From positions 1,358,842 through 1,422,841 of the forward strand of contig NZ_LT707420.1 in the NCBI RefSeq assembly GCF_900155605.1: DNA of 64,000 nt. The letters run 5' to 3'. This document shows, in pieces, positions 1-64,000 of the stretch. Position 1 is the stretch's first letter. Every line of letters begins with the position of its first letter. A program made the position numbers and the translations under genes. Source of the DNA: Actinomyces marseillensis. GTDB taxonomy: Bacteria; Actinomycetota; Actinomycetes; Actinomycetales; Actinomycetaceae. The notes beneath the pieces were generated by a model, which was not told the DNA's origin, ran no database searches, and was given only the letters and a program-made list of their open reading frames with translations.

Positions 1-537
1 GTTCAGCGGAGTGGAGAAAGTAGCGGTCAAAGTGGCGCGGGCGATGGAGTGCTCGATTGCGAGGAATGAATACATCGCTAAAGAGACTTCGTCATCGCAT
101 TGCAAGGTGGGAACGTTAAGCGCGTGGACTGAAAAGATGTAACGGTGCGCACGATCTCCTGCTGGAGGGGCTGCTCCGAAGTAGGAATGATCGCCGTGAT
201 CTCCGCGTAGATGGAAAGCACTTCCATCAAGTTCAAGATCTGAGTGTCCGACTCCTTGGGCAAGAGAAGTGCAAGAAGAAGGCAGATCGATGATCATCCA
301 ATGCCAAAAGCCTGAAGGAGTCGGGGCATCCGGATCAAAACAGGAAACAAAAAAGCTTTCTGTTTCCTGAGGGAATCCGCTCCATTGTAGATGTGGCGAA
401 ACATTTCCTCCCTGTGCGCTATGGAGCAAGGGAAGGGACTGACCATCGATCAGATCGTTGGATTTAAGAGTAAAAGTCTGGGTTGGGGGCAAAGCCTCAT
501 AAGGATTCGGAGCGGTTGGGCGATCGAAGAGATGCAT
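1..537 (-). CDS. PEBP / YbhB-YbcL family protein (C-terminus beyond window)
   Basis: Reading the minus strand from an ATG at 537 gives 179 open codons that run off the window's left edge, so the C-terminus is missing. The translation carries the phosphatidylethanolamine-binding protein signature: DPDAPTPSGFWHW at residues 68-80 and HSYFGAAPPAGDRAHRY at 117-133, which form the anion-binding pocket in this family. An in-frame TGA five codons upstream fixes the start. Bacterial members are 150-185 aa, so only a few residues should be missing. The molecular role of bacterial PEBPs is poorly defined. There is no signal peptide, so it should be cytosolic. It is divergent from the SOS operon; nothing suggests a functional link. 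Confidence 0.85.
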   Translation of the reverse strand, partial: MHLFDRPTAPNPYEALPPTQTFTLKSNDLIDGQSLPLLHSAQGGNVSPHLQWSGFPQETESFFVSCFDPDAPTPSGFWHWMIIDLPSSCTSLAQGVGHSDLELDGSAFHLRGDHGDHSYFGAAPPAGDRAHRYIFSVHALNVPTLQCDDEVSLAMYSFLAIEHSIARATLTATFSTPLN

Positions 538-606
538 GGCGGTATTCTTTCACTTCTTGAAGTGGATCAAAAGTGGACGCAAATGAGGTGGGGCCACATA
601 CACTAA

Positions 607-622
607 TAGAACATTTGTTCGA
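607..622. promoter_or_regulatory. LexA (SOS) box upstream of imuA'
   Basis: TAGAACATTTGTTCGA differs by one base from the symmetric actinobacterial SOS box TCGAAC-N4-GTTCGA. It lies 13 bases before the GTG at 636 and between the divergent PEBP and imuA' genes. Its position argues that the imuA' start is downstream of the box rather than the GTG at 573. A possible -10 (TACACT, 598-603) sits just before it, so LexA would cover the transcription start. Confidence 0.8.
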
Positions 623-635
623 TTGGGGTGGTTGT

Positions 636-1106
636 GTGACGCGTCTAGATATTGCTCGTCAGGTTTTGAACGATGTTGAAACTCGTCTGGGGATTGAGAA
701 AAAGCACGGGTCTTGGGAACGTGTATCAAGCTATGCGGGTGTGTGGGAATTTGGGAATAACTACTCACTACTGACCCGGATTTTCGTGGCGCTCACCGGC
801 GAAGAAAACTCCTGTGCTCTCATAGGCGCTGATGACTTTGGATGGGAATACGCAGCCAAGCAAGGTCTTGATCTTGCGCGTTGCGTGCAAGTTCCATCTT
901 CCGCGGCAGACGCGCGCGTTATCTCTTTGCTTCTTCCTTACTACAGGGTTCTTTATCTCGGAAAGTGCCCCTTAGAGATTGGCGATATGCGTCGTCTCAG
1001 TGCTCAAGTACGTCAAGAAAGAGCTGCACTTTTTACTGCTGTCCCATGGGGAGGAATGAGCAGGCTCTGGTGCGATCAGATGTATGAAAGACGAAAGGCT
1101 GTTTGA
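636..1106 (+). CDS. imuA': ImuA'-like accessory mutagenesis protein
   Basis: A 156-aa product beginning MTRLDIARQVLNDVETRLG, if translation starts at GTG 636 behind a GGGGTGG stretch. The same frame is open back to GTG 573, but that would put the LexA box inside the gene. Identification rests mainly on context: it is the first gene before imuB and dnaE2 under an SOS box, as in mycobacteria, where ImuA' is a RecA-fold-like partner of ImuB. No Walker A motif is visible, so ATP binding is not expected from sequence. It ends one base before the preferred imuB start, which suggests translational coupling. Direct sequence recognition is weaker than for its neighbours. Confidence 0.65.
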   Translation: MTRLDIARQVLNDVETRLGIEKKHGSWERVSSYAGVWEFGNNYSLLTRIFVALTGEENSCALIGADDFGWEYAAKQGLDLARCVQVPSSAADARVISLLLPYYRVLYLGKCPLEIGDMRRLSAQVRQERAALFTAVPWGGMSRLWCDQMYERRKAV

Positions 1107-1107
1107 A

Positions 1108-2697
1108 ATGCGCTATGTCATGGTGTGGATTCCTAATTGGCCTGTGAATTCTTTGGTTGTTGACATTCCTCCCGGAGCTCACGGTGCGATTGAAGCAGGG
1201 GGATATATACAGGTCGTCACTCCGCCTGCTCGAAAATGCGGTGTCAGGCAGGGGATGAAACTGTCCATGGCGCGGTATTTATGTCCTGATCTTTTAGTTC
1301 TGCCATTCGATATGCGCCGGGATATTTCTTCGTTTGAAGTAATTTTGCGAGCATGCGAACAGTGGATCGCTCGAATAGCCTGCATTTATCCGGGGCTTGC
1401 CTGGGCTCCGGCCGCTGGAGCTGCTCGCTGGAGTGGGGGAGAAGCGCAATTAGCTGAAAATCTTGTTGACGCTATTTCAGATTGCACTGGTTCAGAGAGC
1501 AACGTTGGAATAGCTTCTGGTCCTCTTGCAAGTTATGGTGCGGCCAGGCGCGGCATTATCCTTGCCCCAGAAGACACTCAAGATTTTCTTGATCAGCTCG
1601 AAGTTCATCAGTGTCTTTCTCTTTTCCCACCCAAACAGCACAATATACTTTCTCAGTTTGTGCAGACGTGTCATTCTGCTGGGATTACAAGAGGAATCGA
1701 TATTCGGAGAATGGGATCTGCTGCCCTGTATTCGCGGTTTGGCAGCATTGGAAAACATGTATGGGAACTTTTTACGGGAAAAGATCTATGGCTTCCCGAG
1801 AGACAGATTCTTCTCGACGATCTTCAAGCGGAAGAAGAATGTGAGGAGAGCATTGAACGCGAGGAGCAAGTTGCGTTTTGTGCGCGCCGCTTAGCTCATC
1901 AAATCTGCGAGAAGTTGGATTTTTATGGACTGCGTTGTTCCAGTATCGCTGTGAGTGCTCAAGATTCTGCATCGCAATCTTATGAACGGCAATGGTGGGG
2001 GATAGACGGAGAGGAAGATGAAATTGCCGATCGGATTCGATGGCAGTTGGTTGCTTGGTTGTCTGCTTCTGAAAACGAGCAGGGCTTTGTACGCGTGAAT
2101 GTACGGGCTGAACACTGTGAGCGCGTGGGGGCTTCGCGAGCTTTATGGCGGGCTGGTGAGTCACCTCAACGTGATTCTGTTCTGCGAAAAATTTGTGCCT
2201 ATAAAGGTGAAAATGCCATTCGTATTCCTCGGATCCTTCCGGGATATTCACCCACTCAACGCGCAGGATTCGCCTCCGTTGATGAAAGAAAAGAAAAAGA
2301 ACAGGTGACTTGTCTTGAAGGAGGAATCGAAGACGCTCCTTCAAGACTGTGTATCCGTCCATATCCAACGGAAGTCTATGGAAAGGTCGAAGGGGGGCGA
2401 AGAATAGATGTACGTGTTAATGAACGATCTGCTTTGACAAGTAGTCCTCAAGACGTAAAAGTCTGTGCCTTTGGGGAAGAGAAGTGGTATCGCATTCTGT
2501 CCTGGCGTGGACCATGGGCTGTACCTCAACAATGGTGGTGTGAGCCAACTGTGGAGATGTCCCATGACCCGCAGACTCATTACCTTCGAGTGAAGTCTGA
2601 TTCTTCTCCGGATCTGCTTTTGATGTGGAGTCATCATGCGTGGAGCCTCGTGGGGATATATGAGTGTGAGGCTCCTTTTGAGTGTGGATTATCCTGA
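1108..2697 (+). CDS. imuB: ImuB, catalytically inactive Y-family polymerase homolog
   Basis: A 529-aa protein of the DinB/UmuC (Y-family) fold. It begins MRYVMVWIPNWPVNSLVVD, where an active Y-family enzyme would have a D-x-D-x-F-F metal-binding motif. That motif is absent, as is usual for ImuB. In mycobacteria ImuB is the clamp-binding scaffold that recruits DnaE2 for damage-induced mutagenesis. I chose ATG 1108, preceded by GAAAGG, over an in-frame ATG at 1084 that overlaps imuA'. I could not identify a convincing beta-clamp motif. The 3' end overlaps the following SNF2 gene by 62 bases, so the two are almost certainly co-transcribed under the upstream LexA box. Confidence 0.85.
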   Translation: MRYVMVWIPNWPVNSLVVDIPPGAHGAIEAGGYIQVVTPPARKCGVRQGMKLSMARYLCPDLLVLPFDMRRDISSFEVILRACEQWIARIACIYPGLAWAPAAGAARWSGGEAQLAENLVDAISDCTGSESNVGIASGPLASYGAARRGIILAPEDTQDFLDQLEVHQCLSLFPPKQHNILSQFVQTCHSAGITRGIDIRRMGSAALYSRFGSIGKHVWELFTGKDLWLPERQILLDDLQAEEECEESIEREEQVAFCARRLAHQICEKLDFYGLRCSSIAVSAQDSASQSYERQWWGIDGEEDEIADRIRWQLVAWLSASENEQGFVRVNVRAEHCERVGASRALWRAGESPQRDSVLRKICAYKGENAIRIPRILPGYSPTQRAGFASVDERKEKEQVTCLEGGIEDAPSRLCIRPYPTEVYGKVEGGRRIDVRVNERSALTSSPQDVKVCAFGEEKWYRILSWRGPWAVPQQWWCEPTVEMSHDPQTHYLRVKSDSSPDLLLMWSHHAWSLVGIYECEAPFECGLS

Positions 2698-5600
2698 AGA
2701 GATGGACACATCACCGATCCGCGCAGCACTGCTCTCCTGTGGTGAGGAGGGAGCAACGACATGCGTTGGTCACGCTCTATGGGCACAGGGGGCGCTTGCG
2801 TTCAAACGCGGTGACGTTGATGACGTGACATGGGATGAGCAGCGAGTGTGGGCACGGGTACGTGCAAAAGGCGTGTCCTATCGAAGCGAAATCGAATATG
2901 CGCCTTCCTTACCTTTTCCGCATCTACGCCTGAAATGCGCGTGTTTTCTTAACGGAGCCTGCGCTCATGCTGCAGCTTTACTTCAGTGTGCGATGGACAA
3001 TGTGTTCTCTGCACGTGAGGGCCGTACGCATCAACCAGCATGGAACCGTGATCTTGAAATCTTGCTTTCAGCGGACGGAGGAGAATCCTTAGGCCTTGTG
3101 ATTGATGCGCATGATCCTGCAGACCCGGTATGGCTGACTCCAGTGCGTTTGAGCACGGACCACCTACCGCCGCGCAGGTTGAGTTGGGCGGAATTAGCGC
3201 AGTCACGCTGGGGTGGGGTTATTGATGCTCTAGCACCTAAGCAACTGAAACTTCTCCGCCGGTTCTATCAGTGCAGCCGAAAATTACAGGGGCATATTTC
3301 AACGGGATATGACGTTTACCTAGATTCTCTTGGCATGGAGGCGCCGCGCTGGCTATATAGACTTCAATGCGGGGGAGTCGCGCTTTTAACACCGCAGTTT
3401 CAGCGATTTCACTTCGAACTCAGTTCGTCACGCCTCGTGATCGACATGAATCTTACTGAGAAGAGTCTTGAACTTTCGTATCGCCGCCACTATGTGACCA
3501 GAGCAAACGAAGAAATTCCCTTTCCGCGGCAAGCTCCGCATATGTCGCTAACCTTTTGTGACGGCGGTGATGGGGCAATTGCTGAGGAGGATATCGATGA
3601 TGAGTTGCTGCCCGATCAGATCGTTCAGATCCCAATTAAAAGCATTGGAGATTTCCTCTTCAAATGGCTGCCACTATTACGCGAGCGTTTTGAGTGCACC
3701 TCATCGACGGGAACCTTCCCTGTAGAAAACTGCCGGCCAAAACTCCTACTCATTTTGCATCCCAAAAACCGCGTGTGTGCGCAGATCGAATGGGCGTTGG
3801 AATATCACCTCAGAAATAAATGTTTCCGTGTCATTTTGTCTCCCCAGACAAAGTTCTCAGAGCTTGATGAGGATATTCAGCGCGCCTTTAATGATGCACA
3901 TGCTCTCTTACGGCGCTATTTTGCCTCGGCGTCGTTTCATCCAAGTGCGCAGGGCCTTCTTATTCCGCTTCCCCAAGTCCCCGCATTCATACAAGAGATT
4001 GGAGCATGGCCGCTCTCATCGGTGCATTGGGATATCGACGATAGCCTCAGGCAATTAACCCTCACTGAAGAGGCGGCAACTGTTACTGCTGCTATCGAAG
4101 CAACGGATTCTCCCGATTGGTGGGGGCTTCACGTCGCGATCCAAGTTGGTAACGAAAAAATTCCAATTTCACGAGTTTTGAAGGCGCTGTCTTCAGGTGA
4201 AGAATACATTCGTGTTAATGACGGACAATGGGCGCGCCTTGAAGGTATCGACGTCGAACGCCTTCGCGTCCTGCTTCGTGGAGCTGCGCAACTGACGCGA
4301 TCGCGTTCGATTGATGATATTCGTCTTCATACCTCACAACTTGGGCTATGGGAAAGACTGAGTCAGACAGTTGATGTCGCACAAGAAGACCTGCAATGGC
4401 GCTCTCGAACGTCGGCCCTAAAACAACTTGCGCTGCGCGCACAGTCCCATACGGATCAAGATCAAGACCCTCGTCTTCGCCCGTATCAGCTTGAAGGTCG
4501 TAACTGGCTTCACAGCCGGATTTCCTCTGGTTTTGGATGCATTCTTGCCGACGATATGGGACTGGGAAAAACCAGGCAGATCCTCGCAGCAATCGATGCT
4601 CTTCGCGAGGAAGGAAGTCTTGAATCACCCGTCTTGATTCTTGTTCCGACCAGCGTCATTTCAAGCTGGGCAAATGAAGCCGCGAGGTGTTTTCCGCAGC
4701 TCAGGACATGCGTGCTTCGCGCCTCGCATCAGCGAAATCCGCTTGCTTGGGATGGCATCTCACAATCCAACATCGTTATTACTTCACACACGCTCTTCCG
4801 AATGGACCACCTGTTGTGGGACAACCACTCGCTCAGTGGACTCGTCATCGATGAAGCGCAGGTTCTCAAGAATCCGCGCACGATGCTCTATCGAAGTGTG
4901 AAAGAACTCCAGGTTCCCTGGCGAATTTGCATGAGCGGAACTCCCATTGAAAATTCACTCGAGGACCTGTGGTCACTGATGTCTTTGAGTGTCCCCGGCC
5001 TCCTGTCGACGCATGCGCACTTCAATGAGAAATTCCGACGTCCCATTGAAGGGACTCAGCAAGACAGCGCTTTAGAACTTTTGCATACGCTGATTGCTCC
5101 ATTCATCCTTCGCCGTACGAAAGAAGAAGTCACACCTGAACTTCCCGATCGCATTGAAACACTACTTCCCGTTCCCTTAGAAGGGCGACAACGTCAGATT
5201 TACGACCGCTACCTCACTCGTGAACGTGCTCGGCTCCTTCGTATTCAGCTCAACAATGAAGGGGCTCAAGGGCGATTTGAAGTTCTTGCTGCACTCACAC
5301 GGCTGCGACAGCTTTCCCTTGATCCGGCTCTTGTTGATGAGCGCTACGAGGGGGTTGGTTCTGCAAAGATTGATCTGCTGTGTTCGCACCTAGAGCAAAT
5401 TGTTCCTGCAGGTCACCAGGTACTTGTTTTTAGTCAATTCGTGAGTTTTCTTGAACGAATCGATAGCGCTCTGAAACAGCGCGGAATTTCGTGTCTTCTC
5501 CTTGAAGGAAAGACACGAAAGCGTGAGGATGTTATCGCAAAATTTCGTAGAGGAGAAGGATCTGTTTTCCTTATCTCACTGAAGGCTGGGGGAGTTGGGC

Positions 5601-5875
5601 TCACGCTCACTGAAGCAGACTATGTCTACATCATGGACCCTTGGTGGAATCCTTCTGTTGAAGCTCAGGCGATTAATCGTGCACACCGGATCGGGCAAAG
5701 TCGTGCGGTCAATGTCTATCGACTAGTTGCCCAGGAGACGATTGAAGAGAAGGTTTGTCAGCTTCAGGCGCATAAGCAAAGGCTGATCGATACCGTCGTT
5801 GATGATGTTGGTGATGAGAGTACTCAGAGGATGGATATCGATCAATTGATCGAACTTTTGGGAGTGGGAGAGTGA
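2636..5875 (+). CDS. SWIM zinc finger SNF2-family DNA translocase
   Basis: A 1079-aa two-part protein. Near the N-terminus a SWIM finger (C101, C103, C109, H111; CxCx5CxH) probably binds DNA or protein. The C-terminal 450 residues form a SNF2 ATPase: Walker A DDMGLGKT near residue 640, DEAQ box near 737, and the RAHRIGQ arginine-finger motif near 1015. Such proteins move along double-stranded DNA and displace bound factors without unwinding. The start ATG 2636 has GGAG five bases upstream; ATG 2660 is an alternative. It overlaps imuB and precedes dnaE2, so it appears to be part of the SOS transcription unit, which is unusual. Its substrate is unknown. Confidence 0.9.
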   Translation: MRGASWGYMSVRLLLSVDYPEEMDTSPIRAALLSCGEEGATTCVGHALWAQGALAFKRGDVDDVTWDEQRVWARVRAKGVSYRSEIEYAPSLPFPHLRLKCACFLNGACAHAAALLQCAMDNVFSAREGRTHQPAWNRDLEILLSADGGESLGLVIDAHDPADPVWLTPVRLSTDHLPPRRLSWAELAQSRWGGVIDALAPKQLKLLRRFYQCSRKLQGHISTGYDVYLDSLGMEAPRWLYRLQCGGVALLTPQFQRFHFELSSSRLVIDMNLTEKSLELSYRRHYVTRANEEIPFPRQAPHMSLTFCDGGDGAIAEEDIDDELLPDQIVQIPIKSIGDFLFKWLPLLRERFECTSSTGTFPVENCRPKLLLILHPKNRVCAQIEWALEYHLRNKCFRVILSPQTKFSELDEDIQRAFNDAHALLRRYFASASFHPSAQGLLIPLPQVPAFIQEIGAWPLSSVHWDIDDSLRQLTLTEEAATVTAAIEATDSPDWWGLHVAIQVGNEKIPISRVLKALSSGEEYIRVNDGQWARLEGIDVERLRVLLRGAAQLTRSRSIDDIRLHTSQLGLWERLSQTVDVAQEDLQWRSRTSALKQLALRAQSHTDQDQDPRLRPYQLEGRNWLHSRISSGFGCILADDMGLGKTRQILAAIDALREEGSLESPVLILVPTSVISSWANEAARCFPQLRTCVLRASHQRNPLAWDGISQSNIVITSHTLFRMDHLLWDNHSLSGLVIDEAQVLKNPRTMLYRSVKELQVPWRICMSGTPIENSLEDLWSLMSLSVPGLLSTHAHFNEKFRRPIEGTQQDSALELLHTLIAPFILRRTKEEVTPELPDRIETLLPVPLEGRQRQIYDRYLTRERARLLRIQLNNEGAQGRFEVLAALTRLRQLSLDPALVDERYEGVGSAKIDLLCSHLEQIVPAGHQVLVFSQFVSFLERIDSALKQRGISCLLLEGKTRKREDVIAKFRRGEGSVFLISLKAGGVGLTLTEADYVYIMDPWWNPSVEAQAINRAHRIGQSRAVNVYRLVAQETIEEKVCQLQAHKQRLIDTVVDDVGDESTQRMDIDQLIELLGVGE

Positions 5876-5892
5876 AACCCCAGCAATAGCTA

Positions 5893-5908
5893 TCGAACAC
5901 CCGTTCGA
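5893..5908. promoter_or_regulatory. LexA (SOS) box of dnaE2
   Basis: TCGAACACCCGTTCGA is a perfect inverted repeat matching the actinobacterial SOS consensus TCGAAC-N4-GTTCGA. It begins 18 bases after the SNF2 stop codon and abuts the dnaE2 -10 hexamer, so bound LexA would block the spacer between -35 and -10. Confidence 0.93.
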
Positions 5909-5914
5909 TATAAT
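5909..5914 (+). promoter_or_regulatory. dnaE2 -10 element (TATAAT), leaderless
   Basis: A consensus TATAAT follows the LexA box immediately. The GTG start of dnaE2 is six bases further on, at 5921, where transcription would be expected to begin, so the mRNA is probably leaderless. Thus dnaE2 has its own SOS promoter besides any read-through from imuB-SNF2. Confidence 0.75.
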
Positions 5915-5920
5915 AGGGGG

Positions 5921-8900
5921 GTGGTTTCCCATCCTTATGCTGAGTTACACGCGCACTCCTACTTCACGTTTTTAGAGGGAGCAGATGCCCCCGAAGACTA
6001 CATCCTCTGCGCTAAGCAGCTCGGTCTTGACGCTCTTGCTCTGCTAGAGCGCGATGGAATGTACTCCCTGATCCGCTCCTTGCAGGCTGCACGCGAGTCA
6101 TCTTTCCCGTTGATTATTGGAACCGAGCTCACTCTTTCTGCCACTCAGTTTTCTCGCTACGATGGCAACGCCTCGATAGGATCACCTGGCTGGGGGCTCC
6201 CTTGTGGATGGGAAGATACCGGAATTCGCTTACCAATCCTCACGACATCTCAAGACGGATATAGAGACCTGTGCTCGCTGATGAGTGAACGAACACTTGA
6301 GGACGTTGAAGGTGAAAACCCCAGCCACGGCCTCGAAAATATTGCCGAAAATGCGCAGGATATACGGATTTTAACGGGAGGTACCCGCGGGCCTCTCAGA
6401 CGAATTTTGCATGCGCAGGGAAGAAACCAAGCTGATCGTTTTCTCAATGACCTCATTTCCCTGTTCGGGCGCGAGCGCATCATCGTTGAAAGCGTGCTGC
6501 GGCCCGGAGAAGACGACATGGGGGCCGAGCTTGCTGATCTCGCGCACAAACATCGACTTCCTCTTGCTGCTGCCGGTGGCGTCACCATGGCTTCTCCTAA
6601 GTCAAAATATCGAGCGGACCTTCTATGTGCTCTCAGACAGGGTAAATCTTTGGATGAGATTCGCTATCTGCTTCCAGCCCAGCATTCTTTTTTGAAGAGC
6701 GCAGAAGAAATGCTCGCTCTTCATCGCATGGCTCCTCAGGCGGTTTCCAACGCCTCTGGAATTGCGCGTGAATGCTATTACCCGATGTCATTTGATACCT
6801 GGGATTTGCCCGAGATGGAGGTTCCTCAAGGACATACAACAATTTCTTGGCTCACTGCGCTTTCCTATGCAAAAGCGCAGGAACTCTATGGTCCCCGATC
6901 CGCCAACCCGCACGCGTGGGAGGTCATTGACCATGAACTGTCGATTATCGGACAGCTTGACTTTGCTGGCTATTTTCTCATCGTCTACGACATCGTAGAT
7001 TTTTGTCGAAGGCGGGGAATTATGTGCCAAGGACGTGGTTCTGCAGCGAATTCTGCCGTCTGCTATTGCCTTGGGATTACAGCAGTTGATGCTATTCGCC
7101 ATCGAATGCTCTTTGAACGTTTTCTTTCCCCGGGACGCTCAGGAGCCCCAGACATTGATATCGACATCGACAGTGCCCGCCGTGAAGAAGTCATCCAATA
7201 TGTCTACCAACGCTATGGAAGAAGACGTGCCGCTCAAGTGGCAACAGTGATTACATACCGTTCGCAATTGGCCTATAAAGACGCTGCCAGGGCTCTGGGA
7301 ATTGACGCGGCTCACGTTCCAAGCCGAGCTCAGCGAAGGGAAGAAAACCACAGAACAGACACGGCCCCTTCGCAGATGATGCTTACCACCTGTGCCCAGC
7401 TTTTGAGTGGGCTTCCGCGCCATATGGGGATTCACTCCGGAGGGATGATCCTCAGCAAGCATCCCGTGAGCCAGATCTGCCCCATTCGTTGGGCAAAAAC
7501 GCGGGGGAGAAGCGTGATCCAATGGGATAAGGAGGATTGTGCAGACGCCGGATTGGTGAAGTTTGACCTCCTTGGACTGGGAATGCTTGGAGCCTTGGGA
7601 TCGATTTTTGAGTCTCTTGAGAAGGAAGGAATTCGAAATTCGCAAGGAAAAATTCTTTCCCTCTATGAACTCGAAGACGAAGACCCGCGAGTGTATGACT
7701 TGTTGTGCGCGGCAGACACGATGGGAGTCTTTCAAGTTGAATCTCGCGCGCAGATGAATACTTTGCCCAGGCTTCAGCCGCGTTGCTTTTACGACATTGT
7801 CATTGAAGTCGCTCTCATTCGTCCCGGTCCTATTCAAGGCGAATCGGTGCATCCATATTTGCGCCGTCGTCGGGGGGAAGAAAGGGTGAGCTATCTTCAT
7901 CCTCTTCTACGTCCGGCTTTAGAAAAGACCTTGGGAGTTCCTCTCTTTCAAGAACAGATGATGCACATTGCTATGGATGTTGCTGGCTTTTCTGCCGCTC
8001 AGGCTGATGAATTACGCCGAGCCATGGGTTCTTCTCGTAGCGCGGAGAAAATGAAAAAATTGCGCGGATCTTTCATCGAGGGGATGAAAGAGCGGGGTAT
8101 CCCGATAGATATTTGCGAAGAGGTCTTTCGGCAGGTCCAGGGATTTGCCGACTTTGGCTTTCCTGAATCGCACTCTTTTTCTTTCGCCTATATCGTTTAT
8201 GCGTCCGCTTGGCTTAAGGTCCACTATCCCGAGCACTTTTATGCGGGGATCCTTTCTCATCAACCCATGGGTTTTTATTCCCCTTCCTCTCTTGTTCACG
8301 ATGCACGAGGCCACGGCTTGCGTGTGTGCGCACCTGACGTGAACCTTTCGCTAGAGTCCACGCAGGTACTTCCGCTGAGCAAGATTGTGCAGATCATTGG
8401 TGCTGAGCGAGCACAGGAAGCATGCGGAATAGGAATGGAAGGAAAAGAAGGGCTGGTTGATATCCATCCCGAGTGGGGGATCGTTCTTGGCCTCGATATG
8501 ATCCGAGGCCTCGATAAGGGGAGCATCAAAAGGATCCTCCGAGGGCGGGAGGAAGGCCCCTATCAAGATCTTGAGGATCTTGCCTCGCGCGCTAGGCTTC
8601 GCAGCACAGATCTTGAAAGACTATCTCAAGCTGGTGCTGTCGATTCAATGGGATATCAGCGCCGCGAAGGAATTTGGGCCAGTGGCGTCTTAGGACAAGA
8701 TGGTGGCGAAGATCGGGAGTATCAACCGATGTTGGAAGGACTTGGGATGGAATACCATCTTCCTTCCCTTCCACCGCTCGATTCTGTTGCGCAGATGAAT
8801 CTGGATTATGAAGCCATGGGCCTATCTGTTACGAGCCATCCTTTTGCGTTGATCCGAAAACAGATGAACGCACAGGGAGTAATTCCGGCCTGCGAGATCC

Positions 8901-9187
8901 TCCGTCAAGAAAATCAGTCGAGGATCAGAGTTGCAGGAATTATCACGCATCGACAGCGTCCGTGCAGCGGAGGAGGGGTACTCTTTCTCAGCTTGGAAGA
9001 CGAGAGCGGCAGCGTCAACGTGACGGTTACAGAGGCGACGTGGAAGCACCATCGACGTGAAGTGATGGCCTCTGCGGTAGTCGTAGATGGGTACTGCGAA
9101 AATGCTTATGGTACGCGAAGCGTCCGAGCTTTTCGGATCTATCCGTTTTCTACTCAGCTGCGTTTGAGCTCTCGAGATTTCCGTTGA
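5921..9187 (+). CDS. dnaE2: Error-prone DNA polymerase DnaE2
   Basis: A 1088-aa C-family polymerase of the typical length for DnaE2 (replicative DnaE1 is near 1180). The N-terminal PHP domain starts at once (ELHAHSYFTFLEGA). The palm motif GAPDIDIDID around residue 410 supplies two catalytic aspartates. Finger and tandem helix-hairpin-helix regions follow, with an OB-fold near the C-terminus (RIRVAGIITHRQRPCSGGG). In mycobacteria it makes damage-induced mutations with ImuA' and ImuB. The GTG start is supported by the PHP motif position and by a -10 six bases upstream. It is followed by a convergent AI-2E transporter gene with a small hairpin between. Confidence 0.95.
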   Translation: MVSHPYAELHAHSYFTFLEGADAPEDYILCAKQLGLDALALLERDGMYSLIRSLQAARESSFPLIIGTELTLSATQFSRYDGNASIGSPGWGLPCGWEDTGIRLPILTTSQDGYRDLCSLMSERTLEDVEGENPSHGLENIAENAQDIRILTGGTRGPLRRILHAQGRNQADRFLNDLISLFGRERIIVESVLRPGEDDMGAELADLAHKHRLPLAAAGGVTMASPKSKYRADLLCALRQGKSLDEIRYLLPAQHSFLKSAEEMLALHRMAPQAVSNASGIARECYYPMSFDTWDLPEMEVPQGHTTISWLTALSYAKAQELYGPRSANPHAWEVIDHELSIIGQLDFAGYFLIVYDIVDFCRRRGIMCQGRGSAANSAVCYCLGITAVDAIRHRMLFERFLSPGRSGAPDIDIDIDSARREEVIQYVYQRYGRRRAAQVATVITYRSQLAYKDAARALGIDAAHVPSRAQRREENHRTDTAPSQMMLTTCAQLLSGLPRHMGIHSGGMILSKHPVSQICPIRWAKTRGRSVIQWDKEDCADAGLVKFDLLGLGMLGALGSIFESLEKEGIRNSQGKILSLYELEDEDPRVYDLLCAADTMGVFQVESRAQMNTLPRLQPRCFYDIVIEVALIRPGPIQGESVHPYLRRRRGEERVSYLHPLLRPALEKTLGVPLFQEQMMHIAMDVAGFSAAQADELRRAMGSSRSAEKMKKLRGSFIEGMKERGIPIDICEEVFRQVQGFADFGFPESHSFSFAYIVYASAWLKVHYPEHFYAGILSHQPMGFYSPSSLVHDARGHGLRVCAPDVNLSLESTQVLPLSKIVQIIGAERAQEACGIGMEGKEGLVDIHPEWGIVLGLDMIRGLDKGSIKRILRGREEGPYQDLEDLASRARLRSTDLERLSQAGAVDSMGYQRREGIWASGVLGQDGGEDREYQPMLEGLGMEYHLPSLPPLDSVAQMNLDYEAMGLSVTSHPFALIRKQMNAQGVIPACEILRQENQSRIRVAGIITHRQRPCSGGGVLFLSLEDESGSVNVTVTEATWKHHRREVMASAVVVDGYCENAYGTRSVRAFRIYPFSTQLRLSSRDFR

Positions 9188-9189
9188 AA

Positions 9190-9204
9190 CTTGCGTGCCG
9201 CAAG
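9190..9204. terminator. Small hairpin between convergent genes
   Basis: CTTGCG-tgc-CGCAAG forms a six-base-pair stem with a three-base loop in the 17 bases between the dnaE2 stop and the opposing AI-2E stop. It has no T tract, so a role as a bidirectional terminator is only plausible. Confidence 0.35.
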
Positions 9205-10500
9205 CTAGCTACGTTCACGCGGGGTATAAAGCTCAGCGAAGATCGCCCAAGCAACCGCAATAATCGGAATCGCGATGATCGCGCCGAGGAGTCCAGCGGT
9301 GAAGGTTCCCACCATGACGCCGATACCGACGACGACCGGGTGGAGAGAAACTTGGTGCCCCATGATGAGCGGCTGGAGAATATGCCCTTCGATCTGGCCA
9401 ATCAGTGCGATTCCCAGACCGACGATAGCTGCTGTAATAATGCCCTTTGCTGCAAGAGCAACGATCATTGCGAGGATCATCGCCGTGGGGGCACCAATCA
9501 GGGGGATGAACGCGCCGATGAAAACCAAAATACCAAGAGCAGGGGCGACGGGGACCCCGATGCATTGGAGGAAAATTCCAGCAAAGAGGCCGTCTGTTCC
9601 AGCCACCAGCATCGTTCCTCGTGCATAGCCGGAGAAGGTGCTCCAGCCTGCTTGTGCAGCTCGATTGGTGATCTTGCGTCGGTGATAGGGGAGTAAGGAA
9701 ACGAACCAGTCCCACATCTGTCCGCCGGAGTGCAAGAAGAAGATCGTGATGAAGAAGGCGAGGACCAATACCGAGGCGACGACCGCAGCATTGGAAACAT
9801 TCGCTAGAGTCTCGCTGAGCAGTCCTGACCAATTGGACGCGATAAAGTTCTTGCCTTGCGCAATAAGAGTTTCGTTTAAATGGCTGAGATCATTGAGCGG
9901 GATCTGGAAAGGAAGATGCAGACGAGCAACAAGATCAGAGAGCTTTCCCAGACCGTTACTCACTTCTGAAAGAAGATTCGGCCACTGTCCCGCGATCGAG
10001 GACACGACAAGCGTCATCAGCGCAACAAAAGTTCCAATAAACGCGAAGAGCGCAGCGAAAACTGCAATCCAGCGGTTCACCCACCGGTTAAGGTAATTCG
10101 TCAAAGGATTCAAAATCGCGGTAAGCAACAGGGCAACGAAAATTGCAATAAATACCGGCGTTGCTTGGGCGATTGCGAAGACAACGGCGGAGATTACGAT
10201 GAGTACGCCGATGATCGCCCACGATCCATAGCCTGCTTGCGCAAGCCACCGGGGGATCAGAGGTTTGCGAGCATCCGAAGAGGAAGGACGCGCACCCCGG
10301 CGCTCGACGCGCTGGGGTGGAACCCACTGAACTGTTCGACGCGGAGACAGAGCACGGGGCTCAATCTTGCTCTTACGACCGGAACGCAGTCTCTGCGCAG
10401 TTGAAGAGCCGAGACGCTGCGCCCCTCGGCTCAGTGAATCAACGATTGCGCGAGAATGGCGAACCAATCTCATTGATTTGTCGGGGGACTGTTTACTCAT
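9205..10500 (-). CDS. AI-2E family transporter (membrane permease)
   Basis: A 431-aa polytopic membrane protein. About 95 basic, soluble N-terminal residues precede paired hydrophobic helices (around residues 95-135 and 145-170), a central soluble segment around 175-240 and four or more C-terminal helices. The conserved tail ILVFIGAFIPLIGAPTAM is typical of the AI-2E/YhhQ-PerM-like exporter family, named for the AI-2 exporter TqsA. Most members have unknown substrates; some export Na+ or small molecules. The start ATG overlaps the stop of the upstream acyl-CoA ligase, so the two form an operon. The basic extension is longer than in many homologs. Confidence 0.85.
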   Translation of the reverse strand: MSKQSPDKSMRLVRHSRAIVDSLSRGAQRLGSSTAQRLRSGRKSKIEPRALSPRRTVQWVPPQRVERRGARPSSSDARKPLIPRWLAQAGYGSWAIIGVLIVISAVVFAIAQATPVFIAIFVALLLTAILNPLTNYLNRWVNRWIAVFAALFAFIGTFVALMTLVVSSIAGQWPNLLSEVSNGLGKLSDLVARLHLPFQIPLNDLSHLNETLIAQGKNFIASNWSGLLSETLANVSNAAVVASVLVLAFFITIFFLHSGGQMWDWFVSLLPYHRRKITNRAAQAGWSTFSGYARGTMLVAGTDGLFAGIFLQCIGVPVAPALGILVFIGAFIPLIGAPTAMILAMIVALAAKGIITAAIVGLGIALIGQIEGHILQPLIMGHQVSLHPVVVGIGVMVGTFTAGLLGAIIAIPIIAVAWAIFAELYTPRERS

Positions 10501-12295
10501 TGTCGGAGTCTTTATCGTCTGCGGAAGTATCGGGAGGAGAAAGACGTTCGCTTACCGCGGCCGCGGCCTCGCCAATTGCTTTCGAAGCACTGGAAAACAT
10601 ACGGTTTGCGGGATCAAGAAGCTGCTCTTTAACCTTGCGGCGCATGACCTTTCCCAAGGGATTACGCGGCAGCTCGGAAATGATGGCGAGCTGGCGCGGG
10701 AGCGCGTAGTGAGAAACATACTTTTCTGCCCACTGACGCACCTGCGCCAGGGTAATCATCGGAGCATCATCTTCCAAGATCAAGGCTGCAGTAACTTCCT
10801 CGCGAGCATCCCCCGAGGGAAGACCAACGACAGCAACATCCTTCACTCCGGGCATCGACCGGATCGCGTCCTCGACCTGTGAAGGATAGACATTGAAGCC
10901 GCCTGAAAGAATCAGTTCCTTCTTACGATCAGACATCATCAAGAAGCCATCGCGAATAACTGCAATATCACCGGTGCGCAGCCACCCGTCCTCGGTGAAG
11001 ACACGGGCCGTCTCTTCGGGAGCGCCAAGGTAACCGCTAAACACCTGAGGACCTTTAACGATGATTTCACCGGGGGTCCCCTCTTCAACATCAACAGAGG
11101 GATCTTCAAGATCGACGAGGCGAATGTCAGTTGAGGGGAAGACTAGTCCTAAAGCACCATGCCGACGATTGGCTGCCAGAGGAACTCCTGCGATCACCGG
11201 GGAAGTCTCAGACATGCCGTAGCCTTCAATGACCATTCCCTGAGTGATCTCTTCCCATTGCTGCGCAAGGGTTTGAGACAGCGGCATTGCGCCGCACAAC
11301 GACCACTTCATTGAGGTCAAATCGATGTGCTCTTCTTGTGCGGCCTGCATGAGACGCTCGAACATGGGAGGAACGCCCACGAAGAAGGTCACCGGATGAC
11401 GCTTGTGAGCCTCCAGCGCCAGATGGACATCGAACTTGGGGAGAACCAACTGGGTCGCCGCAAGGCGAACAGCAGCGCACATCAAGAGGGTCAGCCCATA
11501 AGCGTGGAAGTAGGGGAGCAGCGAATAAAAGTTCTCGGCGCCCTCATGGAGTTTCCATACCCACATGATGCACTGATTGACATTCGAACCGATATTGCGG
11601 TGCGTGAGCGGAACTGATTTGGGAACGCCGTTGGTGCCCCCGGTGTGCAAAATGACGGCTAGATCTTGGGCCGAGGCGCCGGGTGTGTCAGGGTGGATGA
11701 GGCGTGCGCGCGCAACCGCGTGATCCCACGAGTGTGTCCCCTTGGGGCGTTCTCCGCGCATTTGCTCGCGCGTAGAGCGCGCTTTTTCGATAGGGAGTTT
11801 GAGCAAAGCGCGCGAAGTACGAGGCATTTGCGCCGAAATATCGACGGTGAAAATACAGTCGAGAGCCTGGTCTCCTTCACGGATGAAAGCGTCGACAGAC
11901 TTTTCCCAAACAATAGCGACTTTTCCGTGATGGCGATCCAATTGCTGATGGATCTCTTCAATTGGTGCAAGAGGGTTGTGTTGGGCTGCAACGGCTCCAA
12001 TACGCATACAGGCGTAGAAAGCGACCAAGGCTTGAGGACAGTTAGGCAGGCAGATCGCGCAAACATCGCCTTTGCGAACACCGTTTTCAACGAGCACCTG
12101 TGCGGCGCGGAGAACCTGAGCGTACAGCTGGGTGTATGTCAGTGTTGCCCCCAAGTAATCAATCGCAACTCGCTCAGGGTAGAGGCGCGCGGATGTCTCG
12201 AGAAGGGAAATAAGGGAGGTATCAGCAACCGGAACCTCGTAGGGAGTACCGGGATCATACTGAAGCCTCGACTTCGTCGTCAGCTCTGAGACCAT
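10493..12295 (-). CDS. fadD: Long-chain fatty acid-CoA ligase (AMP-forming)
   Basis: A 600-aa member of the ANL (acyl-CoA synthetase) superfamily that activates a carboxylate with ATP and CoA. Motifs in order: phosphate loop HTGGTNGVPKSVPLTH near residue 215, GYGMSETSPV near 355, GDIAVIRDGF near 440, DRKKELILSGGFNVYPSQVE near 455, and the C-terminal catalytic lysine in NPLGKVMRR near 557. The start has a strong AAGGAGGAG. It is the first gene of a two-gene unit with the AI-2E transporter. Its chain-length preference cannot be read from sequence. The last 40 residues are acidic and probably disordered. Confidence 0.9.
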   Translation of the reverse strand: MVSELTTKSRLQYDPGTPYEVPVADTSLISLLETSARLYPERVAIDYLGATLTYTQLYAQVLRAAQVLVENGVRKGDVCAICLPNCPQALVAFYACMRIGAVAAQHNPLAPIEEIHQQLDRHHGKVAIVWEKSVDAFIREGDQALDCIFTVDISAQMPRTSRALLKLPIEKARSTREQMRGERPKGTHSWDHAVARARLIHPDTPGASAQDLAVILHTGGTNGVPKSVPLTHRNIGSNVNQCIMWVWKLHEGAENFYSLLPYFHAYGLTLLMCAAVRLAATQLVLPKFDVHLALEAHKRHPVTFFVGVPPMFERLMQAAQEEHIDLTSMKWSLCGAMPLSQTLAQQWEEITQGMVIEGYGMSETSPVIAGVPLAANRRHGALGLVFPSTDIRLVDLEDPSVDVEEGTPGEIIVKGPQVFSGYLGAPEETARVFTEDGWLRTGDIAVIRDGFLMMSDRKKELILSGGFNVYPSQVEDAIRSMPGVKDVAVVGLPSGDAREEVTAALILEDDAPMITLAQVRQWAEKYVSHYALPRQLAIISELPRNPLGKVMRRKVKEQLLDPANRMFSSASKAIGEAAAAVSERLSPPDTSADDKDSDNE

Positions 12296-12321
12296 GTCTC
12301 CTCCTTAGTGGAATGTCTGAC

Positions 12322-12337
12322 CCTACGTTACCGTAGG
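12322..12337. terminator. Hairpin between tgt and fadD
   Basis: CCTACG-ttac-CGTAGG can form a six-base-pair stem just past the tgt stop codon, read on the minus strand. No T run follows, so termination is uncertain; it lies just upstream of the fadD ribosome binding site. Confidence 0.3.
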
Positions 12338-12339
12338 TT

Positions 12340-13647
12340 TCAGCCTTGTGCGCCTGAAAAACGCCCAAGCATTTCCTCTTTAAAGTCCGAATATTCGCCG
12401 GTATTTATCGAATCTCGGATGGCGTCAACAAGGCGGACGGTGAACCACTCATTGTGAATAGTGGTCAGCGTTGAAGCGAGGATTTCCTTGGCCTTGAAAA
12501 GGTGATGGACGTAGGCGCGAGTGTAGTGCGTGCAGGTGTAGCACCCACAGCCTTCAACAAGGGGAGTGAAATCGCGCTTAAAACGAGCATTCGTGATGTT
12601 GAAACGGCCGTCGGGAGAATAAATCGCCGCATTGCGCGCAACGCGGGAGGGATTGACGCAGTCGAATGTATCGGCACCGGCCTCGACGCCTCGGAAGAGA
12701 TCGTCAGGTTCGGAAATCCCTAAAAGGTGGCGCGGCCGGTCCTCGGGAAGTTCCGAACTCACCCAGGACACAATCGTTCCGAGGTTTTCCTTCTGGAGCG
12801 CTCCGCCGATCCCAAAGCCATCGAAGATCTGTCCATCGACATTCATTTCAGCCAATGTGTGGGCAGCGATGCGTCGAAGATCCTCGTACTGAGCACCTTG
12901 AACAACTCCCCACAGCTGCTGATAGGGCTTGCCCTCACGCTCCTGGGTCAGCCTGCGGTGGATGGCAAGACACTGACGTGCCCACTCATGGGTGCGTTCC
13001 AGGGATTCTTCCTGGTAGCTGCGTGGATGGAGCAAAGAAGTCAGCTCATCGAAGGCGAACATGATGTCCGAACCCAATTCATGCTGAATGCGCATGGAAA
13101 CTTCGGGCGAGAAACGGTGTTTAGAACCGTCGATGTGGCTGCTAAAAATCACGCCGTCATCGTCAACAACTGCTCGGGATGCCTTGACTGCCTGCTTATT
13201 GAGCTTGGGATCCTTGAAATCCGCATCACCTGAAAACTCCGCCGAGAGAACCTTCTTGAATCCGGCTCCCAAGGAAAGGACTTGGAAGCCGCCCGAATCC
13301 GTATAGGTCGGACCTGCCCAGTTCATGAAAGAACCCAAGCCCCCGGCCTCGTCAACGATATCCGAACCTGGCTGGAGGTAGAGGTGGTAGGCGTTGGCAA
13401 GGACAGCCTGGGCGCCGAGGCCACGCACCATTTCAGGGACAAGCGCCTTAACATTCGCCTTAGTCCCCACTGGAATGAACGCGGGCGTGGAAATCGTGCC
13501 GTGTGCAGTGTGAAGGGTGCCGGTACGGCCAAGACCTGGGCCGTATTCAAGGCGCGTGTGGCAATCAAAACCGTGATCCCGATCGGAATGAGGGAAAGAA
13601 GAACCGACGTCAATAGGGGCGCCAATCCACTGAGACGAAAGTGTCAT
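12340..13647 (-). CDS. tgt: Queuine tRNA-ribosyltransferase Tgt
   Basis: A 435-aa TIM-barrel transglycosylase that exchanges guanine-34 of GUN-anticodon tRNAs for queuine or its precursor. Visible landmarks: TDSGGFQ (base-recognition aspartate) near residue 117, the nucleophile region ADTFDCVNPSRVARN near 332, and the zinc site CxCxxC (CGCYTC) with a following histidine. The CVNPSRVARN segment differs from the enterobacterial CVMPTRNARN. An N-terminal extension of about 25 residues precedes the barrel. Its ATG overlaps the stop of yhhQ by four bases, so transport and insertion of the base are encoded together. No queC/D/E/F genes are in the window. Confidence 0.93.
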   Translation of the reverse strand: MTLSSQWIGAPIDVGSSFPHSDRDHGFDCHTRLEYGPGLGRTGTLHTAHGTISTPAFIPVGTKANVKALVPEMVRGLGAQAVLANAYHLYLQPGSDIVDEAGGLGSFMNWAGPTYTDSGGFQVLSLGAGFKKVLSAEFSGDADFKDPKLNKQAVKASRAVVDDDGVIFSSHIDGSKHRFSPEVSMRIQHELGSDIMFAFDELTSLLHPRSYQEESLERTHEWARQCLAIHRRLTQEREGKPYQQLWGVVQGAQYEDLRRIAAHTLAEMNVDGQIFDGFGIGGALQKENLGTIVSWVSSELPEDRPRHLLGISEPDDLFRGVEAGADTFDCVNPSRVARNAAIYSPDGRFNITNARFKRDFTPLVEGCGCYTCTHYTRAYVHHLFKAKEILASTLTTIHNEWFTVRLVDAIRDSINTGEYSDFKEEMLGRFSGAQG

Positions 13648-14321
13648 GCCAGAACCTCTTCGCGGCGCAGGTGCTCAACCTTACGAACCAGTGCAATGAC
13701 GCGGTACGTGATGGGGAGGAAAACAACTTCGATTCCAACCTTGTAAACGTAGCCCGTGATGATGTAGTTGAGGAATTCGCTTCCGGGAATGATTCCAGCA
13801 AAGGCGATCGTGCAGAAAATAACGGTATCAAAAGCCTCACCGACAAGAGTCGAACCGATCAAACGCGCCCAGAGGTGGTTGGCACCCCAACGCTGTCGAA
13901 TCTTTACCAGAACAAGGGAGTTCATGAGCTGACCGACCAAGTATCCGCCGATCGAAGCGGCAACGATTCGAGGAACGAAACCGAGCACTGCGACGAAGGC
14001 ATCCTGGTTCTCGTATCCAGGGCCAGCGGGAATTGATTGCACAACCCAGAACGTCAGCGAAGCAAGGAGAGAAGCCGCGAAACCCATGATGATGACCCTG
14101 CGTGCGCGCGCGAAACCGTACACTTCGGAGAGCACATCGCCAAGAATATAAGTCAGGGGAAAGAGGACCGCACCGCCGTCAAATACCAAGTGAATCGGGC
14201 CAGCATCGAGCACTGTTACCTTTGTCGCGGCGATATTAGAGATCAATAAGAAAGCAACGAAACTGACAGCAACGATGTCATACACTCGGGGAGCTTTGGT
14301 GTGCCCACTTGGCTCGGTCAT
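13644..14321 (-). CDS. yhhQ: Queuosine precursor transporter (VUT/YhhQ family)
   Basis: A 225-aa membrane protein with about six hydrophobic segments, beginning near residue 14 (YDIVAVSFVAFLLISNIAA). It carries the family's YILGDVLSEVYGF motif around residue 60. VUT/YhhQ proteins import queuine, preQ0 or preQ1; overlap with tgt supports that role here. The ATG has AGGAAGGA upstream. It is divergent from the ABC-F gene, with 100 bases between. Which base is imported cannot be decided, although bacterial Tgt commonly takes preQ1. Confidence 0.9.
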   Translation of the reverse strand: MTEPSGHTKAPRVYDIVAVSFVAFLLISNIAATKVTVLDAGPIHLVFDGGAVLFPLTYILGDVLSEVYGFARARRVIIMGFAASLLASLTFWVVQSIPAGPGYENQDAFVAVLGFVPRIVAASIGGYLVGQLMNSLVLVKIRQRWGANHLWARLIGSTLVGEAFDTVIFCTIAFAGIIPGSEFLNYIITGYVYKVGIEVVFLPITYRVIALVRKVEHLRREEVLA

Positions 14322-14385
14322 CGGAGTTCCTTCCTGAATATTGTCAACCCCTCTATTCTGCCCGCAGACGTTACCCGAGTGCGCG

Positions 14386-14415
14386 TTGGGCGCCGGCGGA
14401 GGCGCCCATTAGAAT
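14386..14415 (+). promoter_or_regulatory. Leaderless promoter of abcF
   Basis: TTGGGC (14386-14391) and TAGAAT (14410-14415) are 18 bases apart. The GTG start at 14422 is six bases beyond the -10, with no ribosome binding site, so the transcript should start at the start codon. Confidence 0.6.
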
Positions 14416-14421
14416 GAATAT

Positions 14422-16032
14422 GTGATCAATGTTTCCAATTTCTCGTTGCGTATCGGCCCACGCGAGCTCATCCACAATGCCTCTTTCAGGATTGATAAAG
14501 GGATGTGCATTGGTTTAGTCGGTCGCAACGGGGCGGGAAAAACCACAACCATGAGGCTCCTTGCGGGGCAAGAGGATCATGGAAGCGCTCAGTATGAGGG
14601 GACCATTACGCGCAACGGAACCATTGGGTATCTTCCTCAAGATCCACGTGAAGGAGATCCTGATCAACTCGCACGTGATCGCATCATTTCAATTCGCGGA
14701 ATCGACGCGATCATCAAGAAAATTAAGCGCGCAGAACAAGAAATGTCGACGACAGAGGGAAATCGCCAGCAAAAAGCGATGGAACGCTACGTTCGTCTCG
14801 ATCACGAATTTACTCAAGCTGGCGGCTGGGCCGCCAATGCCGAGGCAGCGCAAATTGCCCATTCTCTTGGTTTGGACGATCGGGTTTTGTCTCAGACTCT
14901 GTCGACTCTCTCGGGCGGCCAGAGGCGTCGCGTGGAGCTGGCCCGAGTCCTGTTTTCCGGGGCGGATACCCTCTTGCTCGATGAGCCGACAAACCACCTA
15001 GATCACGACTCAATCATCTGGCTTCGTGATTGGATCAAAACCTTCCCGGGCGGAGTACTCGTTATCTCCCACGATGTGAAGCTTTTGGGCGATACTGTCA
15101 ATCAAGTGCTCTACCTGGATGCCAACCGCGCAGAGGTCGATATTTATAACCTTGGCTGGTCTGCCTACCTCAAACAACGCGAAGAAGACGAACGTCGCCG
15201 CCGAAAAGAACGCTCGCTTGCGTTGAAGAAAGCCGAACAACTGCGTGCTCAAGGCGAAAAGATGCGTGCGAAGGCGACAAAAGCGGTTGCTGCTCAACAA
15301 ATGCTGCGTCGTGCAGAGGAACTCGTTGCCTCTGTTGGGGCTGAACGCGTTCAAGAAAAGGTCGCGCGCTTGCGATTCCCCGATCCGCTTCCGTGTGGCA
15401 AAGTGCCATTAAGTGCTCAGGGCCTGTCGAAGAGCTACGGATCCCTCGAGGTCTTTACCGGTGTTGATTTGGCAATTGACAGGGGGTCGAAGGTTGTTGT
15501 CCTCGGCCTCAACGGTGCTGGAAAGACAACGCTCCTGCGTCTCTTGGCCGGAGTTGAAGAACCCGACAGCGGAGTCGTTGAAGCCGGTCATGGACTGAAA
15601 ATCGGATACTACGCGCAGGAACATGACACTTTGGATATGGCGGCGACAGTTCGAGAAAACATGTCCCATAGCGCGCCCGATTTCGACGATACCCATGTAC
15701 GCAATGTTCTCGGTCAGTTCCTCTTCAGTGGAGACGACGTCGATAAACCCACGCATGTGCTCTCCGGCGGCGAAAAGACCCGTCTTGCGCTTGCAACTCT
15801 GGTTGTCTCAGGCGCCAATGTTCTACTGCTGGACGAACCGACCAACAACCTTGATCCCGCCTCGCGCGAGGAGATCTTGCATGCACTGCACTCCTACGAA
15901 GGAGCGGTCGTACTGGTCACCCACGATCCAGGCGCGGTCACCGCGCTTTCACCGCAGCGCGTTCTTGTATTGCCAGACGCGGACGAAGACCTGTGGGATG
16001 ATTCCTACCTCGATCTCGTCACCTTGACCTGA
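14422..16032 (+). CDS. ABC-F family ATPase
   Basis: A 536-aa protein with two tandem ABC ATPase domains and no membrane segments, the mark of ABC-F translation factors. Domain 1 has Walker A GRNGAGKTTT, signature LSGGQRRRVELARV and Walker B LLLDEPTNHLD. A charged linker (about 235-310, rich in Arg, Lys and Glu) corresponds to the P-site tRNA interaction motif. Domain 2 has GLNGAGKTTLL, LSGGEKTRLALA and LLLDEPTNNLD. Such proteins bind the ribosomal E site to resolve stalls or protect against antibiotics. The subtype cannot be assigned from sequence alone. It is convergent with parC, three bases away. Confidence 0.92.
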   Translation: MINVSNFSLRIGPRELIHNASFRIDKGMCIGLVGRNGAGKTTTMRLLAGQEDHGSAQYEGTITRNGTIGYLPQDPREGDPDQLARDRIISIRGIDAIIKKIKRAEQEMSTTEGNRQQKAMERYVRLDHEFTQAGGWAANAEAAQIAHSLGLDDRVLSQTLSTLSGGQRRRVELARVLFSGADTLLLDEPTNHLDHDSIIWLRDWIKTFPGGVLVISHDVKLLGDTVNQVLYLDANRAEVDIYNLGWSAYLKQREEDERRRRKERSLALKKAEQLRAQGEKMRAKATKAVAAQQMLRRAEELVASVGAERVQEKVARLRFPDPLPCGKVPLSAQGLSKSYGSLEVFTGVDLAIDRGSKVVVLGLNGAGKTTLLRLLAGVEEPDSGVVEAGHGLKIGYYAQEHDTLDMAATVRENMSHSAPDFDDTHVRNVLGQFLFSGDDVDKPTHVLSGGEKTRLALATLVVSGANVLLLDEPTNNLDPASREEILHALHSYEGAVVLVTHDPGAVTALSPQRVLVLPDADEDLWDDSYLDLVTLT

Positions 16033-16035
16033 GCG

Positions 16036-18501
16036 CTAGCCGATAGTGGCGATGGCATGAGTCAGTGGTGTGCCTGAACCATCGCGTCGCTCGTCAACAG
16101 CCGGTAGCTCCACGGGGCTTCCATCCGCCGAAGCCGCACGCGGATTTTCGCCGACCCAGGCGATATCCAAGCGATCTTCCCCGCGAAGGAAACGCTGGAC
16201 GCGCACGCCTTGAGTGCCTCGTCCCTTGAAGGGGTACAGGGACAGAGGTGTAACTTTTGCGGTCGTCTGTCCGGTTCCAGGGAGGGCTCCTGCTGCCCCC
16301 GCAACGGTGACAACGAGTGCTTCTTCTGGTGCGTCTATGACCCACAATCCCAGCACATGCGCGGAGTCGGAAAGTTTAATTCCCGCCATTCCCGAGGCAG
16401 TACGTCCCTGCGGGCGCACCTTGTCTGCGGGAGTGCGCAGAAGCTGCGCGTCGGAAGTAATAAAGACGAGGTCGGATGCGTCGGTACTTGGCGCAAAACC
16501 AACCAACTCATCGCCGTCTTCCATGGAGATTACTTCCCACTCGTCGCGTTGGAGGACGTCTGGCTTGAGTCGTTTGACAACGCCCATCCGCGTTCCCATT
16601 GCCATGACAGTCGAGGCCTCGGGATCCAAAAGCCCGATAGCGGGTGAATCCGTATGGAGCAGAAGCGCACTTGGAGTTGCAGCGGCAAATGAAAGCCCAG
16701 TTTCAAAACGGGGAAGAGCCGGAAGATCAACGACTTCGATGCGGTGTGCAAGCCCGTCTGCAGTTACGACGGCAATTTGTGATCGGGCCGTCGATACCAA
16801 TTGTGCGCGGATTCCGTCGTGGGATGCGCGTGGCCCGGCCTCGATGGGATCTGCGCCTTCAACGCGGGCAAGCCCTCCTTGAGCAGAAAGTACGACAACA
16901 CACGGGTCGTCGGGCACCTCAAGAGCCATCGTTGAGGCTTTTCCTGAGGCCGTTGGCAAGGTTGCAAGGGCAGCGCCAGGAAGAGCCTGATCCACTTGCG
17001 TGCCCGTCGCCGACAAGAGAAGAGTTCGACGTGGAGTCCCCAGACGCTGGGCGACGTCGCTCATTTCATTGCTAATGAGTTCGTAGAGGCGGTCTTGGGA
17101 CCCCAGAATTTCTTCAAGCTCTGCGATCTTCGCGTTCAACTCATCGCGTTCGGATTCAAGTTCGAGGCGTGAGAACTTTGTGAGGCGGCGCAGGCGCAAT
17201 TCGAGAATGTGGTTGGCCTGGACTTCGGAGAGATCAAAAGCAGTTTGGAGCCTTTCGCGTGCAGTTTCCACATCATCGGAGGAACGGATGATTGCGATGA
17301 CATCGTCGATATCAAGGACGGCAATCAGTAGGCCTTCGACCAAATGGAGGCGATCGCGATGCTTAGCAAGGCGGAACTCGCAGCGCCGAGTAGTGACCTC
17401 AATGCGGTGGTCAAGGAAAACGCGGAGCATATCTTTCAGGCCCAAGGTCTGGGGTTTGCCATCAACCAAAGCTACGGCGTTGATCGAGAAAGAATCTTCA
17501 AGAGGCGTTCGTGCATAGAGCTGCTGGAGAACAGCTTCTGGATTAAAACCGTTCTTGATTTCAATCACGAGACGGAGGCCATGAATACGATCGGTGAGGT
17601 TTTGAACAGCCGAAATGCCTTTGAGACGCCCTGCAGAGACATTCTCTTTGATCTTTTCGATGACCTTTTCGGGACCAACCATGTAAGGGAGCTCAGTGAC
17701 AATGAGGCCCATCTTTCGCGCAGTAACGCGTTCAACTTGGACCTTGGCACGAGTTTTAAAAGAACCCCGCCCGGTTTCGTAGGCTTCTTTGACACCCTCG
17801 AGCCCAACGATGACGCCGCCTTCGGGAAGGTCTGGCCCGGGGACGTATCGCATGAGGTCGGCAAGTGTTGCCTCAGGATGATTCAACAGATACTGGGCAG
17901 CAGCGATCGTTTCTGCCAGATTATGGGGGGCAATATTTGTTGCCATACCGACGGCGATTCCCGAGGCGCCATTGACAAGCAATTGAGGGAAAGCAGCAGG
18001 TAGTACTTCGGGCTGCATGAATTGGTTGTCGTAGTTGGGAACGAAATTGACCGTGTCTTCATCAAGGGAGGCAACCAAGTCCAGTGCAGCCGGAGCCATG
18101 CGAGCTTCCGTATAACGTGCTGCTGCCGGACCATCATCGAGCGAACCAAAGTTACCGTGCCCATCAACGAGTGGAACACGAAGATTGAAGGGCTGTGCGA
18201 GTCGAACGAGTGCGTCATAAATCGCGGAATCACCGTGGGGGTGAAGCTTACCCATGACCTCGCCGACCACGCGTTGGGACTTCACATGACCACGATCAGG
18301 ACGCAGACCCATCTGGTCCATTTGAAAGAGGATGCGACGCTGGACCGGCTTGAGGCCGTCTCGCGCATCAGGAAGTGCGCGCGCATGGATAACGGAGACA
18401 GCATATTCGAGGAAGGAACCCCGCATTTCTGAGGAAACATCGATCTCGGTAATGTTTCGATCATCCTCGGGCAGGATCAGTTTTTCTTCCTTCGTTCGCA
18501 T
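16036..18501 (-). CDS. parC: DNA gyrase/topoisomerase IV subunit A (ParC-type)
   Basis: An 821-aa type IIA topoisomerase breakage-reunion subunit. The start MRTKEEKLILPEDDRNI leads into SFLEYAVSVIHARALPDARDGLKPVQRR. The catalytic tyrosine lies in AAARYTEARM. The quinolone region reads HPHGDSAIYDAL, with the drug-sensitive serine and aspartate intact. A coiled region (RELNAKIAELEEIL) and a beta-pinwheel C-terminal domain follow. The frame stays open upstream to 18807, but the family N-terminus fits ATG 18501. No B subunit is in the window. Many actinobacteria carry a second A subunit like this apart from gyrBA; I infer that case here. Confidence 0.88.
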   Translation of the reverse strand: MRTKEEKLILPEDDRNITEIDVSSEMRGSFLEYAVSVIHARALPDARDGLKPVQRRILFQMDQMGLRPDRGHVKSQRVVGEVMGKLHPHGDSAIYDALVRLAQPFNLRVPLVDGHGNFGSLDDGPAAARYTEARMAPAALDLVASLDEDTVNFVPNYDNQFMQPEVLPAAFPQLLVNGASGIAVGMATNIAPHNLAETIAAAQYLLNHPEATLADLMRYVPGPDLPEGGVIVGLEGVKEAYETGRGSFKTRAKVQVERVTARKMGLIVTELPYMVGPEKVIEKIKENVSAGRLKGISAVQNLTDRIHGLRLVIEIKNGFNPEAVLQQLYARTPLEDSFSINAVALVDGKPQTLGLKDMLRVFLDHRIEVTTRRCEFRLAKHRDRLHLVEGLLIAVLDIDDVIAIIRSSDDVETARERLQTAFDLSEVQANHILELRLRRLTKFSRLELESERDELNAKIAELEEILGSQDRLYELISNEMSDVAQRLGTPRRTLLLSATGTQVDQALPGAALATLPTASGKASTMALEVPDDPCVVVLSAQGGLARVEGADPIEAGPRASHDGIRAQLVSTARSQIAVVTADGLAHRIEVVDLPALPRFETGLSFAAATPSALLLHTDSPAIGLLDPEASTVMAMGTRMGVVKRLKPDVLQRDEWEVISMEDGDELVGFAPSTDASDLVFITSDAQLLRTPADKVRPQGRTASGMAGIKLSDSAHVLGLWVIDAPEEALVVTVAGAAGALPGTGQTTAKVTPLSLYPFKGRGTQGVRVQRFLRGEDRLDIAWVGENPRAASADGSPVELPAVDERRDGSGTPLTHAIATIG

Positions 18502-18555
18502 GGGTCGATTCTCTATGAAAAGGTTCAGAATCCGCCAAGTACACGCCGCTCTTGT

Positions 18556-18561
18556 TAAGAT
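18556..18561 (+). promoter_or_regulatory. -10 element of the DUF5998 gene, leaderless
   Basis: TAAGAT ends six bases before the GTG at 18568, and there is no ribosome binding site. It lies in the 66-base gap shared with the divergent parC gene. Confidence 0.5.
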
Positions 18562-18567
18562 TGTGTG

Positions 18568-19104
18568 GTGAAACTGGATCGCGATATTGAAGGTGCGGGT
18601 TTCTTCCCGCAGTTGGCCACGCGCGCTGTTCATCGGCTCGTTGGTGATCAAGAAATCAAGGCATCTCTTGTTCAAGTCGAGGCGGCATTCGATCGCGGAT
18701 CCATGTTCCGCCACCTGACGATTCTCATTCTCGCCGGCAGTTCTTTCATCCAGGTCCACATTGACGAGGCTGACAATCACAGCGCTGTTGTGACTTCTGC
18801 AGTGCACTCAATTCGGGCGATTCGTGGAGTTTCAGTCCAAGAAGTCTTCGCGGATCCGACAGATAGCGAAGAGATTAGCGAAATTACTATCAGTGTCGAC
18901 ATGGCTTCCCAAAGACGCAGTGATATTGAGTCGCTTCGCTGCGACGATCCGACTTGCGAGGCTGATCATGGTTTCCAAGCTCGCACCTATCCAGACGATG
19001 TGACGATTCGTATCTCGCAGTTGGGGGACGGCGCGCGAGCATGTGCTGATGCACAGATATTGATCGATGCGCTTACGCAGGTGGTCAGCAATGAGCGTTT
19101 CTAA
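18568..19104 (+). CDS. DUF5998 family protein
   Basis: A 178-aa soluble protein (MKLDRDIEGAGFFPQLATRAVHRLV...). I recognise it as the actinobacterial DUF5998 family, commonly next to the phosphodiesterase-like gene that follows here. It is predicted alpha/beta with no signal peptide, and it has two cysteines (CDDPTC) late in the chain. No biochemical function is known to me. The GTG at 18568 fits a leaderless transcript; an adjacent GTG at 18565 would add one residue. It overlaps the next gene by 14 bases. Confidence 0.75.
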   Translation: MKLDRDIEGAGFFPQLATRAVHRLVGDQEIKASLVQVEAAFDRGSMFRHLTILILAGSSFIQVHIDEADNHSAVVTSAVHSIRAIRGVSVQEVFADPTDSEEISEITISVDMASQRRSDIESLRCDDPTCEADHGFQARTYPDDVTIRISQLGDGARACADAQILIDALTQVVSNERF

Positions 19105-20233
19105 TCTTCGCGCCCGCGGCGCGTGTTTGGCAGAGGATAGCGACATCTCTTTGACCGATGTTATTCCGATGGCACTCGGCGCTGTTGCCCCATCGGTGCC
19201 TTTTGCCCGCCCCGATCTTGCTCGGCGACTTGCACTGCCGTCGGCTGATGCAGTCGTCGTTATTCTTGTCGACGGTTTGGGGTTGCTTCCCCTTCAAGAT
19301 CACTTGGGGCACGCTCGAACTCTTCGCGCTTTTCGCGACAGTATTGAGGCTACGTACTCGGTTGTTCCTTCAACGACGGCGGCGGGCATTACCGCCTGCG
19401 GAACTGGCCAGCTCCCGGGGCAAACACGCATGGTGGGCTATAGCGTGTTTCATGGCGAGCAGATCTTCAATCTCCTTGCTTTTACTGATGGGATTGATCC
19501 CGCGCACTGGCAGCAATGCCCAACATATTTTGAAAAACTGCGCGACTTAGGAATACCGACTGCGACTATTCTTCCCGCAAAGTTTGCCGGATCGGGGCTG
19601 ACCACCGCAGCGCTGCGTGGCGCCCATTTTGTTCCCGCAACTCGCTGGGAAGAGCGTTGTGATGCGGCAGTAACTGAGCTGAAACAGGGGAGTAAGCTCG
19701 TCTACCTGTACTGGTCCGATATCGATGCCTGTGGCCACTCCTACGGTACCGATTCAACGCAGTGGAGCGAGGCGCTTGAAGACTTTGATGCTGGATTGGG
19801 ACGCTTCCTTTCGCGAATCCCTGCCGGCGTGCGTGTTCTACTGACTGCGGACCACGGCATGGTCAACATCGATTTCTCACAGATTCTTGATGTCGCCCAG
19901 ACTCCTGCTTTGCGCGAGGGAGTTCGCGTCGTTGCCGGGGAGACACGCGCAGTTCATGTCCACTGCGAGCGCGGTGAAGATCCCGAACGCGTTCAAGAAC
20001 GTTGGGAAAACTTCCTAGATGAGCAAGCGTGGGTTGTGGGGCCAAGCGAGCTCGCCGAATTGATGGGAGAAGGCCCTGGCCTAGCCGAAACCGGTGACTT
20101 TGTCGCTTTTTCACGAGGCCGCGGCGGGATCGTTGACAGTCGCACGCAAAGCGCAGCTGCGATGTCCCTTACCGGCGTCCACGGCTCTTTGACACAAGAG
20201 GAAATGCTTATTCCTCTTATTCCTTTGGTTTAG
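19091..20233 (+). CDS. Alkaline phosphatase superfamily (nucleotide pyrophosphatase/phosphodiesterase-like) protein
   Basis: A 380-aa metalloenzyme of the alkaline phosphatase fold. Metal ligands are visible as VVVILVDGLG (first Asp), the nucleophile region VPSTTAAGITACGTG (Thr), YWSDIDACGHSYG (Asp and His) and LLTADHGM (Asp-His). It resembles type I nucleotide pyrophosphatases/phosphodiesterases; the substrate is unknown. There is no obvious signal peptide, so it is probably cytosolic. ATG 19091 lies within the end of the DUF5998 gene, indicating coupling. Its stop overlaps the convergent sepH stop by four bases. Confidence 0.85.
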   Translation: MSVSNLRARGACLAEDSDISLTDVIPMALGAVAPSVPFARPDLARRLALPSADAVVVILVDGLGLLPLQDHLGHARTLRAFRDSIEATYSVVPSTTAAGITACGTGQLPGQTRMVGYSVFHGEQIFNLLAFTDGIDPAHWQQCPTYFEKLRDLGIPTATILPAKFAGSGLTTAALRGAHFVPATRWEERCDAAVTELKQGSKLVYLYWSDIDACGHSYGTDSTQWSEALEDFDAGLGRFLSRIPAGVRVLLTADHGMVNIDFSQILDVAQTPALREGVRVVAGETRAVHVHCERGEDPERVQERWENFLDEQAWVVGPSELAELMGEGPGLAETGDFVAFSRGRGGIVDSRTQSAAAMSLTGVHGSLTQEEMLIPLIPLV

Positions 20234-21180
20234 GCGCGCGAACCGAAAACGATTTCGTCCCAGCTAGGCACTGAACGCCGCTTTGATTTCTTTGGCGCAG
20301 GTGCTGAGGGCATGTCTTCGAGTTGTTCCAAGGGAAGTGGGAGTTCGTCGGCTTCCGCACGAGACTGTGCCTCTTCATCTGCCGGGGTCGAGCTTCGACG
20401 CGCTTCCGTCAAAGAATGGATTCGTGCCGCAAGGGATTCAACTCCAGCAGGAAGATGCGGAAGCTCTTCATCATCCTCATCAAGGTCATACTCAATCTCC
20501 TGGGGCTTGCCCCTTTGAGAATTGAGCTGATCGATGAGTGCCTCGCGCTGCTGGATATCTTCTTCGTTTGCGCTCGGAAGCGGTGCAGGACTTGGAAGGG
20601 ACGCGAAAGTTTGAACGCCCGTCGGAGATGCAGTTTCAGTAAGCCAGCGGGCTTCCTCGTCAATGGCCTCGAGGTGACCGGAGGAAGGAAGACGCCACTG
20701 AGCGCCATGCTCGACGGCACCCTGGACAAAGGTCAACTGAATGACCCAGGGGGAATCAGCTTGGCGTGAGGCCGACCAATTAAGGGAATCTGGGCTCACC
20801 CCTCGGGCTGCAAGACGGTCGACAACCAAATCTCCCATTACGGGAGAGTCCGGAAGCGATCCGATGTGGCTGGAAAGTGCGCGCGAGAGTGCGTAATCCT
20901 TCTCAGCTTGAACGGGGGCTTCGTAACGCGTGATTTGGGAAACCTCAACATTGTGCTCGCGTGCAATATCAACAGCACGTGCACCTGATCGAAGAAGAGC
21001 TTGAATTTCACGCGGGCGCAAAGGCTTATCTTCAGTAATTGCCTCGATGCGTGGACGGTCGCGACGAACGGCTCCGCGTAGCTCATCGGTAATTGGGGTG
21101 GTGTAACGATGGCCCTCACTATCCGTGAAGACCAGTGTTTCCTCGTCAGCGCCAACTCCGAGAAGATCAAGATCGATCAT
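20230..21180 (-). CDS. sepH: Septation protein SepH
   Basis: A 316-aa protein with the two conserved ends of SepH, which stimulates FtsZ assembly in Streptomyces and mycobacteria. The N-terminal DUF3071 domain (MIDLDLLGVGADEETLVFTD) contains a helix-turn-helix-like segment, REIQALLRSGARAVDIAREH. A long acidic, disordered middle follows. The C-terminal tail RRSVPSWDEIVFG is the family's conserved motif. ATG 21180 is preceded by AGGAGG five bases away; the open frame upstream is therefore rejected. It acts at the division site in the cytoplasm. Confidence 0.92.
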   Translation of the reverse strand: MIDLDLLGVGADEETLVFTDSEGHRYTTPITDELRGAVRRDRPRIEAITEDKPLRPREIQALLRSGARAVDIAREHNVEVSQITRYEAPVQAEKDYALSRALSSHIGSLPDSPVMGDLVVDRLAARGVSPDSLNWSASRQADSPWVIQLTFVQGAVEHGAQWRLPSSGHLEAIDEEARWLTETASPTGVQTFASLPSPAPLPSANEEDIQQREALIDQLNSQRGKPQEIEYDLDEDDEELPHLPAGVESLAARIHSLTEARRSSTPADEEAQSRAEADELPLPLEQLEDMPSAPAPKKSKRRSVPSWDEIVFGSRA

Positions 21181-21353
21181 CGTTTCCTCCTTGCATCTGC
21201 TCTCAGATTTTCTCAAAGATGCAGCGAAAATCGGCGATTGCCAGGGCGCGTGTCCTTTTCAGTAGCGCGAAAAGTTTCAACGTGTTACCCTGCAGCCCAG
21301 CGAATGTGTTGTGTGTGAACGTGACGCATCACGACAGAAAAGGGGAGGGCATT

Positions 21354-21656
21354 ATGGCTACCGATTACGACGCACCTCGTAAGAATGACGATGATGTTGC
21401 GGAAGATTCGATTGAAGAACTGAAGTCTCGCCGCAACGATTCTGGCTCTGCCAACGTTGACGATGATGAGAATGAAGCTGCAGAGAATTTTGAGCTTCCC
21501 GGTGCTGACCTTTCGAAGGAAGAACTGACGGTTCACGTCGTGCCCAAGCAGGATGATGAATTCACCTGCTCAATGTGTTTCCTCGTCCATCACGCTTCAC
21601 AGTTGGCCTACACAGATGATAACGGCCAGCCTGTCTGCACTGAGTGTGCCGGCTGA
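21354..21656 (+). CDS. DUF4193 family protein
   Basis: A 100-aa acidic protein. The N-terminal half is charged and low in complexity. The C-terminal part has four cysteines in two CxxC pairs (CSMC and CTEC), consistent with a small zinc ribbon, as in the actinobacterial DUF4193 family. Its function is unknown. It has a strong GGGGAGGG site before the ATG. It lies just upstream of DUF3710, an order shared with other actinobacteria, and may be involved in transcription or envelope housekeeping, though nothing proves it. Confidence 0.85.
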   Translation: MATDYDAPRKNDDDVAEDSIEELKSRRNDSGSANVDDDENEAAENFELPGADLSKEELTVHVVPKQDDEFTCSMCFLVHHASQLAYTDDNGQPVCTECAG

Positions 21657-21662
21657 GCGTGA

Positions 21663-21668
21663 GATAAT
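21663..21668 (+). promoter_or_regulatory. -10 element of the DUF3710 gene, leaderless
   Basis: GATAAT ends six bases before the ATG at 21675, seven bases after the DUF4193 stop. No ribosome binding site is present. Confidence 0.45.
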
Positions 21669-21674
21669 TCAGTT

Positions 21675-22319
21675 ATGTTCGGACGTACGCGTAAGGAATC
21701 TCAGGTAGAAGAAGAGGTCGAAGAGGTAAAGCTTCCGCAGCTCTACGATGAGTCAGAGTTGTGGGAGGTTCCCGGACCTCGTGAGGAATACGAAGTCGAC
21801 ACCTCGCTGGACTACGTTGATTTAGGGTCGTTGCGTATCCCTGCAGTCCCAGGCATGCAGATTCGCGCTCAAGCGGGTGAAGACGGCAAGAGCATCATCC
21901 GTATCATGCTTGTCTTGGCATCGTCAGGCCTTCAGTTCTCTGTTGCGGCTGCACCGCGCTCGGCTGGGATGTGGGATGAACTTCGCCCTCAAATTCGTGC
22001 AGCTTACGAAGAAGGCGGAAGCACTGTACGTGATAAGCACACTCGCTATGGTCATGAGCTTGAAGTCGATGAATCGGTGACGCTACCCGATGGTTCAGAG
22101 GGGACGACCCGTACACGCATTATCGGGCGTGAAGGTGACCGCTGGTTTGCTCGCATCGATATGGTTGGACCAGCTGCTCTTGGCGGGCAAGAAGCCAGCG
22201 ATTTCGAAGAATTGATTGATCGAATCGTTGTTGTTCGTGGCAACGAACCCCGTCCGCGCCTCGACCTTCTGCCGTTGCATCTTCCTTCGCAAGAAAGTGT
22301 CGAAGTTCCGAATGTTTAA
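21675..22319 (+). CDS. DUF3710 family protein
   Basis: A 214-aa soluble actinobacterial protein. After a charged N-terminus it contains the DUF3710 core: YVDLGSLRIPAVPGMQIR, FSVAAAPRSAGMWDELRPQI and the GREGDRWFARIDMVGPAALGG block. Its function is unknown. It is followed with an eight-base overlap by an OB-fold gene and then by DUF3159, the order seen in mycobacteria and other actinobacteria. This conserved grouping suggests a shared process that has not been defined. Confidence 0.85.
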   Translation: MFGRTRKESQVEEEVEEVKLPQLYDESELWEVPGPREEYEVDTSLDYVDLGSLRIPAVPGMQIRAQAGEDGKSIIRIMLVLASSGLQFSVAAAPRSAGMWDELRPQIRAAYEEGGSTVRDKHTRYGHELEVDESVTLPDGSEGTTRTRIIGREGDRWFARIDMVGPAALGGQEASDFEELIDRIVVVRGNEPRPRLDLLPLHLPSQESVEVPNV

Positions 22320-22689
22320 GCAAGTCTTTGCTCGCATCTCGCGTCTTTTCTCCGTAACACGTGAAGACCTCGACGCCGACGATGAAAAACGGAGCAGAGA
22401 AGAGCGTGGACGACGGGCAGTTGCCGATGTTCTTCCTCGTGAAGAGGCGGTGCTATTCGGAGCAATCCAATCGGTAACCTATTATCCGGAAGAGATTCGT
22501 CCGCTTATTGATGCGACGCTCTTTGACGGAACAGGAACGATTGTTCTTCGATGGCCTGGGCGCAGCGATATTCCCGGTTTGCACGCGGGAATCCACCTTG
22601 AAGTTGAGGGGACAGTCGGATTAACCAATGGCGTGAAAGTCATGACCAACCCTCTCTACCGATTGATTGCTGAAGAGAATGTCGAATAA
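22312..22689 (+). CDS. OB-fold nucleic acid binding domain protein
   Basis: A 125-aa protein. A basic N-terminus is followed by an OB-fold-like region (LFGAIQSVTYYPEEIRPLIDATLFDGTGTIVLRWPGR) similar to RecG-like OB domains. The ATG at 22312 overlaps the end of the DUF3710 gene by eight bases, and its own end overlaps the DUF3159 gene, so translation is coupled. Nucleic acid binding is inferred from fold similarity only. Confidence 0.75.
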   Translation: MFKQVFARISRLFSVTREDLDADDEKRSREERGRRAVADVLPREEAVLFGAIQSVTYYPEEIRPLIDATLFDGTGTIVLRWPGRSDIPGLHAGIHLEVEGTVGLTNGVKVMTNPLYRLIAEENVE

Positions 22690-23329
22690 TCGCTACTCGT
22701 GGCTTGCTGACGAAGACTTCTCTCTTCACAGTGTTCTTGGCGGAGCTAGGGGAGTAGCCGAGGCTGTTCTTCCCGGTTTGGTGTTCTTAGGTGCATATCT
22801 CGTCAGCGGTGCTTTGGTATATTCTGCACTTGCGTCGGCGCTGTGCTCACTCATTTTTACGGTGATTCGAATTGCGCAACGACAGGCTGTGGTACAGGCC
22901 ATTTCGGGACTGTTCGGGGTTACAATCGCTGTTGTCTGGGCTCTTGTTTCCGGCCGAGGCGTTCATTTTTTTACGTGGGGGCTGTTAACTAATGCTGCCA
23001 GTGCGCTTGTTCTGCTTTTGAGCCTTGCCTTTGGATGGCCACTGGTTGCAGTCATATTTGGCGCGCTTACTGGACGTCCCTTGAATTGGATGCGTCACAG
23101 TGAAATGCGCGAGCTCGCACGCAAGTGCGTCTGGCTCACGCTAGCATGGGCAGCACTTTTCATTATTCGGCTTGCGGTGCAGGTACCGTTGTGGCTCAGT
23201 GACCATGTCGCGTGGCTTTCCGCCATGAAAATTGCTCTTGGTATTCCCCTGTTTATCCCGGTAGCGTGGCTGACGTGGTGGCTGCTCAAAGATGATTTCA
23301 ATCGAGCGACATCGTCACCATCTGAGTAA
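22679..23329 (+). CDS. DUF3159 integral membrane protein
   Basis: A 216-aa membrane protein with about six hydrophobic helices in pairs and a short charged N-terminus. The pattern and the conserved RPLNWMRH-type cytoplasmic loop fit DUF3159. Its function is unknown. It overlaps the OB-fold gene by 11 bases. Its 3' end overlaps the convergent TrkA gene by 32 bases. Confidence 0.85.
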   Translation: MSNNRYSWLADEDFSLHSVLGGARGVAEAVLPGLVFLGAYLVSGALVYSALASALCSLIFTVIRIAQRQAVVQAISGLFGVTIAVVWALVSGRGVHFFTWGLLTNAASALVLLLSLAFGWPLVAVIFGALTGRPLNWMRHSEMRELARKCVWLTLAWAALFIIRLAVQVPLWLSDHVAWLSAMKIALGIPLFIPVAWLTWWLLKDDFNRATSSPSE

Positions 23330-23972
23330 GTGCATCCAAGGCTTGCCCGCCGCGCGCGGAAATCAGGAAGACTAGCTCATCTCCAGATTCATATTGGTCG
23401 TCTGCCCGTGGGACAAAAGGTTCTCCGTCACGCAAAATTGCGCTCAGTACGACACGCGGGGGGAATGCAACATCTGCGATACTCTTGCCGATAATCGGCG
23501 AATTCTCGGGAAGAACAAAGGCATACATCGCTGCCTGAGCTGAATGGAAAGCAAAGAGTTTAACCGGTGTGCCAACAGAGATTGCTTCTTCGACGAGCGC
23601 TGTCATAATACGTGGAGTTGAGACAGGAACATCGACTCCCCACGAGGCATTGAACAACCATTCATTCTTCGGATTGTTCAGACGTGCGACTACTCGGGGA
23701 ATTGCGAATTCAGTCTTCGCCAGGAGTGAGATGACAAGGTTTGCCTTATCGTCTCCCGTGGCGGCGAGGACAACGTCAGCTTCCCGCAGACCTGCCTCGG
23801 AAAGTGCCTCCGGAGAGCAGGCATCAGCTAAAACCCACTCAGCATCGGCGACAGATGCGACACGCAGCTGATCGGGCTTTTTATCGATCAGCGTGACTTC
23901 ATGGCCGTGGTCGAGGAGTTCCAAGGCGACTGCGCGACCCACTGAGCCTGCTCCAGCAATAACAATTTTCAT
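23298..23972 (-). CDS. TrkA-family potassium uptake regulator (RCK), second of pair
   Basis: A 224-aa regulator with an N-terminal Rossmann (RCK_N) domain, starting MKIVIAGAGSVGRAVALELLDHGHEV (GxGxxG), and a C-terminal RCK_C domain from about residue 135. It binds NAD(H) or nucleotides and gates a potassium channel or carrier subunit on the cytosolic face. It follows the other trkA gene by three bases, as in the mycobacterial ceoB/ceoC pair. No TrkH/KtrB membrane subunit is in the window; the KimA-like transporter is the nearest candidate. Confidence 0.9.
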   Translation of the reverse strand: MKIVIAGAGSVGRAVALELLDHGHEVTLIDKKPDQLRVASVADAEWVLADACSPEALSEAGLREADVVLAATGDDKANLVISLLAKTEFAIPRVVARLNNPKNEWLFNASWGVDVPVSTPRIMTALVEEAISVGTPVKLFAFHSAQAAMYAFVLPENSPIIGKSIADVAFPPRVVLSAILRDGEPFVPRADDQYESGDELVFLISARGGQALDALTQMVTMSLD

Positions 23973-23975
23973 CTT

Positions 23976-24641
23976 TTAGTCCTCCATGCGCGGAGCACGC
24001 GTCAAAATATCGCGGAGCGGAAGAGGATCTTCGCCCGAAATTGCAAAGTAGAGCTGATCGTATTCTTGAATAACAAGCTCAGGTCGTGCCGGAAGAATTG
24101 TTCCCAACCGAGAGACAAATGCGATTCTTTCGCCGGTGAGCGTTTCTACAGTTGGGAAGGAAATTCCATACCAATCAGCAATTGGTGTTGCTGTGACCAG
24201 AGAGACTAAACCCGAAGGGTGAGTCCACGTGACTGCGGCATCAGGAGGCATGAGGCGACGTAGAACTGATTCAGTCGTACGTTTGACCGTTGCAACTGTA
24301 GGGATACCGAGACGCTCGTAAACAAAGGCACGTTCAGGATCGTAGATTCGGGCAACGACGCGTTCGACATGGAAAGTCTCTCGTGCAACACGTGCGGCAA
24401 TGATATTCGTGTTATCGCCGCTGGATACTGCAGCGAAAGCGTAGGCATCTTTGAGGCCCGCCTGTTTGAGAGTATCGCGGTCCATGCCAAGCCCAGTAAC
24501 GCGGCGCCCCGAGAAATCTCGCGGGAGCCTCTGGAATGCTTTGGAGTCTGAATCGATGACGGCAACTGAGTGGCCTTGCGCATCCAGAATGCCTGCAAGA
24601 CTTGCGCCCACCCGGCCGCAACCCATAATTACGAAATGCAC
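23976..24641 (-). CDS. trkA: TrkA-family potassium uptake regulator (RCK), first of pair
   Basis: A 221-aa RCK protein with a dinucleotide-binding MGCGRVGASLAGILDAQGHSVAVID start and a C-terminal RCK_C domain. It most likely forms a hetero-oligomeric gating ring with its downstream partner. GTG 24641 is used; no good ribosome binding site is seen. It is divergent from the KimA-like potassium transporter (107-base gap), which suggests joint control of K+ uptake. Confidence 0.9.
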   Translation of the reverse strand: MHFVIMGCGRVGASLAGILDAQGHSVAVIDSDSKAFQRLPRDFSGRRVTGLGMDRDTLKQAGLKDAYAFAAVSSGDNTNIIAARVARETFHVERVVARIYDPERAFVYERLGIPTVATVKRTTESVLRRLMPPDAAVTWTHPSGLVSLVTATPIADWYGISFPTVETLTGERIAFVSRLGTILPARPELVIQEYDQLYFAISGEDPLPLRDILTRAPRMED

Positions 24642-24736
24642 ACTCTAACGCTACTCGCCCGGAGAGCAGATAGCATCTCTTGACAGCACTTAGCGGTTAC
24701 CCTGCGAACAAAAATGACGCTCAGTCCTCTAAAGGA

Positions 24737-24742
24737 TAGTCT
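24737..24742 (+). promoter_or_regulatory. -10 element of the KimA-like gene, leaderless
   Basis: TAGTCT ends six bases before the GTG at 24749; TATAAG overlaps the start region as an alternative. The intergenic region is too short for a c-di-AMP riboswitch. Confidence 0.45.
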
Positions 24743-24748
24743 TATAAG

Positions 24749-26755
24749 GTGTCTTCATTCGTTGAATCCGCGAAACGAGTAATCATCGGACGCCCCATAC
24801 GTTCGAAAGCCGCGGCTCGCCAGCTCCTTCCAAAACGACTCGCGTTGCCGATTTATGCTTCGGATGCCCTATCATCGGTCGCTTATGCTCCGGACGAAAT
24901 TCTGCTGACCTTGGCTCTTGCTGGGTCAATAGCCTTGATTAAGTCAGTATGGATTGGCGTCGTTGTTGCCTGTGTTTTGGCTGTTGTTGTCTTGTCGTAC
25001 AGGCAGACGGTTCATGCCTATCCCTCTGGTGGTGGCGACTACGAGGTCGTCACAACTAACCTTGGTCCGAGCTGGGGACTTCTTGTTGCTTCAGCTCTAC
25101 TAGTCGACTATGTGCTTACCGTTGCGGTATCGATCTCTTCTGGCGCAAATTACATCACGACAATCGTTCCTCACCTGCGGGGTTCTGAAGTCCCCATCGC
25201 TGTAGGACTCATCATCTTTCTCACGCTCGTCAACCTGCGCGGCACACGTGAGGCAGGAACTGCTTTCGCAATCCCAACGTACACCTACATGTTTGCGATT
25301 GCTCTCATGGTGATCGTAGGGTTTATCCGACTTTTTACTGGGCATCTACCCCTGGCCGCCAGTGCTGCTTATGAGATTCATGCGAGCGACGCACACAGTG
25401 ATGGACTTGTTGGGTTGGGGGGCGCGTTCTTGCTCATGCGAGCGTTCTCGTCCGGCTGCGCTGCACTAACTGGCGTCGAAGCTATCTCAAATGGCGTTCC
25501 AAACTTCCGCCGTCCGAAATCGAAAAATGCTGGAATTACTCTGCTGCTTCTGGGCAGTATCGCGGCGACGATGATGATTTCGATCCTTGTGCTGGCACGC
25601 CGCACCGGGGTACAGATGGTGGACGATACGTCTAAGGTATTCCTCAACGGGACGCCTCACCCTGAGGTTCATTTTGCTCCGGTTATTGGCCAACTGGCCT
25701 CGACAATCTTCGGAGACGGCTCCGTTCTCTTTATTCTGGTAACGGCGGTGACGGGTTTTATCCTCGTGCTTGCCGCGAACACCGCCTTTAATGGGTTCCC
25801 GACCTTGGCCTCGGTTCTCTCACGCGACTCCTTCTTACCGCGTCAGCTCTACAAGCGCGGTGATCGACTCTCTTACTCCAACGGAATTATGGTCTTGGCG
25901 GTCGGTGCCTCGGCCTTGGTTATTCTTTTTGATGCGAGCGTAACTCGCCTCATTCAGCTCTATGTCGTCGGCGTATTTGTCTCCTTCACACTCTCACAGC
26001 TGGGAATGATCCGACATTGGAATAAACGTCTTCGACTGCCTCAGAACGGGGGAGAACGCAGCAAAGTTCTGCGCTCGAGGTCGATCAATATTGTCGGTTT
26101 TATGATGACCGGTTTTGTCCTCACCATCGTCCTCGTCACGAAGTTTACGCACGGTGCGTGGATCACTGTTGTCATGATCGCTCTGGTCTTTGGTATTCAG
26201 CGCTTGATTCGCCGCCACTACGACACGATTCGCGGGCAACTACGTATCGATGACTGGCATGCTCGACGTGCCCTTCCCACCCGTGTCAGAGCCCTCGTAT
26301 TGGTGTCGAACCTTTCAAAGCCTTCGATGCGTGCAATCGCAACAGCGCGTGTTCAATCGCCAACCAACCTTGAAATCGTCTCTGTGGTTGCGGATCTTGA
26401 CGAAGAAGAACATATTCGCCGCGAGTGGACTGAATCGGGACTTCCGGTTCCGCTCACATTGATTTCCTCTCCATTCAGAGATGTCACGCAGATTGTGAAG
26501 TCGTATGTGCGAGCACGGCGCCTTCGTTCTCCAGGCGAAATGCTTGTGATCTATATTCCCGAGTTCCTTGTTCGCCACTGGTGGGAGAACCTGCTCCACA
26601 ATCAGATGGCGCTGCGTCTGTCGCGGTCTTTGCTTCGTATTCCCGGGGTTGTCGTCACTATCGTTCCGTGGAAGCTTGGTGAAGAGGCGGAAGTCGAAGG
26701 ACGTCAGAGCGTGAACGATCCCTTTAAACGGCGTGAAGCAAAGGAGAGGGCGTGA
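24749..26755 (+). CDS. KimA-like APC superfamily potassium transporter
   Basis: A 668-aa membrane protein with about 12 helices and a C-terminal cytosolic domain of roughly 180 residues from about residue 490. The N-terminus (SAKRVIIGRPIRSKAAARQLLPKRLALPIYASDALSSVAYAPDEILL) closely follows B. subtilis KimA/YdaO in pattern, especially SDALSSVAY. KimA is a high-affinity H+/K+ symporter inhibited by c-di-AMP. It is often annotated as an amino acid permease. Being divergent from two TrkA regulators supports K+ as substrate. It overlaps the following RNA methyltransferase gene by four bases. Confidence 0.85.
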   Translation: MSSFVESAKRVIIGRPIRSKAAARQLLPKRLALPIYASDALSSVAYAPDEILLTLALAGSIALIKSVWIGVVVACVLAVVVLSYRQTVHAYPSGGGDYEVVTTNLGPSWGLLVASALLVDYVLTVAVSISSGANYITTIVPHLRGSEVPIAVGLIIFLTLVNLRGTREAGTAFAIPTYTYMFAIALMVIVGFIRLFTGHLPLAASAAYEIHASDAHSDGLVGLGGAFLLMRAFSSGCAALTGVEAISNGVPNFRRPKSKNAGITLLLLGSIAATMMISILVLARRTGVQMVDDTSKVFLNGTPHPEVHFAPVIGQLASTIFGDGSVLFILVTAVTGFILVLAANTAFNGFPTLASVLSRDSFLPRQLYKRGDRLSYSNGIMVLAVGASALVILFDASVTRLIQLYVVGVFVSFTLSQLGMIRHWNKRLRLPQNGGERSKVLRSRSINIVGFMMTGFVLTIVLVTKFTHGAWITVVMIALVFGIQRLIRRHYDTIRGQLRIDDWHARRALPTRVRALVLVSNLSKPSMRAIATARVQSPTNLEIVSVVADLDEEEHIRREWTESGLPVPLTLISSPFRDVTQIVKSYVRARRLRSPGEMLVIYIPEFLVRHWWENLLHNQMALRLSRSLLRIPGVVVTIVPWKLGEEAEVEGRQSVNDPFKRREAKERA

Positions 26756-28014
26756 GCAGGGGCGACGAGATTTGTGAACTGACGATCGGCGCTCCCGCAC
26801 ACGGTGGTGCTTGCATCGCTCGAGATGAGTCTGGCCGCGTGGTTTTTGTTCGGCATGCGTTGCCCGGTGAGCGTGTTCGTGCACGCATCATTGATCGCCA
26901 GAAGCGTATGGCCTGGGCCGACGCTATAGAAATTCTTGAAGGCAGCCCGGACAGAATTCCCAGTGTGTGGCCCGCCGCTGGACCTGGAGGCGTAGGCGGC
27001 GGAGAACTCGCACATGTGAGTCCCCAAGGACAGCGTCGATGGAAGAGCCAGGTTTTAGTGGATCAGCTTGGGCGCATTGGCCGCGAGCGCGTTTTGCAAC
27101 AGATCGATGCGATTGGGGGAGTAGAGGTTCAGCCTGCGCCTGGTGATGAGGGATCCGCCAGTCTTCTCGGGCGACGCACACGCATTGAGTGTGTTGTCGA
27201 TGCGGAAGGCTTCCTTGGGATGCGCCAGTATCGCTCCCACAAGATTGTGCGACTTGATTCGATGCCCTTGGCAGCAGTTCAGATCAATGAACTTCCCGTT
27301 TGGGAAGGCAACAAGATCTTTTCTTCTCTCCCACAGGGATCGCGTATTCGCCTCATCGCACCACCCGGTGGCACTCCCGTGATCTGCACGGATCACGGCT
27401 GCTGGGACGGGGAAGGCAATTCTTGGGACGGTCCTTTACACTGGCGCATTTCGCATCCACAAGGAAGCGATGACTACGCGGTTCGCCCTTGGGGTTTTTG
27501 GCAGACCCACCGAAGCGGCGCCGAGGTATTGGCACGCAACGTCGAAGAGATCGTGGGCGCTCATTGCCCATCTCGGGTCATGGAACTGTATTCGGGCGCG
27601 GGGCTTTTTTCGCTTCCCCTGTCTCGTGTTGTAGGTGAGCATGGTGCCTTGGTGACTCTTGAAGGGGACGAGGCCGCGGTTGCTGACGCTGCGAACAATC
27701 TTGGGCGCAGCGCATGCGAGCCATTCGTCGGTGACGTGGATGGCGGTGCAGTACGAGAGTTGAACGATTACATCGGTGGCGCAGAAGTCATCGTTGCAGA
27801 TCCACCGCGCGCGGGCGCAGGGCAAGAAGTGTGTCATGCGATGGCCTCCACAGGAGCTCAATGCATTGTTCTGGTTTCGTGTGATCCAGCAGCTGCGTCT
27901 CGTGATCTTCACGATCTGTGCGAGAGGGGCTACCGTATTTCAGATTTGAGGGCGTGGGATTTGTTCCCTTACACGCATCATTTCGAGGTGATGACGGTCC
28001 TGAGCAGGGATTAA
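26752..28014 (+). CDS. TRAM domain class I SAM-dependent RNA methyltransferase
   Basis: A 420-aa RlmD/TrmA-type 5-methyluridine methyltransferase. A TRAM RNA-binding domain covers residues 1-65; an insert domain follows; the SAM motif is ELYSGAGLFSLPL near 280, and the catalytic cysteine lies in VLVSCDPAA near 382. The N-terminal iron-sulfur cysteine cluster of E. coli RlmD is absent, as is common in the short actinobacterial forms. Target (23S rRNA or tRNA) cannot be chosen. It begins inside the end of the transporter gene, in the same order as Rv2690c-Rv2689c. Confidence 0.88.
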   Translation: MSRGDEICELTIGAPAHGGACIARDESGRVVFVRHALPGERVRARIIDRQKRMAWADAIEILEGSPDRIPSVWPAAGPGGVGGGELAHVSPQGQRRWKSQVLVDQLGRIGRERVLQQIDAIGGVEVQPAPGDEGSASLLGRRTRIECVVDAEGFLGMRQYRSHKIVRLDSMPLAAVQINELPVWEGNKIFSSLPQGSRIRLIAPPGGTPVICTDHGCWDGEGNSWDGPLHWRISHPQGSDDYAVRPWGFWQTHRSGAEVLARNVEEIVGAHCPSRVMELYSGAGLFSLPLSRVVGEHGALVTLEGDEAAVADAANNLGRSACEPFVGDVDGGAVRELNDYIGGAEVIVADPPRAGAGQEVCHAMASTGAQCIVLVSCDPAAASRDLHDLCERGYRISDLRAWDLFPYTHHFEVMTVLSRD

Positions 28015-28048
28015 TGCATCGAGTAAGCACGTGGCGCTGAGCTAACTA

Positions 28049-28089
28049 ATGGTGTGGGGGCAGACCAAAACGGTCTGCCCCCACACCAT
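28049..28089. terminator. Perfect 18-bp hairpin between convergent genes
   Basis: ATGGTGTGGGGGCAGACC (28049-28066) pairs perfectly with 28072-28089 around a five-base loop. It sits between the stop codons of the methyltransferase and the S9 peptidase. No T tract follows on either strand, so it may act as a processing or barrier structure, or a bidirectional terminator. Confidence 0.65.
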
Positions 28090-28104
28090 GTCTATCCAAG
28101 AAAC

Positions 28105-30105
28105 TTAGAGGTTTTGAATCTCTACCTGCACAGGACACGAAGCATTAAGCTTCCAGACTTGCGAGTAGAAGCTGAGTTCGCTTTCCCACGAGTCTTTTAT
28201 ATTCTCGGCGCGGCGGAAGCCGTGGCCCTCGCCCTCATAAATACGTAAAGCAACCGCGCGTCCGTTGCCACGAAGCGCCTCGTACATCGATTCGGCTTGG
28301 GAAGGAGGCACGACCTTGTCGGCGCTTCCCTGGAGGAGAAGAAGCGGCGCATGGATCTGGTCAATCTTGTGTATCGGGGAACGCTCGATCCACAATGCAT
28401 CTTCAAGATTGTCCGAGCCGAGCAGCTTGAGATCGTAGTGGGATTCAAACTTGTGGGTTGTCGCTTCTAGTAGTTTGAGGTCAGCGATACCAAAGAGAGA
28501 AGTTCCAGCGGTGAAGACATCGGTATCGGCCAAGGCAGAAAGGACGGTGTAGCCACCTGAGGAGCGGCCTCGGATCGCAAGGCGCGCGGGATCGGCCAAT
28601 CCTTGAGAAACCAGGTACTGAGCACCCTCTGCGCAATCCTGGACGTCGAGGACCCCCCAGTGTCCGTTCAAGCGCTCACGATACGTGCGCCCGAAACCGG
28701 TGGAACCGCGGTAGTTGACATCGAGGTAGGCGAAGCCTCGTGACGTCCAGTACTGCACGCCGATGGAGAGGCCAGCGCGCGCCGAAGAGGTCGGGCCTCC
28801 GTGCACGTTGACCAAGAGGGGCGGAAGTTCCGCCTCGGGAGCAGTAAACTGCGGGTTCGTCGGTGCATAGTAGAAGCCGTAGACGGTTTCTCCGTCACTG
28901 CTTGTCCATGAAACTTGTCGCGCCTGTGAGATCAGTTCTTCAGGGAGTCGTTCTTGCGAGGAGGAACGCATGACGCGAGAAGAGCCACCGCTAACTTCGA
29001 CAATGGCAGGTTCGTGGGTGGGGGAGTCGGCAAGAGTGACAACGCGCCCCTCAAAGCACGCAACATTACCAGTCGGCCACCATGGGGTACGCCATTCTTC
29101 ACACATTCCATTATCGAGGCGAACGGTTCCCAAATGCCAGGTTCCGTTCTCAGCCCACGAACAAATCAAATTCTCGTAGTCGAAATTGTCGTAGGAATGC
29201 AGTCCGAGCTGCCAGTGCGGGTGCGAGAACGCACGAGGACTGGGGTGGAGCGGACGAGTCCGCAAACGTCCCATCCATGCAAGCGCATCTTCATCGTCAT
29301 TCCAATGGAAGCCTTCGGTACGGTAGAGATTCGCCCAACCAGAAGAATCGTCAACGTGGATGAGGTCGCCATTGAGGGTCCAACGAGGCTCGTAGACGCA
29401 GACCTTCGGGCGGTCAACCAGAACCAGGGAAGCAGATACTCGCCCTTCAAAGTCCAGAGCGCCTACATGCAAGGTGGAGTGCGTCCAGGCCATCTCAGGA
29501 TGGTTCCAGCTCAGCCACGCGAGTTTCGTGCCGTCAGGGCTAATTGCTGGGGAAGAAACAAAGTCAGTACCGCTGAAGATCGACATGATTTCGAAGGCGT
29601 TACGGGCTGCGCGTCCGTCCAAAGGAATCGCAACAAGAGAGTTGACAGGTTCACCTGGGTTCGAGTGGTCCTCTGCAACGGCATAAACGAGGCCGCGTAC
29701 GTCTGCGATTTCGAAGTCACCATAGCGCACCTTGCCCAGGGGCGTAAGAGGAACAAGTTTGCGGTGAGGATCGCGGGTATTGAATGCGTAGACCCGGCCA
29801 TCAAAACCGTCAGAGAAGACAATTAATCCTTCCGAGACCGCGTAGGCCTTGCCACCGTACTCATGGACGCGTGTGCGTACGTCAGGCAGGCGAATGCCGT
29901 CGATCAAAGGAAGAACTTCAGAAATCGCTCCCATTGAATTCGAACGCAAAAGGGTGTTGCGCCCCTGGTCGCGGGGATTTCCTTCAACCCAGTAGGTATC
30001 GGCCTCGTCGACGCGTACCTGTGACAGCTGCACTGATGTCTGGGTATACGAATCAGCTTCTACAGGAGAATCCCACTGTCCGTACGGGCGTTGCACGCTC
30101 ATCAT
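28105..30105 (-). CDS. S9 family (prolyl oligopeptidase-like) serine peptidase
   Basis: A 666-aa cytosolic protein with an N-terminal beta-propeller (about 1-390) and a C-terminal alpha/beta hydrolase. The triad is visible: nucleophile in RGRSSGGY near residue 512, Asp in GSADKVVPP near 597 and His in GEGHGF near 629. These enzymes cleave short peptides after proline or act as acylaminoacyl peptidases. ATG 30105 or the adjacent ATG 30102 follows AGGAGA. It is convergent with the RNA methyltransferase and divergent from dxs. Confidence 0.92.
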   Translation of the reverse strand: MMSVQRPYGQWDSPVEADSYTQTSVQLSQVRVDEADTYWVEGNPRDQGRNTLLRSNSMGAISEVLPLIDGIRLPDVRTRVHEYGGKAYAVSEGLIVFSDGFDGRVYAFNTRDPHRKLVPLTPLGKVRYGDFEIADVRGLVYAVAEDHSNPGEPVNSLVAIPLDGRAARNAFEIMSIFSGTDFVSSPAISPDGTKLAWLSWNHPEMAWTHSTLHVGALDFEGRVSASLVLVDRPKVCVYEPRWTLNGDLIHVDDSSGWANLYRTEGFHWNDDEDALAWMGRLRTRPLHPSPRAFSHPHWQLGLHSYDNFDYENLICSWAENGTWHLGTVRLDNGMCEEWRTPWWPTGNVACFEGRVVTLADSPTHEPAIVEVSGGSSRVMRSSSQERLPEELISQARQVSWTSSDGETVYGFYYAPTNPQFTAPEAELPPLLVNVHGGPTSSARAGLSIGVQYWTSRGFAYLDVNYRGSTGFGRTYRERLNGHWGVLDVQDCAEGAQYLVSQGLADPARLAIRGRSSGGYTVLSALADTDVFTAGTSLFGIADLKLLEATTHKFESHYDLKLLGSDNLEDALWIERSPIHKIDQIHAPLLLLQGSADKVVPPSQAESMYEALRGNGRAVALRIYEGEGHGFRRAENIKDSWESELSFYSQVWKLNASCPVQVEIQNL

Positions 30106-30229
30106 GTCTCCTTCTACATGGGGAAAGTTCTCGCCAGCTCTATTCTAATTCGTGGTGCGATCTCGTGCCTCGAAGAATTCTCGCCCTTGAAACTCTGTTG
30201 CTCTTTGAGCCTCATCGCATCCTTGACAC

Positions 30230-30235
30230 TAGAAT
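30230..30235 (+). promoter_or_regulatory. -10 element of dxs, leaderless
   Basis: TAGAAT ends seven bases before the dxs ATG at 30243, without a ribosome binding site. A weak -35 (TTGAGC, 30205-30210) has a long 19-base spacer. Confidence 0.5.
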
Positions 30236-30242
30236 CGTTCCC

Positions 30243-32150
30243 ATGACGCAATCCGAGAATCAAGCTTCATTGCTGAGCACTATTGATTCACCCCGCGATC
30301 TTAGGCGGATGCCTGCCGCGCGATTAGATTCTCTTGCTGAAGAGATTCGGACGAAACTGATCGATGACGTCTCGAAAACTGGCGGGCACCTTGGACCGAA
30401 CCTTGGCGTTGTTGAACTCACCATTGCGCTTCATCGAGTCTTCCGCTCTCCTTCTGACACAATCGTTTTCGATACCGGACACCAGACCTACGTCCATAAG
30501 CTGCTCACTGGTCGCCAGGATTTTTCACAGCTACGCCAAGAAGGTGGCATTTCGGGATACCCCAGTCGCAAAGAATCCATCCACGATGTCGTAGAGAATT
30601 CTCACGCGTCCTCATCCCTATCGTGGGTCGATGGAATCTCGCGCGAGAAGGCGCGAAGGGGGGACCCCACCTGGACTATTGGGGTCATTGGCGATGGCGC
30701 ATTGACCGGCGGAATGGCGTGGGAGGCGCTCAATAACATTGCGTCGGATCCCAAGCGGCGTGCCATTATCGTCGTCAACGATAATGGCCGCTCCTATGCG
30801 CCTACGATCGGCGCTTTTGCACGCCATCTCGATCTTCTGCGTTCATCGCAGAACTATGAGAAAGCACTGTCTTGGGGCAAACGGACTCTCATGAATTTCG
30901 GTGAGCCAGGACGAGCAACTTACGGCGCGTTGCATGGCCTGAAAACAGGGCTTAAAGACACCCTCATCCCGCAGGCAATGTTTGAAGACCTTGGCCTGAA
31001 ATACCTCGGACCCGTTAACGGGCACGATATCGCTGCTATGGAAGAGATCTTCAATCGTGCCCGCGAGCTTCACGAACCTGTACTCATCCATGTGATGACA
31101 CAAAAGGGACGCGGCTACACCCCAGCCGAAGAAGACATCGCGGACCGTTTCCATGCCGTGGGAAGGATCCACCCGGAAACGGGGCTTCCCATTGCTCCGG
31201 CCCGCTTCGCCTGGACCAGTGTTTTCGCCGATGAAATTCGGAAACTCGCTCATGAACGCGATGACATCGTTGGCGTTACCGCGGCGATGATGCTTCCTGT
31301 AGGCCTAGGGCCTTTCAAGGATGATTATCCCGATCGCGTCGTCGATGTGGGTATCGCAGAGCAGCACGCAGTTGCTGCTGCAGCTGGAATGGCGTTTGCC
31401 GGAGCCCACCCGGTTTTTGCGGTCTATGCGACTTTCCTTAACCGCGCTTTCGATCAGATTCTCATGGACGTCGGACTCCATCACTGCGGTGTTACTTTCG
31501 TGCTTGATCGCGCCGGAATTACCGGCGATGACGGAGCCTCACATAATGGTATGTGGGATATTTCCATGCTGAATTCTGTGCCCGGTTTGCGTCTGGCTGC
31601 GCCGCGTGACGAAGCCACCTTACGTGAAGAACTTCGCGAGGCCGTTGCTGTCGGTGATGCTCCGACCGTCTTGCGCTATCCCAAGGGAGCTTTGAACGAT
31701 CCGATCGTCCACCTGCGTCGTGAAGGCGGGTGCGATGTCCTTAAGGACTGGGATGAGAAGAGCGCACTGCCTCGGGTGTGCATTGTTGCCCTCGGATCAA
31801 TGGTTCCAGCTGCGCTTGAAAGTGCAGCGCTTCTTGAAGACGAAGGCAAAGCCACCGTTCGAGTGGTTGATCCTCGGTGGGCGCTTCCCGTTCCCGAAGC
31901 TCTTGTTTCCTTGGCTGAAGGCGCAGATCTTGTCTTAAGTGTCGAGGATGGGCTCGTGGATGGGGGATTCGGTTGGTCTCTGCGCGACCTTTTGAGCGCT
32001 CGCGATGAAACTCTGAATGTTCGCGTTATCAGCGCTGGGATTCCAAAGAAATTCCTTGATCAGGCAAGTCGCGTCAGCATCGTGTCTGCCTTGAATCTGG
32101 ATGCTGAAGGACTCGCAGCCACGCTCAGACGCGAACTAGCCCGCAAGTAG
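30243..32150 (+). CDS. dxs: 1-deoxy-D-xylulose-5-phosphate synthase
   Basis: A 635-aa thiamine-diphosphate enzyme that condenses pyruvate and glyceraldehyde 3-phosphate, the first step of the MEP isoprenoid pathway. Landmarks: GGHLGPNLGVVELTIALH near residue 40, FDTGHQTYVHKLLTG near 78, the ThDP/Mg motif GDGALTGGMAWEALNN near 150, and the transketolase segment DRAGITGDDGASHNG near 425. Length is typical. The frame is open far upstream, but ATG 30243 gives the family N-terminus (STIDSPRDLRRM). The 3' end overlaps the convergent RNase D gene by 15 bases. Confidence 0.95.
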   Translation: MTQSENQASLLSTIDSPRDLRRMPAARLDSLAEEIRTKLIDDVSKTGGHLGPNLGVVELTIALHRVFRSPSDTIVFDTGHQTYVHKLLTGRQDFSQLRQEGGISGYPSRKESIHDVVENSHASSSLSWVDGISREKARRGDPTWTIGVIGDGALTGGMAWEALNNIASDPKRRAIIVVNDNGRSYAPTIGAFARHLDLLRSSQNYEKALSWGKRTLMNFGEPGRATYGALHGLKTGLKDTLIPQAMFEDLGLKYLGPVNGHDIAAMEEIFNRARELHEPVLIHVMTQKGRGYTPAEEDIADRFHAVGRIHPETGLPIAPARFAWTSVFADEIRKLAHERDDIVGVTAAMMLPVGLGPFKDDYPDRVVDVGIAEQHAVAAAAGMAFAGAHPVFAVYATFLNRAFDQILMDVGLHHCGVTFVLDRAGITGDDGASHNGMWDISMLNSVPGLRLAAPRDEATLREELREAVAVGDAPTVLRYPKGALNDPIVHLRREGGCDVLKDWDEKSALPRVCIVALGSMVPAALESAALLEDEGKATVRVVDPRWALPVPEALVSLAEGADLVLSVEDGLVDGGFGWSLRDLLSARDETLNVRVISAGIPKKFLDQASRVSIVSALNLDAEGLAATLRRELARK

Positions 32151-33374
32151 CCGATGAAGATCGGGCGCGACGATGGCGACTTGCCATGGGCGCGCACCGT
32201 GAGCCGTAAGATATTCATCAACAGGCCCAATCGGCTCATCTTGCGAGTAATCCCAGGCGAGTGCTCGCTGGATACGTGGTTCTAGCACGATCTCCGGGCT
32301 GATTTCGAGGTATTCAGACTGCTGTGCGACGGTGGCGCGCACCTGGAGAAGCAAATCGTGAGCTTCTGCGCGCAGGCGCTGCCAGTGACGAACGCTGGGG
32401 GTGTGTTCATCGTCCTCTTTACGGTGACGAGGCGGGAGCTGGTTTTCGGGAAGAACGAGTGCCCTTCCGACGGCGGCAAGAAAACGATCGGCGTAACGGC
32501 GGGTTTGTGGTGAACGAAACTCCGCGATCGAGAGCAAGTTGTGGCGGGTTCGAGGCGGGCGTTGGGCAGCGTGAATGATTCCACTATTGCGAACCAAACG
32601 TCCTGGCGCCAAGTCGATTTCCTGGGCAATAGCATCGCGCTCAAACCAAAGTTCTCGTGCAATAGCGAGAGCTCTCTTGGAAGTGAGTTTGCCGATGCCG
32701 GGAATTGATCGCCAACGGTCTTTCTTCGGTTTGGGAGGTGCGGCCTCGGCAATGTGAGAAAACTCCTGCTGGGCCCATGAAAGACGCCCGAGAGCCTCTA
32801 GACGCAGCTCGAGCGCGTCCTTTAAGGCCGTCAGAAGCTCGACATCGAGGACCGCATAGCGGAGCCAGTCTTTGGGAAGTGGCCGCACGGACCAATTTGC
32901 GGCTTGATGGTCCTTGAGTAAAGCGAGCCCAAGAAGTTGCTCGCATACTGCAGAGAGGCCGAAGTGCGTGAGGCCGACTAAACGAGAAGCGATCTGGGTG
33001 TCAAAGAGCTCCGGAATGCGCAGGCCAAGTTCACGCAGATTTGGTAGATCCTGCGAGGCATCGTGAAGAATCCAGGGGGCATTAATAAAAGGCTGAAGAA
33101 TCGTTAGATCACTGAGTTCAGCCGTATCGATCAAGAAGGACCCGACGTCCTCGCGGCGTAGCTGGAGAAGATAGGGGGAGGAACCGTAGCGGAAGCCTTG
33201 GGCTCGCTCGACGTCGACAGCCAGAGGCATTGCTGAGCGCCCCAACTTTTCTGCCGCTTCCTTGAGCGCGTCGATGGTCGAGATGACCTCGGGGATTCCG
33301 TCTCGAGGGTAGGCAATAAGTTGTGGATCTTCGGTGTCGCCCTGGAGAATTCCGTACGGGTTGTCGACTAGCAC
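32136..33374 (-). CDS. RNase D-like 3'-5' exonuclease with HRDC domain
   Basis: A 412-aa DEDDy exonuclease: motif I AVDVERAQG near residue 54, motif II HDASQDLPNLRELG near 108, motif III YAVLDVELL near 180. An HRDC helical domain follows around 220-300. It probably trims tRNA or other structured RNA 3' ends. GTG 33374 is three bases after the DUF3000 stop, so both are co-transcribed. The dxs/HRDC/DUF3000 arrangement matches Rv2682c-Rv2680 in mycobacteria. Confidence 0.9.
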   Translation of the reverse strand: MLVDNPYGILQGDTEDPQLIAYPRDGIPEVISTIDALKEAAEKLGRSAMPLAVDVERAQGFRYGSSPYLLQLRREDVGSFLIDTAELSDLTILQPFINAPWILHDASQDLPNLRELGLRIPELFDTQIASRLVGLTHFGLSAVCEQLLGLALLKDHQAANWSVRPLPKDWLRYAVLDVELLTALKDALELRLEALGRLSWAQQEFSHIAEAAPPKPKKDRWRSIPGIGKLTSKRALAIARELWFERDAIAQEIDLAPGRLVRNSGIIHAAQRPPRTRHNLLSIAEFRSPQTRRYADRFLAAVGRALVLPENQLPPRHRKEDDEHTPSVRHWQRLRAEAHDLLLQVRATVAQQSEYLEISPEIVLEPRIQRALAWDYSQDEPIGPVDEYLTAHGARPWQVAIVAPDLHRLLAG

Positions 33375-33377
33375 AAC

Positions 33378-34013
33378 TTAAGCCCTCTCAAGAAAACGTT
33401 GGTTTTCGACGCCAGCAATACGACACATGAGGTCCTGCCACGCTAAGAGGTGCTCACCAATCCACGGCGTATTGGGAGTGAGAGAAGTGCGGATTTCTAC
33501 AGCCAAAGTCGACCCCATCAAAATCAGACCGCCGAAGGATTCACTCACTTCCTTGCTGACAGTTCCGGTTAAGTCGTGGAAACCGGCGCCGCGCTCCTCA
33601 AGGCAATCGTGGGTCCAATTCCACAAAGCTTCGGACAGGAGGGGATCCGAACTCATATCAGCATCGATCTGGGCTCGAAGCTGAGTGACGAGGCGAAATG
33701 GGCCATTCCATCCCATTTGTCCGTTTGGGTCGTGTAAAACAATGAAACGCCCAAAAGCGAGCGCTTCATCGTGTGCCATTTGAGTGGTTCGAAGGGCAAG
33801 CGCAGCGGTGAAAGGAGCAAGTGCCCGGGGTGCGGGAACTTCCTCGATTTCGACGTGAGGATGCACCGCGCCGCGCAATGACATGAGTGCGGTTCGGAAA
33901 TCCTCTGGTGGTGCCACTTCGATCACGTCTTTGACTCTATGAGGGAGTGTCGAAGTGGGGGTGGAGGCGCGCCGCCACAATAAAAAACGCGGGGTGTGAG
34001 CGGGGACACTCAC
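33378..34013 (-). CDS. DUF3000 family protein
   Basis: A 211-aa soluble protein. The actinobacterial DUF3000 region runs from APPEDFRTALMSLRGAVHPHVEIEEVPAPRALAPF to the end, and the C-terminal part is mainly helical. Function unknown. The GTG at 34013 is the longest start; an in-frame GTG at 33926 (VIEVAPPEDF) fits the family N-terminus better and is a real alternative. It forms a two-gene unit with the RNase D gene. Confidence 0.85.
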   Translation of the reverse strand: MSVPAHTPRFLLWRRASTPTSTLPHRVKDVIEVAPPEDFRTALMSLRGAVHPHVEIEEVPAPRALAPFTAALALRTTQMAHDEALAFGRFIVLHDPNGQMGWNGPFRLVTQLRAQIDADMSSDPLLSEALWNWTHDCLEERGAGFHDLTGTVSKEVSESFGGLILMGSTLAVEIRTSLTPNTPWIGEHLLAWQDLMCRIAGVENQRFLERA

Positions 34014-34086
34014 TCATGATTTGTGTTCCGGGGCCAAACCCTGTTAGGCTTCCATCCGTTGCAAAACCGTTTCGATGGTTTTAAAC

Positions 34087-34159
34087 GCGGATGTGGCTCA
34101 GTTGGTAGAGCATCACCTTGCCAAGGTGAGGGTCGCGGGTTCGAGTCCCGTCATCCGCT
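34087..34159 (+). tRNA. glyT-GCC: tRNA-Gly (GCC)
   Basis: A complete 73-nt cloverleaf: acceptor GCGGATG/CATCCGC, anticodon loop with GCC and T-loop GTTCGAGTC. CCA is not encoded. It is identical to the copy at 34282. Confidence 0.96.
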
Positions 34160-34160
34160 C

Positions 34161-34232
34161 GGGCGATTGGCGCAGTGGTAGCGCGCTTCCCTGACACGGA
34201 AGAGGTCACTGGTTCGAACCCAGTATCGCCCA
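34161..34232 (+). tRNA. valT-GAC: tRNA-Val (GAC)
   Basis: A 72-nt cloverleaf one base after the first tRNA-Gly. The acceptor stem is GGGCGAT/ATCGCCC and the anticodon loop CTGACAC gives GAC. No encoded CCA. Confidence 0.96.
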
Positions 34233-34281
34233 CTGTCGTTATCTAACGACGGACAAGGCCCCAGTCTGATAGAGACTGAGT

Positions 34282-34354
34282 GCGGATGTGGCTCAGTTGG
34301 TAGAGCATCACCTTGCCAAGGTGAGGGTCGCGGGTTCGAGTCCCGTCATCCGCT
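34282..34354 (+). tRNA. glyT-GCC: tRNA-Gly (GCC), second copy
   Basis: Identical in all 73 bases to 34087-34159, giving a direct repeat within the tRNA cluster. Confidence 0.96.
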
Positions 34355-34392
34355 CTGACCTTCCGAAAATCCTTGTGGTTGAGGTTGGATAG

Positions 34393-34463
34393 GGTGGGTT
34401 GGCCGAGAGGCGAGGCAGCGGCCTGCAAAGCCGTATACACCGGTTCGAATCCGGTACCCACCT
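34393..34463 (+). tRNA. cysT-GCA: tRNA-Cys (GCA)
   Basis: A 71-nt cloverleaf with acceptor GGTGGGT/ACCCACC and anticodon loop CTGCAAA (GCA). No encoded CCA. Confidence 0.95.
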
Positions 34464-34464
34464 C

Positions 34465-34536
34465 GGGCGATTGGCGCAGGGGTAGCGCGCTTCCTTCACA
34501 CGGAAGAGGTCACTGGTTCGATCCCAGTATCGCCCA
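34465..34536 (+). tRNA. valT-CAC: tRNA-Val (CAC)
   Basis: A 72-nt cloverleaf nearly identical to the tRNA-Val(GAC) gene, but with anticodon loop TTCACAC (CAC), changed D-loop and T-loop bases. It suggests duplication followed by anticodon divergence. Confidence 0.95.
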
Positions 34537-34634
34537 CGGAAAATTTGAAACGCTCGCGCGAATCTCGATTTGTGACTGACGCTCGTGCGTGTTAAAGTTT
34601 CCAAGCCGCAAAGCTTTAGCTTTGTGAGTCACCT

Positions 34635-34721
34635 GCGCGGGTGGCGGAATAGGCAGACGCGCTAGCTTGAGGTGCTAGTCCTCATTTTACGAGGGTGGGG
34701 GTTCAAGTCCCCCTCCGCGCA
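34635..34721 (+). tRNA. leuT-GAG: tRNA-Leu (GAG)
   Basis: An 87-nt class II tRNA with a long variable arm (TCCTCATTTTACGAGGG). The acceptor is GCGCGGG/TCCGCGC and the anticodon loop TTGAGGT gives GAG. Confidence 0.95.
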
Positions 34722-34727
34722 CAAGTG

Positions 34728-34760
34728 CCCGGGGATCGAAAGATCCCCGGGTTTTCTTTT
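34728..34760 (+). terminator. Intrinsic terminator of the tRNA cluster
   Basis: CCCGGGGATC-gaaa-GATCCCCGGG, a ten-base-pair stem with a tetraloop, is followed by TTTTCTTTT. It begins six bases after tRNA-Leu. Confidence 0.92.
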
Positions 34761-34785
34761 ATATTCCGCGCATCACTGTTGGATG

Positions 34786-34818
34786 AAAACGCGCCGTGCG
34801 CGCTTTAAGGCGCGTTTT
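34786..34818 (+). repeat. Second hairpin before frnE
   Basis: AAAACGCGCC and GGCGCGTTTT form a ten-base-pair stem around a 13-base loop, in the 170-base gap between tRNA-Leu and the DsbA-family gene. It could back up termination or lie in the leader of the next gene. Confidence 0.4.
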
Positions 34819-34891
34819 GCGGTGGTAACTCTTCAGGGGCACACGTACCCTTTTGGGTAGGACGATTGATACCGTTTTTCAAGGAGAATGC

Positions 34892-35596
34892 ATGCATATC
34901 GACGTGTGGGCAGATTTTGCGTGCCCCTGGTCTTACCTCGGTATCCATCATCTGCGTGATGCTCTGACGCGTTTCGACCATCGTGATCAGGTTGAGGTTC
35001 GTTTCCATGCCTATTTGCTGGATCCTGAGCAATCGAGTGTCCTTGAAATGTCTCAGGCCGAATTCCTCGTTCATACCCATCCCGGCATGAGTCTGGACGA
35101 GGCCAACGAGGCACTTGAGCGAGTGAGTGAGCTTTCACGCGCGGATGGAATTTCCCTGGACTTTGAATCCTTGGTTGTTGCACCGACCTCGTTTGCCCAT
35201 AAGGCTATGGCTGCAGCTCGAGAAATGGACGGGCGCTCTGGAATCACGACGGGCGCAGGGACCTATCAATTTACCTATGCCGAGGCCCTGTTCCGCGCCC
35301 GCTTCGAAGTTGGCTTAAACCTTGCCGACCCCGACGTGTTGATCGGGTGCGCGCAGGACGTACGAATCCCCGAAGCGCTGATTGTTGACGCTCTCAGCGA
35401 CCCTGTGGCCTCATCCGAAGTGTTTTCGGATTACCAAATTGCCATTCAGATGGGGATTGACTCAATACCGACCTATCTTTTTGATCGGCGTTTCGTTGTT
35501 CAAGGTCTACAGAGCGTCGAGGCGACGACGCGTATTTTGGAAAGTGCGTGGAGCCAATCATTGGGTTCCACAGATACGACGGAGGAAACACACTGA
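34892..35596 (+). CDS. DsbA family (FrnE-like) oxidoreductase
   Basis: A 234-aa thioredoxin-fold protein of the FrnE/2-hydroxychromene-2-carboxylate isomerase branch. It begins MHIDVWADFACPWSYLG, so the usual CxxC site is CPWS, with only the first cysteine kept. There is no signal peptide, so a cytosolic role is likely. AAGGAG lies five bases before the ATG. The stop overlaps the start of the GNAT fusion gene by one base. The substrate is unknown. Confidence 0.88.
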   Translation: MHIDVWADFACPWSYLGIHHLRDALTRFDHRDQVEVRFHAYLLDPEQSSVLEMSQAEFLVHTHPGMSLDEANEALERVSELSRADGISLDFESLVVAPTSFAHKAMAAAREMDGRSGITTGAGTYQFTYAEALFRARFEVGLNLADPDVLIGCAQDVRIPEALIVDALSDPVASSEVFSDYQIAIQMGIDSIPTYLFDRRFVVQGLQSVEATTRILESAWSQSLGSTDTTEETH

Positions 35597-36618
35597 TGGA
35601 ACCCTTTGACGTTCACGGTGAAAATATTGTTTTAGTCCCGATGTCTGCGAACGACGCGGTAGATCTTACTGACGCACTGCAGGATCCGATTTTCCACGAA
35701 ACAACCTCGATTCCTCATCCTTACACTCTGTCCATGGCTGAAGAGAATCTTGCAAAGGTGCCTTCGAAGTGGGAGCAGGGGAGTGCGGATTGGGCGATCC
35801 GCAGTGCCCATGATGGACGTTTCCTTGGCCGCTTCGAACTTATTCGAAATGCTCACTTTTCTGACCGTTATGAAGTCTCGTATTTCGTGTGCCACAGCGA
35901 ATGGGGACAGGGCATTGCAACCGAAGCGGTCGCTTGTGCCCTCGATGCTGCTTTTGGAACCTTGGGCGCTTCCAGAGTTGAGTGGGCGGCGCATGTAGGA
36001 AATTGGGGTTCGTGGAAAGCAGTGTGGAAGAACGGTTTCCGCAAGGAAGGCATTGTGCGTCTTCCCGGTTACGAGGCCTGGGTGGGTGGCATCCTTTCTA
36101 CTGACCCGCGTACTCCCGCCACTGCCTGGGACGGGCCTAGCGCTGGGACACCCGAAGTTTTGGACTCATCGCGTCCGCAAGCTCTTGTTCAGCAGTTCCA
36201 CAGCACCTACTTCATGCCTGATCGCGTGCGAGACGGTCAGGAACCAACCCTTGATTATGAGCGTCTCCACATGCGCGTGAGCTTGATTCGCGAAGAGTTC
36301 GCTGAACTCCTGGGCGCGGTTTACGGAAAGGAAGCTCGCGCAATCGTTGAAGAAGCGACGCAGCGCGCGACCGCTGCCGACGATGGGACGCGCGACATTA
36401 TTGAGACAGCGGATGCTCTAGGGGATTTGGTCTATGTCATCTACGGCATGGCCCTCGAGTCGGGCATTGACTTGAATCGTGTCCTCGCTGAAATTCAGGC
36501 ATCCAATTTGTCGAAACTGATGCCGGATGGAAGTGTCAAGCTCCGCGAGGATGGCAAGGTTTTGAAGGGCCCGAACTTCTTCACTCCGAATATCGCACGA
36601 GCCCTCGGTCAGCAATAA
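35596..36618 (+). CDS. GNAT acetyltransferase fused to a MazG/PRA-PH-like NTP pyrophosphohydrolase
   Basis: A 340-aa two-domain protein. Residues 1-175 are a RimJ/RimL-type GNAT domain with the acetyl-CoA region EWGQGIATEAVACAL and NWGSWKAVWKNGF. After a linker, residues 205-335 look like an all-alpha NTP pyrophosphohydrolase (MazG/HisE superfamily): the helix IREEFAELLGAVYG supplies the acidic ExxE face, DIIETADALGDLVYVIYG the second, and the tail NLSKLMPDGSVKLREDGKVLKGPNFF is typical of phage-like PRA-PH proteins. Acetylation target and nucleotide are unknown. The frame is continuous, with no sign of sequencing error. Confidence 0.82.
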   Translation: MEPFDVHGENIVLVPMSANDAVDLTDALQDPIFHETTSIPHPYTLSMAEENLAKVPSKWEQGSADWAIRSAHDGRFLGRFELIRNAHFSDRYEVSYFVCHSEWGQGIATEAVACALDAAFGTLGASRVEWAAHVGNWGSWKAVWKNGFRKEGIVRLPGYEAWVGGILSTDPRTPATAWDGPSAGTPEVLDSSRPQALVQQFHSTYFMPDRVRDGQEPTLDYERLHMRVSLIREEFAELLGAVYGKEARAIVEEATQRATAADDGTRDIIETADALGDLVYVIYGMALESGIDLNRVLAEIQASNLSKLMPDGSVKLREDGKVLKGPNFFTPNIARALGQQ

Positions 36619-36692
36619 CACACTTTTTGCGCTCGTCGCGCAGAAAGTTTTCGGGGACAATGAAGGGGAGCGAACGAGTAAAGGAGAGCGCT

Positions 36693-37790
36693 GTGGCCCG
36701 AGTCGTCGTTGTCGGTGGCGGATACGGTGGTGTCACCGTCGCCAAGGGACTTGATCCTTTGGCTGAAGTCATCTTGGTTGAACAAAAGGATCAATTCGTT
36801 CATCACGCTGCGGCTTTGCGTGCAGCTGTTGACGAGGCGTGGCAGCACTCGATCTTCATGCCCTACACAAACCTTCTGACCAATGGCCGGGTTGTGCACG
36901 GAACCGTTTCGCGGGTTGAAGGCACTCGTGTTCATATTTTTGGACAGGATCCCATTGATGCGGACTACGTCGTGCTCGCAACTGGCTCGACCTATCCTTT
37001 TCCTGCGAAGTACACGGCTTCCCGGTCTGACGTTGCAAAAGCTCGTTTGAGTCAGCTTTCCGCTTATCTCCATGGTGCGCGCTCTGTGTTATTGGTCGGC
37101 GGCGGAACCGTTGGTATTGAATTTGCTGGCGAACTGCGTCATGCGTTCCCAGACATTGACATCACTTTGGTTGAGAAGAGCCCGGAAATCCTGCCGACCT
37201 ACGGCTTCTCTGAGGCTCTGCGCGACCAGGTACGTGAGCAGCTGGCTGAATTGAACATTCGCCTTTTTGAAGGTTCAGAGCTTGCCTACCTTCCGCCGTT
37301 TAACGTCGGTGAACTCGGCCACTTCAACGTCGAAACCAAGGACGGTCATAGCATCGAAGCAGATATCTGGTTCCAGTGCTATGGATCGCGTCCAAATTCC
37401 GGCTACGTCATCGGCACCTCCTTGGAATCTGCATTGCGTCCCGATGGGGCTCTGAGGGTTGAATCGACGTTGCTTGTGTCTGGACAAGAACGTGTCTATG
37501 CAGTCGGCGACCTGACCGATGTCCGCGAGTCGAAGCGTGCGGATGCCGCACGTGCTCAGGCGCGCGTGGTTATTGCAAATATCTCTGCACAGCTCGCTGG
37601 AAAGACTCCCGAAGTCCAATATGTTCCCAGTGATGAATGGGTAATCTTGCCACTGGGGCCTGAGCACGGCGTCTCCCAGCTTCTTGATAGCGAGGGAAAT
37701 GCTCGTATTCTAGGTGCGGATCAAACTGCCGAGATTAAGGGCGCTGACCTCATGGTTTCGGGCATTCGTTCTCAACTGAACTTACCCTAG
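36693..37790 (+). CDS. NAD(P)/FAD-dependent oxidoreductase (NDH-2/FSP1-like)
   Basis: A 365-aa pyridine nucleotide-disulfide oxidoreductase-fold flavoprotein. FAD binds at VVVVGGGYGGVTVAKGL (N-terminus), NAD(P)H at LLVGGGTVGIEFAGEL near residue 135, and a second FAD motif VYAVGDLTD lies near 270. It resembles the AIFM2/FSP1 and type II NADH dehydrogenase group, which reduces quinones. No C-terminal membrane helix is clear. GTG 36693 follows AAGGAGAG; the longer open frame upstream lacks such a site. Confidence 0.88.
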   Translation: MARVVVVGGGYGGVTVAKGLDPLAEVILVEQKDQFVHHAAALRAAVDEAWQHSIFMPYTNLLTNGRVVHGTVSRVEGTRVHIFGQDPIDADYVVLATGSTYPFPAKYTASRSDVAKARLSQLSAYLHGARSVLLVGGGTVGIEFAGELRHAFPDIDITLVEKSPEILPTYGFSEALRDQVREQLAELNIRLFEGSELAYLPPFNVGELGHFNVETKDGHSIEADIWFQCYGSRPNSGYVIGTSLESALRPDGALRVESTLLVSGQERVYAVGDLTDVRESKRADAARAQARVVIANISAQLAGKTPEVQYVPSDEWVILPLGPEHGVSQLLDSEGNARILGADQTAEIKGADLMVSGIRSQLNLP

Positions 37791-37799
37791 AGTTTCATG

Positions 37800-37805
37800 T
37801 AGAAT
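37800..37805 (+). promoter_or_regulatory. -10 element of the acidic protein gene, leaderless
   Basis: TAGAAT ends eight bases before the ATG at 37814. There is no ribosome binding site. Confidence 0.45.
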
Positions 37806-37813
37806 ATGTGACC

Positions 37814-38116
37814 ATGACCACGAATCCGCGCCTCGTTCTTGATCAATTGATCGCAGCCTTCGAAAACCACTATGAAGTTACGTCTTCAGACCAGGTTGAC
37901 GAGCAGGCACTCCTTGACGCTGAAGAGGCACTTCGTGACGCCTTCTTCACCTACGACGACGTACTTTTCACGCAGTATGAAGTCGAACTTCCTTTCGATC
38001 TCATTGTCTCTGACGATGATGAAGACGGCGAAGAGGACGACGATTTCATCGATCTGGAAGACGAAGAGGACGACGACGATTTCATCGATCTGGAAGACGA
38101 AGAGGACGACGACTGA
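37814..38116 (+). CDS. Small acidic actinobacterial protein with tandem repeat tail
   Basis: A 100-aa protein. Residues 1-65 look like a conserved helical domain (NPRLVLDQLIAAFENHYEV ... EEALRDAFFTYDDVLFTQYEVELPFDLIV). I recall related short proteins labelled primosomal protein in actinobacteria, a name with no visible support. The last 30 residues are almost wholly Asp/Glu and come from a duplicated 36-base unit. The tail could mimic nucleic acid or bind cations. Start could also be GTG 37808. Confidence 0.7.
   Translation: MTTNPRLVLDQLIAAFENHYEVTSSDQVDEQALLDAEEALRDAFFTYDDVLFTQYEVELPFDLIVSDDDEDGEEDDDFIDLEDEEDDDDFIDLEDEEDDD
38039..38110 (+). repeat. 36-bp tandem direct repeat, two identical copies
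   Basis: Two perfect in-frame copies (38039-38074 and 38075-38110) each encode DDFIDLEDEEDD. A less exact third unit precedes them. The repeat invites slippage that would change the acidic tail by 12 residues. Confidence 0.9.
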
Positions 38117-38147
38117 GATTGTCGCCTAAAGGTCACGTACATCAATG

Positions 38148-38179
38148 AGTGTGGGGCAGCCTTCGGGCTGGCCCACACT
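38148..38179. terminator. Bidirectional terminator hairpin
   Basis: AGTGTGGGgCAGCC-ttcg-GGCTGgCCCACACT has 13 pairs and one mismatch, with a TTCG loop. It is followed by TTATTTAT on the plus strand and separates two convergent genes. Confidence 0.75.
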
Positions 38180-38181
38180 GC

Positions 38182-39099
38182 TTATTTATCTGCTAGCTCG
38201 TTGAGGACGCTGCGGATAGGCGAAGGTAGTTCAAGCTGTCCAGCAAGAAGCTGCTCGAGCTGTTTGAGGTTCCTCGGTCCGATAATCGTACTCGTCACAC
38301 CGGGAGTGTCGCGCACCCAAGCAAGCGCAATATCTGCGATTGATGACTCCAGCCCCTGCGCGGCCTGAGAGAGGGCCTCGACAATGGGATCGCTGGAATC
38401 AAGGTAAGGCGCAACAGTGTGACGCAAGTGCGTGGAGGCTGCGCGTGAGTCCGGGGGAGTGGCGTGGCGGTACTTTCCTGTTAGCACGCCTCCAGCAAGT
38501 GGCGAGTGCGCAAGAAAACCAAAATTCTTGTCTCGGGCACGATCAAGGAGGGGAGAAGGACACACAAGCGAGAACTCTTCTTCGACAGCGGTCAAGGGAA
38601 GAATTTCAGACTTTGCCCAGGCAAGTGCGCAATCCCAAGTATCACGGTGACTCAACCCCACGTAGTGCGCGCGGCCGCTGGAATACGCCCACTGAAGTGC
38701 CAACAGTGTTTCTTCCAATGGGACGGATGCACGTGAAGGCGTTGCAAGCCAGAGATCAACGTAATCGGTGTCAAGAATCGCCAGTGTTGTGTCCAGGCAA
38801 CGCAACATATCTCCGCGGGAGGCCGAAACTTCGTTAGAACCTTGCGAAAAGCGCATTGCTCCTCGCAAGGCGATAACAATGCGATGACGTCCGACTTGTT
38901 TGAGCGCCTGTGAAAGGACACTGAGCGCGCGTCCGCTGCCGTGGAGAGGACTAATTTCGACGAGGCTTCCACCCGCGTCGACGAAGGCAGCCAACATTGC
39001 ACAGGCCTGCTCTTCGGCGGTATCGCGCCCCCACGTCAATGTTCCAAGTCCAAGACTCGATACGGCGAGGCCGTGTTTTCCGCAGTGTCGAATATCCAT
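38182..39099 (-). CDS. Aldo/keto reductase-fold protein with degenerate catalytic tetrad
   Basis: A 305-aa (beta/alpha)8 protein of the aldo/keto reductase family, with the typical start GLAVSSLGLGTLTWG and the cofactor-region tail TSTIIGPRNLKQLEQLL. All four tetrad positions are changed: Asp to Glu48 (SLVEISPLHG), Tyr to His53, Lys to Arg79 (IVIALRG) and His to Thr120 (DLWLATP). NADPH binding may remain, but normal carbonyl reduction is unlikely. It is divergent from uppP. It might be a binding or regulatory protein. Confidence 0.85.
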   Translation of the reverse strand: MDIRHCGKHGLAVSSLGLGTLTWGRDTAEEQACAMLAAFVDAGGSLVEISPLHGSGRALSVLSQALKQVGRHRIVIALRGAMRFSQGSNEVSASRGDMLRCLDTTLAILDTDYVDLWLATPSRASVPLEETLLALQWAYSSGRAHYVGLSHRDTWDCALAWAKSEILPLTAVEEEFSLVCPSPLLDRARDKNFGFLAHSPLAGGVLTGKYRHATPPDSRAASTHLRHTVAPYLDSSDPIVEALSQAAQGLESSIADIALAWVRDTPGVTSTIIGPRNLKQLEQLLAGQLELPSPIRSVLNELADK

Positions 39100-39173
39100 G
39101 TCACTAGAGTAGAACGCCAGCTCTATGACGGCCTACACATGCGCAAATTTCGCTTTGACGGGGCCCTGGGCCC

Positions 39174-39179
39174 TACAGT
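39174..39179 (+). promoter_or_regulatory. -10 element of uppP, leaderless
   Basis: TACAGT ends six bases before the ATG at 39186. A TTGACG at 39155-39160 is only 13 bases upstream, too close for a standard -35. Confidence 0.5.
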
Positions 39180-39185
39180 GGATGT

Positions 39186-40043
39186 ATGAGCTGGCTTGAT
39201 GCAATCATTCTCGGGCTTGTCCAAGGTCTGACAGAATTTCTTCCAATTTCTTCTTCGGCGCACATTCGAATTGTTGGAGAACTCATGGGATCGTCAGATC
39301 CAGGGGCTGCCTTCACGGCAATTACGCAGATTGGGACAGAACTCGCTGTCCTCATCGTCTTTTGGAAAGACATCGTGCGGATTCTTCGAGCGTGGTTCCG
39401 CTCATTGCCGCTCGGCTCTCAAGAGTCACGCGTCCCTTCATCGGATCCTGATGCGCGCATGGGGTGGATGATCATCGTTGGTTCCCTCCCCATCGGAATT
39501 CTGGGCCTACTCTTCCAAGACGCGATCGACACGACACTGCGTAACTTGTGGATTACCTCTGTGATGCTGATTGTCTTCGGCCTTCTTCTTGGTTTTGTCG
39601 ACCGTTACGCGCCGGATACGCGTGAGCTGAAATCGATGAGTTGGAAAGACGCAATACTTTATGGTCTTGCACAAGCAATGGCTTTGATCCCCGGAGTGTC
39701 CCGTTCGGGGGGAACCATTACCATGGGGCGTTTCCTCGGATATTCCCGCGAAGCTGCAGCTCGCTATTCTTTTCTTCTCGCGATGCCCGCGATTATGGCC
39801 TCGGGACTGTATAAAGTTGCCAAGGTCGTAACCGGCGGCGACGCGATTGCGGTTGGCCCGACCGTGCTCGCAACAGTGATTGCTTTCGGGGTTGGAATCG
39901 TTGTTATTTTGTGGTTCCTGAAGATCATTTCAACGCGTTCCTACGCGCCTTTTGTGTGGTACCGCATAGCCATTGGTATTCTTGTAGCCCTTGGCCTTGT
40001 TACCGGAGTGCTTTCCGCATTGGGGACGGGTGCGGGCGTGTAA
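39186..40043 (+). CDS. uppP: Undecaprenyl-diphosphatase UppP (BacA)
   Basis: A 285-aa polytopic membrane enzyme that dephosphorylates undecaprenyl diphosphate to recycle the cell-wall lipid carrier; overproduction gives bacitracin resistance. Both catalytic motifs are intact: [13 protein letters not shown] at residues 14-26 and [17 protein letters not shown] near 170. About eight helices. A possible leaderless promoter lies in front. The HAD gene follows after 27 bases. Confidence 0.95.
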
Positions 40044-40070
40044 TCGTTCGAAGGAGAGAGGACCGCACGA

Positions 40071-40760
40071 ATGACACAACCTCAGGCAATTCTTTTCGAC
40101 ATGGATGGAACCATTGTTGATACAGAACCCTTGTGGGAAGCTGCCGAAGCGCGGGCTCTTGCCGAAATGGGCACGAAAATGACCCCAGATATGCGTGCTC
40201 AACTTCTAGGGTCAACCTTGCCGCGAATGGTGGCTCTCTTGCGTTCCTTCGCCGCTCATCCCCTTGACGAGGCCGTGGTTGGGGAGCGCGTTGAGCAGGG
40301 AGTGATCGATCTCCTTGATGAGGGGCTGCCGTGGAAAGTTGGCCTTCGAGAGCTTCTCGAATGGGCGAATTCCAAGGGAATCCCCACCGCGGTCGTCACC
40401 GCAACACGGCGCCACGTTGCTTCTCGCGTGCTTGCCCATGCACCTGCCACCCCTGGGTTTACGACAGCGGTTTATGGTGACGATGTTGCTGAGGGAAAGC
40501 CTTCGCCCGAGGGCTACCTTAAGGCCGCGCGTCTTCTTGGGGTTGATATTGCCTCCTGTCTGATCGTTGAGGATTCCCCCGTAGGACTTCAAGCAGCTTC
40601 GGCCAGCGGCGGGGTGGCTGTGGCGATCAAAGGCGCGGCGGCAGAAGATTTTGCGAAGAACTACCCGTACATTCGTGAACTGTCAGACCTGAATGAGGAA
40701 GTTATTCAGGCGATTATGGCGGGTGAGTGCCCGAACTTTGTCCAGGGGGCACATTCCTAA
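40071..40760 (+). CDS. HAD superfamily phosphatase (beta-PGM-like)
   Basis: A 229-aa HAD-IA hydrolase. Motif I FDMDGTIVDTEPLW has both catalytic aspartates, motif II VVTATR supplies Thr, and motif IV IVEDSPVGLQAA holds the metal acidic pair. The four-helix cap lies between residues 15 and 90. The substrate is unknown; sugar phosphates are typical. It has a GAAGGAGAG site. Its stop overlaps the convergent RecB-like gene by three bases. Confidence 0.9.
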   Translation: MTQPQAILFDMDGTIVDTEPLWEAAEARALAEMGTKMTPDMRAQLLGSTLPRMVALLRSFAAHPLDEAVVGERVEQGVIDLLDEGLPWKVGLRELLEWANSKGIPTAVVTATRRHVASRVLAHAPATPGFTTAVYGDDVAEGKPSPEGYLKAARLLGVDIASCLIVEDSPVGLQAASASGGVAVAIKGAAAEDFAKNYPYIRELSDLNEEVIQAIMAGECPNFVQGAHS

Positions 40761-41596
40761 CGGGGAGCAGGTCCTACCGCTAGAAGACGCTGAAGTCCTT
40801 CTTGCGGAATCTTGGGGGTTTCTCCGTTAAACAGCGGGCACAACTGTTGAACTCCGCACCAATTACACAGGGGATTCTTGCGAGGCGGGAAGTATTCCTT
40901 CACTGCGTCATTCCTGATCTGCTCCCATAGAGCGCCCAGCTGCGCACTCAAGCGATCAATATCTGCCGGGTCCGGATCGAAAGTTAAGACCTTTTGCGAG
41001 GCGAGGTAAACGAGCTGGGTACGTTTAGGTAGACGCTCTGTGAGGCTGAGAAGAAGCGCGTAGAAACGCATTTGGAAGAGAGCCTCTTCTTGGAATCGCT
41101 CGGAGGGTGCTTTACCGGTCTTGTAATCAATGACGCGTAAGTCACCGTTTGGAGCCCGATCGACGCGGTCGATGTACCCCAAGAGGTGCACGCCATCTTG
41201 AGTTGTTCCCTCGACAAGGGCCTCCCTTGAATGAGGTTCAAGTGCGCGAGGTTCCTCGATCTGAAAATAGTTCGAAATCATTGAACGCATACGTGCGTAC
41301 CAACGTTCAAAATCCGCATGATCCTTAAAAAGACTCATCACCGTGGGATCTTGCTCGAGGGTAGTCTTCCATTCGCGTTCCAAAAGACTGTGAGCGAGTG
41401 CTTCATCGCGCTGCATTCGTGGAGCCGCATAGAGGTTTTCGAGCGCGCTGTGCACGGTAGTTCCCAAGAGAGTCGCCTGAGTGGGAGGCTCTTTGACCCG
41501 GTCGACAACGTGGAGACGAAACTGAAGCGGGCAGCGCTGATACTCTTTTGCGCGGCTTGCTGACAATGCTGGATGACTCGGACGGGAATTCCTCAT
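40757..41596 (-). CDS. RecB/Cas4-family PD-(D/E)XK exonuclease
   Basis: A 279-aa nuclease. The catalytic residues are GTTVHSALE (His) near 46, GYIDRVD (Asp) near 140 and VIDYKTGK (D-x-K) near 155. Four cysteines, one near residue 22 (YQRCPLQF) and three in CNWCGVQQLC near 248, fit the iron-sulfur site of AddB/Cas4-like nucleases. There is no CRISPR array nearby, so it is not a CRISPR Cas4. It probably acts in DNA repair. Confidence 0.9.
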   Translation of the reverse strand: MRNSRPSHPALSASRAKEYQRCPLQFRLHVVDRVKEPPTQATLLGTTVHSALENLYAAPRMQRDEALAHSLLEREWKTTLEQDPTVMSLFKDHADFERWYARMRSMISNYFQIEEPRALEPHSREALVEGTTQDGVHLLGYIDRVDRAPNGDLRVIDYKTGKAPSERFQEEALFQMRFYALLLSLTERLPKRTQLVYLASQKVLTFDPDPADIDRLSAQLGALWEQIRNDAVKEYFPPRKNPLCNWCGVQQLCPLFNGETPKIPQEGLQRLLAVGPAPR

Positions 41597-41664
41597 GGTC
41601 CTACCGTAACGAGTTCCACCTTCTGAGGCGCGCTTTTAACAGGAATTTCATCTTTGGCTCACGG

Positions 41665-41670
41665 TAGTGT
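41665..41670 (+). promoter_or_regulatory. -10 element of the trmI-pup operon, leaderless
   Basis: TAGTGT ends seven bases before the ATG at 41678. No ribosome binding site precedes the ATG. This would drive the six-gene pupylation operon. Confidence 0.5.
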
Positions 41671-41677
41671 AGAGGCG

Positions 41678-42712
41678 ATGAGTACTCATGAAACTGCACT
41701 CCATGGCCTCGGTCAAGAACGCCATCGTGGTCCCCTCCGCGAAGGTGAGAGGGTTCAAATTCGCGATCCCAAGGGACGCCTCCACCAGGTGATTTTGGTT
41801 GCGGGTGGTCGCTTCCAATCAAATCGTGGTTTTATCGACCATGATGATCTGATTGGCCGCCCTGATGGCCAAGTGATCACTACTGAGGAAGGACGTCAGT
41901 TCCAAATTCTGCGTCCTCTCCAAGCTGACTACGTCATGTCGATGCCCAGAGGCGCAGCTGTGGTTTACCCCAAGGACGCTGGGACGATTGTTCACTACGC
42001 GGATATCTTCCCTGGAGCAGTTGTCGTCGAGGCCGGTGCCGGCTCAGGTGCTTTGTCGATGGCCCTCCTCAACGCTGTGGGGGAGAAGGGGACGCTCATT
42101 TCTGTTGAGCGCCGCGAAGAATTCGCCGAGATTGCTCGGGACAATGTTGAACTGTGGTTTGGAACGCCACACCCCGCGTGGGATTTACGTGTCGGCGATC
42201 TTGCAGAGGAATTACTAGGTTTGCCCGAGGCCAGCGTTGACCGGATTGTCCTCGACATGCTTGCGCCTTGGGAGAACCTTGACGCGGTTGCTCACGCACT
42301 TGTTCCCGGTGGAGTTCTCTGCTGCTACATCGCAACCGTTACTCAGATGTCGCGTTTGATTGAAGACCTGCGAGCTACGCAGAACTTTACCGAGCCTCTC
42401 GCATGGGAAAGCCTTTCACGTGAGTGGCATGTTGACGGTCTTGCCGTTCGCCCCGAACACCGAATGGTTGCGCACACGGGATTCCTCATGATTTGTCGAC
42501 GTCTAGCTCCCAATACTCTTCCCCAGGAGCGTTCCACGCGTCCCGCGAAGGCAGCTGAAGGCCTCCAAGGAGCATGGGATGAGGAAGACGAGTGGAGCGA
42601 GTCGCGCGTGGGTTTGCGCCTGAGCTCAGATAAGAAGATTCGTAAGGTTCGCCGAGATCTTGAGGCGAAGGCCCGCACATGGGTTGAGGGAAGAGACAGC
42701 GATGAGCGCTGA
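41678..42712 (+). CDS. trmI: tRNA (adenine(58)-N1)-methyltransferase TrmI
   Basis: A 344-aa class I methyltransferase that makes m1A58 in tRNA. The N-terminal beta domain carries REGERVQIRDPKGR and the SAM site is VVEAGAGSGALSMAL near residue 115; the LDMLAPWENLDAVAHALVPGG block follows. A C-terminal extension of about 60 charged residues is present. TTG 41654 is an alternative start. It opens the pupylation operon, as in mycobacteria, and overlaps arc by 11 bases. Confidence 0.92.
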   Translation: MSTHETALHGLGQERHRGPLREGERVQIRDPKGRLHQVILVAGGRFQSNRGFIDHDDLIGRPDGQVITTEEGRQFQILRPLQADYVMSMPRGAAVVYPKDAGTIVHYADIFPGAVVVEAGAGSGALSMALLNAVGEKGTLISVERREEFAEIARDNVELWFGTPHPAWDLRVGDLAEELLGLPEASVDRIVLDMLAPWENLDAVAHALVPGGVLCCYIATVTQMSRLIEDLRATQNFTEPLAWESLSREWHVDGLAVRPEHRMVAHTGFLMICRRLAPNTLPQERSTRPAKAAEGLQGAWDEEDEWSESRVGLRLSSDKKIRKVRRDLEAKARTWVEGRDSDER

Positions 42713-44216
42713 ACAGACAGAATTGTCGATTCTCGAACAAAAGAATGCGCACCTAAGCGCAGCACTTACTCAAGTTCGTCAAGAACTCCTTCGCCTCCGT
42801 GAGCAACTCAAACATGTGAATCAGCCACCGTTGACCCTTGGGGTTTTTCACCGTGGTGATACGGATGCGCGCAGTGTTGAGGTCTATGTTTCTGGCCGAC
42901 TGATGCGTCTTGCCGTAGCAACGCAGGTTGATATCACCTCGATCTCTCCGGGCCAGCACGTCCTGATCGACGACAAGATGGTCGTCGTTGGGGTAGGCGA
43001 ATACTCACGCGTCGGTGAACTTGCGCAGGTCGCCGAGCTGATCGGTACCGATCGTGCGGTTGTCTCAGCGGAGGCTGGTAGCCATCGCATTGTTGAGCTT
43101 GCTGGACCTCTTCGCCACGGAACTTTGCGTCCCGGCGAAAGTGTCTTGGTCGATACTCGCACGGCTTTTGCCTATGAGCGCGTCATTCGTCAAGATGTTG
43201 AGCAGCTTCTTACTCCTGAAATTCCTCAGGTCACCTTTGATGACATCGGTGGTCTTGATGAACAGATCACAACGATCCGTCAGGCAATCGAGTTGCCGCT
43301 TAGGCATCCCGAGCTCTATCGGCAGTATGGCTTGCGCCCAACGAAAGGCATCCTGCTGTATGGCCCTCCTGGCTCCGGTAAAACACTGATTGCGCAAGCG
43401 CTTGCGCATTCGCTGCGTGATTTCAGTTCCTCTGGAGAAGGTTATTTCCTCTCGATCAAGGGGCCAGAACTTCTGACCAAGTTTGTCGGCGAAACTGAAC
43501 GACAGATCCGCGCGATTTTTGCGCGTGCCCGAGTTCTTGCTTCGGCGAAAGTGCCGGTCGTGATCTTTTTCGATGAAATGGAGGCCTTGTTCCGTACGCG
43601 TGGAACGGGTATTTCATCCGATGTTGAAACCATGGTCGTCCCGCAGCTTCTTGCCGAAATGGATGGCGTTGAGAGTCTTGATAACGTCGTGATTGTGGGT
43701 GCTTCGAACCGTGCAGACATGATCGACCCCGCGGTTTTGCGCCCCGGTCGACTCGATGTTCGTATCCGCATTGATCGACCGGACCAGGCCTCGGCACACG
43801 CAATCTTTGTGAAGCACCTTGATGCGTCTGTTCCACTTCAAACGAGGCCAGATGGACTTTCTCATGATGAGATGATCTCACGCGCGGTTGCTCATCTGTA
43901 TCGGCGTGAAGCTGATACTGCGCTCTTGAGTGCACGCACTCATAGTGGTACTGATCGAACGATTTATCTCGCAGACATCGTTTCAGGTGCCATGATTGCT
44001 GGGATTGTCGAACGGGCAAAGAAGTACGCAATTCTGGACGCAATCGAAAACTCCCGAAACGGACTGACGATTGAGCACCTGATGCGTGGCCTCGACGACG
44101 AAATCCGAGAATCGATGGAGCTCGCGACCCGTCAGGCGCCGGCGGACTGGGCGCGCACAATTGGCCTCGACCAAGACATCGTTGACATCCGACCGATCAA
44201 GAAAGAGGAGGAATGA
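42702..44216 (+). CDS. arc: Proteasome-associated AAA ATPase ARC/Mpa
   Basis: A 504-aa hexameric unfoldase. A coiled coil (about residues 5-40) recognises Pup; two OB domains follow; the AAA module has Walker A YGPPGSGKTLIAQ near 228 and Walker B VIFFDEME near 290. The C-terminus ends IRPIKKEEE and lacks the GQYL-type tail that docks Mpa on the 20S proteasome. ATG 42702 lies inside the end of trmI. It overlaps dop by four bases. Confidence 0.94.
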   Translation: MSAEQTELSILEQKNAHLSAALTQVRQELLRLREQLKHVNQPPLTLGVFHRGDTDARSVEVYVSGRLMRLAVATQVDITSISPGQHVLIDDKMVVVGVGEYSRVGELAQVAELIGTDRAVVSAEAGSHRIVELAGPLRHGTLRPGESVLVDTRTAFAYERVIRQDVEQLLTPEIPQVTFDDIGGLDEQITTIRQAIELPLRHPELYRQYGLRPTKGILLYGPPGSGKTLIAQALAHSLRDFSSSGEGYFLSIKGPELLTKFVGETERQIRAIFARARVLASAKVPVVIFFDEMEALFRTRGTGISSDVETMVVPQLLAEMDGVESLDNVVIVGASNRADMIDPAVLRPGRLDVRIRIDRPDQASAHAIFVKHLDASVPLQTRPDGLSHDEMISRAVAHLYRREADTALLSARTHSGTDRTIYLADIVSGAMIAGIVERAKKYAILDAIENSRNGLTIEHLMRGLDDEIRESMELATRQAPADWARTIGLDQDIVDIRPIKKEEE

Positions 44217-45781
44217 TGTCGGCTCTGGTGATGAGCACAGAAACCGAGTACGGCATCTATTCACCTTCAGATCCTGGAGCTGATCCCGTCGATCTTTCGT
44301 GTCGGATCGTTGATGCCTATTCGAAGATTTCGCGTCGCGGGACTCGAAGTGAAGGGAGTGAACCCGTTCGCTGGGATTACACAGCCGAAGACCCGCTCAA
44401 TGATTTACGTGGAATGCGATTGACTCGCGCGGCTGCTGACCCCTCGATGCTCACTGACGATCCCTACCACCTCGCTCCCTCGGGTGGAAGTGAGACTCTG
44501 CCACTGCCTCGGCGATCACAGGGATATTTGCCAGCAGCGGTTTCCTCGGTTCTTACGAATGGAGCACGGCTCTATGTTGACCATGCGCACCCGGAATATT
44601 CCGCGCCTGAGACAACTAATGCGCGCGATGGCGTGCTTTGGGATCGAGCCGGGGAAGTCATTGCACGACGAATGATGGCGGTTGCCCGCGAGGCTGGCGA
44701 AGACATCGTATTAGTCAAGAACAACACTGATGGCAAGGGTGCAGCATACGGTACTCACGAGAACTATCAGATCAGCCGCACCATCGATTTAGACGATCTT
44801 GTACGAGGACTGACCCCCTTCTTCGTCACGCGTCCAGTGATCTGCGGAGCGGGGCGTGTAGGAATCGGACAGCGCAGTGAAGTCGCTGGCTTTCAGATTG
44901 CCCAACGCGCCGACTTCGTCGAAAACGAGGTTGGCCTTGAGACGACCTTCAACAGACCGATTATTAATACTCGCGATGAGGCCCACGCCAATCCCGCATA
45001 TTACAGGCGTCTTCACGTGATCGGTGGAGATGGTAATCAATTCGATTCTTCGATTTTCCTGCGCTTGGGCACTACCGCGCTGGTATTAAAAGCGATCGAG
45101 GCGGGCCTGGGGATGGAGTGGGATGCGCTTGCACTCGATGATCCGGTTCAAGAAACATGGAATATCAGTCATGATCCGACCTTGACCTACCAGGCCAGTT
45201 GCGTAGGAGGAGCGCGCAGCGCGCTCGATATCCAAAAGATCTATCTTGAGCTCGTTCATGAAAGCCTCACACGCACCGGAGTCGCCTTAAGCGAAGAAGA
45301 AGAACTCGTCATGCGCTACTGGGAGGACATTCTCAGCCGTATGTCGAGTGATCTCTTCAGTGTCGCAACGGAAGTCGAATGGGTGGGTAAGTACCAACTT
45401 TTCGATCGTCAGCGTGCGCGTTTGGGCACTTCTTGGGATGACCCGAGGCTTGCTGCAATGGACCTGCAGTGGGCGGATTTGCGTGAGGACCGTTCCTTGG
45501 TTGTCGCGCTGGAGCGGGCAGGCCGTGTCAAGCGGATGTTCACTGCCGAACAGGTTGAACATGCAGCCGATTGGGCTCCTGAAAACACCCGGGCGTACCT
45601 ACGCGGGTATGCTGTAAGAAATCTTCCCGCACTTGCTGCGGCCTCGTGGACTTCACTATGTGAACGCCGGGGCGATCACATGATTCGTAGGCCGCTCGTC
45701 GAAGCGGCCGGTATCGATGCCACACTTTTGGCTGATCTTGAGCGCGGTACACTGATCCGTGCAGAAGAGGAGGAAAGATGA
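44213..45781 (+). CDS. dop: Deamidase/depupylase Dop
   Basis: A 522-aa ligase-fold enzyme that deamidates the C-terminal glutamine of Pup and removes Pup from substrates. The start TETEYGIYS, the catalytic-aspartate strand NGARLYVDHAHPEYSAPE near residue 120, and the RPIINTRDEAHAN block mark the Dop/PafA family. Its length over PafA comes from the Dop-specific insert near residue 40-75. ATG 44213 or 44216 may start translation. It overlaps pup by four bases. Confidence 0.95.
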   Translation: MMSALVMSTETEYGIYSPSDPGADPVDLSCRIVDAYSKISRRGTRSEGSEPVRWDYTAEDPLNDLRGMRLTRAAADPSMLTDDPYHLAPSGGSETLPLPRRSQGYLPAAVSSVLTNGARLYVDHAHPEYSAPETTNARDGVLWDRAGEVIARRMMAVAREAGEDIVLVKNNTDGKGAAYGTHENYQISRTIDLDDLVRGLTPFFVTRPVICGAGRVGIGQRSEVAGFQIAQRADFVENEVGLETTFNRPIINTRDEAHANPAYYRRLHVIGGDGNQFDSSIFLRLGTTALVLKAIEAGLGMEWDALALDDPVQETWNISHDPTLTYQASCVGGARSALDIQKIYLELVHESLTRTGVALSEEEELVMRYWEDILSRMSSDLFSVATEVEWVGKYQLFDRQRARLGTSWDDPRLAAMDLQWADLREDRSLVVALERAGRVKRMFTAEQVEHAADWAPENTRAYLRGYAVRNLPALAAASWTSLCERRGDHMIRRPLVEAAGIDATLLADLERGTLIRAEEEER

Positions 45782-45963
45782 GTCTTTCACAGTTATTTGC
45801 TGGCGGTAGCGGGCACGAAGATGACGAGGCCGCGGGCCAGGTCCACGCCTCGTCTTCCGCGCAGACTGATTCTCTCGACGCACTGCTTGATGAGATTGAT
45901 ACCGTTCTTGAAACCAATGCGGAATCATTCGTTCAGGGATTTGTCCAAAAGGGAGGACAGTGA
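45778..45963 (+). CDS. pup: Prokaryotic ubiquitin-like protein Pup
   Basis: A 61-aa disordered modifier. The C-terminal helix (SLDALLDEIDTVLETNAESFVQGFVQKGGQ) is split here only for description; its end GGQ at 59-61 is the conjugation site after Dop converts Gln to Glu. The ATG overlaps the dop stop. pafA follows after one base; prcB and prcA, found here in mycobacteria, are missing. Confidence 0.97.
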   Translation: MSLSQLFAGGSGHEDDEAAGQVHASSSAQTDSLDALLDEIDTVLETNAESFVQGFVQKGGQ

Positions 45964-45964
45964 G

Positions 45965-47365
45965 GTGAGGCGCCGAGTCGTCGGCATCGAGACCGAGTAT
46001 GGGCTAACCTGCGCGACGCGTTCAGGTGCACCTCCGATTCATGATGCTGATGCTGCCGCACGTTTATTGTTCGCGCCACTCGCCCTAAGTGGTCGCGCTC
46101 CCAATGTCTACCTGCGAAATGGTGGGCGTCTTTACCTTGATGTGGGAGCTCACCCCGAGTACGCGACTGCCGAATGCGACTCTTTTGAAGACCTTCTTGC
46201 CCAGCACCGCTGCGGTGATGAGTTACTCAACCAACTCAATGATCGAACCCGTGCAGAACTTGAGGGATTAGCAGATCCCGAAAGGATCTACTTGTTCCGG
46301 AACAATGTGGACTCTGCAGGGAACAGCTTCGGCTGCCATGAAAATTATCTTCTTCACCGTCGTCGCGACTTCCGGCAAGTCGCTCAAGGCCTGGTTGCCT
46401 TCTTTGTCACGCGATTGGTACTTGTTGGTGCGGGGCACCTGAGGCGTTCGGGGAACAAACTTAGCTATTGTTTTTCACAGCGCGCAGAGCAGATGTGGGA
46501 GGCCGTCTCCTCAGCGACCACGCGAACTCGTCCAATCATCAATACGCGTGACGAGCCTTTGGCCGACGCGGGCCAATACCGTAGACTCCACGTCATCAGC
46601 GGTGACACGAATGTGTGCGAGGCGACGACATTCCTCAAAGTGGGAATGACTTCTTTGGTCTTAGATGCCGTCGAAGACGGGATGAATCTGTCAGATCTTG
46701 AATTGGCCGATCCCATGCTGGCAATTCGTCAGGTTAATCAAGACCTGTCGGCTCAAGTGAAGATTCCGATGGCACATGGTGGGGAGCTTTCTGCCCTCGA
46801 CATCCAAGAGCGGATTCTTCAACGCGTGGTCGATGTACTGGGAATTGATTTGGGCGATTCTTCATGCGACGCTTCGACTCGCCAAGTTATTGATCTGTGG
46901 CGACGAGCACTTGCGGCCCTACGCAGTGGTGACTGGTCGTCTGTTGATCGCGAACTCGATTTCGCCATTAAGTTCCGTTTGATCCAGGAGTATCTCAAGC
47001 GTAAACAGACCACGCTTGATGATCCGCGAGTTGCACGTTTGCTGTTGTCCTATCACGACATTGGTCCCAACGGGCTTCGTCGCGGATTGGAAAGTAGCGG
47101 TCTCATGCGACGCCTCACAACCGAGGAACAAGTGCAACAAGCCTGCATTCAGGCGCCGCAATCAACGCGCGCGCATCTTCGTTCTTCGATCATTAATGCT
47201 GCAGAAACTGCTGGCATTGAATTGGCAATTGACTGGGTGCGCGCTTCGCGAATTGATGATCCCAGTCGCTACGTTCTGATGAATGATCCTTTCGCGACCG
47301 AATCTGAATCCGTTGATCAGTTCATCTCAGGGTTGCGCGCTCGAGACGAATTCCTTCCAGCATGA
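45965..47365 (+). CDS. pafA: Pup-protein ligase PafA
   Basis: A 466-aa ligase that joins the Pup C-terminal glutamate to substrate lysines using ATP. GTG 45965 gives MRRRVVGIETEYGLTC, the family's N-terminus; the frame is open upstream through pup but that part is not real. GGRLYLDVGAHPEYATAE near residue 57 carries the catalytic aspartate and RPIINTRDEP the second block. It overlaps the FKBP gene by four bases. Confidence 0.95.
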   Translation: MRRRVVGIETEYGLTCATRSGAPPIHDADAAARLLFAPLALSGRAPNVYLRNGGRLYLDVGAHPEYATAECDSFEDLLAQHRCGDELLNQLNDRTRAELEGLADPERIYLFRNNVDSAGNSFGCHENYLLHRRRDFRQVAQGLVAFFVTRLVLVGAGHLRRSGNKLSYCFSQRAEQMWEAVSSATTRTRPIINTRDEPLADAGQYRRLHVISGDTNVCEATTFLKVGMTSLVLDAVEDGMNLSDLELADPMLAIRQVNQDLSAQVKIPMAHGGELSALDIQERILQRVVDVLGIDLGDSSCDASTRQVIDLWRRALAALRSGDWSSVDRELDFAIKFRLIQEYLKRKQTTLDDPRVARLLLSYHDIGPNGLRRGLESSGLMRRLTTEEQVQQACIQAPQSTRAHLRSSIINAAETAGIELAIDWVRASRIDDPSRYVLMNDPFATESESVDQFISGLRARDEFLPA

Positions 47366-48354
47366 GTGAACACGCTCAGAGTTTGAGTTCTCGACGTCAG
47401 CGTATGCGCGGTGCCCGTCGACAGTCGCAGCGCCCGAGGCGACGCTGGGTCTTTGCGCTTATTGCGCTATTAGTTGTGTGCGCAGTAATTGCTTCTTCTG
47501 TGTGGTTTGTCGTGCATAGGAATGCTAGCTCCGTCTCGGGCGATGCCCCTCGTTCTGTTCTAGCCTCAGTTGAGGTCTCCGGACGTGTTGGTGCGACGCC
47601 CACGGTCAAGTTGAGTGAACCGCTTCAAATTGTCAGCACAAAACATGCGATTATTTCGCAGGGCGAAGGTCGTGCGATTACCGCCGGTTCCCCGGTTCTT
47701 TTATCCGTCACTGTCTTCGATGCGCGCACGGGTGAGCTGCTTTCCCCCAATGGACGCCCACGCCTCGTCGTCGGCCGGGCTGACAATGACTCGCTGGGGG
47801 CGGACCTGGCCCGCGAAGTGACGGGACGAAGCGAGGGAAGCCGTCTCCTCATTGCTCGCCCTCTTTCGAATGCTCCGGCCTCGAACGTATCCGCAACTCC
47901 CACGACGCGTCTAAACACCGGCGAAGTCGTCGTCATCGATATCTTGCCGACCCTGGCCTCGGGGCAAGCCTCCGCGCAAGTTAATGGAAGCGGTCCGCTT
48001 GAAGTTACGATGCGCGATGAAGGCCCTGTCATCACTCATGGTGATCAGCTTCCTTCAGGCCCAACTGTCCAGCCGCTACTCACTGGTTCGGGCGGTCAGG
48101 TGCGCGCCGATGATGACATTGTCGTTCAGTATTTCGTCAGCGGGTGGAGCGATGGGATTGAACGCGAATCTACCTGGCGAACGGGTGTTCCTGAACGCGT
48201 CCGGCTCAGCGAACTTATGCCGGGTCTTCGGCCCCTTCTTATCGACCAAAAAGTCGGTTCACGTCTAGCGATCACTCTTCCGCCTGATCAAGCAACCGGT
48301 GACGATACTTTGTGCATCATCATCGATATCCTGGCGACGGCTCCGGCCTCATAG
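47362..48354 (+). CDS. Membrane-anchored FKBP-type peptidyl-prolyl isomerase
   Basis: A 330-aa protein. A basic N-terminus and one helix at about residues 30-52 anchor it, with the rest outside. The C-terminal 110 residues are FKBP-like (DIVVQYFVSGWSDG ... STWRTGVPERVRLSELMPGL ... GSRLAITLPP), with a weaker copy around 70-200. Several consensus active-site residues are replaced, so isomerase activity is uncertain. It is last in the pupylation operon, a position also seen in other actinobacteria. Confidence 0.85.
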   Translation: MSEHAQSLSSRRQRMRGARRQSQRPRRRWVFALIALLVVCAVIASSVWFVVHRNASSVSGDAPRSVLASVEVSGRVGATPTVKLSEPLQIVSTKHAIISQGEGRAITAGSPVLLSVTVFDARTGELLSPNGRPRLVVGRADNDSLGADLAREVTGRSEGSRLLIARPLSNAPASNVSATPTTRLNTGEVVVIDILPTLASGQASAQVNGSGPLEVTMRDEGPVITHGDQLPSGPTVQPLLTGSGGQVRADDDIVVQYFVSGWSDGIERESTWRTGVPERVRLSELMPGLRPLLIDQKVGSRLAITLPPDQATGDDTLCIIIDILATAPAS

Positions 48355-48401
48355 TGTGGCTTCCTTGGAAGCCCTGAGCGTAAGTGTGAGAAACTACGAA
48401 C

Positions 48402-49625
48402 ATGCTCAGATGGCTTACTGCAGGTGAATCACACGGTCCAGCGCTGGTCGCAACTCTTGAGGGCATGCCTTCTGGGGTTGAACTGACCACCCAGACTATT
48501 CGCGATGCCCTTGCACGACGTCGTTTGGGCGCCGGACGTGGTGCGCGTCAGAAGTTTGAAGCTGACGAAGTGCGAATTCTTGGGGGAGTCCGCCATGGGC
48601 TGACAACTGGCGCTCCAATCGTGATTGAGATTGCGAATTCTGAATGGCCGAAGTGGGAGAAGGTGATGTCCGCCGATCCTGTTTCGCCCGAGGATCTTCT
48701 CGTCGACGCTGGTAAAGGTGATGAGCGTGAAGTTGCGCGAAATCGCGCGCTGACAAAACCTCGTCCCGGGCATGCAGATCTTCCGGGTGTCTTGTCTTAC
48801 GATCTTGATGAAATTCGCCCGATTCTTGAGCGAGCGAGCGCACGCGAAACGGCTGCTCGCGTTGCTTTAGGAGCTTGCGTAGAGGCTTTTCTGCGTCAGC
48901 TTGCAAACATCGAACTGGTTTCCCATGTGGTTGGCGTTGGGCCATGCGAAGCGAAGTCGAGTCGCCTTCCCTTGCCATCTGATGAAGAACATCTGAATGC
49001 CTCGCCGATGCGCGCACTCGATAAGGATGATGAATCCGAATTTTTGGCATGTGTCGAGGAAACCCGCGCCGCTGGCGATACCGTTGGCGGAATCGTTGAA
49101 GTCGTGGCGTGGAATGTTCCGATTGGGGTAGGGACTCACGTTCAATCTGATCGCCGTCTTGATGCGCAGCTTGCTGCAGCCCTGATGTCCATTCAATCTG
49201 TCAAGGGCGTTGAGATCGGCGACGGATTCGCGCAATCGCGCCTGCCTGGCTCCCAGGCTCACGACGAGATTATTCGAGCCGCCGATGGAACTCTCACGAG
49301 GGCCTCGAACCGCGCTGGTGGCATAGAAGGCGGAACATCAAACGGTCAGGCGATCGTCGTGCGCGCTGCCTTTAAGCCGATCTCAACCGTGCCCCACGCT
49401 TTGAGGACGGTTGATCTTGCGACGGGTGAAGACGCACGAGCTCTTCATCAGCGCTCTGACACCTGCCAGGTGGTCCCCGGTGCAGTCATTGCCGAGGCCG
49501 AGGTCGCTTTGGTCCTTGCCCGTGCTTTGAGCGATCATGCGGGGGGTAATTCCTTGAGGGAGTGCAAGCGCAATCTTGAGGCTTACTGCGCGCATATCAG
49601 TGAGCGACTTGGACTGACGCAGTGA
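48402..49625 (+). CDS. aroC: Chorismate synthase
   Basis: A 407-aa FMN-dependent lyase that forms chorismate. Family signatures are GESHGPALVATLEGMPSG at the start, RPGHADLPGVLSYD near 120 and the conserved SNRAGGIEGGTSNG block near 305. Length is typical of actinobacteria. There is no clear ribosome binding site; GAAACT six bases upstream could be a weak -10 of a leaderless transcript. It overlaps aroK-aroB by four bases. Confidence 0.95.
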   Translation: MLRWLTAGESHGPALVATLEGMPSGVELTTQTIRDALARRRLGAGRGARQKFEADEVRILGGVRHGLTTGAPIVIEIANSEWPKWEKVMSADPVSPEDLLVDAGKGDEREVARNRALTKPRPGHADLPGVLSYDLDEIRPILERASARETAARVALGACVEAFLRQLANIELVSHVVGVGPCEAKSSRLPLPSDEEHLNASPMRALDKDDESEFLACVEETRAAGDTVGGIVEVVAWNVPIGVGTHVQSDRRLDAQLAAALMSIQSVKGVEIGDGFAQSRLPGSQAHDEIIRAADGTLTRASNRAGGIEGGTSNGQAIVVRAAFKPISTVPHALRTVDLATGEDARALHQRSDTCQVVPGAVIAEAEVALVLARALSDHAGGNSLRECKRNLEAYCAHISERLGLTQ

Positions 49626-51205
49626 ATGCGGCAGTGATTGTTCTCGTTGGGATGCCAGCGAGCGGCAAGAGCCGAGTTGGACGTGAGCTTGCCGCTGCAC
49701 TGGGCGTCGCACACCGTGACTCTGATTCACTCATTGAAAGTAGCCAAGGGCGGAGTATCCCCGAGATATTTGCCAGCGACGGCGAGGCCGCTTTCCGCAC
49801 AATCGAAGAAGAGGTCATTGGTCAGGCCCTTGAGCTTCCAGGTGTTTTGTCTCTAGGAGGCGGCGCGCTTATCAGTGCGCGCACACGTGAACGACTGCGC
49901 GGTCGGTGTGTGATCTACATCGAAGCTGAACTGAGCGAGTTGCTTCGGCGCGCTGGCGGATCGACGCGTCCACTCCTCGCTGGAAACGCGGAAGAACGCC
50001 TCAAAGAGCTGTGGGAACAGCGAAAAGACTATTTCCGTGAGGTCGCGTCGGTAACTGTTCAGACGAATGCTGGTCCATCTCAAGAAGTCGTCCAGCAAAT
50101 CCTTGGCGCGTTGGGAGAGATAACCATGGTTCGTACCATTCCTGTCGAAGTAGATCAGCCCTACGATGTTGTGATCGCACGCGATTTTCCTATCGCTGCC
50201 GTCACCGAGAAACTTCGTGAAAATGCGACAAAGATCTTGATCCTGTGCGCGCCGCCGCTTCACACTTATGCGCGTTCTATGATGCGCAAACTTCAAGATC
50301 TGGGCTACACGACAATCACCCACGTTCTTCCTGATGGGGAAGATGCAAAGACAATCGATAATCTTTCTGATCTTTGGGACCTCGCCGGACGCGAGAGAAT
50401 TGGGCGAGCTGATTGCGTTGTCGCGATCGGTGGGGGAGCAACGACAGATGTTGGTGGTTTCCTTGCTGCCTCCTGGCTTCGAGGAATTGACTTTATTGCG
50501 GTTCCAACGACACTTTTGGGAATGGTCGATGCCTCAGTTGGAGGAAAGACCGGTATTAACACTGCGGTGGGTAAGAACCTTGTTGGAGCTTTCCATTCTC
50601 CGCGTCGCGTCATCGTCGACCTTGACCATTTGAAGACGCTGAGCGAGCAAGACTACCGAGCGGGTTTGGGAGAGGTCGTCAAATGCGGTTTTATTGCTGA
50701 TCCGCGGATCCTAGAGATCGTCGAATCTGATCCTGAGGAGATCTTTGATCCGGACGGAGAGATTATTGCTGAACTCATCGAACGTTCGATTGCGGTCAAA
50801 GCTCGTGTAGTGAGTATGGATCTGCACGAGAGTGGCCCGCGCGAGTTTCTTAATTATGGCCATACTCTGGCCCATGCCATCGAAAAGCTTGAGAACTTCG
50901 AGTTTCGCCACGGTGATGCGGTCGCCATCGGCTGCGTATTTGCGGCTCATCTTGCCCATCAGCGAGGTCTTCTTACCGAAGAAGACGTCCTTCGTCATGA
51001 GCATGACTTTGCTTCTCTTGGGTTGCCAACGCATTATCTCGATGCGTCAATCGAAGATCTTCTCAACGTCATGCTTTCCGATAAAAAGGTGCGTGCCGGC
51101 GTTTTGAGATTCGTGCTTCTTGATGGGATCGAGAATCCTGTAACACTTCCTATTACTCCCGATGAAGTGCGCGTATGCGCTGAGTCAATGGGAATGAAGC
51201 ATTGA
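49622..51205 (+). CDS. aroKB: Bifunctional shikimate kinase / 3-dehydroquinate synthase
   Basis: A 527-aa fusion of two shikimate-pathway enzymes. Residues 1-165 are AroK (Walker A GMPASGKSRVGREL, substrate site HRDSDSLIE, LSLGGGAL, lid RPLL). Residues about 172-527 are AroB (VVAIGGGATTDVGGFLAASW, PTTLLGMVDASVGGKTGIN, zinc ligands in LNYGHTLAHAIE and FEFRHGDAVAIG). The fusion is known from bifidobacteria and actinomycetes. GTG 49622 overlaps aroC; TTG 51202 of the next gene overlaps its stop. Confidence 0.94.
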   Translation: MNAAVIVLVGMPASGKSRVGRELAAALGVAHRDSDSLIESSQGRSIPEIFASDGEAAFRTIEEEVIGQALELPGVLSLGGGALISARTRERLRGRCVIYIEAELSELLRRAGGSTRPLLAGNAEERLKELWEQRKDYFREVASVTVQTNAGPSQEVVQQILGALGEITMVRTIPVEVDQPYDVVIARDFPIAAVTEKLRENATKILILCAPPLHTYARSMMRKLQDLGYTTITHVLPDGEDAKTIDNLSDLWDLAGRERIGRADCVVAIGGGATTDVGGFLAASWLRGIDFIAVPTTLLGMVDASVGGKTGINTAVGKNLVGAFHSPRRVIVDLDHLKTLSEQDYRAGLGEVVKCGFIADPRILEIVESDPEEIFDPDGEIIAELIERSIAVKARVVSMDLHESGPREFLNYGHTLAHAIEKLENFEFRHGDAVAIGCVFAAHLAHQRGLLTEEDVLRHEHDFASLGLPTHYLDASIEDLLNVMLSDKKVRAGVLRFVLLDGIENPVTLPITPDEVRVCAESMGMKH

Positions 51206-51738
51206 GTTCGGCTATTACCCCCAAGCTTGTTTTGGTGGGGACTTCGGGGAGCGGGAAGACGACAATTGCCCGTGAGATCGCGGCTCGATGCGGGCTCAGC
51301 GTTACCGAAGACATCGATATCCTTCAGTCAGAGTATTCGCGTTCATTCGACGAACTCGTCGCGGATGAAGATTTTCCTTTTGATCGTGCGCTTGAAGATG
51401 CCGGTGAGCGGCTTTTGAGCGGCGTGTGCGATATTGCGGTGCTCTCACCATCGCAGGCGCGTCATCAAAGAATTATCGACCGTTTGATTGCTTTGAAGAA
51501 GCAGGGGAGCGCTGTTGTTCTTCTCCAGCTTCCCATTGATCAAGCCGCGCGACGCGTTGGCCTCAATGCTCCACGCTCCGTGGGGCTTGGCGCACCACGC
51601 TCGTTATTTGCGATGATGACCCGCGAATTGGATCGCACCTACCTTGAGTTTGCTAGTTTTTCTTGTGACACTGGTTTAAAAACTCCGAGTGAGGTAGCGG
51701 AGAATATCATCGTGGCGTGTAAGATGGCCACGGTTTAA
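51202..51738 (+). CDS. Shikimate kinase-like P-loop protein, degenerate
   Basis: A 178-aa protein beginning with Walker [18 protein letters not shown] and a DID motif (TEDIDIL) like shikimate kinase. The GGG shikimate loop is replaced by LSPSQARH, and the lid is a repeat-like [13 protein letters not shown]. It is probably a diverged AroK paralog; substrate unknown. The TTG start overlaps the aroK-aroB stop. It sits before efp. Confidence 0.75.
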
Positions 51739-51766
51739 ACTCACCCGATTTGGGAGGACTTTTATA

Positions 51767-52330
51767 GTGGCTACGACAAATGATCTGAAGAACGGCCTCG
51801 TCATGGTGATTGACGGCCAGCTGTGGCAGGTTGTTGAATTCCAGCACGTGAAGCCGGGTAAGGGCCCTGCCTTTGTGCGCACCAAGATTAAGAACGTTCT
51901 GTCCGGGAAGACCGTTGACAAGACCTTCAACGCGGGCGTCAAGATCGAAACCGCTACAGTCGATCGTCGCGATATGACGTACCTGTACCAGGATGGCTCC
52001 GATTACGTTTTCATGGATGCTTCTACCTACGAGCAGATTAACGTTCCTGCCGAGGTCGTTGGTGATGCCCGTAACTTCATGGTTGAGAACCAGGACGTCA
52101 TTGTTTCTCAGCATGACGGCGCGGTTCTGTTCATCGAACTTCCCGCAACCGTCGTCTTGACGATCACCCACACCGAGCCCGGCCTGCAGGGCGATCGTTC
52201 TTCCGCTGGCACCAAGCCCGCGACCCTCGAGACCGGCTACGAGATTCAGGTTCCGCTCTTCATGGAAGAAGGAACACGAGTCAAGGTCGATACCCGCGAT
52301 GGCTCTTACTCCGGACGCGTGACCGACTGA
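51767..52330 (+). CDS. efp: Elongation factor P
   Basis: A 187-aa three-domain beta-barrel factor that rescues ribosomes stalled at polyproline. The KOW-like domain has [14 protein letters not shown]; its lysine-containing loop tip is the region modified in other bacteria. The C-terminal OB domain ends [14 protein letters not shown] 51767 follows GGGAGGA. Two bases separate it from nusB. Confidence 0.96.
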
Positions 52331-52332
52331 TA

Positions 52333-52878
52333 ATGTCTCACAAGAAGCACCAATTCACTTCTCGGACGAAGGCTCGCAAGCGTGCTGCCGACGTCGTTTA
52401 TGAGGCCGACCAGCGTGGCATGGGCAGGAATGCGAGCGTGCTGCGCGATCTCCTTCGCGAACGCAAGGTAATCACCGCCGCACTGACTCCGCTGCCCGAC
52501 TATTCGATTCAAATTATCGAAGGAGTTGCCGATGAGCTGTATCGGATTGATCGGCTCATTGATTCTCATGCGCGAACGGGCTTAGATCGAGTTCCTGCGG
52601 TCGACCGCGCAGTTTTGCGCGTCGCGGTGTGGGAAATGCTGTCAAACTCCGAAGACGTTCCTCCGGTGATTGCGATTGACGAGGCGATTTCCATCGTCAA
52701 GTCGATTTCCACCGAAGAGTCTGCGGGCTTCGTCAACGCCATCCTTGACGCCATTCGCCGAGACATCGAATCACCGAGCTGGTCTCGTCAATCTGTTCAG
52801 GAATCTGAAGATGACATCGACGATGAGCTCAGTGCCGATGAAATCAACGAATTGGATGACCTCTTAGACGAGTACTAA
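52333..52878 (+). CDS. nusB: Transcription antitermination factor NusB
   Basis: A 181-aa helical protein that joins NusE/S10 on boxA RNA for rRNA antitermination. RKRAADVVYEADQRGM starts the fold, and AVDRAVLRVAVWEML and PPVIAIDEAISIVKSISTEESAGFVNAILDAI are its signatures. A 35-residue acidic C-terminal tail extends beyond the usual domain. A strong hairpin follows. Confidence 0.95.
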   Translation: MSHKKHQFTSRTKARKRAADVVYEADQRGMGRNASVLRDLLRERKVITAALTPLPDYSIQIIEGVADELYRIDRLIDSHARTGLDRVPAVDRAVLRVAVWEMLSNSEDVPPVIAIDEAISIVKSISTEESAGFVNAILDAIRRDIESPSWSRQSVQESEDDIDDELSADEINELDDLLDEY

Positions 52879-52890
52879 AACGTCATAATG

Positions 52891-52924
52891 TGTAAACGGG
52901 GTGCTTTCGGGCACCCCGTTTACA
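52891..52924 (+). terminator. Terminator hairpin after nusB
   Basis: TGTAAACGGGGTGC and GCACCCCGTTTACA form a perfect 14-base-pair stem around tttcgg, 12 bases after the nusB stop. There is no T run, but the stem is very stable. Confidence 0.75.
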
Positions 52925-53311
52925 CTATAGGGGACACTTCCGAGAGTGTGAGATATGCCATATTTAGTAATTTGTGTTGACGCGCATACTTCCGGTGGAC
53001 ATCACCACACGTGGAACTCAACGTCTCTTCTTAGTTCCGTCAATCGGTGACGGGTCGGCAAAGGTGATGCGCATCCGATGCAGGTCAGCGGCAGTTTCTC
53101 GTAGACAGTAATGCGTGTAGTAGAAACTGAAGCTCTGCAGTTTTTCCGGGTTTGCGAGTCTCTGCTCCGTAATAGTCGCTCGTTGCGAAGCTGCTTCTCA
53201 CGCCTTTAGCTCGTGGAAATTCGCGATTTGTCGGTTGCATTTGCACCAAAAATCATCAAGAAAGTGCGATGCTATTCCTGTCAGGGGAATCTAGAAAAGG
53301 AGCGTAGTGAG
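52925..53311. other. Noncoding stretch between nusB and mihF
   Basis: No gene is convincing in these 387 bases. On the minus strand 53018-53197 is a 59-codon frame without a start codon, ending ADLHRMRITFADPSPIDGTKKRR; the codon before it is a TGA, beyond which the frame reads on. It could be a gene remnant, but I do not recognise it. A 31-codon plus-strand frame at 52955 looks random. In mycobacteria pyrimidine genes precede mihF. Confidence 0.5.
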
Positions 53312-53623
53312 ATGGCACTGCCAGATCTAACTCCGCAACAGCGAGCCGAGGCTCTGGAAAAGGCGACGCGCGCTCGTCGTCGGCGCGCTGAGGTGAAGAA
53401 TGCGCTCAAATCGCGAGAGCTCACTCTTTCAGAGGTCATTGATATGGCCGCTAGTGATGAAGCAATCGCGAAGATGAAGGTGCGTTCTTTGCTTGAAGCC
53501 CTGCCCAGAGTCGGTGTGAGTACTGCTGAAGCTCTCATGAACGAGATCAAGATTGCGCCTTCTAGACGTGTTCGTGGTCTTGGGCAGGTTCAGCGAGAGG
53601 AACTGATTCGCCGCTTCGGCTGA
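53312..53623 (+). CDS. mihF: Integration host factor mIHF
   Basis: A 103-aa nucleoid-associated protein unrelated to E. coli IHF. A long N-terminal helix (LTPQQRAEALEKATRARRRRAEVKNALK) leads to a helix-two-turn-helix DNA-binding part (VRSLLEALPRVGVSTAEALMNEI, then RRVRGLGQVQREELIRRF). AAAAGGAG lies nine bases before the ATG. It precedes gmk, as in mycobacteria. Confidence 0.94.
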   Translation: MALPDLTPQQRAEALEKATRARRRRAEVKNALKSRELTLSEVIDMAASDEAIAKMKVRSLLEALPRVGVSTAEALMNEIKIAPSRRVRGLGQVQREELIRRFG

Positions 53624-53654
53624 AGTTTCGGCTTCACTGTGGCAGCATACAGGC

Positions 53655-54212
53655 ATGTCTACTTCCAAAGTTACCGTTATCGCCGGCCCAACGGCTGTCG
53701 GCAAAGGCACCGTTATTGCACGTTTGCGTGAGCGTTTTCCTCAAGTTGAGCTTTCAATCTCAATGACGACGCGTTCTCCTCGCCCCGGTGAAGTAGACGG
53801 AGTGCACTACCACTTTGTTTCCGAAGAGGAATTCCTTCGGCTCGTCGATTCAGGGCAGATGCTCGAATGGGCGCTTGTTCATGGCAAGTATCACTACGGA
53901 ACTCCGCGAGGGCCTGTTGATGACGCCGTGAAGAGGGGAGTTCCCTTCCTCCTCGAGATCGATATTGCAGGCGTGCGCCAAGTCCGGGAGTCATTGCCGG
54001 ATGCGCAGTTCGTTTTTCTTGCGCCTCCTTCGTGGGAAGAGCTTGTTGCTCGCCTCGTGAATCGAGGAACTGAAGATGCTGCTGAGCAGGAACGTCGACT
54101 TCTCACGGCAAAGACTGAGCTTGCAGCAGAAGATGAGTTTGATGTCACTGTTGTCAATGATGATTTGGAAACCGCCGTCGAGGAACTCGCCCAAATCATG
54201 GGGCTAGAATAG
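53655..54212 (+). CDS. gmk: Guanylate kinase
   Basis: A 185-aa kinase that makes GDP from GMP and ATP. Walker A is GPTAVGKGTVI, a variant of the usual GPSGVGK; the GMP-binding domain has SMTTRSPRPGEVDGVHYHFVSEEEF. The P-loop change S to T, G to A keeps the K-G-T core. The 31-base gap after mihF has no ribosome binding site. Confidence 0.94.
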   Translation: MSTSKVTVIAGPTAVGKGTVIARLRERFPQVELSISMTTRSPRPGEVDGVHYHFVSEEEFLRLVDSGQMLEWALVHGKYHYGTPRGPVDDAVKRGVPFLLEIDIAGVRQVRESLPDAQFVFLAPPSWEELVARLVNRGTEDAAEQERRLLTAKTELAAEDEFDVTVVNDDLETAVEELAQIMGLE

Positions 54213-54249
54213 AATTTAGTTCTCGCTCATTACATCAGGAGAGATTTGC

Positions 54250-54516
54250 ATGTCCGGAATTGTTGCACAGCCAGAAGGTATCACCTACCCGCCGATCGAT
54301 GATCTGCTCGAACACGTTGATTCGAAGTACGCCCTGGTGATCTTTGCGGCCCGTCGTGCACGTCAGATCAATTCCTACAACATCCAGCTGGAGCAGAACA
54401 TGATCCAGTTTGTTGGCCCTGTTGTCGATACTGAAGTTGACGAGAAGCCTTTGGCAATCGCACTTCGTGAGATTGATGAAGGCCTGTTGACCCTTGAGTC
54501 AGCACCTCAAGCCTGA
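54250..54516 (+). CDS. rpoZ: RNA polymerase omega subunit
   Basis: An 88-aa subunit that aids assembly of beta prime. The central helix [18 protein letters not shown] is the family's signature. AGGAGA precedes the ATG. The coaBC TTG start lies 23 bases inside its 3' end. Confidence 0.93.
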
Positions 54517-55732
54517 GCACAAGCCCGCGCACATCGTTCTCGGTGTTTCTGCGGGCATTGCTGCATATAAAGCCGTATTCCTGCTTCGCCTGCTCCAAAA
54601 GGAAGGCTTCACAGTATCGGTTGTCCCGACTCCGGCGTCCCTTGCGTTTGTCGGCAAGACTACGTGGGAAGGGTTGACGCAGAAGTGCGTGTTCACCGAC
54701 GTCTTTCATGGCGGAGGCGCCGATCATGTGGAGCTTGCTCGGAATTGTGATGCGCTTGTTATCGCTCCGGCTACTGCCGACCTTATCGCCCGCATTGCAC
54801 ACGGACAGGCAAATGATCTGCTTACTACAACTGTCCTAGCGAGTTCGTGTCCAGTTATCGTGGCCCCCGCGATGCACACGCAGATGTGGAACGCTTCGGC
54901 GACGCAAGACAATATCAAAACCCTTCACGAACGTGGGTTTATTATCGTCGGTCCGGAGAAAGGCGATTTAGCTTCGGGGGACTCTGGCGCTGGGCGAATG
55001 AGCGAACCGGAGGATATCGCCGCACAGGTAAGCCGCATTCTTGCCTCGAGCGGCGAGCTTTTTGGCAAGAAAATCATCGTTACCGCAGGTGGTACTCGCG
55101 AGGCGCTTGACCCAGTTCGTTTCCTCGGGAATCGGTCCAGCGGTCGACAGGGAATCGAGATTGCTAAAGAAGCTGCGCGGCGTGGTGCGGATGTGACCCT
55201 GGTTGCCTCCAATATTGAGGCTTCGCTTCTCCCACGGGAATGCACTGTTATTCCAGCTTCTAGCGCCGCTGAGGTGCACTCGGTGCTTTTCGAAAAACTC
55301 CAGTCGTGCGACGCACTCGTTATGGCGGCGGCGGTCGCCGATTACCGCCCAAAGGCCCCTGCGGCCTCGAAAATCAAAAAAGAAGAGCAGGGCGCTGCAC
55401 CGCCAATAATCCAGCTGGAAGAAACTACGGACATTCTCAAGGCCGTTACTTCTTCGCCCCAACGTCCCTCAGTTGTCATCGGATTCGCTGCAGAAACCGG
55501 CGATCCTCAGACCGTTCTTGAATATGGTCGAGCGAAAGCACGGCGGAAGAACGCCGACTACTTAGCAGTGAACGCCGTAGGGGAGAGCCTCGGTTTTGGA
55601 GACGTACCGAACTATGTGTATGTGATGGATGCCCAAGGCTCCCTTGTCACCGAAGGAGGCGGGACGAAGGCCGACGTCGCCCGCACCCTAGTTGATCTAA
55701 TTGCCGAACGCCTAACTACGATAGAAGCGTGA
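54494..55732 (+). CDS. coaBC: Phosphopantothenoylcysteine decarboxylase/synthase CoaBC
   Basis: A 412-aa bifunctional enzyme of CoA synthesis. The N-terminal CoaC flavoprotein has catalytic His78 (ADHVEL) and PAMHTQMW (residues 125-132), where E. coli has [19 protein letters not shown] has Ser161 where E. coli Dfp has the catalytic Cys158. The C-terminal CoaB has [25 protein letters not shown] 54494 is the only sensible start and overlaps rpoZ. Confidence 0.92.
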
Positions 55733-56925
55733 GTGACATGAGAAAATACTTTACTTCCGAATCCGTGACCGAAGGCCATCCTGATAAGGTCTGCGATCGT
55801 ATCTCTGATTCCATCTTGGACGCGCTTCTCGAGGCGGATCCTCGCTCACGTGTGGCTGTTGAAACCATGGTGACCACCGGCTTGGTGCACGTAGCCGGAG
55901 AGGTTTCGACGGATGCATACGTCGAGATTCCCCAAATCGTACGCGAGCAGATTCTTGAGATCGGATATGACTCCTCCTGCATGGGCTTTGACGGAGCCTC
56001 CTGCGGCGTTTCGGTCTCGATCGGCGCTCAGAGTAGCGATATTGCCCAGGGCGTTGACCACTCACTCGAAACGCGTACATCTTCAAGCGAAGATCGCCGT
56101 GAATCACAGGGCGCCGGCGATCAAGGAATGATGTTCGGTTACGCCTCTGATGAGACGCCGGACTTGATGCCGGCTCCCATTTGGCTTGCCCACAAGCTCG
56201 CCGAACGTCTTGCATACGTTCGTCACCAGGGACTTGCCCACGGCCTACGCCCGGACGGTAAAACTCAGGTCACGCTGGCCTACGACGAACAGGGGGTTCC
56301 CCGCGAACTTGATACCCTCGTCATTTCAACGCAGCATGACCCCGAACTTTCGATGACAGACCTGGATGAGCAACTGCGAGCCTTGGTTGTTGCCCCGGTC
56401 CTTGAAGAGGCTGGTTTGGAGTTATCGACTTCTTCGATGAAGCTTTTGGTCAATCCCTCTGGGCGCTTCGTCATTGGTGGACCCGCAGGTGATGCCGGGC
56501 TGACCGGACGTAAAATTATCGTCGACACATACGGAGGTATGGCCCGTCACGGGGGTGGAGCATTCTCAGGTAAGGATCCCTCCAAGGTCGACCGTTCTGC
56601 AGCCTATGCTGCTCGCTGGATCGCGAAGAATATCGTCGCTGCCGGATATGCCAAGCGCTGCGAAATTCAGCTAGCTTACGCGATTGGTCGCGCACATCCG
56701 GTTGGTTTGTACGTGGAGACCTTCGGAACCGGGAGCGTAAGTGATGATGCTTTGACCGAGGCCATTACTCGTTGCTTTGATCTTCGCCCGGCCGGTATCA
56801 TCGAGGACCTCGATCTGCTACGTCCAATCTATGCACGCACATCCTCTTATGGGCATTTTGGTCGCAATATCTTCCCTTGGGAGCAGACCGATCGAGTATC
56901 GATGCTGAAGGATATTCTCGGATGA
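55729..56925 (+). CDS. metK: S-adenosylmethionine synthetase
   Basis: A 398-aa enzyme making SAM from methionine and [22 protein letters not shown] opens the fold; [12 protein letters not shown] near 122 and [19 protein letters not shown] near 275 are signature motifs. GTG 55729 overlaps the coaBC stop; ATG 55738 is an alternative. Confidence 0.96.
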
Positions 56926-57521
56926 GCACATCTGAACTCTCGTCGCGAGCACCACACCGGGGAACTGCCATCGAAATGGCAATCTCAGGTGTGATTGGCC
57001 TGTGTGCTTCCTTCGTCCTTTCAATCGAAGCCTGGCAGCTTGCTTCCGATGATGGCCGCAGGTTTAGCTGCGATGTCTCGTCGGTCTTGTCATGTTCAGC
57101 TGTTGCTTCGACGCCGCAGGCGCGCGTGCTTGGATTCCCCAACGCTTTCCTCGGAATCTTCTTCGAGGCCATTGTGCTGGCAGTTTCTTTTGCCCTCATC
57201 GCGGGAGTTCGCTTCCCCAAGTGGTACATCCTGTGCGTCGAAGCGCTCTACACAATTGGCGTGCTCTTTGCCTATTGGCTCTTCACTCAGTCGTACTTCG
57301 TCATTCATGTCCTGTGTCCTTGGTGTTTACTGATCACGATCACCACAACACTGGTCTGGTTTGGATTGACTCGAGTGTGTATCAAGCAAGGCGTGCTCCC
57401 AGCACCGAACTGGTGGAAAGCTGTGATGAAGTCCGGTGGTGACTGGCTGGTTGCTGTTCTCGTTATCACCGCGATCCTCGCAATGATCGCCTTCAGATAT
57501 GGTCCGCTTCTTTTCGGATAA
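56922..57521 (+). CDS. Vitamin K epoxide reductase family protein
   Basis: A 199-aa membrane protein with five hydrophobic helices. It keeps the VKOR cysteines: loop pair in [10 protein letters not shown] near residues 49-58 and redox CPWC near 133. In actinobacteria VKOR reoxidises DsbA-like proteins by reducing menaquinone, so it drives disulfide formation outside the membrane. It overlaps metK by four bases. Confidence 0.92.
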
Positions 57522-57577
57522 CTAAGATCAGAGTCAATCGGTCTCCAAATGCCAGCGCCATGTGATGAACTAGAGGC

Positions 57578-59548
57578 ATGGTGATGGAAGAAATTGCACT
57601 CCCAGGCTTCCAGCTCGAGGATGTTGAACCTCGGCTGATCGCACGGGTGTATGTTGATACGGATCTTCCACACCTGGATCGTCCCTTGGACTATCTGGTT
57701 CCTCAAGCTTGGGAAAATATCGATCTTTCCGGATACATCGTCCAAGTTCCTTTGAGCGGATCAAAACGCGTGGGATGGGTCCTCTCATGTGAACGCGTAG
57801 ATACTCCAAGTCCAACCATCCGCGAACTGATAGACGTGGTGTCCTCTTGCTCAGTAGTGGCACCACAGACGTTTTCTCTCGCTCGGTATATCGCTGACCG
57901 CTACTTGTCAACCGTCTCTGCGGTCTTAAGTCTTGCGATTCCGCCACGACGTGCATCAGTCGAAAAAGAGAAACACCTTCCCTTTGATGGAGACATCAAG
58001 ACGCAGCGTGATGCCAGCGCATGGCAGCCCTACCCATACGGAACGAACTTCATTGAGCATTTAGAACAGGGAGACCATCCACGTTGTGTCTGGACTTCAA
58101 TTCCGGGACGTTCCACGCAAGAAATCGCTCAACTTACCAGCGCGACATTGACGTCCAAGCGTTCAACATTGATCATTACGCCGACGCAGCGTTCGGCACA
58201 GCGTCTGAGCTGCGACCTTGAAGATCTTCTCTCGGTGCCCGTTGCGCTTTACACTGCAGAGCAATCTGCTGTTGAACGTTATCGAACTTACCGACAATGC
58301 AGCCAAGGTTCACATCGCATTGTCGTTGGCACACGTTCGGCAGCATGGCTTCCCATGAAAGATTTAGGTTTAATCATCATCTGGGGAGATGGAGACGACC
58401 ACCTTCGAGAGATTCGCAATCCACGTACCGATGCGCTTGATATTGCGGTTGCACGCGCACACCTTGAACACGTTGCAATGGCTGTGGGCAGTTTTAGCCG
58501 TTCGGTAAAAGCCCAGTATCTTGTCATGCGCAAGTGGGCGATCTCGCTCAATCCAGAAAGAGAAGTGCTGCGTGAATCAACGGGGCGTTTCTTTGTATCC
58601 GATGATCTTGACGATGAACGCCAGGGGAGGGCAGCGCATGCTCTGCTGCCGCCCGATGCCTACGCGTGTATTCGCCGCGGCCTGACAGAAGGCCCAGTGC
58701 TCATCCTTGCCCCAAACGCGGGTTACATTCCCGTTGTCGGCTGCGAGCGCTGCGGGGCACCAGCGCGTTGCGAAGTTTGTTCGGGGCCTCTCACACTATC
58801 GCGTGATCAGAGCATCGTTTGTGCCTGGTGTTCCCGGGCAACACACAACTGGCGATGCATGAAATGCCAAGGGACCGCTTTGCGGTGGTGGCGGATTGGC
58901 TCCGAACGCATTGGTGAAGAGCTCGGACGTTCATTTACTCAGGTTCCCCTCCTTATTTCGCAAGGTATTGATGAGCAGCGCCCGGAAATCAACGCCTCGC
59001 CGCGAATTGTTGTCGCCACAGCAGGTGCACAGCCCGATGCCGAATCGGGGTACGCTGCTTTGATTATTCCCTCCGCAGCAGCATTGGCCTCACGACCGGA
59101 ACTTTGGGCCCCCGAAGAAGCGCTTCGCCGCTGGCTCACTACAGCAGCTCTGGTACGGCCACAGGGCCAGATTTGGGTCTCTGCGGGATTAGATCAACCT
59201 CTTGCGCAGGCGCTCATTCGCTGGAATCCCGAAGAATACATCCAGCGCATTTTGGATGAGCGCCAAGTACTTCGTTTTCCTCCCACTGCTTCCATCGTTG
59301 CGATTGACGGCCCAGAAGATCAGCTCAACAGCTTCTGCAAAGAATTACCCGCTGAGCTTATCGGTATTGTCGACGCACCACGCAGCGATAGACGCACACC
59401 GAATCAGGGAATACGTCGTGCGCTCATTCGATGCAATACCGAAGACTACCCACAGCTTGCACGTGTCCTGCGAGAGCGCTCGGGTGTACGTTCAGCGCGT
59501 AAACTCTATCCGCTACGACTGACGCTCAATCCCCCTGAGCTGTTCTAA
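57578..59548 (+). CDS. priA: PriA-like primosomal protein, helicase motifs lost
   Basis: A 656-aa protein matching PriA in layout: the 3'-DNA-binding start (ARVYVDTDLPHLDRPLDYLVP), helicase lobes and the zinc cysteines CERCGAPARCEVC ... CAWC ... CMKC. The Walker A loop is missing (TSIPGRSTQEIAQ) and the DEAH box is WGDGDDH, so it should not unwind DNA, as noted for actinobacterial PriA. ATG 57578 or 57584. Confidence 0.9.
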   Translation: MVMEEIALPGFQLEDVEPRLIARVYVDTDLPHLDRPLDYLVPQAWENIDLSGYIVQVPLSGSKRVGWVLSCERVDTPSPTIRELIDVVSSCSVVAPQTFSLARYIADRYLSTVSAVLSLAIPPRRASVEKEKHLPFDGDIKTQRDASAWQPYPYGTNFIEHLEQGDHPRCVWTSIPGRSTQEIAQLTSATLTSKRSTLIITPTQRSAQRLSCDLEDLLSVPVALYTAEQSAVERYRTYRQCSQGSHRIVVGTRSAAWLPMKDLGLIIIWGDGDDHLREIRNPRTDALDIAVARAHLEHVAMAVGSFSRSVKAQYLVMRKWAISLNPEREVLRESTGRFFVSDDLDDERQGRAAHALLPPDAYACIRRGLTEGPVLILAPNAGYIPVVGCERCGAPARCEVCSGPLTLSRDQSIVCAWCSRATHNWRCMKCQGTALRWWRIGSERIGEELGRSFTQVPLLISQGIDEQRPEINASPRIVVATAGAQPDAESGYAALIIPSAAALASRPELWAPEEALRRWLTTAALVRPQGQIWVSAGLDQPLAQALIRWNPEEYIQRILDERQVLRFPPTASIVAIDGPEDQLNSFCKELPAELIGIVDAPRSDRRTPNQGIRRALIRCNTEDYPQLARVLRERSGVRSARKLYPLRLTLNPPELF

Positions 59549-59556
59549 AGAACCGC

Positions 59557-59562
59557 TAGACT
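59557..59562 (+). promoter_or_regulatory. -10 element of fmt, leaderless
   Basis: TAGACT ends six bases before the GTG at 59569, which gives the family N-terminus MRIVFAGTP. Confidence 0.5.
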
Positions 59563-59568
59563 ATGCCT

Positions 59569-60513
59569 GTGCGAATTGTTTTTGCTGGTACCCCCGAAGC
59601 GGCGTTACCAACCCTCAATGCCCTAGTTGCCTCTTCTCATGAAGTCGTTGGAGTGATTACACGACCGCCTGCGCGAAGCGGTCGCGGACGTGCGCTGGTT
59701 CCATCTCCTGTGGCATCGCGCGCAGCGGAGCTCGGTATTGACCTGTATGAGACTTCCTCACTCAAGAACGATGAGGCCTATGAGCGTATTGCTCATTGGA
59801 AGGCTGATATCGCCGTCGTTGTTGCCTACGGCGCACTGATCCCACTGCGTATTCTCAACATGTTGCCGCACGGTTGGCTCAATCTGCATTTTTCGAATCT
59901 TCCTGAATTTCGTGGTGCAGCCCCGGTTCAATGGGCGATCCTTTCGGGGTGCGAAGAGACCGCGTCATCCGTATTCCAGCTCGAAGAAGGCCTCGATACA
60001 GGCCCCGTGTTCTCGCGACTTCCCATTGCTATCGCGGATCAAACCAGTGGTGAGCTCCTTGAAGAGATGGCGGTTGCCGGCTCCCGCCAAGTCGTAGAAG
60101 TCGTCGATTCGATTAACTTGGGCAGCGCGCACTCTCAGCCGCAGATTATCGATCCAACTGTTGAGCTTCACTATGCCCGGCGTCTAGAAGTTACTGACGG
60201 GGCCGTCTCCTTCACTGACAGTGCTCGGCAGACGTGGCAGCAGATTCGAGCTGTCATTCCAAGCCCCGGTGCCTTTACGCTCTTGAATGGCCAACGGCTC
60301 AAGCTTGGCAAAGCTTCTCTGACCGACATCCCTACTCCCGGCCCTGGACGTTTGATCGTTTCGAAGAAGAGCGTTCTTGTTGGGTGTGCAGATTTCTGTC
60401 TCGAACTTGGAGAAGTCGCCCCCGCGGGCAAGAAATGGATGGAAGCTGCCGCTTGGGCACGTGGTGCCAGGTTGAATGACGATGATCGTCTAGGCGAAGG
60501 GCTTGAGCACTGA
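59569..60513 (+). CDS. fmt: Methionyl-tRNA formyltransferase
   Basis: A 314-aa enzyme that formylates initiator Met-tRNA with 10-formyl-THF. Motifs: MRIVFAGTPEAALPTL at the start, HFSNLPEFRGAAPVQWAIL near 108 (Asn-His-Asp-type site; here NLHFSNLPEFRG) and an OB C-terminal domain. GTG 59569 is preferred over ATG 59563, which lies directly on the -10. rsmB overlaps by one base. Confidence 0.92.
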   Translation: MRIVFAGTPEAALPTLNALVASSHEVVGVITRPPARSGRGRALVPSPVASRAAELGIDLYETSSLKNDEAYERIAHWKADIAVVVAYGALIPLRILNMLPHGWLNLHFSNLPEFRGAAPVQWAILSGCEETASSVFQLEEGLDTGPVFSRLPIAIADQTSGELLEEMAVAGSRQVVEVVDSINLGSAHSQPQIIDPTVELHYARRLEVTDGAVSFTDSARQTWQQIRAVIPSPGAFTLLNGQRLKLGKASLTDIPTPGPGRLIVSKKSVLVGCADFCLELGEVAPAGKKWMEAAAWARGARLNDDDRLGEGLEH

Positions 60514-61967
60514 TGGCAACGCACAGGTATTCGGACGGTTACCGCTCTTTCCGCGAAGCAGATGCACCGCGGCAGATTGCGTACGAAGTTCTGCGCCTAG
60601 TACGCGAAGACGATGCCTACGCGAACCTTGTACTTCCCAAGGTGCTTAAGGAGTTTGAACATCGTGAGCACATCGATCAACGAGATCGTGCTTTCGCGGT
60701 TGAACTCACGTATGGTTCGCTGCGCGAACAAGGATTCCTCGACTGGGTAATTGCCCGGAATTCCTCCCGTCCTCTTGCACAGATTGAGGGCGCTATTGTT
60801 GACATCCTTCGTTTGGGAACCTATCAGCTCTTGCGTATGCGAGTACCCGACCATGCCGCGGTTTCCCAGACCGTAGATTTGGCGCGCCAGTATCTCAGTG
60901 CGGGGCCTGCAAAGTTTATTAACGCTGTTTTGCGTTCGATTATCCGAGAAGGCGATGACGCCCGGCGTGAAGCATTAGACGCGTGCGATGAGACTCAGCG
61001 CCTTGCAATCGAGTATTCGCACCCGCAATGGATGGTCGAAGAATATACGAAAGCACTCGTGGCGAATGGCTGCGAGGCCTCGGAAATTCGTGAGCTTTTG
61101 GCGGCGAACAATCGAGCGCCCTACGTTTCCTTGGTTGCGCGCCCGGGTTTAATCGATGTTGATGATCTCGCTGATCAATGCGGCGAGTATTTACATACAC
61201 GTATCGCTGATGGTGAGGTTTCGCCTTATGCGATTCTCCTCGAATCTGGCGACCCTGCACGTATTCCCGCAATCCGGCAGCGTAGGGCTGCGGTTCAGGA
61301 TGAGGGCTCGCAGCTTGCGGCAATTGTCGCTGCTTCTATCCCGGTGGAAGGCTCGGATGCTCAATGGCTTGACTTGTGTGCGGGGCCTGGTGGAAAAGCG
61401 GCGTTAGTTGCAGCGCTTGGCGGTGCTCGCGGAGCGTACCTTATTGCTAATGAGATTCACCCACACCGCGCACGTCTCGTTGAACGTACCCTCGAACACC
61501 TCGATAACACAGAGGTGGTCTGCGCTGATGGAACACAATTCGGTGGAGATACCTCCCGTTGGCAGTTGGGATCTTTCGATCGCGTCATTATTGATGCGCC
61601 CTGCTCTGGTTTAGGCTCGATGCGTCGACGTCCGGAGTCCAGGTGGCGCAGGCAGCCCGAAGACCTCGAGCAATTAGTGACAATCCAAGAGCAGCTTCTT
61701 GACCGAGGAATTGCTTTGACCAGAAGTGGCGGTGTGATCGTCTATGTAACCTGCTCGCCGGTCATCGCTGAGACACATGAGCAGATTTCGCGTGTGCTCT
61801 CAGGCGGTCAGGTTGAGCTGATTAATCTTGCGCCTGTAGCTGCACAGATCACGCCACGCCCCCTCGACCTTCCCCAAAGCCAGGGCATTGCTGCCTCAAC
61901 ACTCCAGCTGTGGGAACACCGTAACGAAACTGACCTTATGTTCATTGCTGCACTCAGAAAACTCTAA
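60513..61967 (+). CDS. rsmB: 16S rRNA m5C methyltransferase RsmB/Fmu
   Basis: A 484-aa protein with an N-terminal NusB-like RNA-binding domain (1-150) and a Rossmann methyltransferase domain. [18 protein letters not shown] binds [23 protein letters not shown] and YVTCSP hold the two cysteines. It methylates C967-type positions of 16S rRNA. The translated region is continuous with fmt. Confidence 0.93.
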
Positions 61968-61984
61968 GACCGCCAGGAGATACC

Positions 61985-62650
61985 ATGACGATCCCCGTCA
62001 TTTCGCCATCGATTCTCAATTGCAATATCGCTCGACTCGAGGATGAACTCACGAAGATTTCGAGCGCTGATATCGCCCACGTTGATGTCATGGACAACCA
62101 CTTTGTTCCGAATCTGACGTGGGGGCTTCCCGTCGTCGAGGCCTGCGTTCGAACCGGTATTATGCCCATCGATGCGCACCTCATGATTGCGGACCCCGAC
62201 CGCTGGGCGCCCGCCTATGCCGAGGTTGGCTGCGCATCCGTGACTTTCCACGCCGAGGCCGCGGGTGCACCAATCCGAACCGCTCGGGAGATCCGTCATT
62301 TTGGAGCGCGAGCTGCTCTTGCCCTCAAGCCTTCAACAGATATCGCTCCCTACATCGATTTGCTTCCCGAGTTCGACATGATTCTTGTTATGACTGTTGA
62401 ACCTGGATTTGGGGGTCAAAGCTTCTTAGATACGATGCTTCCCAAGATCCGCAGGACTCGCGAAGCAATCGATGCTTCCGCACTCGATATTTCAATTCAA
62501 GTCGATGGGGGAGTTTCTCGTTCGACGATCGAGCAGGCCGCTGAAGCAGGAGCGACAAACTTTGTCGCGGGTTCTGCAATTTTCCGCGCTGAAGACGCAT
62601 ATGAAGAGATTGCAACTTTGCGTTCTCTTGCTCACTCACACATGCACTAG
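61985..62650 (+). CDS. rpe: Ribulose-phosphate 3-epimerase
   Basis: A 221-aa TIM-barrel enzyme of the pentose phosphate pathway that interconverts ribulose 5-phosphate and xylulose 5-phosphate. [32 protein letters not shown] (metal site), [12 protein letters not shown] and [19 protein letters not shown] are diagnostic. CAGGAGA precedes the ATG. An FMN riboswitch follows. Confidence 0.96.
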
Positions 62651-62688
62651 AAATGACACCCGCATCGCGACGTGCCACAATGATCGTG

Positions 62689-62805
62689 TACTTCGGGGTC
62701 GGTGTAAGTCCGAGCCGGCGGTGATAGTCCGCGACCCGCAATACCTATTGCGGTTGAACTGGTGAAACTCCAGTACCGACAGTTAAAGCCTGGATGGGAG
62801 AAGTA
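62689..62805 (+). ncRNA. FMN riboswitch (RFN element)
   Basis: Conserved RFN core blocks are present in order: GGGGTCGGTG, CCGGCGGTGATAGTCCGCG, a short variable arm (CCGCAATACC/TTGCGG), CTCCAGTACCGACAG and GCCTGGATGGGAGAAG. Closing stem TACTTC/GAAGTA. It senses FMN and should reduce expression of the transporter genes. A hairpin (AGCGGG/CCCGCT, 62810-62828) and the ribosome binding site GGGAAGGA follow, consistent with translational control. Confidence 0.95.
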
Positions 62806-62865
62806 GTTGAGCGGGTTTGTACCCCGCTGAGCGGCTGCATAGCTCGAAGTGCGGGAAGGAATACC

Positions 62866-63636
62866 GTGAAGCGTCGAGCCTCTCGCCGTCTCATTGTTTT
62901 CGCCCCGCTGCTTGTTCTTGCATGTGTTGTCCTTATTTGGTGGGCCATCACTGCGTGGAGCGGGATTCAAGCGTGGCGTCTTCCTTCGCCGTACGCCGTC
63001 CTCGCCCGAGGATACTCCCTTATTCAACAGTCCTCTCTCTGGCTCGCGTTTGCGCGTACAGGCGGAGAGGCTCTAGTCGGCGGACTCGTCGGCGTGTGTA
63101 TCGCACTGCCTCTGAGCTACTGCATCTTCCGTTTTCAGACGCTATCGGATGCGATTGAACCTCTTCTTGGGGCCTCTCAAGCGCTCCCTGCGGTTGCCCT
63201 CGCGCCTTTTTTGGTGCTCTGGTTTGGATACGGTCTTGTTCCGATTTCTATGCTTTGCGCATTGATCGCTTTTTTCCCGATCCTCATTTCTGCTCTTGTG
63301 GGTCTTCGATCTCTTGATCGTCAGGTCTGTGAGGCTGCTCAGCTCGATGGAGCGGCCGGCCTCACGATGGCTTTGCGAATTGAGATTCCACTAGCCTCAC
63401 CGGCAATTCTTGCCGGAATTCGTAACGGTTTCACCCTCTCAATTACGGGTGCAGTCGTTGGCGAAATGGTGATGGGAGGAAAAGGCCTCGGAATGTTGCT
63501 CTCACAAATGCGAACGAATGTCGACACTGCGGGAATGTTTGTTGTCATCATTCTCCTGTGTCTCCAAGCAGTACTGATCTACTTGCTCATGTCTGCTTGG
63601 GAAGCGCGGGCACGCGTCATGGTGGAAACCGACTAG
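62866..63636 (+). CDS. ribX: RibX-like ABC transporter permease (flavin precursor uptake)
   Basis: A 256-aa BPD_transp_1 permease with about six helices. The EAA loop is EAAQLDGAAGLTMALRIEIPLASPAILAGI near residue 155. It resembles ThiX/SsuC permeases; the FMN riboswitch and following THI5-like lipoprotein point to riboflavin or flavin precursor uptake (RibXY). GTG 62866 has GGGAAGGA upstream; the frame is open upstream into the riboswitch, which is not coding. Confidence 0.85.
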   Translation: MKRRASRRLIVFAPLLVLACVVLIWWAITAWSGIQAWRLPSPYAVLARGYSLIQQSSLWLAFARTGGEALVGGLVGVCIALPLSYCIFRFQTLSDAIEPLLGASQALPAVALAPFLVLWFGYGLVPISMLCALIAFFPILISALVGLRSLDRQVCEAAQLDGAAGLTMALRIEIPLASPAILAGIRNGFTLSITGAVVGEMVMGGKGLGMLLSQMRTNVDTAGMFVVIILLCLQAVLIYLLMSAWEARARVMVETD

Positions 63637-63661
63637 TACGAACATGTGATTGGAGAGCATG

Positions 63662-64000
63662 ATGCGTCCTGTATTACGTAAGGTTGCCGCACTCGCTGCG
63701 GGAGTAATTCTACTCGGTGGATGTCACGGTGGAACTCACTCAAGCGGTGCAACTGTTATCGGTCTAACCTACGTTCCAAACGTCCAGTTTTCTGGCATCT
63801 ACCTTGCCCTAGACAATGGGAACTATTCTTCCCACAAACTCAACGTCGAGCTTCGTCATCACGGCAACGACGAAGGCGTTTTCACGGCGCTCGTGAGCGG
63901 AGATGAACAAGTTGTTCTGGCAACCGGCGACGAAGTCGTCCAAGCGCGCTCTCAGGGAATGGACGTCATCTCGGTAGCGACCTATTACCGCGAACAACCC
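63662..64000 (+). CDS. ribY: RibY-like NMT1/THI5 substrate-binding lipoprotein (3' end beyond window)
   Basis: 113 codons run off the window's right edge. The start is a lipoprotein signal with lipobox LLGGC (Cys23 from ATG 63662). The mature part VIGLTYVPNVQFSGIYLALDNGNYSSHKLNVELRHHG matches the NMT1/THI5-like solute-binding family. With the riboswitch it should bind riboflavin or a precursor. GGAG lies six bases before ATG 63662; ATG 63659 is just upstream. The cognate ATPase, if encoded here, is beyond the window. Confidence 0.85.
   Translation, partial: MRPVLRKVAALAAGVILLGGCHGGTHSSGATVIGLTYVPNVQFSGIYLALDNGNYSSHKLNVELRHHGNDEGVFTALVSGDEQVVLATGDEVVQARSQGMDVISVATYYREQP

Follow-up and report, generated by a model that had tools for sequence, protein, structure and literature searches.

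Among described systems, the closest to the locus reported here is the actinobacterial ImuA′-ImuB-DnaE2 cassette of the Mycobacterium type. The same three genes, imuA′ as a probable member, are present with LexA boxes in a 64,000-nucleotide stretch of Actinomyces marseillensis DNA (the window; positions 1,358,842 to 1,422,841 of contig NZ_LT707420.1), and the difference is that an SNF2 gene, in many relatives accompanied by the thymidine kinase gene tdk, lies between imuB and dnaE2. A further comparison is with damage tolerance in eukaryotes, where Rad5/HLTF, an SNF2 enzyme, cooperates with Rev1, a scaffold of the Y family. A similar pairing here would be one of analogy only: the window SNF2 has neither RING nor HIRAN among its Pfam matches and the physical tie here is hypothetical. 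RapA of E. coli, which recycles RNA polymerase, has an SNF2-type motor in common with the window protein, but the NCBIfam RapA model, with a cut-off of 576 bits, scores it at only 22 and this identity was rejected. In NCBIfam the window protein is matched best, over the motor half, by NF053675 (pilus expression-regulating Snf2; 394 bits) and NF058637 (SCO1167/SCO6262 helicase; 366 bits), and because these scores are far below the cut-offs of 1100 and 1200 bits the protein does not belong to either family as defined. Actinobacterial SWIM-SNF2 proteins encoded away from imuB, of which we take B. subtilis YwqA/HepA and M. tuberculosis HelZ to be possible named relatives, are like the locus protein in their motor and in the SWIM pattern (found in all 32 locus proteins and in 34 of the 38 unlinked proteins of the tree set), and differ in the regulation of their genes, as described below. 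The word 'snf2' does not occur in the accessible portions of two articles on the mutasome (PMC6511836 and PMC8151990), nor 'helicase' in those of two others (PMC12926913 and PMC10421592), and a search of the open-access literature, covering articles rather than supplements, returned no on-topic report for SNF2 together with imuB, for SNF2 together with dnaE2 and the SOS response, or for thymidine kinase together with imuB. The reading that we favour, at a probability of roughly 60%, is that the gene encodes a resident bacterial dsDNA translocase of the SWIM-SNF2 type, which would have its own role, would have been captured into the imu operon, would be transcribed from the imuA′ promoter during SOS, and would remove or remodel proteins.

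The gene order at the locus is imuA′-imuB-SNF2-dnaE2, all on the + strand, with a complete SWIM-type SNF2 gene between imuB and dnaE2, and on this point the original prediction is confirmed in its open reading frame, its domains and both of its neighbors. The gene imuB (1084..2697), for a Y-family-like mutasome scaffold, is identified by the Pfam IMS domain (PF00817, 40.9 bits, cut-off 23.2), by relatives at the same place and by a profile built from ImuB relatives, while the product of dnaE2 (5921..9187), an error-prone DNA polymerase, passes the error-prone subfamily model NF004225 with 1179 bits (cut-off 939). The product of imuA′ (636..1106), the mutasome accessory factor, reaches 50.3 bits with the NCBIfam ImuA′ model NF058630, below the cut-off of 65, and its position and relatives fit this identity. 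The longest imuA′ reading frame begins at 573, but the start is probably near GTG 636, as the LexA box at 607-622 would otherwise fall within the gene. Genes named by eye as TrmL-like and PEBP-like lie upstream of the locus and several further genes lie downstream; among relatives, tdk (in many of them between imuB and dnaE2) and an opposite-strand dehydrogenase gene are variably present in the same gaps of the locus.

The SNF2 gene (2636..5875 as the longest reading frame, 1079 amino acids) was originally described as overlapping imuB by 62 bases. This figure is correct for the longest frame and is probably overstated for the gene, since two relatives that are 58-59% identical (G024 and G026) have no start codon ahead of the column of window residue 17, which makes GTG 2684, with an overlap of 14 bases, or ATG 2702, with none, the more likely start; a 91% identical relative (G018) retains the long frame, which counts for the longer start. 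The protein has a two-lobed SNF2 motor with intact motifs, and both hmmsearch and Foldseek against the PDB return SNF2 motors. The N-terminal half of the motor (4484..5326, residues 617-897, with DDMGLGKT, DEAQ and SGTP) matches PF00176 SNF2-rel_dom with 203 bits (cut-off 24.9), and the C-terminal half of the motor (5366..5695, residues 911-1020, with SLKAGGVGL and RAHRIGQ) matches PF00271 Helicase_C with 79.6 bits (cut-off 23.5). Nearer the N terminus is a SWIM-type zinc motif of the CxC-x5-CxH pattern (CACFLNGACAH, residues 101-111, 2936..2968), in which Cys-101, Cys-103, Cys-109 and His-111 are invariant in all 18 aligned proteins of the genus. With the Pfam SWIM model PF04434 the window protein gives no match, even when E is relaxed to 1, while seven of the 18 genus proteins match, at a best E of 0.012. 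The motif patterns applied were strict, and in some rows they overlook motifs V/VI or DEAQ. From its motifs, the protein is a predicted dsDNA translocase. The N-terminal half of the protein has no sequence relatives in the PDB, and no claims of interaction were taken from the AlphaFold model because of its middling quality (mean pLDDT 74.7, pTM 0.49).

Two LexA/SOS boxes on the + strand frame the expected regulation of the locus. The first, TAGAACATTTGTTCGA at 607..622, has one mismatch and lies upstream of imuA′; the second, TCGAACACCCGTTCGA at 5893..5908, is perfect, lies directly ahead of dnaE2, had been missed in the earlier analysis and is the only perfect match in the whole 2.0-Mb genome. 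Matches with at most one mismatch occur at 14 places in this genome, compared with 10 for the reversed pattern, and include two ahead of lexA (LexA itself is confirmed) and one ahead of recA (read by eye), while matches with up to three mismatches are no more frequent in the window than expected by chance (50 against a mean of 40.9 in shuffles). At the one-mismatch limit the imuA′ box is found at the same place in 29 of the 32 genus loci that have an imuA′ match, and the dnaE2 box in 27 of the 32 with a dnaE2 match, a scripted count that scores G021, G023 and G025 as 'none' even though they have boxes, because there the protein match ran across the box. At the same limit no box precedes SNF2 in any of 35 genus loci or any of 40 unlinked SNF2 genes, and an SNF2-specific box was accordingly rejected; matches with two mismatches lie near the SNF2 start in two of the 35 and three of the 40. 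The original proposal that SNF2 shares the LexA promoter of imuA′ thus stands in that the gene lies behind the box at 607-622, but needs amending at the distal end: with its own perfect box dnaE2 can begin a separate unit, which leaves SNF2 as the last gene behind the imuA′ box. Damage induction of SNF2 is expected, since the gene is inside the SOS operon, lacks a good box of its own and follows imuA′-imuB with little or no gap; read from the gene map, it would be co-transcribed with imuA′-imuB and SOS-induced.

The pairing of imuB and SNF2 extends outside the strain in which it was predicted, and a one-strain oddity was rejected. The prediction thereby passes one of the tests it had named as able to refute it, conservation next to imuB beyond this strain. 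SNF2 has a match in all 35 genomes of the genus searched, mostly behind imuB or imuB-tdk, and imuA′-imuB-SNF2-dnaE2 occupy one locus in 29 of them, some with broken frames or insertions. Linkage of imuB and SNF2 is also found in four further genera of the family (G150 and G167; G171, G183, G194, G200, G206 and G212; G134 and G157; G061). In other families, none of 38 genomes with both ImuB and SNF2 links the genes, a count in which many of the genomes are drafts with the genes on separate contigs and in which SNF2 matches were taken only at E<=1e-150. Within the five genera, 45 of 55 genomes hold both mutasome and SNF2 at a locus long kept together, which suggests that some functional tie may exist; the 45 include G029 (88% complete, short contig), which has no ImuB at all and was counted for its dnaE2.

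It could be argued that SNF2 is a passenger, lying in a conserved chromosome stretch by history and expressed mostly from an internal or read-through promoter, with a position that is functionally meaningless. The flanking genes are conserved in loci both with and without SNF2, so that much of the conserved gene order is general synteny, which is high here, and tdk and the dehydrogenase gene, too, occupy these gaps in some loci and are missing from them in others. We nevertheless consider this unlikely. In 18 of the 31 genus loci with both, fewer than 70 bases separate the protein match of imuB from that of SNF2, which leaves little room for a promoter, and a scan of 400-9400, for promoters of the sigma-70 type only, gave three sites where 6.6 were expected and none on the + strand, so a sigma-70-like promoter ahead of SNF2 was dropped. 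Furthermore, linkage has persisted while SNF2 identity fell to about 40%.

SNF2 and the mutasome have also been lost separately, several times and in both directions. Four of the 55 genomes (G008, G032, G127 and G154) have lost or are losing the mutasome and keep a full-length SNF2. In the first three, imuA′ is absent from the SNF2 locus, ImuB is not detected (at E<=1e-4 in G008, at E<=1e-40 in G032 and G127) and DnaE matches reach only 28-32%; their SNF2 proteins retain the motor motifs, and in G008 and G127 the usual flanking genes lie on either side of the gene. G154 has decayed mutasome genes and a whole SNF2. All four have LexA, with boxes before lexA; no LexA box lies within 450 bases of SNF2 in G008, G032 and G127, but boxes are still in place at the locus of G154, where SNF2 may therefore remain SOS-linked. 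Conversely, five of the 55 genomes (G052, G056, G131, G135 and G217) retain the mutasome but lack SNF2, both at the locus and, at E<=1e-110, elsewhere, calls that hold at the E cut-offs given here and, for G135, in a genome that is 80% complete. SNF2 is thus not an obligatory mutasome member.

These losses bear on the possibility that SNF2 functions within the mutasome, where it would join ImuB at stalled forks and either remodel the fork or remove proteins, allowing DnaE2 to extend beyond the lesion. The common operon and SOS box, the short or overlapping gap to imuB and the linkage in five genera are all consistent with such a role, as is G030, in which dnaE2 has relocated and SNF2 is still with imuA′-imuB. 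Against it stand the losses in both directions and G015, in which SNF2 has remained with dnaE2 and about 13 kb separates it from imuB. Of 80 ImuB-bearing genomes in the class sample, 41 have no SNF2 at E<=1e-150 and in the remainder, the window excepted, the genes are unlinked. In addition, the mycobacterial mutasome is described, in the accessible part of PMC10421592, as 'minimally comprising' DnaE2, ImuA′ and ImuB. We therefore regard a working mutasome part as doubtful, and the role in error-prone synthesis originally proposed for SNF2 is not borne out by the separate losses, the absence of boxes before the 40 unlinked genes or the absence of linkage in the 38 genomes of other families.

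A narrower form, in which SNF2 would be a lineage-specific partner of ImuB and a bacterial equivalent of Rad5/HLTF-Rev1 that is brought to stalled forks in SOS to strip or remodel for DnaE2, with a second, constitutive role explaining its survival beyond the mutasome, is built on the eukaryotic analogy and seems to us quite unlikely as a whole; a putative direct SNF2-ImuB partnership is possible. That the gene encodes a phage-defence helicase of the ZorD, DpdE or DrmD kind which has settled next to the mutasome is very improbable, and this reading was dropped, because the matches of the PADLOC models DpdE (477 bits) and ZorD (327 bits) to the motor half and the fifth place of ZorD among many SNF2 motors in the Foldseek ranking reflect only the common SNF2 motor, the NCBIfam models for Zorya ZorD (211 of 1500 bits) and DISARM DrmD (56 of 950 bits) stay far below their cut-offs, and, unlike typical defence genes, this gene is in all 35 genus genomes searched.

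In the SNF2 tree, the 32 locus proteins fall on one side of a branch with an SH-aLRT of 99, which is short (0.043), and four unlinked proteins from three genera (G035, G050, G064 and G070) are nested inside. Linkage changes twice on this tree, and one change is forced by starred branches. A single entry with later exit fits the four nested genomes, and a second origin is also possible. Before this tree was built, G039 and G053 were dropped for their long branches and the 34 genus rows were thinned by 14, and the locus SNF2 copy of G017, which is in pieces, was left out of both trees. In three pairs of mutasome-bearing species, Ka/Ks is 0.085-0.127 for SNF2, indicating purifying selection, and 0.138-0.203 for imuB; for dnaE2 it is 0.056-0.080 in two. 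In the two pairs tried for selection on SNF2 after mutasome loss, synonymous sites were saturated.

We return to the resident translocase captured into the imu operon. The SNF2 gene would have entered the imuA′-imuB-dnaE2 locus once, long ago, in an ancestor shared by part of one actinobacterial family, and would be transcribed from the LexA promoter of imuA′ during SOS. Less certainly, its protein may move along dsDNA by ATP hydrolysis and, where DNA is damaged, push off or remodel proteins, among them RNA polymerase that has stalled and other roadblocks. Such a protein-clearing task would be useful with or without DnaE2 and would involve no obligatory role as a mutasome subunit. As SNF2 has repeatedly been kept where the copying machinery was lost, it probably helps at times of damage without being part of the error-prone copying machine. 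The roadblock role is less certain and leans on remote relatives, YwqA and HepA of Bacillus subtilis, described in the accessible part of PMC7385302 as RNA-polymerase-interacting Swi2/Snf2 enzymes.

Operon membership should not be read as membership of a complex. If SNF2 is SOS-induced, a dsDNA translocase would be tied to error-prone synthesis across a whole clade, and close relatives with mutasome and SNF2, with the mutasome only and with SNF2 only would make up a natural experiment. The action of bacterial SNF2 motors on damaged DNA, a poorly characterized question, would then be approachable in this clade.

The original prediction placed a SWIM-type SNF2 translocase gene between imuB and dnaE2, and open reading frames with Pfam and NCBIfam matches bear this out. 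On the forward strand of the window (C2:1358842–1422841), within a 2.0-Mb genome, imuA' ends at 1106 and starts at 573 or, with greater likelihood, at 636 (ImuA' NCBIfam match below cut-off), imuB from 1084 to 2697 (IMS), SNF2 from 2636 to 5875 (1079 codons; SNF2-rel_dom and Helicase_C) and dnaE2 from 5921 to 9187 (DnaE2). This SNF2 is the sole PF00176 match found in the host genome. The SWIM label rests on the zinc pattern C101/C103/C109/H111, since the Pfam SWIM model does not reach the window protein; in an alignment of 18 genus SNF2 proteins the pattern is invariant, the motor motifs are mostly so, and the N-terminal ~25 residues are unconserved. In two relatives of 58–59% identity no start codon occurs ahead of the alignment column that holds residue 17 of the window protein, so the true start is probably 2684 or 2702, which would reduce the predicted 62-base overlap with imuB to 14 bases or none; a closer relative (G018, 91% identity) retains the long frame.

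A LexA box, TAGAACATTTGTTCGA (607–622), precedes imuA', and a perfect box, TCGAACACCCGTTCGA (5893–5908), lies between the SNF2 stop codon and dnaE2. The latter is the single occurrence of TCGAACN4GTTCGA in the host genome, where boxes with at most one mismatch occur at 14 places against 10 for the reversed pattern; two of the 14 precede lexA (TIGR00498 match at 1764997) and one precedes a gene whose product we take, by eye, to be RecA. Because of the perfect box, dnaE2 could be read from a signal of its own too and probably has its own SOS promoter besides the imuA' box, so that the unit predicted from the latter would be imuA'-imuB-SNF2. By script count, a box with no more than one mismatch precedes imuA' in 29/32 genus loci with an imuA' match, dnaE2 in 27/32 with a dnaE2 match and SNF2 in none of 35 (a match with two mismatches occurs in two of them), and none was seen in the 800 bases upstream of 40 unlinked SNF2 genes, comprising 38 from other genera or families and two paralogues in the genus. 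At 18 of the 31 genus loci the gap between the imuB and SNF2 matches is under 70 bases. This tight packing, with SNF2 lacking a box of its own, suggests joint expression and is a better argument for it than adjacency. The proposal that the imuA' LexA promoter serves SNF2 fits a box before imuA' and none before SNF2. Conserved neighbourhood alone proves less than it seems because the region is syntenic in general: the flanking genes (by eye, presumably TrmL-like and PEBP-like upstream and several more downstream) are conserved in loci both with and without SNF2.

Conservation of imuB-SNF2 outside this strain had been set beforehand as a test, and it extends through the genus and into four other genera of the family (g19, g23, g27 and g28). 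All 35 genus genomes searched, the window's included, have an SNF2 match (E ≤ 1e-20), and 29 carry imuA'-imuB-SNF2-dnaE2 at the locus, some with broken frames or insertions. Nearly 5 kb, with tdk within, separates imuB from SNF2 in G033. Short contigs hold imuA'-imuB-tdk-SNF2 in G017 and tdk-SNF2-dnaE2 in G029, in whose assembly ImuB was not found, and SNF2 stands alone at the locus in G008 and G032. The locus is split in two different ways: G030 keeps imuA'-imuB-SNF2 together with dnaE2 moved elsewhere (L067), and G015 keeps SNF2-dnaE2 with imuA'-imuB ~13 kb off (L051/L052). Two genus members carry a second SNF2, on a different tree branch and lacking a LexA box (L104 in G014 and L107 in G017).

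A thymidine kinase gene (tdk, PF00265) is found within the SOS mutasome operon, after imuB and ahead of SNF2 or dnaE2, in 8/35 genus genomes and in the fetched g19 and g23 loci (examples include L039:5288–5878 of G003, L073 of G048, L214–L219 and L225–L227). G127 has lost the mutasome but retains tdk next to SNF2; a TK gene is located elsewhere in G008 and G032, and of 11 genomes tested, seven, including that of the window, lack any TK match. The presence of a salvage kinase in an operon for SOS mutagenesis may be a more unusual association than that of SNF2. An oppositely oriented gene (cluster c14, e.g. L055:8523–9587 of G019), which by eye we take to encode a zinc alcohol dehydrogenase, separates SNF2 from dnaE2 in nine genomes of the genus.

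Across a sample of 161 family genomes, ImuB (E ≤ 1e-40) and SNF2 (E ≤ 1e-110) occur together in 95, from two tables compared by reading, and in 26 of these the two lie within ~5 kb on one contig: 15 in the genus and 11 in g19 (G150, G167), g23 (G171, G183, G194, G200, G206, G212), g27 (G134, G157) and g28 (G061). In G220, counted besides the 26, a contig break divides the pair. As far as the contigs extend, g19 and g23 have the imuA' region with its box, imuB, tdk, SNF2, a LexA box and dnaE2, and g27 and g28 the same without tdk; the SNF2 frame is broken in G194 (L219) and imuB is damaged in G157 (L223). In a class sample of 197 genomes (SNF2 at E ≤ 1e-150), 38 besides the window, all of other families, have both proteins, none with the two nearer than ~48 kb where they share a contig. 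In a tree of 70 SNF2 proteins, 32/32 locus SNF2s fall on one side of a branch (SH-aLRT 99), together with the unlinked proteins of G035, G050, G064 and G070. A single ancient entry into the locus, followed by an exit, would account for this, although a second origin of the linkage may be the explanation instead. Among the matches listed, a contig filed as Vibrio cholerae strain 35D (L140), 40% identical to the window SNF2, ranks with actinobacterial SNF2 matches and is perhaps from a contaminated or misnamed assembly.

SNF2 and the mutasome have been lost separately. Within the five genera (55 genomes searched), SNF2 occurs with imuB, dnaE2 or both in 45, some with broken frames and two (G030, G015) with the locus split; with the mutasome absent or decayed in four (G008, G032, G127, G154); the mutasome occurs without SNF2, at the locus or anywhere at E ≤ 1e-110, in five (G052, G056, G131, G135, G217); and one (G060) has neither. 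The remaining DnaE-type matches in G008, G032, G127 and G060 are all 28–32% identical, as expected of the ordinary replicative polymerase, compared with ~50% for DnaE2 of other species. No ImuB match was seen in G008 at E ≤ 1e-4, or at E ≤ 1e-40 in G032, G127 and G154 (with fragments at the G154 locus), and imuA' was sought at loci only. The usual flanking genes stand on both sides in G008 and G127, so the mutasome genes were lost from around an SNF2 gene that was spared; in G032 a single flanking gene, on the downstream side, is recognised. In G008, G032, G127 and G154 SNF2 is full-length, with Walker A and RAHRIGQ motifs, and LexA is present with boxes before lexA. No box lies within 450 bases ahead of SNF2 in G008, G032 or G127. 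In G154 (L222) imuA', imuB and dnaE2 are decaying beside a whole SNF2, and boxes persist ahead of the decayed imuA' and dnaE2. In three mutasome-keeping pairs SNF2 Ka/Ks is 0.120, 0.127 and 0.085, indicating purifying selection; these values are lower than those of imuB, and in two pairs they exceed those of dnaE2.

Excerpts from mutasome papers and surveys (PMC10421592, PMC6511836, PMC12926913, PMC8151990) name no SNF2 member. Open-access full text gave no on-topic paper for imuB with SNF2 and none for dnaE2 with SNF2 and SOS, and the imuA'-imuB-SNF2-dnaE2 arrangement looks unreported there. By sequence and predicted fold, the motor is nearest to SNF2 motors such as the Sulfolobus core 1z63, Mot1, CSB/ERCC6 and ISWI, and several of these motors strip or remodel bound proteins; the N-terminal half has no solved-structure relative by sequence. 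PMC7385302 describes Bacillus subtilis YwqA and HepA as RNA polymerase-interacting Swi2/Snf2 enzymes about which little is known, a functional hint for the window SNF2 that goes no further than resemblance. On the strength of the motor likeness and this hint, we favour, over the bolder alternative that SNF2 may be a partner of ImuB, a translocase that would clear or remodel proteins on DNA, would be made in larger amounts during the SOS response within this clade, and may be of use with or without DnaE2.
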